Assembly (NCBI GenBank): GCA_946537725.1
Contig: CAMNFZ010000006.1
Location: 1-34,954 of the forward strand
DNA from: an uncultured Methanosphaera sp.
Lineage (GTDB): Archaea > Methanobacteriota > Methanobacteria > Methanobacteriales > Methanobacteriaceae
DNA: 34,954 nucleotides
Direction of reading: 5' to 3'
The number at the start of each line of letters is the position of its first letter. The stretch's first letter is position 1. The translations under genes were made by a program, and so were the position numbers. The notes beneath the pieces are model-generated. The model did no database searches. It saw only the letters and a program-made list of their open reading frames with translations, and was not told the DNA's origin. Shown one piece after another: positions 1 through 34,954 of this stretch.

Positions 1-43
1 CTTTTCCACCTTCCACTAGGATTTCAATAGTTTGACTAGCCAC
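1..43 (-). CDS. rpl11p: Large ribosomal subunit protein L11 (uL11), 5' end only
   Basis: Partial gene cut by the window edge. The minus strand reads from a GTG start into MASQTIEILVEGGK, the usual beginning of archaeal L11, which builds the GTPase-associated centre of the 50S subunit. The G of the spt5 stop codon TAG is the first base of this GTG, so the two genes overlap by one base and are almost certainly co-transcribed and translationally coupled. Spt5 followed by L11 is the standard archaeal order. Only 14 codons are visible, so identity rests on the N-terminal match plus context. Confidence 0.85.
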   Translation of the reverse strand, partial: MASQTIEILVEGGK

Positions 44-486
44 TATTCAGCCTCCCTTTGTATTAATCTGATTTGGTCACCCTTCACGGTAACAGGTATA
101 GGAACTGCTGCTTCGATTAATTCTAATACAACATCCTCTTTTGTTTCGTCAATTCTGACTACTTTAGCTTTTTCATCCTTGAATGGTCCTGAGGTTAGTT
201 CAACAATGCTTCCTTTTTGGATATTGGACATTGCTGGTTCAGGGTTCAGGAATTTTTTAAGCTCTTCAAAAGTTATGTCACCTTCGACTAAACCCCTCAA
301 GTTAGGAACTTTAAGTGCAGGATGCCTCATATCTAATGTTTCTGTGGATTCGACAAAAATGTATCCTTGCATTCCCTCTGGGGATAAAATTGCTTTTATT
401 CCGAGGTCTTCGTACTTTACACTTTGTGCAAGTAAGCTGGCCACATTTTTTTCTTGTCCTATAGCTGCTCTCATTGCGTAAAACAT
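43..486 (-). CDS. spt5: Transcription elongation factor Spt5 (NusG family)
   Basis: 147 residues, the normal size of archaeal Spt5. An NGN domain occupies roughly residues 1-88 ([23 protein letters not shown]), and a single KOW domain follows from about residue 90 ([19 protein letters not shown]). With Spt4 it clamps RNA polymerase on DNA, raises processivity and links the polymerase to the leading ribosome. It lies between secE and rpl11 in the conserved ftsZ-secE-spt5-L11 order. The ATG start is preceded by a weak GTGA-type ribosome binding site. Identification is firm from domain content and neighbours. Confidence 0.95.
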
Positions 487-597
487 ATTTTCACTTTCAT
501 CATTGTATTTAAAGATGGTGTCATCTTTTTTTCTTTAAATATTAAAATATAATATTTGTCTTTTTAATTTTATTTTGTTTGGTTTGCTAAATTATGT

Positions 598-783
598 TTA
601 AGAGTAAAATAGCACTTGTGATAATATAGCTATTATGAATCCAATTATACCGATGATTATGATACCTACTCCGGTAACTTTTGCTACCATTTTGTATTCG
701 TCTGCATCTGGTTTTTTTGAGACTCTTAATACTCTTTCGCATTGTTTTAAAAAACCTTGTATTGCTTCTTTGTTTATATTCAT
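598..783 (-). CDS. secE: Protein translocase subunit SecE (Sec61 gamma)
   Basis: 61 residues, the usual archaeal SecE length. An amphipathic N-terminal half carries the conserved QCERVLRVSKKPDADEY pattern, followed by one transmembrane segment at about residues 36-58 (GVGIIIIGIIGFIIAILSQV). SecE clamps the SecY channel in the cytoplasmic membrane. A ribosome binding site AGGTAG lies just upstream of the ATG. The gap of about 110 bases to spt5 is AT-rich and could hold a promoter of its own, but the gene order suggests at least partial co-transcription. Confidence 0.93.
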   Translation of the reverse strand: MNINKEAIQGFLKQCERVLRVSKKPDADEYKMVAKVTGVGIIIIGIIGFIIAILSQVLFYS

Positions 784-835
784 ATTACTACCTGCATTAA
801 AAATTCAAAAATGAGAAAATTTAAAACCTAAGATA

Positions 836-858
836 GGGATCAAATATATATATTTATT
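836..858 (-). promoter_or_regulatory. Candidate TATA promoter for secE-spt5
   Basis: Read on the minus strand, a run of alternating A/T (AAATATATATATTT) lies 55-75 bases upstream of the secE ATG, in the ftsZ-secE gap. The position fits an archaeal TATA box giving a leader of about 30-40 bases. The background is very AT-rich, so chance matches are common. Confidence 0.35.
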
Positions 859-967
859 TTGGTATTAATAAAGCTTTGGTTTTTTTAGAAAATTAAATTA
901 AAAATAGATAGAATAAAAATAAAAAAAGAATTGAAAAAATGGGACATATTCAAATCATATTATTTTT

Positions 968-2113
968 CTAGAATACGTCATCTATGAATCCTTCAAGATC
1001 AGCATCAGGTGAAGGTGTTTCTTCGCCACGAGTTCTTTCTTTGTAGGAATCATCAGAACCTGGCATACCCGGTGCTGTTACACCTGCAACAACAATGGTT
1101 GTTCTAACTGTACTTGCAAGATCGTCTTGTATTTGAGTACCCCAAATAATATTTGCTTCTGGGTCAAGTTCATCTGCAACAATTTGTACAATTTTTTCTG
1201 CTTCGTTAAGTGTTAAGTCACTGCTACCACTAATGTTAACAAGTGCACTTTTTGCTGTAGATATATCTAAATCTAATAATGGGCTGTTTAATGCTTCATT
1301 TACAGATTCAATTGCTCTATCTCCAGTATCAGATTCACCCATACCAATCATTGCCATTCCACTATCTTTCATTACACTTTGAATATCTGCAAAGTCTAAA
1401 CTGATTAATCCTGGTTTTGTGATTAATTCTGTGATGCCTTTTACTGCTCTTCCAAGTAATTCATCAGATACCATGAATGCTTTGTTAATTGGTAAGCTTG
1501 GTGCAACTTCTAATAGTTTATCATTAGGAATTACGAGAACTGTGTCTGCTGCTTCTTGTAATTTTTCAAGACCTTTTTCAGCATTTTCTCTTCTTTTTAT
1601 TCCTTCTGCACTAAATGGTAATGTAACTACTGCTATGGTTAATGCCCCTACTTTTTGTGCAATTTTACTTATTACTGGAGCTGATCCTGTACCGGTTCCT
1701 CCACCGAGTCCACAGGTAACAAATACCATGTCTGCACCATCAATTTTCTTTTTGATGATTTCTTCACTTTCTTCTGCACTAGCTTCTCCTACATCTGGTA
1801 CTCCACCAGCACCTAATCCACGACAAGTTTCTTTTCCGATTAATATTTTATCGTTTGATTTACAGAAGAATAAGTCTTGTGCATCTGTGTTTACAGAAAT
1901 TGTTTCTGCTCCTTCAATTCCTATTTCACCTAATCTAGAAATTGTGTTGTTTCCTGCTCCACCAGCACCAATTACAAATATTTTTGTTCTACTTTGGTTT
2001 ATAAGATCAACTAATTCTCCATTGATATCATCTAAACTTGCATTAGATATGTTTGGTACTTCAGGAGTATTATCTTTTGAATCTTTTAAGCTATCGTTAA
2101 TTAGAGATTTCAC
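968..2113 (-). CDS. ftsZ: Cell division protein FtsZ
   Basis: 381 residues. The tubulin/FtsZ GTPase fold is shown by the N-terminal nucleotide loop [13 protein letters not shown], the tubulin signature [13 protein letters not shown], the PNDKLLE segment and the synergy-loop region DFADIQSVM. The C-terminal tail [10 protein letters not shown] resembles the short partner-binding peptide of FtsZ. It polymerises into the cytokinetic ring. The start is GTG, chosen because GAGGGTG lies just upstream and the N-terminal extension before the GTPase domain is about 45 residues, as in methanogen FtsZ1. It heads the ftsZ-secE-spt5-L11 cluster. Confidence 0.96.
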
Positions 2114-2560
2114 TTAACACCCTCACTATTAGTATATTATAATGTAATAACAGTTTTTTCTTCAGTTATATTAAATTAATTAATATGTTCATTATCGATT
2201 GTTTAAAAATATGTTAAAAATTTTATAACACATTTTGAAAGTAAGTTATTATTGATTAATCCAGTTTAAAGATAATTGTTAATGTCTAGCGAAATTAAGC
2301 TAATAACAAACATATTAGTCAATAATAGCTTATATGAGTAATTTATTTTTTTTAATCCTAAGAACATTTTCTTAAATAACTTTATATTATTATATTTCTA
2401 TGTATTACAAAATATATAAAGTTGCTTTTTTTTTAGAAGAACCTAGTTAAATTAATATGATGGATATATTTATTAGAATGTAACATGTTTTTCTAAATCT
2501 TTAACTATATTAAAATTGAAAATATATAATAATAAAATTAATTATTAGAAGGAATATTAT
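2114..2560. other. Intergenic region between divergent ftsZ and comA
   Basis: About 450 bases, very AT-rich and without a credible ORF. It holds the promoters of both flanking genes. On the plus strand AAATATATAAAG near 2409-2420 and AAATATATAATAA near 2519-2532 are TATA-like. A 7-base inverted repeat, TAAGCTA (2296-2302) and TAGCTTA (2326-2332), lies between the two promoters. No known RNA family is recognised. Confidence 0.5.
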
Positions 2561-3319
2561 ATGAGAGCTTTTAATTTTTTAGATAAATTTGATAAGATTG
2601 AAACTAATACCATGGTTATTGATAAAGGATTAGGTTACCATTATGTTGAAGATTTTCTTAAAGTATGTGGAGATTATTTTAATTTTATAAAATATGGTTG
2701 GGGTACTTCCATATTATATGATGATAGTATAATAAAGCAGAAAAATGAAGTATATGATTCTTATGATATTAAATCATATACTGGTGGTACTTTGTTTGAA
2801 TTAGCAAATAATGCTGGTAAAATTGATGAATTTTTTGCAGAAGCAGATAGATTAGGTTTTAGTGCAATAGAAATCTCTGATGGATCAACTGTTATCCCAG
2901 AAGATGAACGTAGAGAATTCATTAAACAAGCCAAGGATTTAGGTTTTTTCACCCTTAGTGAGATTGGTAAAAAAAATCCTGAGAAAGATCATGAATACAC
3001 AACCGAAAAACGTATAGAATTAATTAACAAAGACTTAGAAAGTGGTTCTGATTTGGTGATTATTGAAGGTCGTGAAAGTGGTAAAAATATTGGAATTTAT
3101 GATGACAAAGGTAATGTAATGATGGATGATTTAAAAGAAATTGTCAGTAATGTACCTAACAATAAGATTATGTGGGAAGCTCCTAACAAAAATCAGCAAA
3201 TTGATTTAATTCTTAACATTGGTAATGATGTAAATATTGGTAATGTTAATTCAAATGATGTTATCTCTTTGGAAACTCTTAGACGAGGCTTACGTGGTGA
3301 CACTTTAGGAAAAGTATAA
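2561..3319 (+). CDS. comA: Phosphosulfolactate synthase ComA
   Basis: 252 residues, full length for the ComA family. The enzyme adds sulfite to phosphoenolpyruvate to give (2R)-phosphosulfolactate, the first step of coenzyme M synthesis. Visible family segments are the N-terminal MVIDKGLGYHYVEDFL, IKYGWGTS, the TIM-barrel segments SYTGGTLFELA and AIEISDGS, and the C-terminal IMWEAPNKNQQ and SLETLRRGLRGDT. A good ribosome binding site (AGAAGGA) precedes the ATG. comB and the other coenzyme M genes are not in the window. The gene implies that this organism makes its own coenzyme M. Confidence 0.93.
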   Translation: MRAFNFLDKFDKIETNTMVIDKGLGYHYVEDFLKVCGDYFNFIKYGWGTSILYDDSIIKQKNEVYDSYDIKSYTGGTLFELANNAGKIDEFFAEADRLGFSAIEISDGSTVIPEDERREFIKQAKDLGFFTLSEIGKKNPEKDHEYTTEKRIELINKDLESGSDLVIIEGRESGKNIGIYDDKGNVMMDDLKEIVSNVPNNKIMWEAPNKNQQIDLILNIGNDVNIGNVNSNDVISLETLRRGLRGDTLGKV

Positions 3320-3349
3320 CTTTTCTTTTAAAACTTTTTTTTGATTAAT

Positions 3350-4183
3350 ATGAATGATATTATTCCTGTCAGATGTGATTATATTCATACTAATGAGGGG
3401 TATGATAAACTGATTAATGCAATATCATGTAATGTTCAGGATGGTGATATTGTAGTTATTAGTGAAACTCCTATTTCAATTATTGAAGGTAATGTTGTTG
3501 ATGAAAGTTGTTATGAGTATGGTTTTGTTAGTTTTTTGATTACTGAAGTCTGGTGTAAGTTTATTTGGGGTTATGTTTTTGCATTGTTTAAGTATAATAA
3601 TCGTACAATCAGAAATCTTCGTAGAATGCCTGTTGAAGCTCGTTATCATAAGGAATTTATTCTGAGAAGATATGGGTTAAAACATGCCTTGATGCCTAGT
3701 GGTGAAGCAGGTGTTGATTTAAGTAATGTTCCTGACAGTTTTGTTTCATTGTTACCAGATAATCCCAGAGATAGTGCTTTTAATATTAAAAATTTATTAT
3801 ATGAAAAGTTTAATGTTGATGTTGATGTTTTAGTTATTGATACTGATCCAACATATGATTTTTGTGGCAGGTTATATACCAGTATTCCGAAATCTGTTGA
3901 TGGAATTGTTAATGATACTGGTGTTTATGGTTATTTTTTAAGATTTTTTTCAAAATACGTGGGGGCCACTCCTCTTGCATCCACATTTAATGAAGATGCA
4001 TTCAGTCTTATTAGACTTGCTAATATTGCAGAGGATTGTCAGAAAAATACTTTAACTAATTTTTTTGAAACAATATATGATATGGAAGATAGGTTTGATG
4101 CAGATATTAAGAATATATCGGCCGAAATGTTGGAAGAGGTTATGCATATCCCTGCAGTAATAATAAAACGTAATTATTTATAG
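3350..4183 (+). CDS. CofE-like F420-0:gamma-glutamyl ligase family protein
   Basis: 277 residues from the ATG at 3350; the frame opens at a TTG at 3341 but the ATG has the better context. The N-terminal half resembles the CofE/F420 gamma-glutamyl ligase fold (PVRCDYIHTNEGYDKL, then DGDIVVISETPISIIEGNVV). A later DTDPTYDFCGRLYTS segment sits where CofE has its metal-binding DTWGR-type motif, but it is diverged. True CofE adds glutamates to F420-0. The low similarity and the change in the key motif suggest a paralogue with another substrate. It follows comA by about 30 bases and may share its transcript. Confidence 0.6.
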   Translation: MNDIIPVRCDYIHTNEGYDKLINAISCNVQDGDIVVISETPISIIEGNVVDESCYEYGFVSFLITEVWCKFIWGYVFALFKYNNRTIRNLRRMPVEARYHKEFILRRYGLKHALMPSGEAGVDLSNVPDSFVSLLPDNPRDSAFNIKNLLYEKFNVDVDVLVIDTDPTYDFCGRLYTSIPKSVDGIVNDTGVYGYFLRFFSKYVGATPLASTFNEDAFSLIRLANIAEDCQKNTLTNFFETIYDMEDRFDADIKNISAEMLEEVMHIPAVIIKRNYL

Positions 4184-4374
4184 TAATAAAAACATAATAA
4201 TATATTACGTATTTACTAAGAAACACTTATTTAATAAACGATTGAAATAACAAAATAGAACTTAAATTACACAGCAATGACCTATACTAAATGACATTAA
4301 CAGCTAAACAATACAGTAATAAATTAAGTTAAATAACTCATGCTTATTGTAGAAATAAAAATAAGAGAGATATC

Positions 4375-4917
4375 ATGGCTAGAAAAAAAATTATATACAA
4401 TTTTGATTATGACTCTAAATTTTTAAACGAAAAAAATGTTAAAAGACTAGCATATGAAGTTACACATGATGCTGACACTAGTGAAAAAATATTAGACTGT
4501 TTATTTACTGCAGAAGTTACTGATGAACAAATAGCAGAAGCAACAGGCATTAAATTAAATTTTGTCAGAAAAATATTATATAAAATGTATGATGTTGGAA
4601 TGGCAAATTATACTAGAAAAAAAGATCCAGAAACCCAATGGTTCACATACTACTGGAGATTTGATTCACGAAAAGCAGCTCAGTTATTAGAAGAACAATA
4701 TACTAAACATAACCAAGAAATCCAAGAATCATTAGAATATGAAGAAAACAACATGTTCTTTGTATGTCCAAACGGTTGCAGATACCCATTTGAAGAAGCA
4801 ACAGACTTCCAATTCATCTGTCCAAGATGTAATGAAAAACTTGAATTTAAAGACAACAGCGATGTTATTGACGATTTAAAGAATTTAGAATCATTTTACA
4901 CAGTAAATAAAGAATAA
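4375..4917 (+). CDS. tfe: Transcription factor E, alpha subunit (TFE)
   Basis: 180 residues, typical of archaeal TFE. An extended winged-helix domain spans about residues 15-105 (EKILDCLFTAEVTDEQIAEA, YDVGMANYTRKKD). A linker helix rich in Q and E follows, then a C-terminal zinc ribbon whose cysteines lie in CPNGCRYPF and CPRCNEKL. It helps TBP and TFB open promoters and stays with elongating polymerase. It is monocistronic by spacing, with about 190 AT-rich bases upstream and a C5/T4 tract just after the stop. Confidence 0.95.
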   Translation: MARKKIIYNFDYDSKFLNEKNVKRLAYEVTHDADTSEKILDCLFTAEVTDEQIAEATGIKLNFVRKILYKMYDVGMANYTRKKDPETQWFTYYWRFDSRKAAQLLEEQYTKHNQEIQESLEYEENNMFFVCPNGCRYPFEEATDFQFICPRCNEKLEFKDNSDVIDDLKNLESFYTVNKE

Positions 4918-4940
4918 ACACCCCCTTTTCTAACTATTTT
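4918..4940 (+). terminator. C-cluster plus T-tract after tfe
   Basis: The stop codon is followed by CCCCC (4921-4925) and TTTT with further T-rich sequence to 4940. The same arrangement recurs after several other genes in this window. It has no stem-loop, which fits archaeal U-tract termination. Confidence 0.4.
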
Positions 4941-4971
4941 TAAAATTATTAAACTTTTTTTGGAGATTAAA

Positions 4972-5469
4972 ATGTTCCAAGTAGATGAAGTAATAAATAA
5001 TGCATATAAAGAACTTGAATGTACCGATTATATTATTGACCATTGCAAAGTAGTCTATGAACGATCAAAAGACATTACAAAACATTATGATAATGTTGAT
5101 TTAGACCTAATTAAGGCAGGCTGTATGTTACATGATGTTGGCAGAACAATCACCAACGGAATTGAACATGCATACCTTGGTGCCGATTTATTACGACAAA
5201 TAAATGTTGATGAAAAAATTTGTCTCATAACCGAAAGACATATTGGAGCAGGCATAACCCGTGAAGAAGCAAAAAGTTTAGGTCTTCCAGATAGAAACTA
5301 TGTGCCCGAAACATTAGAAGAAAAAATTGTAGCACATGCAGATAATTTAGTTCACGGCATAACAAAAGTAGACCTTGACTTTGTAATTAACAAATGGACC
5401 AATAAGAATATGAAACAGGAATCAATAGATATGCTAATTAAACTACACAACGAACTTTTAGGTGATTAA
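4972..5469 (+). CDS. HD-domain protein, TIGR00295-type predicted phosphohydrolase
   Basis: 165 residues from the ATG at 4972. This start is preferred over a TTG at 4960 because TGGAGAT lies between them at proper spacing. The HD metal-binding pattern is visible: an early His (DHCKVVYERS), the HD pair in CMLHDVGRT, then HAYLGADLL, TERHIGAG and the late Asp in AHADNLVHG. The family is common in methanogens and unassigned, presumably a phosphohydrolase. The stop is immediately followed by the ATG of tfuA, so the two form an operon. Confidence 0.85.
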   Translation: MFQVDEVINNAYKELECTDYIIDHCKVVYERSKDITKHYDNVDLDLIKAGCMLHDVGRTITNGIEHAYLGADLLRQINVDEKICLITERHIGAGITREEAKSLGLPDRNYVPETLEEKIVAHADNLVHGITKVDLDFVINKWTNKNMKQESIDMLIKLHNELLGD

Positions 5470-6120
5470 ATGAGCATTATCATATTTACTGGTTTATCCT
5501 TATCATTTAGTGATGCAGAAAAGATATTGGATGCAGAATACATGCCACCAGTTAAGAGGGGAGACATTGATGCTCTTTTAGACAGTAGAGAGGATATAGA
5601 AATTATTGGCATTATTGATGGCGTATTTCATCAAAGCCCGGCAGTTAGTCACAAGGAAATTCTCAGAGCATTAAAAAAAGGAATCATTGTTGTGGGTGGT
5701 TCAAGTATGGGTGCACTCAGAGCATGTGAATTATATCCTTATGGTATGATTGGCGTGGGCAATATATTTGAAGATTATAAAACAGGTGTAATTGATTCAG
5801 ATGATGATGTTGCTGTAAGTTTAAATCCAGAAACTCTTGAACAAATGTCCGATTCTTTAATAAATATCAGGTACAACTTTTCTGATGCAGTTCAAGAAGG
5901 TATTATTAACGAAGATGAATTTAACGAACTATTAGATGTTGCTAAGGAGACTTATTATCCGAAACGTTCTTTTAAATATGTTATAATGAAATCTTCATTA
6001 GATGATGAAAAAAAGATGCTGTTATTATCATATATTGAAAAAAACAAATATGATATTAAAACTTTAGATGCACAAAAAGTAATACAGCATATTAAAAAAA
6101 TCAAAGAAGAACATAATTAA
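5470..6120 (+). CDS. tfuA: TfuA-like protein (YcaO partner)
   Basis: 216 residues. The TfuA core is clear: FTGLSLSFSDAEKIL, the MPPVKRGDIDAL segment, FHQSPAVSHKEI, GGSSMGALRACEL and YGMIGVGNIFEDY. In methanogens TfuA works with the ATP-dependent YcaO enzyme to install thioglycine in the methyl-coenzyme M reductase alpha subunit, supplying or handling sulfur. Its ATG directly abuts the stop of the HD-domain gene. No ycaO gene is adjacent, although the two are often neighbours, so the partner must lie elsewhere in the genome. C-terminal residues 150-216 are less conserved. Confidence 0.85.
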   Translation: MSIIIFTGLSLSFSDAEKILDAEYMPPVKRGDIDALLDSREDIEIIGIIDGVFHQSPAVSHKEILRALKKGIIVVGGSSMGALRACELYPYGMIGVGNIFEDYKTGVIDSDDDVAVSLNPETLEQMSDSLINIRYNFSDAVQEGIINEDEFNELLDVAKETYYPKRSFKYVIMKSSLDDEKKMLLLSYIEKNKYDIKTLDAQKVIQHIKKIKEEHN

Positions 6121-6518
6121 ATTTACAATAGCATATCAAACTATTAAAGATAAAAAAAACTTAACCTGATTTAACCAATACAAATATTTCATAGAAGGTA
6201 CCAATATTACAGACTTACCATAAGATATGCTATGAATTCTTGTTAAAGAAATGCTGAATATAACAAGCCCATTAACTGAACACAAAATTACAAAAAAAGA
6301 TATACATAAGATGTAATAAAACAACCAAACTTAGAATATTCCAGGTACAATACACACAACAACAAGAAATAAAAACCCAACATACGAGTAGAACAAAAAA
6401 TAAAACAAAAAAAAATTGTATGCCACCAAAAAAAAAGAACTTTAAAACAAAAGTTAAAAAAAACTAATTAATTATAGAAAGAAAAGAATTATAAATGAGA
6501 AACACAAAATACTCTCAT
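6121..6518 (+). other. Intergenic region with a possible decayed coding remnant
   Basis: About 400 bases between convergent tfuA and the CBS gene. From roughly 6157 to 6318 one plus-strand frame reads as protein-like text broken by stops (FNQYKYFIEGTNITDLP, stop, DML, stop, ILVKEMLNITSPLTEHKI), as expected if GAA or AAA codons had become TAA or TGA. I do not recognise the source. The rest, to 6480, is A-rich low-complexity sequence. An antisense 62-codon frame here has no support. Confidence 0.3.
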
Positions 6519-7355
6519 TTATTCTATCATAGCCCTCATTAAATCACTAGCTCTGATAAGACCAATAGGTTCATCAGACATGTTTAAAACAGGAACTTGT
6601 TCTATATTATTCTTCTTCAAAATGTTTGCACATTCCTTAACAGAAGTTTTACGTGTAACAGAAATTAATTTCTCACCAACAACATCCTTAACTAACTTAT
6701 CAGAGAATTTAAGTTTATTTTTAAGTATGTACATTACACTCTGACTATTCCATGTCCATTTGTCTCCTTCAGTACTAACAGAACTATTATGTATTTCTTG
6801 TTCACCAACAATTTCACTTTCATTAATAAAATCTGTTTCTGTTAGAATTCCAGATGCTTTACTTTCATCATTTAAAGATATAACTGATTTAAAATCAAAA
6901 TTATGTGAAATAGAATATGCTACTGATAATGGAGTTTTATCCCATACAGTTGGAATATTACGTACCATATACTTTTCTACCGGTTCTGTATTGTTAACTT
7001 GCCATAAAGCTTTATTAATAATATCTGATGAAGTTACAATACCAACTAACCTGTTTTCTTCAGTTATAGGTACTCTTCTAATGTTATTATGAATCATTTT
7101 ATGTACTACAGAAATTACATCTTCATCCGGTGCTGCTGTGATTGGATTTCTTGTCATAACCATAGCAATTTGATCTTCATCAGGATTTTTAATTAAATCA
7201 GACCTAGTTAGTACTCCTACTAATTCACCAGTTTGTTTTTTAACTATAGGAATTCCTGAAATTTTTTTGTCACGGAAAATTTCATAAACTGTCTGTACTG
7301 ATCCTGGCACTGATCCAGCTTGTACTTCTTCTGTCATGATCTCGCTTACATTCAT
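6519..7355 (-). CDS. Protein with four CBS domains
   Basis: 278 residues made almost wholly of two Bateman modules. CBS1 is about residues 5-60 (SEIMTEEV, ISGIPIVKK, GVLTRSDLI). CBS2 is about 65-120 (VMTRNPITAAPDEDV, RRVPIT, GIVTSSDII). CBS3 is diverged at about 128-185 (YMVRNIPTVWDKTPL, ASGILTETDFI). CBS4 is about 222-278 (VVGEKLISVTRKTSV, QVPVLN, GLIRASDLMRAM). Such stand-alone proteins usually sense adenine nucleotides or S-adenosylmethionine and regulate a partner. No catalytic domain is fused and the target is unknown. The gene has its own upstream gap of 160 bases, so it is probably monocistronic. Confidence 0.9.
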   Translation of the reverse strand: MNVSEIMTEEVQAGSVPGSVQTVYEIFRDKKISGIPIVKKQTGELVGVLTRSDLIKNPDEDQIAMVMTRNPITAAPDEDVISVVHKMIHNNIRRVPITEENRLVGIVTSSDIINKALWQVNNTEPVEKYMVRNIPTVWDKTPLSVAYSISHNFDFKSVISLNDESKASGILTETDFINESEIVGEQEIHNSSVSTEGDKWTWNSQSVMYILKNKLKFSDKLVKDVVGEKLISVTRKTSVKECANILKKNNIEQVPVLNMSDEPIGLIRASDLMRAMIE

Positions 7356-7517
7356 ATGATCACCTTGTATTTACTGTTATAATGAATAATTAATACTGAA
7401 TAATATTTAGAATATGAATTATCTATATTGTTCTAAAAATATTTAGTTATTTAATGATATGTTGTAAGTTATATAAAACCTTTAAAAATAATATGAATAA
7501 AAAAAAAATATTGGAGG

Positions 7518-8795
7518 TTAATTTTTAGCTTCTATAACAGTTTTACCGTTCATATAAGGAACTAATACATCAGGTATTTTGATACTGCCATCTTCCTGCT
7601 GATAATTTTCAAGAAGACAACATATTGTTCTTTCTGTAGCAATTGCAGTACTGTTAAGTGTGTGTAATGTTACTGAATCACCAGCTCCTGCCCTTCCCAC
7701 ACGAGTTTTAGTTTTTCTTGCCTGATAATCAGTACAGTTTGTACAAGACACAAGTTCTCTGTATGCATTTGAACCAGGGAACCATGCTTCAAGGTCATAT
7801 TTTATAGCAGCATTATCATTTAAAGCAGAAGAAACTATTGCAACTATCCTATAGGACAATCCTAATTTTTTGTATATGTTTTCTGTTACTTCCAATAGTC
7901 TTTTATGCTCATTTCTTGACTCTTCAGGTGTTGCATAGATAAATTGTTCTATTTTTTCAAATTGATGAACACGGAATATTCCTAAAGTATCTTTTCCATG
8001 TGAACCTGCTTCTTTACGGAAACAAGTAGATAATGCACAGTAACGTAATGGTAAGTTTTCAGCATTAATTATTTCATCACGATGTAATGCGGCAAGTGTT
8101 TGTTCAGCTGTTGCTATCAGGTATAAATCCTCATTTTCTACTTTGTATAATGTTTCCTGGAATTCGCCCAGTTCAGATGTTTCTGCTGCAACTTCACTTT
8201 TTACAAAGAATGGCGTTTGTAAAGGAGTGTAACCTTCATTTTTTAATTCATTTAATGCAAATTGTATTAATGCAAGGTTAAGGAAGAGTATATCCTGTTT
8301 TAAGTAGTAAAATCTTGATCCTGCTATACTTGCTGCAGTTTCAGTGTCTGCTCCATCAATTTTTTGAATTAAATCCACATGATTTAATGGAGTAAAATCA
8401 AATGCTACTTTAGTACCTTCTTCTTTAATTACTAAGTTATCATCTTCAGTATCTGATATTGGTACTTCTTCATCAATAATATTTCCTACTTTGTAACGAT
8501 AGTCATCTCTTAGTTTAATGTATTCCTCTATTTTTGGTTCTAATTCTTTTATTTCATTAGCAACCTCTTTGGATTTAGCTATGACTTCTTCTATATTTCC
8601 TTCTTTTTTTGCTTGTTTGAATGATTTTGATAATTTATTTTTTTCAGAACGTAAATCATTTAATCTTTTAAGTCCTTCTCTCCATAAATTATCATATTCT
8701 ATTACTTTCTCTGCATTGGTTGTTTTTCGGAATCTTTTCTTTTCAGATTCAAATACTTTTTCTGGATTATCCCTAAATAATTTAATATCTAACAA
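7518..8795 (-). CDS. serS: Seryl-tRNA synthetase, canonical (bacterial/eukaryotic) type
   Basis: 425 residues. The N-terminal coiled-coil tRNA-binding arm spans about residues 1-110 (MLDIKLFRDNPEKVF start, then LNDLRSEKNKLSKSF). The class II catalytic core follows, with motif 2 CFRKEAGSHGKDTLGIFRVHQF, ELVSCTNCTDYQARK and motif 3 STAIATERTICCLLENYQ. It charges tRNA-Ser, and in many archaea also supplies Ser-tRNA-Sec. It is the ordinary type, not the rare methanogen type known from Methanococcus and Methanothermobacter. AAGGGGTAAT precedes the ATG, and the start lies 11 bases after the RDD gene stop. Confidence 0.95.
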   Translation of the reverse strand: MLDIKLFRDNPEKVFESEKKRFRKTTNAEKVIEYDNLWREGLKRLNDLRSEKNKLSKSFKQAKKEGNIEEVIAKSKEVANEIKELEPKIEEYIKLRDDYRYKVGNIIDEEVPISDTEDDNLVIKEEGTKVAFDFTPLNHVDLIQKIDGADTETAASIAGSRFYYLKQDILFLNLALIQFALNELKNEGYTPLQTPFFVKSEVAAETSELGEFQETLYKVENEDLYLIATAEQTLAALHRDEIINAENLPLRYCALSTCFRKEAGSHGKDTLGIFRVHQFEKIEQFIYATPEESRNEHKRLLEVTENIYKKLGLSYRIVAIVSSALNDNAAIKYDLEAWFPGSNAYRELVSCTNCTDYQARKTKTRVGRAGAGDSVTLHTLNSTAIATERTICCLLENYQQEDGSIKIPDVLVPYMNGKTVIEAKN

Positions 8796-8806
8796 TATAT
8801 TACCCC

Positions 8807-9220
8807 TTATATTTGTTCTAATTCATCGTCTCTGTATACATCAGTTCCAGCTAATTTATCAAATAATCTGGATGGATAACCAAATATTTTACCTATTAAC
8901 ACGTCAAATATTAATGGTACCCAGTATATTTTTGTTATATTTCTGATTAAAGCTTTAGAATAGCTCATATAACCTTCAGCATCTGAAACATAGAGGTTGG
9001 ATATTTTTTTACCTATTGTTTTGTTGGTTTTTGCTTCCATTATTGTGAAGTATAATAGTGTTACCAGTACTACTACAATTGTAGGATACCATGACAATAT
9101 AAATTGATTATTAATTGATAATAATATTATGTAAAGAATATTATTGAGTAATGCTGAGAACAATATTACTATTATTGCATCTATGATTAATGCTTTTAGT
9201 CTTAATGTGAAATTTTCCAT
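8807..9220 (-). CDS. RDD family membrane protein
   Basis: 137 residues. The RDD signature is visible: RLKALIIDAIIV near the N-terminus (conserved R and D in the first membrane segment) and GKKISNLYV after the second. Hydrophobic stretches at about residues 12-35 and 43-62, plus a weaker one near 100-115, suggest two to three membrane spans. The molecular role of RDD proteins is largely unknown; some bacterial members are linked to ion transport. It lies between hypE and serS, with AGAGGTGAC just before the ATG, in a tight three-gene operon. Confidence 0.82.
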   Translation of the reverse strand: MENFTLRLKALIIDAIIVILFSALLNNILYIILLSINNQFILSWYPTIVVVLVTLLYFTIMEAKTNKTIGKKISNLYVSDAEGYMSYSKALIRNITKIYWVPLIFDVLIGKIFGYPSRLFDKLAGTDVYRDDELEQI

Positions 9221-9232
9221 AAGTCACCTCTT

Positions 9233-10261
9233 TTAACATACTCTTGGAACTGGATCAGCAATAGGAGGTTCTATTAATCTTTCTCCACCTATTAATGTTT
9301 CCATTATTACACGTTTACCCTCTGTTACTTCTCCTATGATTTCTGCATCTTTTCCATATTTTGTTTTTCTTATTGCTTGAAGTATGTCTTCTGCATCATC
9401 TGCTTTAACACCCATAACAATTTTTCCTTCGTTTGCTACTTCAAATGGGTCAATACCTAACATGTCTGATACTGCTTCAACTTCCGGTTTTACAGGTATT
9501 CTTTCTTCATCTAATCTCATACCTACGGATGCTTTGGTAGCCATTTCGTTTAATGCATTTGCTATTCCGCCACGTGTTGGATCTTTCATTGCAGTTATTG
9601 TACCTACTTCTTTTGCTGCTTCTACCATTGACCATACTGGTGCAACATCAGATTTTAGTTCGGTTTCGTATCCGAATCCTTCACGTTTGGACATGATTGC
9701 CATACCATGATCTCCAACACTACCGGTGATTATGACTTTATCTCCAACTTCGAGACCTGAGTCTCTTACTACATCTTCTTTTTTACCTATTCCTATACCT
9801 GCTGTGGTGATAATCATACTGTCTAGCTTGTCACTATCTATAACTTTTGTATCACCAGTTATTATTGCAGCATCTACTTCTTCACATGTTTCGTTCATTG
9901 ATTTAATAATTCTTTCTAAATCTGAACGTTCGAATCCTTCACTAATTACCATTGCATTACTTAATGATACTGGTTTTACTCCCATTACTGAAATATCATT
10001 TAATGTTCCTGCTGCTGAAATTCTTCCTATGTCTCCTCCTGGGAAGAATAATGGTTGAACTGTGTGTGCATCTATTGTTGTTACCACTACATGATCATCG
10101 TCTAATGGTATTGTTGCACTATCATCTAATGATTCTAGTCCAATTCCTCCATTAACACTGGTTTTTGAGAGGTTGCCTAGAATTATGTCTGAAATCATGT
10201 CTTGCATGACTTCTCCTCCTGCACCATGAACCATGTTAATTTTATCATCACTATATGCCAT
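9233..10261 (-). CDS. hypE: Hydrogenase maturation protein HypE
   Basis: 342 residues, full length. The PurM/AIR-synthase-like fold is seen in VHGAGGEVMQDMISDIIL, SLDDSATIP, GDIGRISAAGTLNDISVMG, AIITGDTKV and MKDPTRGGIANALNEMA. The protein ends in DPVPRVC; the terminal Cys is the residue that HypF carbamoylates and HypE dehydrates to a thiocyanate, giving the cyanide ligands of the NiFe hydrogenase iron. It heads the hypE-RDD-serS operon, with AGAAGG upstream of the ATG. Its partner HypD is encoded about 8.5 kb away; hypA, B, C and F are not in the window. Confidence 0.95.
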   Translation of the reverse strand: MAYSDDKINMVHGAGGEVMQDMISDIILGNLSKTSVNGGIGLESLDDSATIPLDDDHVVVTTIDAHTVQPLFFPGGDIGRISAAGTLNDISVMGVKPVSLSNAMVISEGFERSDLERIIKSMNETCEEVDAAIITGDTKVIDSDKLDSMIITTAGIGIGKKEDVVRDSGLEVGDKVIITGSVGDHGMAIMSKREGFGYETELKSDVAPVWSMVEAAKEVGTITAMKDPTRGGIANALNEMATKASVGMRLDEERIPVKPEVEAVSDMLGIDPFEVANEGKIVMGVKADDAEDILQAIRKTKYGKDAEIIGEVTEGKRVIMETLIGGERLIEPPIADPVPRVC

Positions 10262-10463
10262 TCATAAAACCTTCTGTTTGTTTAATTTATTTGATAATAT
10301 ATATGTTATTCCTAATATTTAAAAGTCATTTAATAGTGTGAAAAAGGGATTATGAAATAAGAATATTTCCAAAATATTTTAGGTAAAATAAAAATATTAA
10401 AATAAGTATAAATAGAATATAACTATCATGTTCAATAATAAATAAAAAGTACTAGGTTTTTTT

Positions 10464-10970
10464 ATGAATTACAGGAAAGATTACTATAAAATATTAGGAT
10501 TAACTGAAGACACCGATAAAACAGAAATAAAAAAAGCTTATAAAAAACTTGCACGAAAATATCATCCAGACATTAACAAGTCAAAAAATGCTGAAAAGAA
10601 GTTCAAACAAATAAATGAAGCATATAACATTTTATCAGATGATACAAAAAGAAGAAAATATGATTTATACAGATTAAAACTTCAAGAAATTAAAACGGGT
10701 GCACTTACTAAAAAGAAAACTTCAATGCGTAAGAGTAAAAAAAGAAGACATTACAGACGTGAAAATAAAAGTAATATTTCCAAGTATGTTGATCTTGCAG
10801 TACATTTAGAAAAAGATTATGGTTTAATATCAGGACTGATTGGTTTAACTGGTAAAATGTCAGGAAATTCTGGAAATAGTCCTGTTAAAAGTGTTTTATC
10901 CACATTATTAAATAGTAGTAGTTCAGGAAAGGGTAAACACAGACATCGATATGGAAGAAAATCATTTTAA
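10464..10970 (+). CDS. J-domain protein (DnaJ-like, no zinc finger)
   Basis: 168 residues. A J domain fills residues 5-70 ([20 protein letters not shown], then the HPD tripeptide in KYHPDINK, then [21 protein letters not shown]). The HPD motif stimulates the ATPase of a DnaK-type chaperone. After it comes a lysine/arginine-rich stretch (about 85-110) and a Ser/Gly-rich tail ending [10 protein letters not shown]. There is no Gly/Phe linker, zinc finger or substrate domain, so it is a class III J protein and not DnaJ proper. The basic tail may bind nucleic acid. It is transcribed alone. Confidence 0.87.
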
Positions 10971-11052
10971 CATCCACCCCATTTTTTTTGGACAATACAT
11001 TCTTACATATTAGAGAAATATGTGAAGATTATTACCCCCATCTTTTTTTTGT
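10971..11052 (+). terminator. Two C-cluster/T-tract elements after the J-domain gene
   Basis: CCCC (10977-10980) followed by eight T (10982-10989), then a second copy CCCCC (11035-11039) with eight T (11043-11050). The tandem arrangement resembles serial archaeal U-tract terminators. Confidence 0.45.
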
Positions 11053-11153
11053 ATATAATCTGTATCAATAAATTTAAATATTAAAGAAATGATATATTAT
11101 AATATTATTGTAAAATAGTATATACTAAAATAATGCTCTGAATTTAATCCTAA

Positions 11154-11378
11154 AAGATTAAAAAAAAAACTTATTTATTCAAGGAGTATTATTACGGATT
11201 TTTATCTAATAATGAAAAAACCATACCATTTACTTTGGGAATGGAAATAATCTTAAAACAATTCAATATAAGATTAATTTTACAAAACCCCTCGGAACTA
11301 AGGGGGGATAGCTTGGTAACCTTCAAAATAAAACCATATATTTTGACAACCCAGGAATATTCATCCAACGATGATTAA
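11154..11378 (+). pseudogene. Possible ORF remnant upstream of rps8e
   Basis: One plus-strand frame stays open for about 74 codons and ends at a TAA at 11376-11378. The text is protein-like in its middle part (FLSNNEKTIPFTLGMEIILK, then LILQNPSELRGDSLVTFKIK). There is no start codon at the beginning of the frame; the first ATG (11241) would leave only 45 residues and has no ribosome binding site. The stretch 11287-11325 is markedly more GC-rich than the surroundings. It could be the 3' part of a lost gene or a structured leader that happens to be open. I do not recognise the product. Confidence 0.3.
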
Positions 11379-11385
11379 GTTCAAA

Positions 11386-11437
11386 CAATCATATAATAAT
11401 ACATGTAATAAATATGAATAAAAAATGAGGTGAAAAC
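11386..11437 (+). promoter_or_regulatory. Promoter and ribosome binding site of rps8e-polB2
   Basis: A TATA-like CATATAATAATAC lies at about 11389-11401, and a strong ribosome binding site GAGGTGA (about 11427-11433) precedes the ATG at 11438. The spacing implies a short leader of roughly 10-20 bases. Confidence 0.45.
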
Positions 11438-11818
11438 ATGGCAATTTGGCAAGGAAGTTCATTAAGAAAACCAACTGGAGCAAGATCCAGAAGAAACAAA
11501 AATAAAAGAAACGCTGAATTTGGTAGAACACCAGCAGATACCAGAATCGGAGAAGAAGTTAAAAAAGAAATTATTGTAAGAGGAAACGGTACTAAAACCA
11601 GAGCAACCGTTGCAAACAGAATCAACGTTATCAACCCTAAAGATAACTCCAGCAAAAACGTTGAAATCAAAACCGTACTCGAAAACTCAGCAAACGCTCA
11701 CTTTGTAAGAAGAAACATCATTACAAAAGGTGCAGTTGTAGAAACCGAAATCGGTAAAGCAAAAATAACTTCAAGACCAGGTCAAAAAGGAATAGTAAAC
11801 GGTGTATTAATCGAATGA
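11438..11818 (+). CDS. rps8e: Small ribosomal subunit protein S8e (eS8)
   Basis: 126 residues, normal for archaeal S8e. Diagnostic segments are the N-terminal MAIWQGSSLRKPTGARSRR, KRNAEFGRTPADTRIG, ITKGAVVETEIGKAKITSRP and the ending GQKGIVNGVLIE. It is a component of the 30S subunit found only in archaea and eukaryotes. The stop overlaps the polB2 start as ATGA, so the two genes are translationally coupled. Codon use is slightly less AT-biased than in neighbours, as expected for a highly expressed gene. Confidence 0.96.
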   Translation: MAIWQGSSLRKPTGARSRRNKNKRNAEFGRTPADTRIGEEVKKEIIVRGNGTKTRATVANRINVINPKDNSSKNVEIKTVLENSANAHFVRRNIITKGAVVETEIGKAKITSRPGQKGIVNGVLIE

Positions 11819-12465
11819 GCATTCCAAAAATAATTGAAGAACAGGTAACGGAGCTGTTAAGCTCCATAAACCATGATCTTCCAGAGGATATGGAGTTAGA
11901 ACTGGAAGGTTACTATGACAGAGGATTCTTCGTATCCAAGAAAAGATATGCTGTCATATATGAAGGTGAAATCACCGTAAAAGGTTTAGAACTAGTCCGC
12001 AGAGACTGGGCACCTGTGGCTAAAAACACACAACACGATGTGTTAGAAGCAATACTTAAAGATGCATCACCTACCAAAGCTAAAAAGGTAGTGAAGAATG
12101 TTATCAAAGAATTAAATAGTGGTAACGTTCCAATGGAAGACCTTGTAATTCATACAAAACTAACTAAAAAACCAGAAAATTATAAACAAAATGCACCACA
12201 CGTACTTGCAGCAGAGAAGCTAAGACTTCATGGCCAAAAAGTTACCAGTGGTACTATTATAAGATACGTTATAACTAAAGGTAATGAACCTATTAGTAAA
12301 CGTGCAGAACCAGTAGAATACATTGGTGATAAAGAATATGACCCAGAGTATTATATTCAAAACCAGGTATTACCAGCAACACTACGTATACTGGAATCTA
12401 TTGGTTACTCTGAAGAACAAATCATGAACAACGAAAGACAAACTAGTCTTGACAGTTTCTTTTAA
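11815..12465 (+). CDS. polB2: Split family B DNA polymerase, small C-terminal subunit (PolB2)
   Basis: 216 residues matching only the C-terminal part of a family B polymerase. It begins just after where motif C (YGDTD) would lie and carries the thumb segments LELEGYYDRGFFVSKKRYAV (with the KKxY motif), KGLELVRRDWAPVAK and VLPATLRILESIGYS. The protein ends in QTSLDSFF, a good PCNA-binding box. This is the split-gene form described in Methanothermobacter (MTH1208 plus MTH208): PolB1, encoded elsewhere, holds the exonuclease and motifs A to C. It is a full native subunit, not a truncated pseudogene. It overlaps rps8e by four bases. Confidence 0.93.
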   Translation: MSIPKIIEEQVTELLSSINHDLPEDMELELEGYYDRGFFVSKKRYAVIYEGEITVKGLELVRRDWAPVAKNTQHDVLEAILKDASPTKAKKVVKNVIKELNSGNVPMEDLVIHTKLTKKPENYKQNAPHVLAAEKLRLHGQKVTSGTIIRYVITKGNEPISKRAEPVEYIGDKEYDPEYYIQNQVLPATLRILESIGYSEEQIMNNERQTSLDSFF

Positions 12466-12500
12466 ACTCCCCAAAAAAAATATTTTATTCTTATTTTAAT
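12466..12500 (+). terminator. C-cluster/T-rich element after polB2
   Basis: CCCC at 12469-12472, then an A-run and a T-rich stretch (TATTTTATTCTTATTTT, 12481-12497). It fits the recurring 3'-end pattern in this window. Confidence 0.35.
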
Positions 12501-12616
12501 TAATTATAACTTTAAATTAGATTATACAATAATAATTTAATAAACGTTTTCTATAAAACTTGTTAAAAAAAAATAGTTCAAAGCATTTAAAAAAAAGAAA
12601 AAAGGAAAGATAAATA

Positions 12617-13234
12617 TTAATTTACAACAGTAAATGTAGTGTTTGTACTTGTTGGATTATAATTAGTTCCACCATTATGATTTAATGTAACATTATTTAC
12701 TCCAACCTTTGTTACTTTAGCAGAATATGTGAATACTCCATTACTATTTGTTTTAGCACTACCATAAACACCATTAATGTATATTTTAACGTTACTGTTT
12801 GTTCTTGCAACATTATTAGCATCAGTGAACTTACCAGTAATAGTTACATTGTTTCCCATTTTTACCTGGCTTATCGGATTAACTGTTATTTTAAGATCTT
12901 GTTTTACCATTTTAAATGTTGTGTTAGCAGATACTGGATTATAGTTTGCTCCACCATTATGAGTTACAGTGACATTGTTTATGCCCAGAACACCCACTTT
13001 GGATGTTAAAGTGAAAACTCCTTCACTGTTTGTTCTGGTACTGGTAGATTTACCATTTATGAATACTTTTAGAGCAACATTTGCTCTGGCAACACCATCA
13101 GCATCTGTGAACTTACCTGTTATTGTAACATTTTCTCCGAATTTAACATCTTTAATGGCATTTAGACTAATTTTTAAATCCTTTTTGACAACAACGTATG
13201 TTGTATTTGCACTGGTTGGATTATTTTCCATCAA
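12617..13234 (-). pseudogene. C-terminal fragment of an adhesin-like Ig-repeat surface protein
   Basis: About 205 codons containing two tandem repeats of roughly 95 residues (DLKISLNAIKDVKFGENVTI to YNPVSANTTF, and DLKITVNPISQVKMGNNVTI to YNPTSTNTTF), plus the last dozen residues of a preceding repeat (NPTSANTTYVVV). The repeats resemble bacterial Ig-like (Big_3_5-type) domains of methanogen adhesin-like proteins, which are normally thousands of residues long with a signal peptide. Here the frame starts inside a repeat with no signal peptide and no real start site, and the break joins a decayed regulator gene. It is therefore a truncated tail, probably not expressed as a surface protein. Confidence 0.8.
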
Positions 13235-13590
13235 TTAATTGAATAAAACCCTTTTCAGATAATTTATGAACTTTTGGTTGAATAGTTTTAACATATTATG
13301 CATTTTATCAGCTAAATCCATAATAGATGATATTTCATTATATTTAATTGCAGATAGAACTTCAAAATCCAATTGAGATAAATTAATTTTATTTGTAACC
13401 AAAGCCTCCCCTTTTCCATAATTTCATTAGGATTTTCTAAGAAGTAATTCCAATTTTCTAAATCCTTCATCATTTCCATATTATTTGTTTGATTAAATAA
13501 ACGTTCTAATTCATTTTCAGAACCATATTTTTGAATTAAATCTTTAATAACATCAGTTCCCCTTTGTTTTTTAATAAGTGTAATCATCAT
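13221..13590 (-). pseudogene. Frameshifted HTH regulator, antitoxin-like (TumA/HVO_A0114 type)
   Basis: Read across three frames it gives one coherent winged-helix protein of about 120 residues. The N-terminal part MMITLIKKQRGTDVIKDL to NEIMEKG is in one frame. Then, after a shift at the G-run near 13408-13411, comes ALVTNKINLSQLDFEVLSAI to DLADKMHN. After a second shift near 13290-13300 it continues VKTIQPKVHKLSEKGFIQLI and ends DGK-stop at 13221. The last two parts are the helix-turn-helix and wing typical of antitoxin regulators. Its ATG overlaps the stop of the upstream toxin-like remnant. Two independent shifts make it non-functional. Confidence 0.7.
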
Positions 13591-13795
13591 TTTAACAATT
13601 CCTCCCTTAATAAATCTAGTTCAACTTGTTTATACTTTTCGATATGCGATTTTACAATTATCAAGGTTTCATGCAATGTTTTTGTCTTTATTTCTGCTCT
13701 ATCTGGAGGAATATGTGGAAAACAATGTCCTTATTGTCTAATAATATATCGGAGATAATTACTATAGACTATCCACGTCGTGTCTCTTGAAATAT
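13587..13795 (-). pseudogene. Toxin-like (TumE/DUF6516-type) gene remnant
   Basis: Minus-strand frame ending at the TGA at 13587-13589. It reads NISRDTTWIVYSNYLRYII, RQ-stop (TAA at 13731-13733), GHCFPHIPPDRAEIKTKTLH and ETLIIVKSHIEKYKQVELDL, then LREELLK. The FPH core and the position directly before an HTH antitoxin-like gene suggest a TumE-type toxin; this assignment is from memory of the family and is tentative. The internal stop and missing N-terminus show decay. An ATGA overlap with the regulator start preserves the original operon structure. Confidence 0.5.
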
Positions 13796-14021
13796 TATTC
13801 TTTTTTCATATAACAAAATATCCTAGTTGTATATATAAATTTGTTGGTAATATACCCTCATAATTTACAAAAGTCATATGAATCCTCAACATCACCCCGT
13901 ATCAACGACTTAGAAATGTGTTATATTGTTTTATATGTTAACATTGAATAGAAAAGTATAAAAATAGAAAAATATTAAAAAATTAGTGATTTAAGATATT
14001 GCTTAACAAAATAGGGTGTTG
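13796..14021 (-). other. Non-coding remainder upstream of the decayed toxin pair
   Basis: AT-rich with no ORF. A TATA-like stretch (ATATATAAAT on the plus strand at 13831-13840, read as TTTATATAT on the minus strand) lies at the right place to have been the promoter of the decayed toxin-regulator pair. The part next to 14009-14016 contains the C-cluster (CACCCT, minus strand) after the UbiB-like gene. Confidence 0.3.
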
Positions 14022-15680
14022 TTAGTAATTTCCGCCACGTACAATGAGTATTATTAGTACTATTCCGAATATTGCACTGACTGTGAATCCTACGAATCCC
14101 AGTACGGGATATCCGAATATACTTAAACCCTTCTCTATGTTCATAATCATAGAGGAACCTATTAGTAATGCGGCTATTATTATGGCAAGTACTATTTCGT
14201 TAACTATACGTGATAGCATTTGAAATATTCTTGTGATTTCATCATCCACTACGGATATTCTTAAGTGTCCATCTTCTACTATACTAAAGAAGTTCAATAG
14301 GGATTCTGGTAGTTTTTTGCTTAGATGGTGTATGTCCATGATGCTTGATGTTGTTTTTGTCAATAATCTTTTTGGATGAACTGTATCCACTAATATTTGT
14401 AATGCATATGGTTTTACTATTTCTGTTGTGTTAAATTCTGGGTACAGTTCTCGTCCTATATCATCTATCATGGATATTGTTCTTATTACCATCATCAAGT
14501 CCCTTGGCAATATTATACCATATTCATTTAATAAATCATCCTCGATTAGTCCCCGTAGTACTCCCGTGATATCATTAAATTGTATGCCATAGTATTTGTC
14601 CAGTAATTGCATTATTTCATATTCGACATCTTTGTATACTACTGAGTCATCCACTATTCCCATGTAGATTAATTGTTTTGTTAATAGTTTTGCATCTCCT
14701 TCGATTATGAATAGGAATAGTTTTGCCAGGTCGTTTCTTAGGTCATCATCTAAATGTCCCATCATTCCGAAGTCTACAAATGCTACTTGATTGTCTTTTA
14801 GGACAAATATGTTTCCCGCATGTGGATCTGCATGGTAGAATCCGTATAGTAATATTTGTTTTATGAATGAATCTGCGCCCTGTAATGCTATTTTTTGTTT
14901 GTCGTATTTTTTGTCATCTGATTTAAGTACTGTGTTTAGACTTACTCCGTCGAGGTATTCCATGGTTAGTACTTTGCTTGTAGTGTATTCTGTGTAAATT
15001 TTTGGTACGTATACTTCATCGTTTTTAAGCAGGTCTTGGAGGTGTACTCCATTCATTGCTTCAAATTCAAAGTCCAGTTCTCTTTTAATGTCTCTTTCGA
15101 ACACTTCCACTAAACCGGGTAAGTTGTATGATTTTGCCATATCTAAACGGTTATCTAAACGATTAGCTATGATTTTCATTATCCGGATGTCGCTTTTGAT
15201 TGTTTGTTTTAAGTTTGGGTGTTGTATCTTCACTGCTACGGGTTTATTGTTTATTGTGGCTGTGTGAACTTGTCCTATACTTGCTGATGCTATTGGTTCT
15301 TCACTAAAGTTTTCGAATACTTCATTTAGGGGTTTTGAGAATTCTGATTCTATTATATCTGATACTGTGTTGTAATCATCTATTGGTGCTGATTCCTGGA
15401 GTTTGCTTAGTTCTTCTGCTAAATCAAAACCTATGAGTTCAGGGTATGTGCTTAATGTTTGTCCTAGTTTAATGAAGGTTGTTCCTAATTCTTCCAGAAC
15501 ATATCTTATACGTACATTATAATCGGATGGCATTTCCTCGGAAATGTTACGGTTAAATAGAGGTATTCTATAGTTTTTGTTGGATATGTAACTTGTAAAT
15601 GATTCAAAACCGTATTTGATTAGTACTTTTACTATTTCATTTATACGTGCTATATCATTTCGTCGTTCCTGAAAGGTCAT
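14022..15680 (-). CDS. UbiB/ABC1/AarF family atypical protein kinase
   Basis: 552 residues. Family motifs are clear: the KxGQ segment FIKLGQTLSTYPELIGFDLA, the alanine-rich loop ASASIGQVHTA, the VAIK-like lysine in PVAVKIQHPN, the catalytic HADPHAGN and the DFG in VAFVDFGMMG. Two hydrophobic segments at about residues 490-550 anchor the C-terminus in the membrane. Bacterial and mitochondrial relatives support ubiquinone synthesis and lipid homeostasis. Methanogens lack ubiquinone, so the role here is unknown, possibly in isoprenoid lipid handling. A GGTGG ribosome binding site precedes the ATG. It lies 54 bases after the zinc-ribbon gene. Confidence 0.92.
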   Translation of the reverse strand: MTFQERRNDIARINEIVKVLIKYGFESFTSYISNKNYRIPLFNRNISEEMPSDYNVRIRYVLEELGTTFIKLGQTLSTYPELIGFDLAEELSKLQESAPIDDYNTVSDIIESEFSKPLNEVFENFSEEPIASASIGQVHTATINNKPVAVKIQHPNLKQTIKSDIRIMKIIANRLDNRLDMAKSYNLPGLVEVFERDIKRELDFEFEAMNGVHLQDLLKNDEVYVPKIYTEYTTSKVLTMEYLDGVSLNTVLKSDDKKYDKQKIALQGADSFIKQILLYGFYHADPHAGNIFVLKDNQVAFVDFGMMGHLDDDLRNDLAKLFLFIIEGDAKLLTKQLIYMGIVDDSVVYKDVEYEIMQLLDKYYGIQFNDITGVLRGLIEDDLLNEYGIILPRDLMMVIRTISMIDDIGRELYPEFNTTEIVKPYALQILVDTVHPKRLLTKTTSSIMDIHHLSKKLPESLLNFFSIVEDGHLRISVVDDEITRIFQMLSRIVNEIVLAIIIAALLIGSSMIMNIEKGLSIFGYPVLGFVGFTVSAIFGIVLIILIVRGGNY

Positions 15681-15699
15681 AATACCACCGAGTATATTA

Positions 15700-15732
15700 T
15701 AAAAAGAAAAATTAAATAAAGGGTTGGGGGGA
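15700..15732 (-). terminator. C-cluster/T-rich element after the zinc-ribbon gene
   Basis: On the minus strand CCCCCC, AA and CCC are followed by TTTATTTAATTTTTC. It lies between the zinc-ribbon stop and the UbiB start and so may end or attenuate the transcript there. Confidence 0.4.
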
Positions 15733-15734
15733 GA

Positions 15735-17153
15735 TTATAATCCTATATTACGTACTAGGAATGTTGCAATCACTACTGCGATTACTAATATTAATATTAT
15801 GATTAGTATTGTTGTGATTCTGCTGGTTAAAGAGTTGATGTTTTCATCAACATCATATGATTCTTCGTTTAAATCTTCATCAAGTTTTGTGTTGAATTTT
15901 GATTTAAGAGCTTCGTCGACTTCATCAACTTCTTTTTTATCTGTTTTTTGGATTATTGATTTTTCTTTTCTTTCTTTGACTGAATTGAGTAAAGGTGTTT
16001 CATTGTCTTCGTTGACTAGTTTTTCTAAGTCTATTTCTTCGGTTTTTGTGGTTGGTTCTACTGGTGTTGGTACTGTTTTTTTGATTATTTTTTCTGGTTC
16101 TGTTGTTTGTGTTTTGTTGATGGATGGTATTACTTTTTCTTCTGTTGTTTCTGGTATTGTTGGTTTTGTTTCTGGAACTGCTTTTATTTGTTTTTGTGGT
16201 TCTGGTTCTTCAACAAATAATGCTTCATCTGGTGTTATTTCCTGTGGTACTATTTTTTGTTCTATTTCTGGTGTTTCAGCTACTGGAGTTTCCACTACAG
16301 GTTTTTCAATTACAGGAGTTTCTATTTCCTGTTTTTCTACTACTGGAGTTTCTACCACTTGTTTTTCAGCTACGGGAGTTTCTTCAATTACTGTATTTTC
16401 AACAACTGGTTCTTCATCAAATATTGCAACTGTATCATCAACAACAAAGTCATCAAAGATATCTACAACTTCATCATTTGATACTACTGAATCTGTTATT
16501 ACTTCTTCTGTTACTGGTACTTCTTCAACAGTTTCTTCAATTATTGGTTCTTCAATGATTGTTGTTTCCATTGCTTCGGTTGTCTGTGTAGTTTCGATTG
16601 GTGTTTCCACTATTTCCTCTGCAAATAAGTCTGTTGATTGTGCAACTGGAGTTTCTGGTTCTATGTTGTTTGAAATTGTTTGTGTAACTTCTGTTTTTGG
16701 AGCTTCTGCTTGTTCTGGTATTATTACTTCTTCTGGTGCTATCGATTGTTTTGGTGCTGCTGGTTTAACTCTTTTTCTTGGTTTTATTGGGTTTGCTATT
16801 GTTGCTTTTGCTGCTCTTATACCTTGACTGACATTTTCTTTGAAGTTGGATTCTTGTTTTTCTACTACTTGTAATGAATCATCGATTTCTTCTACTTCTT
16901 GTTCTGTAATTTTTGTTTCTGTAACTTCCGGTTCTGCAATATCTGGTACTATTACATTTTTAGGTTTATCAACAATAATTAGTTCATCATCTAATGGTGC
17001 TTCTTGCCATATAACATTTTCGTCTATGCTTTCTTGATGATCCAATTCTAATAAAGGATCATATTCTTTTTTTACATCGTCTACTTTTGTTCCACATTTA
17101 GAACAAAACACGTCGTCTGCATTTAGTTCTGACCCACATTTTTTACAAAACAT
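15735..17153 (-). CDS. Zinc-ribbon membrane protein with a long Pro/Thr/Glu/Val repeat region
   Basis: 472 residues in three parts. An N-terminal zinc ribbon (residues 1-26, MFCKKCGSELNADDVFCSKC) carries two CxxC pairs. A long acidic low-complexity linker of about residues 30-410 is rich in E, T, P, V and I, with irregular repeats such as ETPVVEKQEIETPVIEKPVV. A single C-terminal transmembrane helix follows at about 447-467. This predicts a tail-anchored cytoplasmic protein with the zinc ribbon at the end of a flexible tether. AAAGGAG precedes the ATG. No function is known. The repeats create long open frames on the opposite strand, which are artefacts. Confidence 0.85.
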   Translation of the reverse strand: MFCKKCGSELNADDVFCSKCGTKVDDVKKEYDPLLELDHQESIDENVIWQEAPLDDELIIVDKPKNVIVPDIAEPEVTETKITEQEVEEIDDSLQVVEKQESNFKENVSQGIRAAKATIANPIKPRKRVKPAAPKQSIAPEEVIIPEQAEAPKTEVTQTISNNIEPETPVAQSTDLFAEEIVETPIETTQTTEAMETTIIEEPIIEETVEEVPVTEEVITDSVVSNDEVVDIFDDFVVDDTVAIFDEEPVVENTVIEETPVAEKQVVETPVVEKQEIETPVIEKPVVETPVAETPEIEQKIVPQEITPDEALFVEEPEPQKQIKAVPETKPTIPETTEEKVIPSINKTQTTEPEKIIKKTVPTPVEPTTKTEEIDLEKLVNEDNETPLLNSVKERKEKSIIQKTDKKEVDEVDEALKSKFNTKLDEDLNEESYDVDENINSLTSRITTILIIILILVIAVVIATFLVRNIGL

Positions 17154-17357
17154 TGTTTTTACTCCTTTGATTGTTTAAATAAATACTAACTAGTATGAAT
17201 AAAATTATTAAAAGTATAATACTTTGAAGATTAATACTGAATATCTTTTTAATTAGAATTTTATATTATATATTACTATATTGTTTATAATATTTAAATT
17301 CTCATATTTATTGAGATTTTATTCAGAAATAATAAAAAAATACATGATTTTAAAATT

Positions 17358-17372
17358 AAAAAAGGGAGGGAA
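17358..17372 (-). terminator. C-cluster/T-tract element after pmbA
   Basis: On the minus strand CCCTCCC (17364-17370) is followed by six T and T-rich sequence. Confidence 0.4.
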
Positions 17373-17406
17373 GAATGATAAAGACAATAACATATAGTTA
17401 ATATGT

Positions 17407-18717
17407 TCATCCAATTACTCTTAGATTCTTTGCAATAATTTTTGGAGTTATGGTAGCTCCCATTTGTCTTGTTTCTTTTGTTACTGCACTTGCTGTTTTT
17501 AATATATCAAATATATTACCGGAGATCATAGCTTTTTTTATAGGATTTTTAATTTCACCATTTTTAATTTCAAATGCATTTCTTGCTTCTACTGAGAAAT
17601 CACCAGTTATAGGGTTGGCAGTATGTGCTCCCATCACACTGTTAACTGTTATACCATCCATAATATCAGATATATTAGTTACTTCTTTGAAATCAAGTTT
17701 TAAGTTAGTGAAACCAACATGAGGTACTGAATTAAAACCGGACCGTTTAGCATTAGATGTTGTTTTTACATCATTTTCATCCTTATTTGCATGATACGTG
17801 TCATATATGAAAGATTCAAGTATTCCATCTTTTATTAAAACTGTACTTTCTGATGGTGTTCCTTCATCATCAAATTTAGAGGATGAATTTGCTCCAGGTA
17901 TTGTTGCATCATCATATAATGAAAAGGATTCTGATGCTACCTGTTCTCCGAGTTTATCCTTAAAATAGGATCTTCCCCTTTGTGTGTTTTCACTACTTAA
18001 TGCAGAAAAGAATGTTCCCAATAATGATGTTATTGCAAAATAGTCAAGTACAACATTTGTAGTTCTGGTTTCTGTTGCTTTCCCGTTTCTGGAATTTTTT
18101 GCAAGATCTGTGGATTCATTCACAACACGTGTGATATCCAAGTCTTTTGTATGATTTACATCATATGCGTAAGCACTGGAATAACCTTCATTTTCTTTTG
18201 CATTTAATGATACTGATATTCCGGAACTTGACTGTTCTTCACTTGCAAATAATCCATTTGAGTTTGCAATTATTGTTTTTCCCACTGCTACTTCATATTC
18301 TGCAGAGGTTGGTTGACAATCTTTTTCTTTTACCATTTCCACCAGATTTTGACATGTTTGTATTGCTTCTTGTAATGTCACATCTTCTATTCTTGAATCA
18401 TATAATCCTGAAACTTCCTTGTATTGTTCTGGTTTGTCTATTATTTCCACAAATTCATCAGGACTGTTTAGTTTTGAATTGTTTATTGCTTGTTTAATTA
18501 CTTCATCAATTCTATTAATGTTTGTTGTGTAAGCAAATCCCTGTTTTTTATTATTTAATACTCTTACACCTATTCCTGTAACATCTTCTTCTTTAGCATA
18601 GTTTACTTCATCATTTAGTACAGATATTTCTGTTGATTTTTCTTGTTCTAGGAATACTTCTGAGTATTCTACATGTTTTGAGAGTTTAGTTATTATATCA
18701 TCAACTATATGATCCAT
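17407..18717 (-). CDS. pmbA: PmbA/TldE-type metalloprotease-like protein
   Basis: About 436 residues. The TldD/PmbA fold is shown by YSEVFLEQEKSTEISVLND, VTGIGVRVLNNKKQGFAYT, a central EEQSSSGISVSLNAKENEG and the C-terminal GFTNLKLDF, MGAHTANPITGDFSVEARNA and KKAMISGNIFDIL. No HExxxH zinc motif is visible, so it is the PmbA (TldE) subunit type, which pairs with TldD to degrade peptides; a tldD gene is not in the window. An upstream in-frame ATG at 18738 would overlap hypD, but GGTGA lies just before the ATG at 18717, so that start is preferred. Confidence 0.88.
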   Translation of the reverse strand: MDHIVDDIITKLSKHVEYSEVFLEQEKSTEISVLNDEVNYAKEEDVTGIGVRVLNNKKQGFAYTTNINRIDEVIKQAINNSKLNSPDEFVEIIDKPEQYKEVSGLYDSRIEDVTLQEAIQTCQNLVEMVKEKDCQPTSAEYEVAVGKTIIANSNGLFASEEQSSSGISVSLNAKENEGYSSAYAYDVNHTKDLDITRVVNESTDLAKNSRNGKATETRTTNVVLDYFAITSLLGTFFSALSSENTQRGRSYFKDKLGEQVASESFSLYDDATIPGANSSSKFDDEGTPSESTVLIKDGILESFIYDTYHANKDENDVKTTSNAKRSGFNSVPHVGFTNLKLDFKEVTNISDIMDGITVNSVMGAHTANPITGDFSVEARNAFEIKNGEIKNPIKKAMISGNIFDILKTASAVTKETRQMGATITPKIIAKNLRVIG

Positions 18718-18730
18718 TGTTTCACCAAGA

Positions 18731-19780
18731 TTAATCATCCATTTTAGAATACCTGTATGCTATGTTACAAGTTCCTTCTTTACTTACCATACATGCACCT
18801 ATTGGGTGTAATGGATTACATTCTCCACGGAACAGTTTACAATCTTCAGGTCTTGCCATTCCTCTGAGGATTGGTCCACAGATACATCCTTGTGGTACAT
18901 TTTGTGAGTCAGGTAAGTCCATATCATATTTTTTCCTTGCATTATGGTCATCAAACTCTTTTTTTAGTTCATAAATTGAGTTTGGTATTTCAGGGAAACC
19001 TCTCCATTCTTTGGTTGTTACTTCAAACACTTCATCCATTGCTGCTATTGCTTTTACATTACCTTCTTCACGAACTGCACGTTTATACTCATTTTGTACA
19101 CGTGGATTGTCTTCTTTTTTCTGTTTAAGAATTAAGTATATTGAGTAGAGTATGTCTAATGGGTTGAATCCTGCTACTGCTTGAGGTATTCCATAGTCTT
19201 CTGAAAGGTAATCAAATGGTTTTGTTCCTATTATTGTACATACATGTCCCGGTTCTATTAGACCATCTAATTTTACTTCATCATGTACGAGAAAATCAAG
19301 TGTTGGTGGTATTAATCTATGACTGCTTAGAACTGAGAAATTTTCTGGAGGATTATTTAACATTTCACTAGCTGTGGTTGGAGCAGTTGTTTCAAATCCT
19401 GCTGACATAAATACTACATCATTATCTATTTCTTTTGCAAGGTCAACTGCATTTCCTATACCATAAACTATTCTTACATCTGCACCTTCAGCTTTTGCAT
19501 CTGCCAATGATTTTTCAGTACCCGGTACTCTGAGCATATCACCAAATATTGTTACAGTAACTCCCTGTTCTGCTAGTGCTACACATTCATCTATTTCCTG
19601 TGCTGGAACTACACATACTGGACATCCCGGTCCAGCCACTATTTCTACTTCTGGAGGTAGCATTGAACGAATACCATTGTACATGATTGTGTGTTCATGT
19701 GAACCACATACGTGCATTATTTTCATTGGTTGTTTTACTTCGTTAATTTTTTTTATAATATCTTTTGTTAAATTTTTCAT
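18731..19780 (-). CDS. hypD: Hydrogenase maturation protein HypD
   Basis: 349 residues from the ATG at 19780. This start is chosen because GGGGAG lies 11 bases upstream, whereas the frame otherwise opens at a TTG. Signature motifs are MHVCGSHEHT, AGPGCPVCVVP, and a cysteine-rich C-terminus with CICGPILRGMARPEDCKLF and GACMVSKEGTCNIAYR that holds a [4Fe-4S] cluster. HypD, with HypC, is the scaffold on which the Fe(CN)2CO unit of NiFe hydrogenases is built, receiving cyanide from HypE. It is followed directly by pmbA. Confidence 0.96.
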   Translation of the reverse strand: MKNLTKDIIKKINEVKQPMKIMHVCGSHEHTIMYNGIRSMLPPEVEIVAGPGCPVCVVPAQEIDECVALAEQGVTVTIFGDMLRVPGTEKSLADAKAEGADVRIVYGIGNAVDLAKEIDNDVVFMSAGFETTAPTTASEMLNNPPENFSVLSSHRLIPPTLDFLVHDEVKLDGLIEPGHVCTIIGTKPFDYLSEDYGIPQAVAGFNPLDILYSIYLILKQKKEDNPRVQNEYKRAVREEGNVKAIAAMDEVFEVTTKEWRGFPEIPNSIYELKKEFDDHNARKKYDMDLPDSQNVPQGCICGPILRGMARPEDCKLFRGECNPLHPIGACMVSKEGTCNIAYRYSKMDD

Positions 19781-19992
19781 TTTAACTAAAACTCCCCATA
19801 AATTATTAAACAAATTATTTTTTTGAATTTTCTCCGGATATTCTATTAAATAATATGAAATTCTTTATCGTTGATAATTATTATTAAAATTAAGATATTT
19901 AAAATATGTCTTTATTTACAGATATTAATTAAAAATGTAAATATGATTAATATTAAATATTATAACATAATTGTTTAAAGGAGTAAAATATA

Positions 19993-21210
19993 ATGCACAT
20001 CAGTGTAGTAGGGTTAGGCGTTGAAGGTCAACAAGCAACCATTAGTTTATTAAAAAGAGGTTATGATGTTTATTCATCGGACATTAATAGACATATTGAT
20101 TTATCTTTATTAAAAAAAGAGAATATTAATGAAGAACAGTTGGATTTAGAAATAGGTAGTCATAATCTTGACAAAATATTTAAATCAGATGCTGTTTCAG
20201 TCAGTCCTAGCTTATTTAATAAGGACATGGCTAAGAATATTATTGAAAGAGGATTATTTATCTCAGATATTCTTAACAAACATAAGAATATAAAAACCAT
20301 TGCAGTTACCGGAACTAATGGAAAAACTACAACCAGCCACATGATTTACCATATACTAACCAATTCGGGTTTTAATGTTGTTCTTGGAGGTAATGGTGGT
20401 GGCGGATTTTCAGGATATAATGAATTACTCCTTAAGGCCAATGAAGAAGAATATGATTACATGGTTATTGAAGTATGTGATATGACTCTTGATTTTTGTA
20501 ATTATGTATTTGATATAGATTTGATTGTTGTAACTAATATTGGTTATGATCATATGGATGTTCATCAGTCCATCGAACATTACACGGAAGAAATTGAAGA
20601 ATTTATTAAAGATAAAACTGCCGTTCTTAATAGTAATGATGAAAATCTCGTTAAACTTCAAAATGATAACACATTATTATTTGACAAATACGATGGTAAA
20701 TTAAATCTATTTGGTAAATTTAATTTACAAAATGCTGATGCTGCAAGGGTTGCTTGCAGAGAACTTGGTGTTTCAAACAAGAATATTCAGAAAGCTCTTG
20801 AAACGTTCACTTCTGTTGAAGGAAGAACAATTAAGTTACAATATGAAAGTAATGAAATTGTATCAGGTAAGACAGATAATGTTGACGCACTTAAGGCAGT
20901 TCTTGACGAGGAATATTTTGATACTGTGATTATTGGTACTCCACGAAAACATGAAACATGCCGCTTTAATATATTGGATTATATTAAAAAATACAGTCCT
21001 GATACATTAATCATTTTTCCGGGACTTGATGATACCACATATGATTACGTTCAGTACTTAAATAAGTTAGGTTATCATAAGGATTTAAGAGTTATTAAAC
21101 ATGTGGACGACATTATCAAATATATTCAAACATTAAACAATAAGAAGATATTCATTGGTGGTAATGGTCAATCAAAAATAACCCTCATCACCTCAAAATT
21201 AATAGATTAA
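19993..21210 (+). CDS. Mur ligase family protein (MurD-like)
   Basis: 405 residues. A Rossmann-like N-terminal domain begins VVGLGVEGQQATISLLKRGY. The central ATPase domain has the P-loop AVTGTNGKTTTSHMI, the acidic MVIEVCDMTL and TNIGYDHMDVHQS. The C-terminal ligase domain has VEGRTIKLQY and a diverged SGKTDNVDAL. Archaeal Mur ligases either add amino acids to the pseudomurein peptide or, as CfbE, close the ring of coenzyme F430. The sequence alone does not settle which. A pseudomurein role would fit the following surface-protein gene. GGAG lies about 10 bases upstream of the ATG. Confidence 0.85.
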   Translation: MHISVVGLGVEGQQATISLLKRGYDVYSSDINRHIDLSLLKKENINEEQLDLEIGSHNLDKIFKSDAVSVSPSLFNKDMAKNIIERGLFISDILNKHKNIKTIAVTGTNGKTTTSHMIYHILTNSGFNVVLGGNGGGGFSGYNELLLKANEEEYDYMVIEVCDMTLDFCNYVFDIDLIVVTNIGYDHMDVHQSIEHYTEEIEEFIKDKTAVLNSNDENLVKLQNDNTLLFDKYDGKLNLFGKFNLQNADAARVACRELGVSNKNIQKALETFTSVEGRTIKLQYESNEIVSGKTDNVDALKAVLDEEYFDTVIIGTPRKHETCRFNILDYIKKYSPDTLIIFPGLDDTTYDYVQYLNKLGYHKDLRVIKHVDDIIKYIQTLNNKKIFIGGNGQSKITLITSKLID

Positions 21211-21240
21211 ACCCCCATAATTCTTTTATTTTTTTCATAA
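21211..21240 (+). terminator. C-cluster/T-tract element after the Mur ligase gene
   Basis: CCCCC (21212-21216) directly after the stop, then TTCTTTTATTTTTTTC (21221-21236). Confidence 0.45.
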
Positions 21241-21337
21241 ATATTGTAAAATTATATTAATTATTAAAAATATAATATAAACTAATAAAAAAATTTTTTT
21301 AAAACATAATATTATAATATAAGAGGTTAATGAATAA

Positions 21338-22576
21338 ATGGCAAAACTATCTAATCCTTATTTATTAATTGGAGTATTACTTATAACAGTTCTTGCTTCA
21401 GGTGTTATGTGTAATATGTTCACCAGCTCTGTCCCTGTAAAAGATGCAATTTATGGAGGAAATGGTTCTACAGTTGTTGCAGGTGACTTATTAGTAGACA
21501 ACAGCAATATTCGTAAAGAACCTTTAGCCGCAAATCCATCAAACGTGTTTGGTCCATTACAACGTGGAGATGTTTTAACATTTGCAACATCAATAATTAC
21601 TGGTGCTGCACCAAAAGATGTTATTAAAGATGAAAAATACATCACTGCAGATGGTCATATTTCTGATAAAATAAACGGAATCGGAAAAGTTACAGTAGAC
21701 GAAAAAGGCGAAGTAAGTGTTGAAAAAACTGATGAAATTGTATGGGCACATAAATATTCTGATACCATTGCAGTTAAATCAGGAGATTCTATCGACTTTA
21801 AGCGTAACAATGAAACAGTTAAAACTGTAGCTATAAGCGAGATCAATAATGATACAGTTCCTACAGATTACGTTTCAGCAGCTGAATTAAAAACATGGAG
21901 TGAATCTGCAAAAGATGGAGATAACATGACTGTAGATTATTATCTTGGTAATTTCAGCGATGGCAGGGCAGGAGTTCATGGAAAAGAAAACATAACCCAC
22001 CTGTTTGGTGAAGAAGTTTATGATTATATGCTTAATTATACACCAGGCAACCCTGTTTTAGTATATGATAATAATGCAACATTAGTTAAAATCAGTGAAG
22101 GAACAAGTTATCTTGAAGCTTTAGCTGAGTATCCTACGGAAATTCGTGCAGCTAATGCTAGAGAGTTTGCAAGAGGATGGAATGGTACTTTTGTACCTGC
22201 AAATGGTTCTGCACACGGTAAAGATAAGATATCTTTCACATCAATTGCAGAAGCTGAGGCAGCATCCGGTTCAGCTACTCACGGAGTATGTCCACCAGGA
22301 AGATCACTAAGAGAAGCTTGGCTTTCATTAGATAACCCATTACCAGTTGGTATGTCCAGTGATCATGAATCTATATTATATGAATATAGGCCAACTATCG
22401 ATGTTCTCCTAAACAATGTTCATGACTACCCAGTTATAGTTAAAATGTGGACTGAAGGAGAAGGTGGAGCAACTACCACATACACCGAAGTATATAAACT
22501 TGTAGATAAGAACACACCAGTGAACAACACTACCAGTGCTAATGAAACTAATGTAAGTGAATCTACTTCAGAATAA
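21338..22576 (+). CDS. Membrane-anchored extracellular protein, VanW-like C-terminal region
   Basis: 412 residues. An N-terminal hydrophobic segment at 8-28 acts as signal or anchor. The rest is polar with many N-glycosylation sequons, and a Thr/Ser/Asn-rich tail covers about 393-412, so it should face outside. Residues about 312-390 (ATHGVCPPGRSLREAWL, SSDHESILYEYRPTIDVLL, NNVHDYPVIVKMW) resemble the layout of VanW-domain proteins, in which a GxCQ motif is followed by a DLxFxNN..YPIxI strand; this is a weak, memory-based resemblance. It lies between the Mur ligase and a nucleotidyltransferase, which hints at a cell-wall role. Function unknown. Confidence 0.75.
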   Translation: MAKLSNPYLLIGVLLITVLASGVMCNMFTSSVPVKDAIYGGNGSTVVAGDLLVDNSNIRKEPLAANPSNVFGPLQRGDVLTFATSIITGAAPKDVIKDEKYITADGHISDKINGIGKVTVDEKGEVSVEKTDEIVWAHKYSDTIAVKSGDSIDFKRNNETVKTVAISEINNDTVPTDYVSAAELKTWSESAKDGDNMTVDYYLGNFSDGRAGVHGKENITHLFGEEVYDYMLNYTPGNPVLVYDNNATLVKISEGTSYLEALAEYPTEIRAANAREFARGWNGTFVPANGSAHGKDKISFTSIAEAEAASGSATHGVCPPGRSLREAWLSLDNPLPVGMSSDHESILYEYRPTIDVLLNNVHDYPVIVKMWTEGEGGATTTYTEVYKLVDKNTPVNNTTSANETNVSESTSE

Positions 22577-22589
22577 ATTACATAACTAA

Positions 22590-22622
22590 CCACCCCTAAA
22601 AATTACTTTTTTTTATTAATAA
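22590..22622 (+). terminator. C-cluster/T-tract element after the surface-protein gene
   Basis: CCCC (22593-22596), then a short A-rich spacer and eight T (22607-22614). Confidence 0.4.
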
Positions 22623-22645
22623 ATTTTTTTTTGGGTTTGATTAAT

Positions 22646-23311
22646 ATGGATGCTATAGTAACAGCAGCAGGTAAAAATTCTAGAATGATAAATGATTTTA
22701 AAAAGATGAATAAGAAACCTATTCATAAATTAAAATTAAAGTTACAGGATAAGGAGATATTAATCCACACATTAGAAAACATCTTCCAATCTGATATAGA
22801 TAATGTTAGTGTATGTGTAGGTCATTATAAAGAGGAAATAATAGAATTATTAAAGGAGTATTCTTTAGATGTTAAATTAAATATCGTGGTTAATGAGAAC
22901 CCGGATGTAGGATTAACCAAAACTATTGAAAATGCTCTTAAAAATAATATGGATAAGTATTATTTGTTTGCTGCTGCAGATCAGCCAACATTAAGTAGTA
23001 AAACTATTAATTCTATGATAAATGTTCTTAAGAATTCACCAGATCCAACTAATACTATTAGTATTCTGAGACGTAGAAAAATTGGAAAACTTGATACTGC
23101 TGAAGGTCTTGGAATGCCTTTTTGTTGTTATGGTAAACTATTGTATGATTACATATCTAATGAAAATGATAATCTTAACCCTATTTTAAGAAAAATGATT
23201 AGTGATGGTGTTGAGTTTTATGCAGTTGAGGAAGATAATGAATTGGAATTATTGAATATTAATCATTATGATGATTATCTTAGAATTAAAAATGAAATTG
23301 AGGAGAATTAG
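22646..23311 (+). CDS. MobA-like NTP transferase
   Basis: 221 residues from the ATG at 22646; a TTG at 22631 is possible but the ATG begins the Rossmann-like core directly. The nucleotide-binding loop AIVTAAGKNSRM, the ADQP motif (FAAADQPTLSS) and the late GLGMPFCCYGKLLYDY are typical of MobA/MocA-type nucleotidyltransferases. These transfer a nucleotide to molybdopterin, or to a sugar or another phosphate in related families. The usual RMG of MobA is RMIND here, so the substrate is open. Possibly it activates a wall precursor, given the two preceding genes. Confidence 0.8.
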   Translation: MDAIVTAAGKNSRMINDFKKMNKKPIHKLKLKLQDKEILIHTLENIFQSDIDNVSVCVGHYKEEIIELLKEYSLDVKLNIVVNENPDVGLTKTIENALKNNMDKYYLFAAADQPTLSSKTINSMINVLKNSPDPTNTISILRRRKIGKLDTAEGLGMPFCCYGKLLYDYISNENDNLNPILRKMISDGVEFYAVEEDNELELLNINHYDDYLRIKNEIEEN

Positions 23312-23450
23312 TTTTTAATTATTTTTAGAATATTTTTTTTATTTGAATTTTTTTTTTAGTTTGTTGTTTTGTATGTGGGTGTTTTAACTCCAAAGAATAT
23401 AACATTGTTAAATTATTTTTATAAAAAAAATGAATACAAATGAGAAAAAA

Positions 23451-24182
23451 TTAATGAATTGCATCAGTTAATTCTTTAATTTTATCATAAGTATTTTCAG
23501 TCTCTTCAACAACAGTTCCTGTAATAACTATATCAGCACCAGCCTGGCTTACTTCACGAGCATCTTCAGCTGTTCTTATTCCCCCACCAACAATAACTAT
23601 AAGATTAGTTAATTTTTTTACTTTAACAATAAAATCCAATGGTATATGAGAATCAGCACCAGAACCAGCTTCCAAATAAATTACTCTCATACCCATAAAT
23701 TCTGCAGCCATAGAATAAGCTAAGGCCAAATCAGACTTTTTACGTGGCACAGGTTTAGCATCACCAACCCAACCAACAGTTCCTCCAGGTTCTATTATAA
23801 GATATCCCATAGGAATTGTTTCAATACCCATCTTCTTAACCGAAGGAGCAGATAATGCTTGAGCACCAGTAATCCAGTAAGGATTAGTGGAATTTAATAA
23901 ACTCATAAAAAGAAGAGCATCTGCATATTTACTTACTCCACTAATGTTTCCAGGAAATAGCACTACAGGCAAATCAGTATTTTCTTTTAATGCTTTAACT
24001 GTTAAATTTAAATCATCCTGATCAGTAATTGAACCACCAACAAGTATTCCATCACTATTAGCTCTTTGAGCTTCCTTAGCAATGATTACTGCTTCTTCTG
24101 GTGATTGTTCATCCGGATCGATTAATGTGAAATGTAATTTGTGATCTTTCAAAGTTTCGTTAATATAATTTTCAACATCCAT
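23451..24182 (-). CDS. Geranylgeranylglyceryl phosphate synthase
   Basis: 243 residues. The PcrB/GGGPS TIM barrel is seen in LHFTLIDPDEQSPEEA, ANSDGILVGGSIT, PVVLFPGNISGVSKYADALL, YLIIEPGGTVGWVGDA, VIYLEAGSGAD, IVVGGGIRTAEDAR and GADIVITGTVVEE. The enzyme forms the first ether bond of archaeal membrane lipids by joining sn-glycerol-1-phosphate to geranylgeranyl diphosphate. It is transcribed alone, with about 170 AT-rich bases before it. Confidence 0.95.
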   Translation of the reverse strand: MDVENYINETLKDHKLHFTLIDPDEQSPEEAVIIAKEAQRANSDGILVGGSITDQDDLNLTVKALKENTDLPVVLFPGNISGVSKYADALLFMSLLNSTNPYWITGAQALSAPSVKKMGIETIPMGYLIIEPGGTVGWVGDAKPVPRKKSDLALAYSMAAEFMGMRVIYLEAGSGADSHIPLDFIVKVKKLTNLIVIVGGGIRTAEDAREVSQAGADIVITGTVVEETENTYDKIKELTDAIH

Positions 24183-24354
24183 TATAATCTTCTCTTTGCA
24201 TCTGTTTAAAAATTATTCTCTGATATATAATTTGCTTTTAATAAGTATTAGTATTTACTCATCAAATAATATTGTTAAAAATAGTTACTTTTAATTGGAG
24301 ATTAAAAATTTTAAGAAAAAAATTAAATGTACTGATAAAATAAGTACAATTAAT

Positions 24355-24501
24355 CTATCCTCTTGGTTCTTTTGCTTTGAATCTTAAACCAGTGTAACCA
24401 CATTTCCTACAGGATTTTGCAGTAGCTGGGTTTCTTGCATTACATTTTAAACAAATTTTAATGTTGAACATTCTGTTTTCAGCTTCTTCAAATTTTGCCA
24501 T
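24355..24501 (-). CDS. rpl40e: Large ribosomal subunit protein L40e (eL40)
   Basis: 48 residues. The translation begins [20 protein letters not shown] and ends with RFKAKEPRG. The zinc-ribbon cysteines lie in CLKCNARN and SCRKCGYT, as in archaeal L40e, a small 50S protein whose eukaryotic counterpart is made fused to ubiquitin. The start follows the tsr3 stop by one base, with GGAGG inside the tsr3 3' end, so translation is coupled. Confidence 0.93.
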
Positions 24502-24502
24502 G

Positions 24503-25018
24503 TTATTTTCCTCCTAAAAATTCATTTTGTACTTTAACAATTTCAGTACTATTTTTTGCCTCACTATAGGCTTCTAATAAATTTTCATTAAGTGAAATGA
24601 AATGTGGACCCCATTTAAAAGAATTCATCAAATCTTGGGCTTCCTCTTTATAACCTACAATATATAATGCAGCACTTAATGCCTCAGCACTTGAAAGTAT
24701 ACATGGTTTTCCATAATTGACAGGATTTGCTGCTACTAAAAATGGAAGTAACCTATGGTTTTTCTTAGATTTGAAATTAAATGATGAATTTTTTAATTTC
24801 TTCCAAGAACAGTCTAATGCTGATAATCCATATTTTGTAATTTTATCCCTATCTTCCATAGATACTGCTTTTGTTGCTTCAGCATCTAATACTATTGCAT
24901 TATAGGGTATTTTACGCATATTATGTGTAATGTAAACCTTATTTTGCTTTTGAAGTTTTATTGATGTGCATCTTTTGGGATCACATTCTCTTGAGTGATA
25001 AATTACAATTTTAGTCAT
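24503..25018 (-). CDS. tsr3: 16S rRNA aminocarboxypropyltransferase Tsr3 (DUF367)
   Basis: 171 residues. Conserved segments are [15 protein letters not shown] near the N-terminus, [12 protein letters not shown], the [12 protein letters not shown] motif, [38 protein letters not shown] and [11 protein letters not shown]. It transfers the aminocarboxypropyl group of S-adenosylmethionine to a hypermodified pseudouridine in the small-subunit rRNA, a late ribosome maturation step. It forms an operon with rpl40e, a pairing seen in many archaea. There is no ribosome binding site before the ATG, so it may be leaderless. Confidence 0.94.
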
Positions 25019-25236
25019 GTTAAACTTTTAATAAAATTTTATGTGAATAAATAATCCTATTAATACATTATCCTATTTGATTTTTAGAATAATATGAATT
25101 ATTAGAATAGTATTTATTATATATCTATTCCAAATAATAAAAAGATTTCTATAAAAAATTTTTAATTAAAAAAAAATATAAACTAGTATCACATAAATAT
25201 TCACTAGATATTTAAATAAAAAAAATAGGATTTATT

Positions 25237-25908
25237 ATGATAACTATTAACTTTTATACATTATTAGGCCAAGTAATAGTAATTTTATTCATTATTTTAC
25301 TAATATTAATAAGTATAACATTAATTCTTGGTTATTATCTCATCCGAAGAAATAAATTAATATTTCCATCATTATTATTATTTACTCATAGTTTAACATA
25401 TCCTGCAATAAAACGAATATTAATATATCTGAAATTCAATGATTTGATTATTGACCAGATTGGTATTGATCTTAGAAATAAAGTTAACCAGGATAAATTC
25501 AGTAAACTGGACGCTAAAGATGTGATTATGGTATTGCCCCATTGTCTTAGAGCCACGAATTGTCCTGCAATTCTTGGAGAATCAGGTATTGAATGTGTTT
25601 GTTGTGGTAAATGTTGTATAGGAACTATTAAGAAAATAAGTAATGAAAAAGGGATAGATGTTTATATTGTCCCTGGTTCTACATTTATTAAAAATGTAAT
25701 TAAAAAAAGATCTTTTAAGGGAGTTATTGGTGTTGCTTGTCCTGTTGACTTAAATGTTTCCATGACTTCCTTAGAATCATTTACACCACAGGGAGTATAT
25801 CTTTTAAAAGATGGTTGTATTAATACAATAGTTGATGTAGATGAGGTTATTGATTTAATTAATATAACACAACCACATACAAATTATAAAAAGGAAGATT
25901 ATATTTAA
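25237..25908 (+). CDS. DUF116 family membrane protein
   Basis: 223 residues. One or two membrane helices span about residues 8-35 (GQVIVILFIILLILISITLI). The soluble DUF116 domain has its cysteine cluster in VMVLPHCLRATNCPA (nearly, as read IMVLPHC) and GIECVCCGKCCIGTI, plus IVPGSTFIKNVIKK and GVACPVDLNVSM. The cysteines look suited to a metal or Fe-S cluster. Function is unknown, though the family is frequent in methanogens and clostridia. The 3' end overlaps the convergent flavodoxin-fold gene by four bases. Confidence 0.88.
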   Translation: MITINFYTLLGQVIVILFIILLILISITLILGYYLIRRNKLIFPSLLLFTHSLTYPAIKRILIYLKFNDLIIDQIGIDLRNKVNQDKFSKLDAKDVIMVLPHCLRATNCPAILGESGIECVCCGKCCIGTIKKISNEKGIDVYIVPGSTFIKNVIKKRSFKGVIGVACPVDLNVSMTSLESFTPQGVYLLKDGCINTIVDVDEVIDLINITQPHTNYKKEDYI

Positions 25909-26507
25909 TTTATTTTTCTTCCAATACTTCTTGCTATTTTTGCATACTTTTCTTTATTATTATGTACTAACTGTTTTTCATATGTTGTTTCTGAGAAGAA
26001 ATACATCTTATTTCTTAATGATTTTCCAGCCATCCTATCATTTATGAATATTGTTTTTAATGCATCAATTTTTCCATCCCATCTTAAATCATCAAAACTG
26101 CTCCCAGTTATGATTAAAAAATTTGTTTCATCAAGTATTTTCATTGTTCCAGTATCCTTTTTATCCAGCCCATATTTAAATCCTTTTGTAAATACTCTTG
26201 AAAAATATCCTACCAATTTTGCTGGTGCATCCATCCAGAATAATGGAAAAATAAATGTCAATATGTTGGAATCATTAATCTTTTCCTGTTCTTCAATGAC
26301 ATCATCAGATAATTTACACCATATATTATTATTTTCTCGAAGATACTCCTCTTCTGAAAGGTCACAATTAAAATTTGCACCATATAAATCAGTTATTGTA
26401 TAGTCCATATTATTTTCTTGTAATCCCCGAATATATTCCTCTTTTATTAAATGTGTTGTTGACGTCCTACTTGGATGACAGTATACTATGTGAACCTTCG
26501 ATTTCAT
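25905..26507 (-). CDS. Flavodoxin-fold NAD(P)H-dependent oxidoreductase
   Basis: 200 residues of the flavodoxin_2 (NQO/MdaB-like) family. It begins KVHIVYCHPSRTSTTHLIKE, has the DLYGANFNCDLSEEEY substrate loop, and the core FIFPLFWMDAPAKLVGYFSR and VFTKGFKYG that binds FMN and the partner subunit. It probably reduces quinone-like or nitro substrates with a flavin cofactor and could serve in oxidative-stress defence. It is divergent from the NifX-like gene, with fewer than 90 bases between them. No ribosome binding site is seen before the ATG. Confidence 0.85.
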   Translation of the reverse strand: MKSKVHIVYCHPSRTSTTHLIKEEYIRGLQENNMDYTITDLYGANFNCDLSEEEYLRENNNIWCKLSDDVIEEQEKINDSNILTFIFPLFWMDAPAKLVGYFSRVFTKGFKYGLDKKDTGTMKILDETNFLIITGSSFDDLRWDGKIDALKTIFINDRMAGKSLRNKMYFFSETTYEKQLVHNNKEKYAKIARSIGRKIN

Positions 26508-26594
26508 ATTTTAATTATTTATCTTTTTTACTTAAAAAAATAATAAGAAGTTCTTACAAATATAATTGATAGATTTAGTAGGGGGATGCTAATT

Positions 26595-26939
26595 ATGAAA
26601 AAAATTGGAGTTGCTGTTAAGGATAATGGTAAACGTTTGGAACATTTTGGTATTTGTGAATATTTTGTTATTTATAATTATGATGAAAAGAAGCACAATA
26701 TTGAATATTATAATGTTATCTTTTCTTCAAAAGATTATAGGCCTGATGGTGAAGAGTGGGAGAAATCAGCCGATGCAATTAAAGATTGTGACATTGTAAT
26801 CTGTGAACAAATTGGTATGGTTGCTAAAACAGAAGTTGAAAAGATGGGTATAAAAGTTATCCAAACAGAAGGTTCCATTGAATCTGTTTTAGACAAATTT
26901 ATTAATACTGAAAAGAAAAAAAATAATATTAAATTTTAA
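26595..26939 (+). CDS. NifX/NifB-C-terminal-like dinitrogenase cofactor domain protein
   Basis: 114 residues from the ATG at 26595, preferred over an ATG at 26586 because GGGGG lies at the right distance. The single-domain fold of the FeMo-cofactor-binding family is seen in KKIGVAVKDNGKRLEHFGIC (usual pattern: KIAVAS, then HFG), CDIVICEQIGMVAKTEVEKM and GIKVIQTEGSIESVL. Members bind metal clusters and include NifX, VnfX and many orphan proteins in methanogens without nitrogenase. No nif genes are near. A role in iron-sulfur or metal handling is inference. Confidence 0.85.
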   Translation: MKKIGVAVKDNGKRLEHFGICEYFVIYNYDEKKHNIEYYNVIFSSKDYRPDGEEWEKSADAIKDCDIVICEQIGMVAKTEVEKMGIKVIQTEGSIESVLDKFINTEKKKNNIKF

Positions 26940-27140
26940 TCGCCAAAATACTCTTTTTTATTGCTTTTTTTGACATAAATTTAATTTAAAGTTTAATGGA
27001 ATAAAAATAAACCATAATTTATAAAATAAGGGCTAAACATTAATATTTATTACTTAAAAAATAAATTACAGTTATCATAAATTAATGCTAAAATTAGTTT
27101 ATATAAACAAAAAAGAACATTCTTGAAAGGGGAGTTCAAT

Positions 27141-27983
27141 ATGGAAATAGATAAAAAGTGGTTCGAAGTTTACGAACAACTATATGGAAAAAATTTCAAC
27201 AGATTACTTACCATAGGTAACCTTGAAAAAGGATATGTGAACCACAATATCAAAAATATAGAAGAAGTGAAAGAACTAATAACTGATTCAACAAATACCG
27301 AATATTATATAAGCCTATACAGTTATTTAACCGAAGAAAACATACTAAGATGGGATACAGACAGTCTTGACAAATATGAAAAATTTGCCGAAAAAACATG
27401 TTTACTATTCAGATTCAGACAAAACACCGACATAATACAAGAAGAAATAAGTTCATTAACAGATATCCAGAAATTTATGTTCATCCGAAGGTCAATAAAC
27501 CTTGGATCAAATAAAGAAATAATAGCTCAAGCAAAAAAAGCATATAATTTCTTCAAACAACATTTCAATATCAAAGGAACATTAATATTTAATGGATACA
27601 ATGAATGTTTATTATACTATCCTAAAAAAGAATTACCATTAACCCACCCAAGTTTATCCTATTACAACCTACTTAAACTAATACAAGAAAAATTAGAATT
27701 AACTACCCTAATTTATGAAAACATTGAACCATATGCCCAATTAATACCACTAGTAGGAACACAAAACAAACATTCACGATTATACATACAGTTTTACTAT
27801 CCTGATTTAGACTATGAAGAAATTATTAAAAACAGTCAGGACAAATTCTATAACCCAGAACATGCTCCAAACGTGGAACATTCAGACAAATTACATGACT
27901 TTATAATAGACATAGATAAAGAAATTCATGCCCATGAGGGGAATGCAAAATATAATTTTGACAAGATATGGGATAAAATTTAA
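27141..27983 (+). CDS. Unrecognised protein, possibly a degenerate primase-fold relative
   Basis: 280 residues from the ATG at 27141, preferred because AAAGGGGAG lies just upstream; the frame otherwise opens at a TTG at 27123. No family is recognised with certainty. The order of segments resembles archaeo-eukaryotic primases: a strand (EYYISLYSYL, about 54-63), CLLFRFR near 87-92 where the DxD would be, LIFNGYNECLLYY (about 148-160) in place of SGxxGxHxY, and LIPLVGTQNKHSRLYI (about 201-216) in place of the RLPxTxHxKTG strand. Key acidic residues are missing, so any such protein would be inactive. The C-terminus is acidic. Confidence 0.5.
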   Translation: MEIDKKWFEVYEQLYGKNFNRLLTIGNLEKGYVNHNIKNIEEVKELITDSTNTEYYISLYSYLTEENILRWDTDSLDKYEKFAEKTCLLFRFRQNTDIIQEEISSLTDIQKFMFIRRSINLGSNKEIIAQAKKAYNFFKQHFNIKGTLIFNGYNECLLYYPKKELPLTHPSLSYYNLLKLIQEKLELTTLIYENIEPYAQLIPLVGTQNKHSRLYIQFYYPDLDYEEIIKNSQDKFYNPEHAPNVEHSDKLHDFIIDIDKEIHAHEGNAKYNFDKIWDKI

Positions 27984-28080
27984 TTCAAATCCTCTCCCCT
28001 CAAGAACTTTTTTTTCATAATTCAATTTTAATGTATAGACAAGTATTTATTATATAAAAAATATAATATTAAAATAAGAT
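27984..28080 (+). other. 3' end region and promoter before the structured RNA
   Basis: The stop at 27983 is followed by CCTCTCCCC (27991-27999) and eight T (28008-28015), the recurring terminator pattern. Further on TATATAAAAA (28051-28060) is a good TATA box, placing a start site near 28080, where the structured element begins. Confidence 0.45.
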
Positions 28081-28217
28081 ATAGACTAGGTCTATGGTAA
28101 TTTATAATTCATCACGAATAATGAATTATTATAAAAAGATATGACAATAAAAACGTCATGCGTATCTAAATTTTTTTATAAAAAGCAAATAATGTTTTAT
28201 TTACCATAATAAGACCT
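28081..28217 (+). ncRNA. Candidate structured RNA or rps3ae leader with alternative helices
   Basis: Not a family I recognise. Hairpin H1 is ATAGAC-TAG-GTCTAT (28081-28095). Hairpin H2 is TAATTCAT-(8)-ATGAATTA (28105-28128). Hairpin H3 is ATGAC-(9)-GTCAT (28141-28159), with GAT/ATC outside, followed by seven T (28171-28177). A long-range helix P1 joins AGGTCT/ATGGTAA (28088-28100) to TTACCAT/AGACCT (28201-28217) across a four-base bulge and encloses H2 and H3. P1 and H1 share bases, so they exclude each other. A TATA box 20-30 bases upstream fits a start near 28080. It is either a separate small RNA or a 330-base leader of rps3ae. Confidence 0.45.
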
Positions 28218-28411
28218 GACGGATTCTTTTCAAACTTAATAGATTTAAACATTTTCAATAAAAAAAAATTAGTATGGGAACTAATTCTATTTTAAAAACC
28301 CACAATTTTATAGCAACAAATAAAAGAAAAAATAAGATGATTTGCTGTAAAAAAAAATTTAACTTAATAAAAAAAACAATTAAAAAAAAAACTATAGGAG
28401 ATTATGATATA

Positions 28412-28987
28412 ATGGCAAAAGCAAGAAGACGAGTACGTGACACTTGGAGAGAAAAAACATGGTACGAAATATTAGCACCAGCAGACTTTGAAGAAGCAAG
28501 CTTAGGAACAAGCCCTGCAAGAGAACCAGACATGCTAGTAGGTCGTAAAATAGAAACATCAATGCGTGAAATTACAGGAGATTTCAGCAGACAATACGTA
28601 AAACTATTCTTCGAAGTAGACCACGTAAGTGGAGAAAAAGCATACACAAAATTCACAGGACACAAAGTAACAACCGATTACACCCGTAGTATGATCAGAA
28701 GAGGAACCAGTCGTATAGACACAATAACTGATGCAACTACAAAAGACGGTAAAAAACTAAACGTACACATGTTAGCAATAACCGTAAAAAGAGCAAAATC
28801 ATCACAACAAAAACTCATCAGAGAAACAATGCACAGAATGATTATTGAAAATGCAGCAGAAAAGAACTTAGATGAACTCGTTAAAGAAATCATCACAGGT
28901 AAATTTGCATCAAACATATACCACGAAGCTAAGAAAATTTACCCACTCAAAAAAGTTGAAACTATAAAAACAAAAGTTTTAAACTAG
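28412..28987 (+). CDS. rps3ae: Small ribosomal subunit protein S3Ae (eS1)
   Basis: 191 residues from the ATG at 28412. This start is chosen because AGGAGAT lies just before it and the text then begins MAKARRRVRDTWREKTWYEI, the standard start; the open frame extends 46 codons further up but is only lysine-rich leader sequence. Other marks are EPDMLVGRKIETSMREITGD, YTKFTGHKVTTDYTRSMIRR and DGKKLNVHMLAITVKRAKSS. It is a 30S protein at the mRNA exit, found in archaea and eukaryotes. It is preceded by about 330 bases without a gene, containing a candidate structured RNA. Confidence 0.95.
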   Translation: MAKARRRVRDTWREKTWYEILAPADFEEASLGTSPAREPDMLVGRKIETSMREITGDFSRQYVKLFFEVDHVSGEKAYTKFTGHKVTTDYTRSMIRRGTSRIDTITDATTKDGKKLNVHMLAITVKRAKSSQQKLIRETMHRMIIENAAEKNLDELVKEIITGKFASNIYHEAKKIYPLKKVETIKTKVLN

Positions 28988-29067
28988 ATTTCAAGTAAAA
29001 ACATTAAAAATAAACAATACTTAACCTTCTTCTATTTTTCTTTAATTTTTTAAACAATAACATCAAA

Positions 29068-29101
29068 ACATATTATATAAATAAAACATAAAAATTAATA
29101 T
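29068..29101 (+). promoter_or_regulatory. TATA promoter of the DUF92-apgM operon
   Basis: TATTATATAA (29071-29080) lies about 25 bases before the ATG at 29102, and no ribosome binding site is visible. This is the expected arrangement for a leaderless archaeal transcript. Confidence 0.45.
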
Positions 29102-29779
29102 ATGATACAATTAATATTCCTCATGATTTGTATAATATTCGGAATCATAGTATACTTAAGTGGTGCCCTAGATTTATTAGGCTCAGCTTTTGTTACAATA
29201 ATTGGAATAATTATCGTACTACAACGAGGGTTTAATTGGCTAGTAATACTTTTACTATTTCTACTTTTAGGATCTATTTTCACAAAATTTAAATCAGATT
29301 ATAAAAAACGAATCGGACTTAAACATGAAAAACGTACTGTTAGAAATGTAGTTTCAAACGGAATAGTACCAGTAGTAATGGCACTATTCGGAAATTACTC
29401 CGGATTTATAGGAGCAATAGCAACTGCAACAGCAGATACAATGGCAAGTGAAATAGGAGTACTAAGCAAACCTATACTAATAACAAGTAGAGAACAAGTA
29501 AAACCAGGTACAGATGGAGGCGTGTCAGTACTTGGAACTACGGCAGGAATAATAGGTGCATTAATAATAGGAATAAGTGCCAACATCCTAAATGTATCAC
29601 CAAACATAACAATAAGCATAATAATATCCATAATATCAGGAATGATAGGATGTTTTGCAGATAGTTTGTTAGGAGCTACACTAGAACGAAACGGACTATT
29701 TAATAATGAACACGTAAATTTATCTGCCACAATAATTGGAGCATTAGTTGGTATCATTATAACAAGTATCGGAGCATGA
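29102..29779 (+). CDS. DUF92 family integral membrane protein
   Basis: 225 residues with about six hydrophobic segments (near 3-20, 25-40, 45-60, 88-110, 145-165 and 170-190, with one more at 208-224). The DUF92 core is RTVRNVVSNGIVPVVMALFG, ATATADTMASEIGVLSK, GTDGGVSVLGTTAGIIGALI and GCFADSLLGATLERNG. The family is widespread in archaea, cyanobacteria and plants (where a relative acts in phytol metabolism as VTE6, a phytyl-phosphate kinase), so a prenyl-phosphate or CTP-dependent kinase-like role is possible here. It is six bases upstream of apgM and probably co-transcribed. Confidence 0.9.
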   Translation: MIQLIFLMICIIFGIIVYLSGALDLLGSAFVTIIGIIIVLQRGFNWLVILLLFLLLGSIFTKFKSDYKKRIGLKHEKRTVRNVVSNGIVPVVMALFGNYSGFIGAIATATADTMASEIGVLSKPILITSREQVKPGTDGGVSVLGTTAGIIGALIIGISANILNVSPNITISIIISIISGMIGCFADSLLGATLERNGLFNNEHVNLSATIIGALVGIIITSIGA

Positions 29780-29785
29780 TCAAAA

Positions 29786-31018
29786 ATGAAAGGAATTATA
29801 TTTGTAATTGATGGAATGGGTGACCGCCCAGTTAAAGAATTAGGTGACAAAACACCACTAGAAAATGCAAGAACACCATACATGGACAAAATGGTAGAAG
29901 AAGGAATAACCGGAATAATGGACACAATAAGACCTGGAGTTAGACCAGGTAGTGATACAGCACACTTAACATTATTAGGTTATGACCCATACGAAGTTTA
30001 CACAGGAAGAGGACCTTTCGAAGCAGCAGGTGTAAATGTTGACGTACAACCAGGAGATGTTGCATTCAGATGTAACTTTGCAACAGCCGAAGAAGACCTA
30101 ACCGTTATTGACAGACGTGCAGGAAGAATAATGGAAGGAACTGATGAAATTGCAAAAACAATTAACACAATGAAAATTGATGATAATGTAGAAATCATAT
30201 TCAAAGAATCTGATGCACATAGAGCAGTACTAGTTCTTAGAGGAGAAGGATTATCAGACAAAATCACTGATGCAGACCCTAAACATGAAGGACACAAACC
30301 AAAAACTGTAAAAGCATTAGATGATTCAGAAGAAGCAAAATACACAGCAGACATTGTCAACAAATTCGTAGAACAATCATATGAACTACTTAAAGAACAC
30401 CCAGTAAACCTAGAAAGAATTAAAAACGGAGAAAATCCTGCAAACATAGTATTACCAAGAGGAGTAGGAGCAGTACCTTCCGTAGAATCATTTGAAGACA
30501 AATACGGCCTCAAAGGAGTATGTGTAGCAGAAACAGGACTTATTAAAGGAATTGCAAAAATTGCAGGTCTCGACATCGTAGACATTCCAGGTGCAACCGG
30601 AGGAATAAACACAGACCTCGACAGCGTACATGAACACATCATCAAATACGCAAAAGATGACAATTACGACTTCATGCTAGTAAATGTTGATGGAGCCGAC
30701 GAAGCAGGACACGATGGAGACATATTCGGTAAAAGAGATTTCATAGAAAAAATTGACGGCCTCATAATGAAAGACCTCAGTGAAATGGACGATATTGTAC
30801 TATTTGTAACAGCAGACCATTCCACACCAGTAGGCGTAAAAGACCATACCGGAGATCCAGTACCAGTATTCATAAAAGCTGACGGATTAAGAGTAGATGA
30901 TATTAAAGAATACGGAGAAAGACCTGCAGCAAAAGGTGGATTATGCCGTATCAGAGGATCAGACGTACTTCAAATCATCAGAGACTTAATGAACGTTACA
31001 AGCAAATTTGGAGCATAA
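29786..31018 (+). CDS. apgM: 2,3-bisphosphoglycerate-independent phosphoglycerate mutase, archaeal type
   Basis: 410 residues. The alkaline-phosphatase superfamily fold is shown by FVIDGMGDRPVKELGDKTPL (metal-binding Asp), PGVRPGSDTAHLTLLGYDP (nucleophile Ser), YTGRGPFEAAGV, NVDGADEAGHDGD and FVTADHSTPVGVKDHTGDPV. It interconverts 3- and 2-phosphoglycerate in glycolysis and gluconeogenesis, needed in methanogens for biosynthesis. The ATG follows the DUF92 stop by six bases, with GGAG inside the upstream gene. CCTCCC and a T-tract follow the stop. Confidence 0.95.
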   Translation: MKGIIFVIDGMGDRPVKELGDKTPLENARTPYMDKMVEEGITGIMDTIRPGVRPGSDTAHLTLLGYDPYEVYTGRGPFEAAGVNVDVQPGDVAFRCNFATAEEDLTVIDRRAGRIMEGTDEIAKTINTMKIDDNVEIIFKESDAHRAVLVLRGEGLSDKITDADPKHEGHKPKTVKALDDSEEAKYTADIVNKFVEQSYELLKEHPVNLERIKNGENPANIVLPRGVGAVPSVESFEDKYGLKGVCVAETGLIKGIAKIAGLDIVDIPGATGGINTDLDSVHEHIIKYAKDDNYDFMLVNVDGADEAGHDGDIFGKRDFIEKIDGLIMKDLSEMDDIVLFVTADHSTPVGVKDHTGDPVPVFIKADGLRVDDIKEYGERPAAKGGLCRIRGSDVLQIIRDLMNVTSKFGA

Positions 31019-31121
31019 ACACTCCAAACACTATTAACCTCCCTTTCTTAGACAAATAAATAAAAAAATTTTTTTTAAAGAATCATGCATTCAAACATAT
31101 TACATTAGGAGAAAAAAATAA

Positions 31122-32480
31122 ATGACAAGCATACCAAAACTATTTGGAACCTCAGGTATACGTGGAGAATACCAGAAAGATGTAACACCAGAACTAGCAT
31201 TAGACGTAGCACGAGCACTTGCACGATACATAGGTGGCAAAGGCAAGAAAGTTGTACTGGGCCGAGACACAAGAACCAGCGGCAAAATATTAGAAAACAT
31301 CATGTCTGCAGGATTATTAGAATGTGGCTGTGATGTATTGCTACTTGGCATGGTTCCAACACCAACAGTAGGATATGCCACACTAAAAAAAGGTGCCGAT
31401 GCAGGTATAATGATTACAGCTTCACATAACCCTTCAAAATATAATGGTATAAAATTATGGAATGCTGATGGATTAGCATATAAACAAGAACAAGAACGGG
31501 AAATAGAACGGATTGTCTATGAAAAAGACTTTGAAAAAGTAAGCTGGAACAATATCGGTAAAGAATATGATATCACACCATTTAAGGACAAATACGTTGA
31601 TGACATTATAAAAGTATCCGAAATAGACCCAACAAAGCCTTTGAAAGTTGTGGTTGACTGTGCTAGTGGTGCAGGTTCAGAATTATCACCAGAAGCATTA
31701 AGACGTGCAGGAATGGAAGTAATAACATTAAATGCACAACCGGATGGTTTTTTCCCAGGACGTAACCCAGAACCAAATAGTGCTAACCTACAGGAACTTA
31801 TGAAAACTGTGAAAGTTTTAGGTGCAGATGTTGGTCTTGCACATGATGGTGATGCTGATCGTATGATTGCTATTGATGAAAATGGTAACATATCCGACTT
31901 TGATAAACTGTTAACTGTTATTGCTAAGGAGTTTGGAGGAACTGTAGTAACTACTGTTGATGCATCTGCTTGTCTAGATACTGAAATGAAAAAATTAGGT
32001 GGAAAAGTTTTACGTACACCAGTCGGAGATGTTCATGTAGCTGAATCAATCAACGAAAACAATGCAACATTTGGTGGTGAACCTAGTGGAACATGGCTCC
32101 ATCCGGATTTCTGCATGTGTCCTGACGGTCTTTTATCTGGTTTACGAATTGTCAGATGCATTCAAAAGAATGGTAAACTATCAGAACAATTAGCTGCTAT
32201 TGAAAGTTATCCTACAATCCGTGAAAAGATTACCTGCAGTAATGATAAAAAAGAAAGTGTTATGAAAACTGTTGAAGATTCATTTGTCGATGAATTTGAT
32301 GATGTTGAAGAAGTTTTAACTATTGATGGAGTTAGAATTTCATTTACTGATGGTAGTTGGGTTTTAATAAGACCTTCAGGTACTGAACCATATGTTAGGA
32401 TTACTGCCGAAGGAAAAACACAAGAACACTTAGATAATATTCAGAAAATCTCCACCAACTTTCTTGAAAAACTAATTTAA
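31122..32480 (+). CDS. glmM: Phosphoglucosamine mutase (GlmM)
   Basis: 452 residues. The four domains of phosphohexomutases are present: LFGTSGIRGEYQKDVTPELA at the N-terminus, the phosphoserine loop MITASHNPSKYNG (about residue 101), the metal loop HDGDADRMIA, the sugar-binding GGEPSGTW and the phosphate loop RPSGTEPYVRITAE. The archaeal GlmM branch converts glucosamine-6-phosphate to glucosamine-1-phosphate for UDP-GlcNAc and pseudomurein. TAGGAGA precedes the ATG. The last 101 bases are repeated 921 bases downstream (see the repeat entry), beyond the MNT/HepT pair. Confidence 0.92.
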   Translation: MTSIPKLFGTSGIRGEYQKDVTPELALDVARALARYIGGKGKKVVLGRDTRTSGKILENIMSAGLLECGCDVLLLGMVPTPTVGYATLKKGADAGIMITASHNPSKYNGIKLWNADGLAYKQEQEREIERIVYEKDFEKVSWNNIGKEYDITPFKDKYVDDIIKVSEIDPTKPLKVVVDCASGAGSELSPEALRRAGMEVITLNAQPDGFFPGRNPEPNSANLQELMKTVKVLGADVGLAHDGDADRMIAIDENGNISDFDKLLTVIAKEFGGTVVTTVDASACLDTEMKKLGGKVLRTPVGDVHVAESINENNATFGGEPSGTWLHPDFCMCPDGLLSGLRIVRCIQKNGKLSEQLAAIESYPTIREKITCSNDKKESVMKTVEDSFVDEFDDVEEVLTIDGVRISFTDGSWVLIRPSGTEPYVRITAEGKTQEHLDNIQKISTNFLEKLI

Positions 32481-32506
32481 CTTTTTTTACTTTTTTTATT
32501 AACCTT
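32380..32506 (+). repeat. Direct repeat, copy 1: glmM 3' end and terminator
   Basis: The last 101 bases of glmM (32380-32480) recur at 33301-33401 with about four substitutions and no gaps, at a constant offset of 921. A weaker match continues through the T-rich terminator (ACTTTTTTT, A or G, TT). The two copies flank the MNT/HepT gene pair. Confidence 0.9.
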
Positions 32507-32535
32507 TTTTGATATTTTAGATTCCTTACAAATAA

Positions 32536-32575
32536 TTATATAACTTTTCTAAGCATAGAATTATATAGTGATAAT
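32536..32575 (+). promoter_or_regulatory. Promoter with palindromic operator before mntA
   Basis: A TATA-like ATTATATAA (32535-32543) is followed by an inverted repeat: ATATAA and TTCTA on the left, AGCA loop (32552-32555), TAGAA and TTATAT on the right (32556-32566). The left and right arms have a 3-base asymmetry. GTGAT just before the ATG (32576) can serve as ribosome binding site. The overlap of a palindrome with the TATA box suggests autoregulation, usual for toxin-antitoxin pairs. Confidence 0.4.
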
Positions 32576-32872
32576 ATGATTTATACCATTGAGGAAATTA
32601 GAAGAAAAGCCGTGCCTATTGCTAAATCATTTGATATTGATAGTTTAAGTTTATTTGGATCATACGCTAGAGGTGAAGCAACAGAAGAAAGTGATATTGA
32701 TTTTTATTTTGATAATGGAAGATTACGAGGATTATTACAACATGCTGCTTTAATAAATAAATTAGAAGAAGCTTTTGAATGTTCTGTTGATGTTGTTTCT
32801 ACTGGAATAAACAATAAAGAATTTATAGAACGTATCAAAAAAGAAGGAGTTTTGTTATATGAAAAAATCTGA
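32576..32872 (+). CDS. mntA: MNT-type nucleotidyltransferase antitoxin (MntA)
   Basis: 98 residues of the minimal nucleotidyltransferase family. The catalytic pattern GSYARGEATEESDIDF matches the GSx10DxD motif of MntA (G and S followed by ten residues, then D-I-D). In this two-gene system MntA neutralises the HepT RNase by transferring AMP to its active-site tyrosine. The ATG at 32576 follows a palindromic promoter. The gene ends with a TGA that overlaps the expected start of hepT. It is absent from the normal glmM context and lies between two copies of the glmM tail. Confidence 0.88.
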   Translation: MIYTIEEIRRKAVPIAKSFDIDSLSLFGSYARGEATEESDIDFYFDNGRLRGLLQHAALINKLEEAFECSVDVVSTGINNKEFIERIKKEGVLLYEKI

Positions 32873-32878
32873 CATTAC

Positions 32879-33205
32879 TTGATTAAATATATGATTGAAT
32901 TATGTGAGGACATCAATTATCTAAAAGACAGATTCGGAAACTCCTATGAGGATTTAATAGCAGATAAAGCTTATCAATTAGCTGTTTCAATGGTAATCAT
33001 AGATTTAGGAGAATCTGCAAATAAACTATCTGAAGATTATTTAGAAAAACATCCTCAAGTACCATGGAGAGATATAATAGGTATGAGGAATATATTTGCA
33101 CATAATTACATGGGAATAAACTTCATAGAATTATGGGACACAATGGAAGAAGATATTCCTGAATTACATAAAATGTTAGAAAGAATATTAGAAAAAGAAA
33201 ATTAA
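32879..33205 (+). CDS. hepT: HepT-like (DUF86) toxin RNase, probable 5' frameshift
   Basis: 108 residues in the open frame. The RX4-6HXY active-site motif is intact as RNIFAHNY, with the preceding VPWRDIIGMRN typical of the family. HepT is an mRNA-cleaving HEPN RNase. The natural start is expected to be the ATG at 32859, overlapping mntA, but that frame stops after MKKSDIT; adding one base (a third T in ACTTGATTAAA) restores MKKSDIT-LIKYMIELCEDI. So either a 1-base deletion has damaged the start, or translation begins at the TTG at 32879 or an ATG at 32891. Confidence 0.82.
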   Translation: MIKYMIELCEDINYLKDRFGNSYEDLIADKAYQLAVSMVIIDLGESANKLSEDYLEKHPQVPWRDIIGMRNIFAHNYMGINFIELWDTMEEDIPELHKMLERILEKEN

Positions 33206-33300
33206 TAAAAGAAGAATAATAAATTTAATAGTTTATAAAGTTAACATAGGTAATTCTATGATAATTCTAAATTCTATTGTTGATATTTAGGTTTTTTTGG
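33206..33300 (+). other. Short non-coding stretch after hepT
   Basis: AT-rich, no ORF and no hairpin recognised. It ends exactly at copy 2 of the glmM tail and so marks the right boundary of the inserted cassette. Confidence 0.4.
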
Positions 33301-33428
33301 GTATTGAACCATATGTTAGAATTACTGCCGAAGGAAAAACACAAGAACACTTAGATAATATTCAGAAAATCTCCACCAAGTTTCTTGAAAAACTAATATA
33401 ACCCTATTACTTTTTTTGTTTAATTAAA
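33301..33428 (+). repeat. Direct repeat, copy 2: glmM tail duplicate
   Basis: Second copy of the glmM 3' end. Read in the same frame it gives IEPYVRITAEGKTQEHLDNI and so on to FLEKLI-stop. Differences from copy 1 include T to I in the first codon, N to K near the end and two synonymous changes, as expected for a copy released from selection. The following ACTTTTTTTGTTTAA matches the glmM terminator sequence with a small gap. Confidence 0.9.
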
Positions 33429-33440
33429 AAATAAGTATAG

Positions 33441-34826
33441 TTAGGTGTTTAACCTAATTAGTCTATTTATGTATGTGTTTGCCCATACTGTTGTTACTAT
33501 ACTTGCTATTATTTGACCTGCTACTATTCCATACCATACTCCATGTTCTCCTAATCCAAGTACTATTGCGAATATGTATGCACATAATGTGCTGAATACT
33601 ACATTTCTTAGTAGTGTTTGGAACATTGCTGTTAATCCTTTTCCTACTCCTTGGAATAGGAATGTTGATGGTGCTCCGAAAGCCATGAATATATAATATA
33701 GTGTCATGTTACGTAGGAAATCAACCATACTTCCTGCGATGTGTGAACTTCCTGCACTGTATGAGAATATGATTACTATTTGTGGCGCGAATATGTAAAT
33801 AATTGCTCCGGTTATGATTGCTATCAGGAGTGCTAGTCTCATACTGTAGCGGTGTGCTAATCTTATGTTTTCCAGGTTTTTTGCCCCGTAATTTGCTCCG
33901 ACTATACTTACTAATGCTGTTGATATTCCTATTATTGGCATTGTTCCTAGGCTTACTACTCTCCATCCTGTTGAATATACTGCTACTGCATCTGTGTTTG
34001 CTACCATTGTTAGTAGTGTTGATAATACTGCTACTAGTATGGATGTTAGTAATAATTCTAGACTTGCTGGTATTCCTACTTTTAATATGTCAAAGCTTAT
34101 TTCTTTGTTGAATTTAAAGTTTGATTTGTTTGGTTTTATGTATGTGTCTTTTTTTATGTAGAACCAGTACATTATTATGAGTATTACTAATGTTGAGGAT
34201 AGTAGTGTGGCTATTGCTGCTCCTTTAACTCCTAGTTTTAGTGTGTATATGAATATTGGGTCTATTATGATATTTACTATGCAGGATATTGCCATTGCTA
34301 TCATTGTTCTGTTTACATCACCTTCTGCTCTTAGTATTCCATACATTGCATTGGGTAGTACGAATAGTATTGATCCTCCGAACATTATTAGTCCGTATTC
34401 CATGGCATAGTTTAATGTGTTTCCTGCGCCCATTGCTGTTACTAGTGGTTGTAGTGCTAATAGTAGTAATACTGTTACTATTAATGAGATTATGATTGTC
34501 AGTAGTATTACGTGTAGTCCTCCATTGTCTGCATAGTCTTTTCTTTGTTGTCCTATGTATTTTGAGAGTGCGCTTGTTGCTCCTCCTCCTAGTCCATTTC
34601 CTAGTCCTACTAGTATTAGAAATAGTGGTGTTACAAATCCTACTCCTGCGAGGGCGTCACTTCCTAGTCCTGCTACCCATGCTGCGTCTGCTAGGTTGTA
34701 TATGCTTACTAGTAGCATTGAGATTATGAGTGGCATGCTCATTTTTCTTACTGCTATTCTTGGGTCACCAAGTATTGTTTTTACTCCTTTTGTTTTTACA
34801 TTTTTTGAGATGGTTTTTTCCTCCAA
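33441..34826 (-). CDS. MATE family multidrug/sodium efflux transporter
   Basis: 461 residues with about twelve hydrophobic segments. The MATE N-terminal half begins MSMPLIISMLLVSIYNLADA and has GLGNGLGGGATSALSKYIGQ; the second half repeats the pattern (GVGKGLTAM, FLFQGVGKGL). These are cation-coupled exporters of drugs and metabolites. The start is uncertain: the frame opens at a TTG that lies inside a perfect GGAGG ribosome binding site, while the base triplet eight bases after GGAGG is ATC (34811-34809), not ATG. The first in-frame ATG is codon 29, too late for this family. Confidence 0.9.
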   Translation of the reverse strand: MEEKTISKNVKTKGVKTILGDPRIAVRKMSMPLIISMLLVSIYNLADAAWVAGLGSDALAGVGFVTPLFLILVGLGNGLGGGATSALSKYIGQQRKDYADNGGLHVILLTIIISLIVTVLLLLALQPLVTAMGAGNTLNYAMEYGLIMFGGSILFVLPNAMYGILRAEGDVNRTMIAMAISCIVNIIIDPIFIYTLKLGVKGAAIATLLSSTLVILIIMYWFYIKKDTYIKPNKSNFKFNKEISFDILKVGIPASLELLLTSILVAVLSTLLTMVANTDAVAVYSTGWRVVSLGTMPIIGISTALVSIVGANYGAKNLENIRLAHRYSMRLALLIAIITGAIIYIFAPQIVIIFSYSAGSSHIAGSMVDFLRNMTLYYIFMAFGAPSTFLFQGVGKGLTAMFQTLLRNVVFSTLCAYIFAIVLGLGEHGVWYGIVAGQIIASIVTTVWANTYINRLIRLNT

Positions 34827-34954
34827 GTTTTTTTTTTGTTTAATTGATATTATAATATTTGATTATTTTGTTGAATAAGATTTTCTGTGGAATATTTGGT
34901 TATTTGATATTAAAATTAAAATAACAGTGTTATTTTTATTTGTGTTTGAAAAGA

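Follow-up and report, generated by a model that had tools for sequence, protein, structure and literature searches.

To our knowledge, few leaders of archaeal ribosomal-protein mRNAs are known, and those that can be cited belong to uL1 and L7Ae. L7Ae binds a structured 5′ untranslated region (UTR), a k-turn, in its own mRNA and represses translation in Sulfolobus acidocaldarius and others (PMC5539422). The uL1 protein regulates its own mRNA in both Bacteria and Archaea, its site mimicking the rRNA site in sequence and structure, and the bacterial rpsB (uS2) operator, which lies far upstream of the ribosome-binding site, has an essential conserved bulge (PMC10931766). Here, we describe a folded RNA element of approximately 170 bases in front of rps3ae in the genus Methanosphaera, a group of gut methane-producing archaea. 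The rps3ae locus resembles that of L7Ae in that a structured 5′ UTR would precede an archaeal ribosomal-protein gene, with self-binding known for L7Ae and proposed here for S3Ae (eS1). However, the L7Ae site is a k-turn, whereas hairpin P3 of the rps3ae element has a 10-nt one-sided bulge, and the k-turn consensus (tandem G·A pairs after a 3-nt bulge) was not seen in P3 or at the end of helix P1 when the alignment was inspected by eye. With uL1, the locus shares the proposed action of a ribosomal protein on its own mRNA; however, the uL1 site mimics rRNA, as such leaders often but not always do, whereas the element showed no significant sense similarity to 16S rRNA (no match beyond chance against a Methanobrevibacter-like 16S, from another genus). 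With rpsB, it shares a conserved bulge and a position far from the ribosome-binding site, but the protein, domain of life, and structure all differ, and no homology is implied.

The features of the locus in the window, meaning the whole 34,954-nt stretch of DNA analyzed, are as follows.

28040–28078, + strand: promoter region with the TATA-like box TTATATAAAA at 28050–28059 (strongly conserved in the genus alignment; a TATA-like match in each measured locus)
28079–28247, + strand: structured RNA element, as spanned by the covariance model (147.1 bits, E = 4e−31 in the window, whose sequence is itself part of the model; the covariation counts are the independent evidence)
28079–28089, + strand: nearly invariant 5′ tail AUAUAGACUAG, the first part of which is the would-be 5′ strand of hairpin H1 (alignment)
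28087–28100, + strand: P1, 5′ strand (covariation)
28105–28128, + strand: P2 hairpin (covariation; pair 31–47 occurs as C-G, U-A, and A-U)
28129–28181, + strand: P3 hairpin, with a 12-bp lower stem and a 5-bp apical stem (covariation; double changes at 9 of the 12 lower-stem pairs)
28160–28169, + strand: GCGUAUCUAA, an unpaired bulge in the 3′ strand of P3, with invariant GUAUCU (alignment; also present in genome G016)
28182–28198, + strand: P4 hairpin (double changes at one pair, the other pairs nearly invariant)
28201–28218, + strand: P1, 3′ strand (covariation)
28217–28246, + strand: conserved single-stranded 3′ tail UGACGGAUUC...AAUAGAUUU (alignment)
28247–28411, + strand: poorly conserved rest of the putative leader (no TATA-like match exceeding the shuffles)
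28412–28987, + strand: rps3ae, ribosomal protein S3Ae (eS1) (Pfam PF01015, E = 8.5e−70)

A preliminary description of this DNA had proposed a structured RNA on the + strand linked to rps3ae, and both conservation and covariation were indeed present in the relatives. Consensus folding and pair counting on 15 distinct sequences gave a closing helix, P1 (alignment columns 9–22 with 131–148), around the three hairpins P2, P3, and P4. The long-range helix reported earlier was thus recovered (AGGUCUAUGGUAA at 28088–28100 with UUACCAUAAUAAGACCU at 28201–28217; 13 bp, its 3′ strand containing an unpaired stretch), as were the hairpins it encloses, although a third, P4, had been missed. Likewise, the core of the proposed extent (28081–28217) was sound, but the conserved element continues to about 28246, where the 3′ tail contains UGACGGA and AAUA, both unpaired and nearly invariant in the alignment. 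An AGAUA/UAUCU pairing within P3 is possible in the window sequence but is not conserved; in the relatives, UAUCU is part of the 10-nt bulge (GNGUAUCUAA), which is unpaired and nearly invariant. The TATA box reported ahead of the element was also found, TTATATAAAA lying about 20–30 nt ahead of the conserved 5′ end.

The fold comprises 40 pairs, with 95.8% of cells paired and double changes at 19 of the 40 pairs in the 15 distinct sequences. None of 500 shuffled alignments reached the values of the real one on any of five measures, and when the structure was slid along the alignment as a control, pairing fell to 38–51%. Because such shuffles disregard the relatedness of the sequences, pair-class changes were also counted on a tree made from this alignment, giving at least 44 changes over 25 pairs (one-sided wobble changes being partly included). 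G·U pairs (22, one invariant U·G pair excluded) were far commoner than A·C mismatches (4), indicating that the RNA is the + strand. The predicted folding energy of 28075–28225 was −30 kcal/mol, compared with −17.8 ± 3.4 kcal/mol for shuffled sequences (z = −3.6; 1 of 200 shuffles was as good), but the comparison between genomes is far stronger evidence than this energy. Judged by covariation, the element is a real structured RNA throughout the genus, and the comparison establishes both its fold and its strand.

A DNA search found homologues in 18 further genomes of the genus, and a covariance model comprising 15 sequences matched 19 of 20 Methanosphaera genomes, once in each, suggesting that the element is specific to rps3ae. 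The same model had no match in 119 other Methanobacteriaceae genomes, searched with stricter filters, and at the model's sensitivity the element is restricted to Methanosphaera. Its place before rps3ae is constant, with a distance to the start codon of 283–460 nt in 18 measured loci; in L007 and L008, the usual upstream gene is absent and the element and rps3ae are still together. The one genome of the genus that lacked a match in the main search, G016, was not among the model sequences; it has a diverged P3 hairpin at the same place before rps3ae, with different stem letters and an identical GCGUAUCUAA bulge (E = 0.0092 over 2 kb, the filters being switched off). Two genomes have altered or incomplete copies: G009, with an assembly gap of N, and G002, in which approximately 100 nt are inserted in the apical loop of P3 (contig 16, locus L019). 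This insert seems to be base-paired itself (CUACACA...UGUGUAG), and the element is otherwise intact, suggesting that the tip of the loop is unimportant. An apparent second copy in contig 10 of G002 was discarded as a chance AT-rich match.

The preliminary description named no known family with this layout in Methanobacteriales, and nothing in the window matched Rfam 15 at the gathering cut-off, so the element is absent from the Rfam catalogue. A lax Rfam scan of 27900–28500 produced chance matches alone, with scores well under the gathering thresholds. Archaeal RNase P RNA (RF00373) was rejected as a candidate; the element does not match it, and the RNase P RNA was located elsewhere in genome G000 and four relatives. 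In the literature, no paper was found on the element or on S3Ae leaders; PMC8040213 reports five candidate RNAs of archaea found in human microbiomes, and the element might already be listed there.

The element is a conserved structured RNA upstream of a ribosomal-protein gene, and how it relates to that gene was considered from the sequence between them. In a simple consensus scan of very AT-rich DNA, which is supportive rather than decisive, each measured locus had a TATA-like match ahead of the element and none above shuffles between the element and rps3ae. No conserved T-run was seen by eye after the element in the alignment. As neither a consensus-like TATA box nor a conserved T-run was found between element and gene, the element was read as an rps3ae 5′ leader, and it most likely forms the structured 5′ end of an untranslated leader of roughly 330 nt; we infer that element and gene share one transcript. 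The preliminary description had left a leader and a free small RNA side by side, and the linkage to rps3ae and the lack of an intervening TATA-like match favor the former.

On these grounds, the element probably regulates rps3ae in cis. If so, S3Ae itself would be the likelier ligand, by analogy with uS2 in bacteria and with uL1 and L7Ae in archaea. In the proposed model, S3Ae in excess over 16S rRNA would bind the P3 bulge or the junction of its own leader, and bound S3Ae would lower the translation or stability of the rps3ae mRNA; the GUAUCU-containing bulge is the likely recognition site. We place the probability of this full reading at roughly 0.47. No conserved pairing of the element with the rps3ae ribosome-binding site was found; a pairing of the bulge with that site is possible in L001, L015, and L018 and, by eye, broken in others, such as L012. 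The same evidence for a leader would equally suit a ligand other than S3Ae, whether a small molecule, an assembly factor, or a different ribosomal protein; the four-way-junction-like fold, with its invariant bulge, might accommodate one of these. However, the sole linked gene is rps3ae, neither a metabolic gene nor a second copy was found, and no Rfam riboswitch matched, so that a different ligand appears unlikely, if still a serious contender.

A free small RNA under a promoter of its own, encoded beside rps3ae by chance and acting elsewhere, would explain the compact fold with its free conserved tails, the strong promoter directly ahead, and the poor conservation of the spacer before the gene. 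Nevertheless, the scan gave rps3ae no promoter of its own in the form of a TATA-like match exceeding the shuffles, no conserved T-run was visible by eye after the element, and constant linkage to rps3ae would not be expected; we therefore consider it rather improbable.

The spacer itself, which weighs against the leader reading, consists of 120–210 nt of poorly conserved sequence in the measured loci. Many, though not all, Methanosphaera genomes (the window, L002, L004, L006, L010, L016, and L018) may form a second hairpin, ACAGCA...UGCUGU, roughly 60 nt ahead of the start codon of rps3ae; in the window, it can be written as AUAGCAA...UUGCUGU at about 28310–28355, and L018 seems to retain it with a changed pair. 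Just after the element, a short inverted repeat, TTAGTA...TACTAA, is present at 28264–28292 of the window and in L004, L005, L006, and L009; it may represent either a hairpin or a DNA-binding site. Base-pairing between GACGG and UGCUGU further downstream was rejected, as its energy in the alignment fold was near zero and it is broken in several genomes. Upstream of the element, the usual neighbor (286 aa) has no Pfam match; the protein of approximately 280 aa at 27141–27983 of the window, likewise without a Pfam match, is found in most Methanosphaera relatives at 37–68% identity, compared with 82–98% for rps3ae, and is thus fast-evolving.

Returning to the proposed cis-acting leader, the preliminary description had further suggested that it switches between the long-range helix and a hairpin, H1, at the 5′ end. 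H1 was present where described, as a perfect 6-bp stem (AUAGAC at 28081–28086 with GUCUAU at 28090–28095, read directly), so the window sequence allows both helices, and the H1 stem was stable in 10 of 15 sequences. It was energetically unfavorable in L011, L013, L016, L017, and L018 and, by eye, broken in L019, which makes 6 of 16 sequences in which it is unstable or broken, and several of these keep the long-range helix through compensatory change. Moreover, 93% of H1 cells were paired, but shuffling gave the same figure and double changes were lacking, and the bases on its 3′ side covary with their P1 partners and not with H1. In other words, covariation has kept P1 and not H1. H1 may form in the species of the window, but on this comparison, it is not a conserved state, and a switch between the two helices is very improbable.

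It is likewise very improbable that the leader detects 16S rRNA or unassembled 30S subunits through direct base-pairing and so tunes S3Ae output. This idea would draw on the invariant P3 bulge GUAUCUAA, which is exactly complementary (8/8) to UUAGAUAC in the 790 loop of 16S rRNA, in the 16S of another genus. When the 16S was shuffled, 2 of 200 versions contained an equally long match, a figure uncorrected for the several words tried. Against this reading, the adjacent bulge base varies among A, C, and U, and a G, which would extend the pairing, never occurs there. Finally, the apparent RNA might be conserved DNA or coding sequence, either a promoter or a small upstream ORF, as the AT-rich region and an ATG within P3 could suggest (by eye, the frame stays open over some codons in a few of the genomes). 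This reading is refuted, unless the alignment is wrong throughout, by the covarying base pairs, by the excess of G·U over A·C already given, and by P3 and P4 loop lengths that do not vary in threes (3, 4, 5, 7, 8, 9 and 2–14 nt).

Among the sister genera, Methanobrevibacter-like genomes (the name being inferred from kinship) and other Methanobacteriaceae have a different conserved block, AACCUUUAUGGGCGGGUUUUAA..., before rps3ae and right after a TATA box (e.g., L101, L123, L124, L136, and L150), in leaders of roughly 190–490 nt. A DNA search for this block gave some match in 113 of 139 genomes of the family, many of them weak and representing short AT-rich chance matches elsewhere; among 30 loci fetched from this search, rps3ae was placed downstream in most. 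The block is like the Methanosphaera element in preceding the same gene, in its promoter-proximal place, and in its strong sequence conservation. However, the Methanosphaera covariance model did not match the sister-genus leaders, and the predicted pairs of the block are highly conserved with little covariation. No Rfam match was found in the ten loci scanned. A pairing between AACC and a GGUU close to the start codon was considered in these genera and rejected, as its 5′ side is invariant and the other side drifts uncompensated.

The alignment and covariance model of the Methanosphaera element are sufficient to found a new RNA family. Meanwhile, the presence of a different conserved element before rps3ae in many sister genomes suggests that leader-level control of this gene is common in Methanobacteriaceae. 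The eS1 protein is common to archaea and eukaryotes, and its control is thus of wider interest. If the proposed reading is true, the rps3ae leader would make S3Ae/eS1 a further case of an archaeal ribosomal-protein leader and would offer a testable entry into the balance of ribosomal proteins in archaea.
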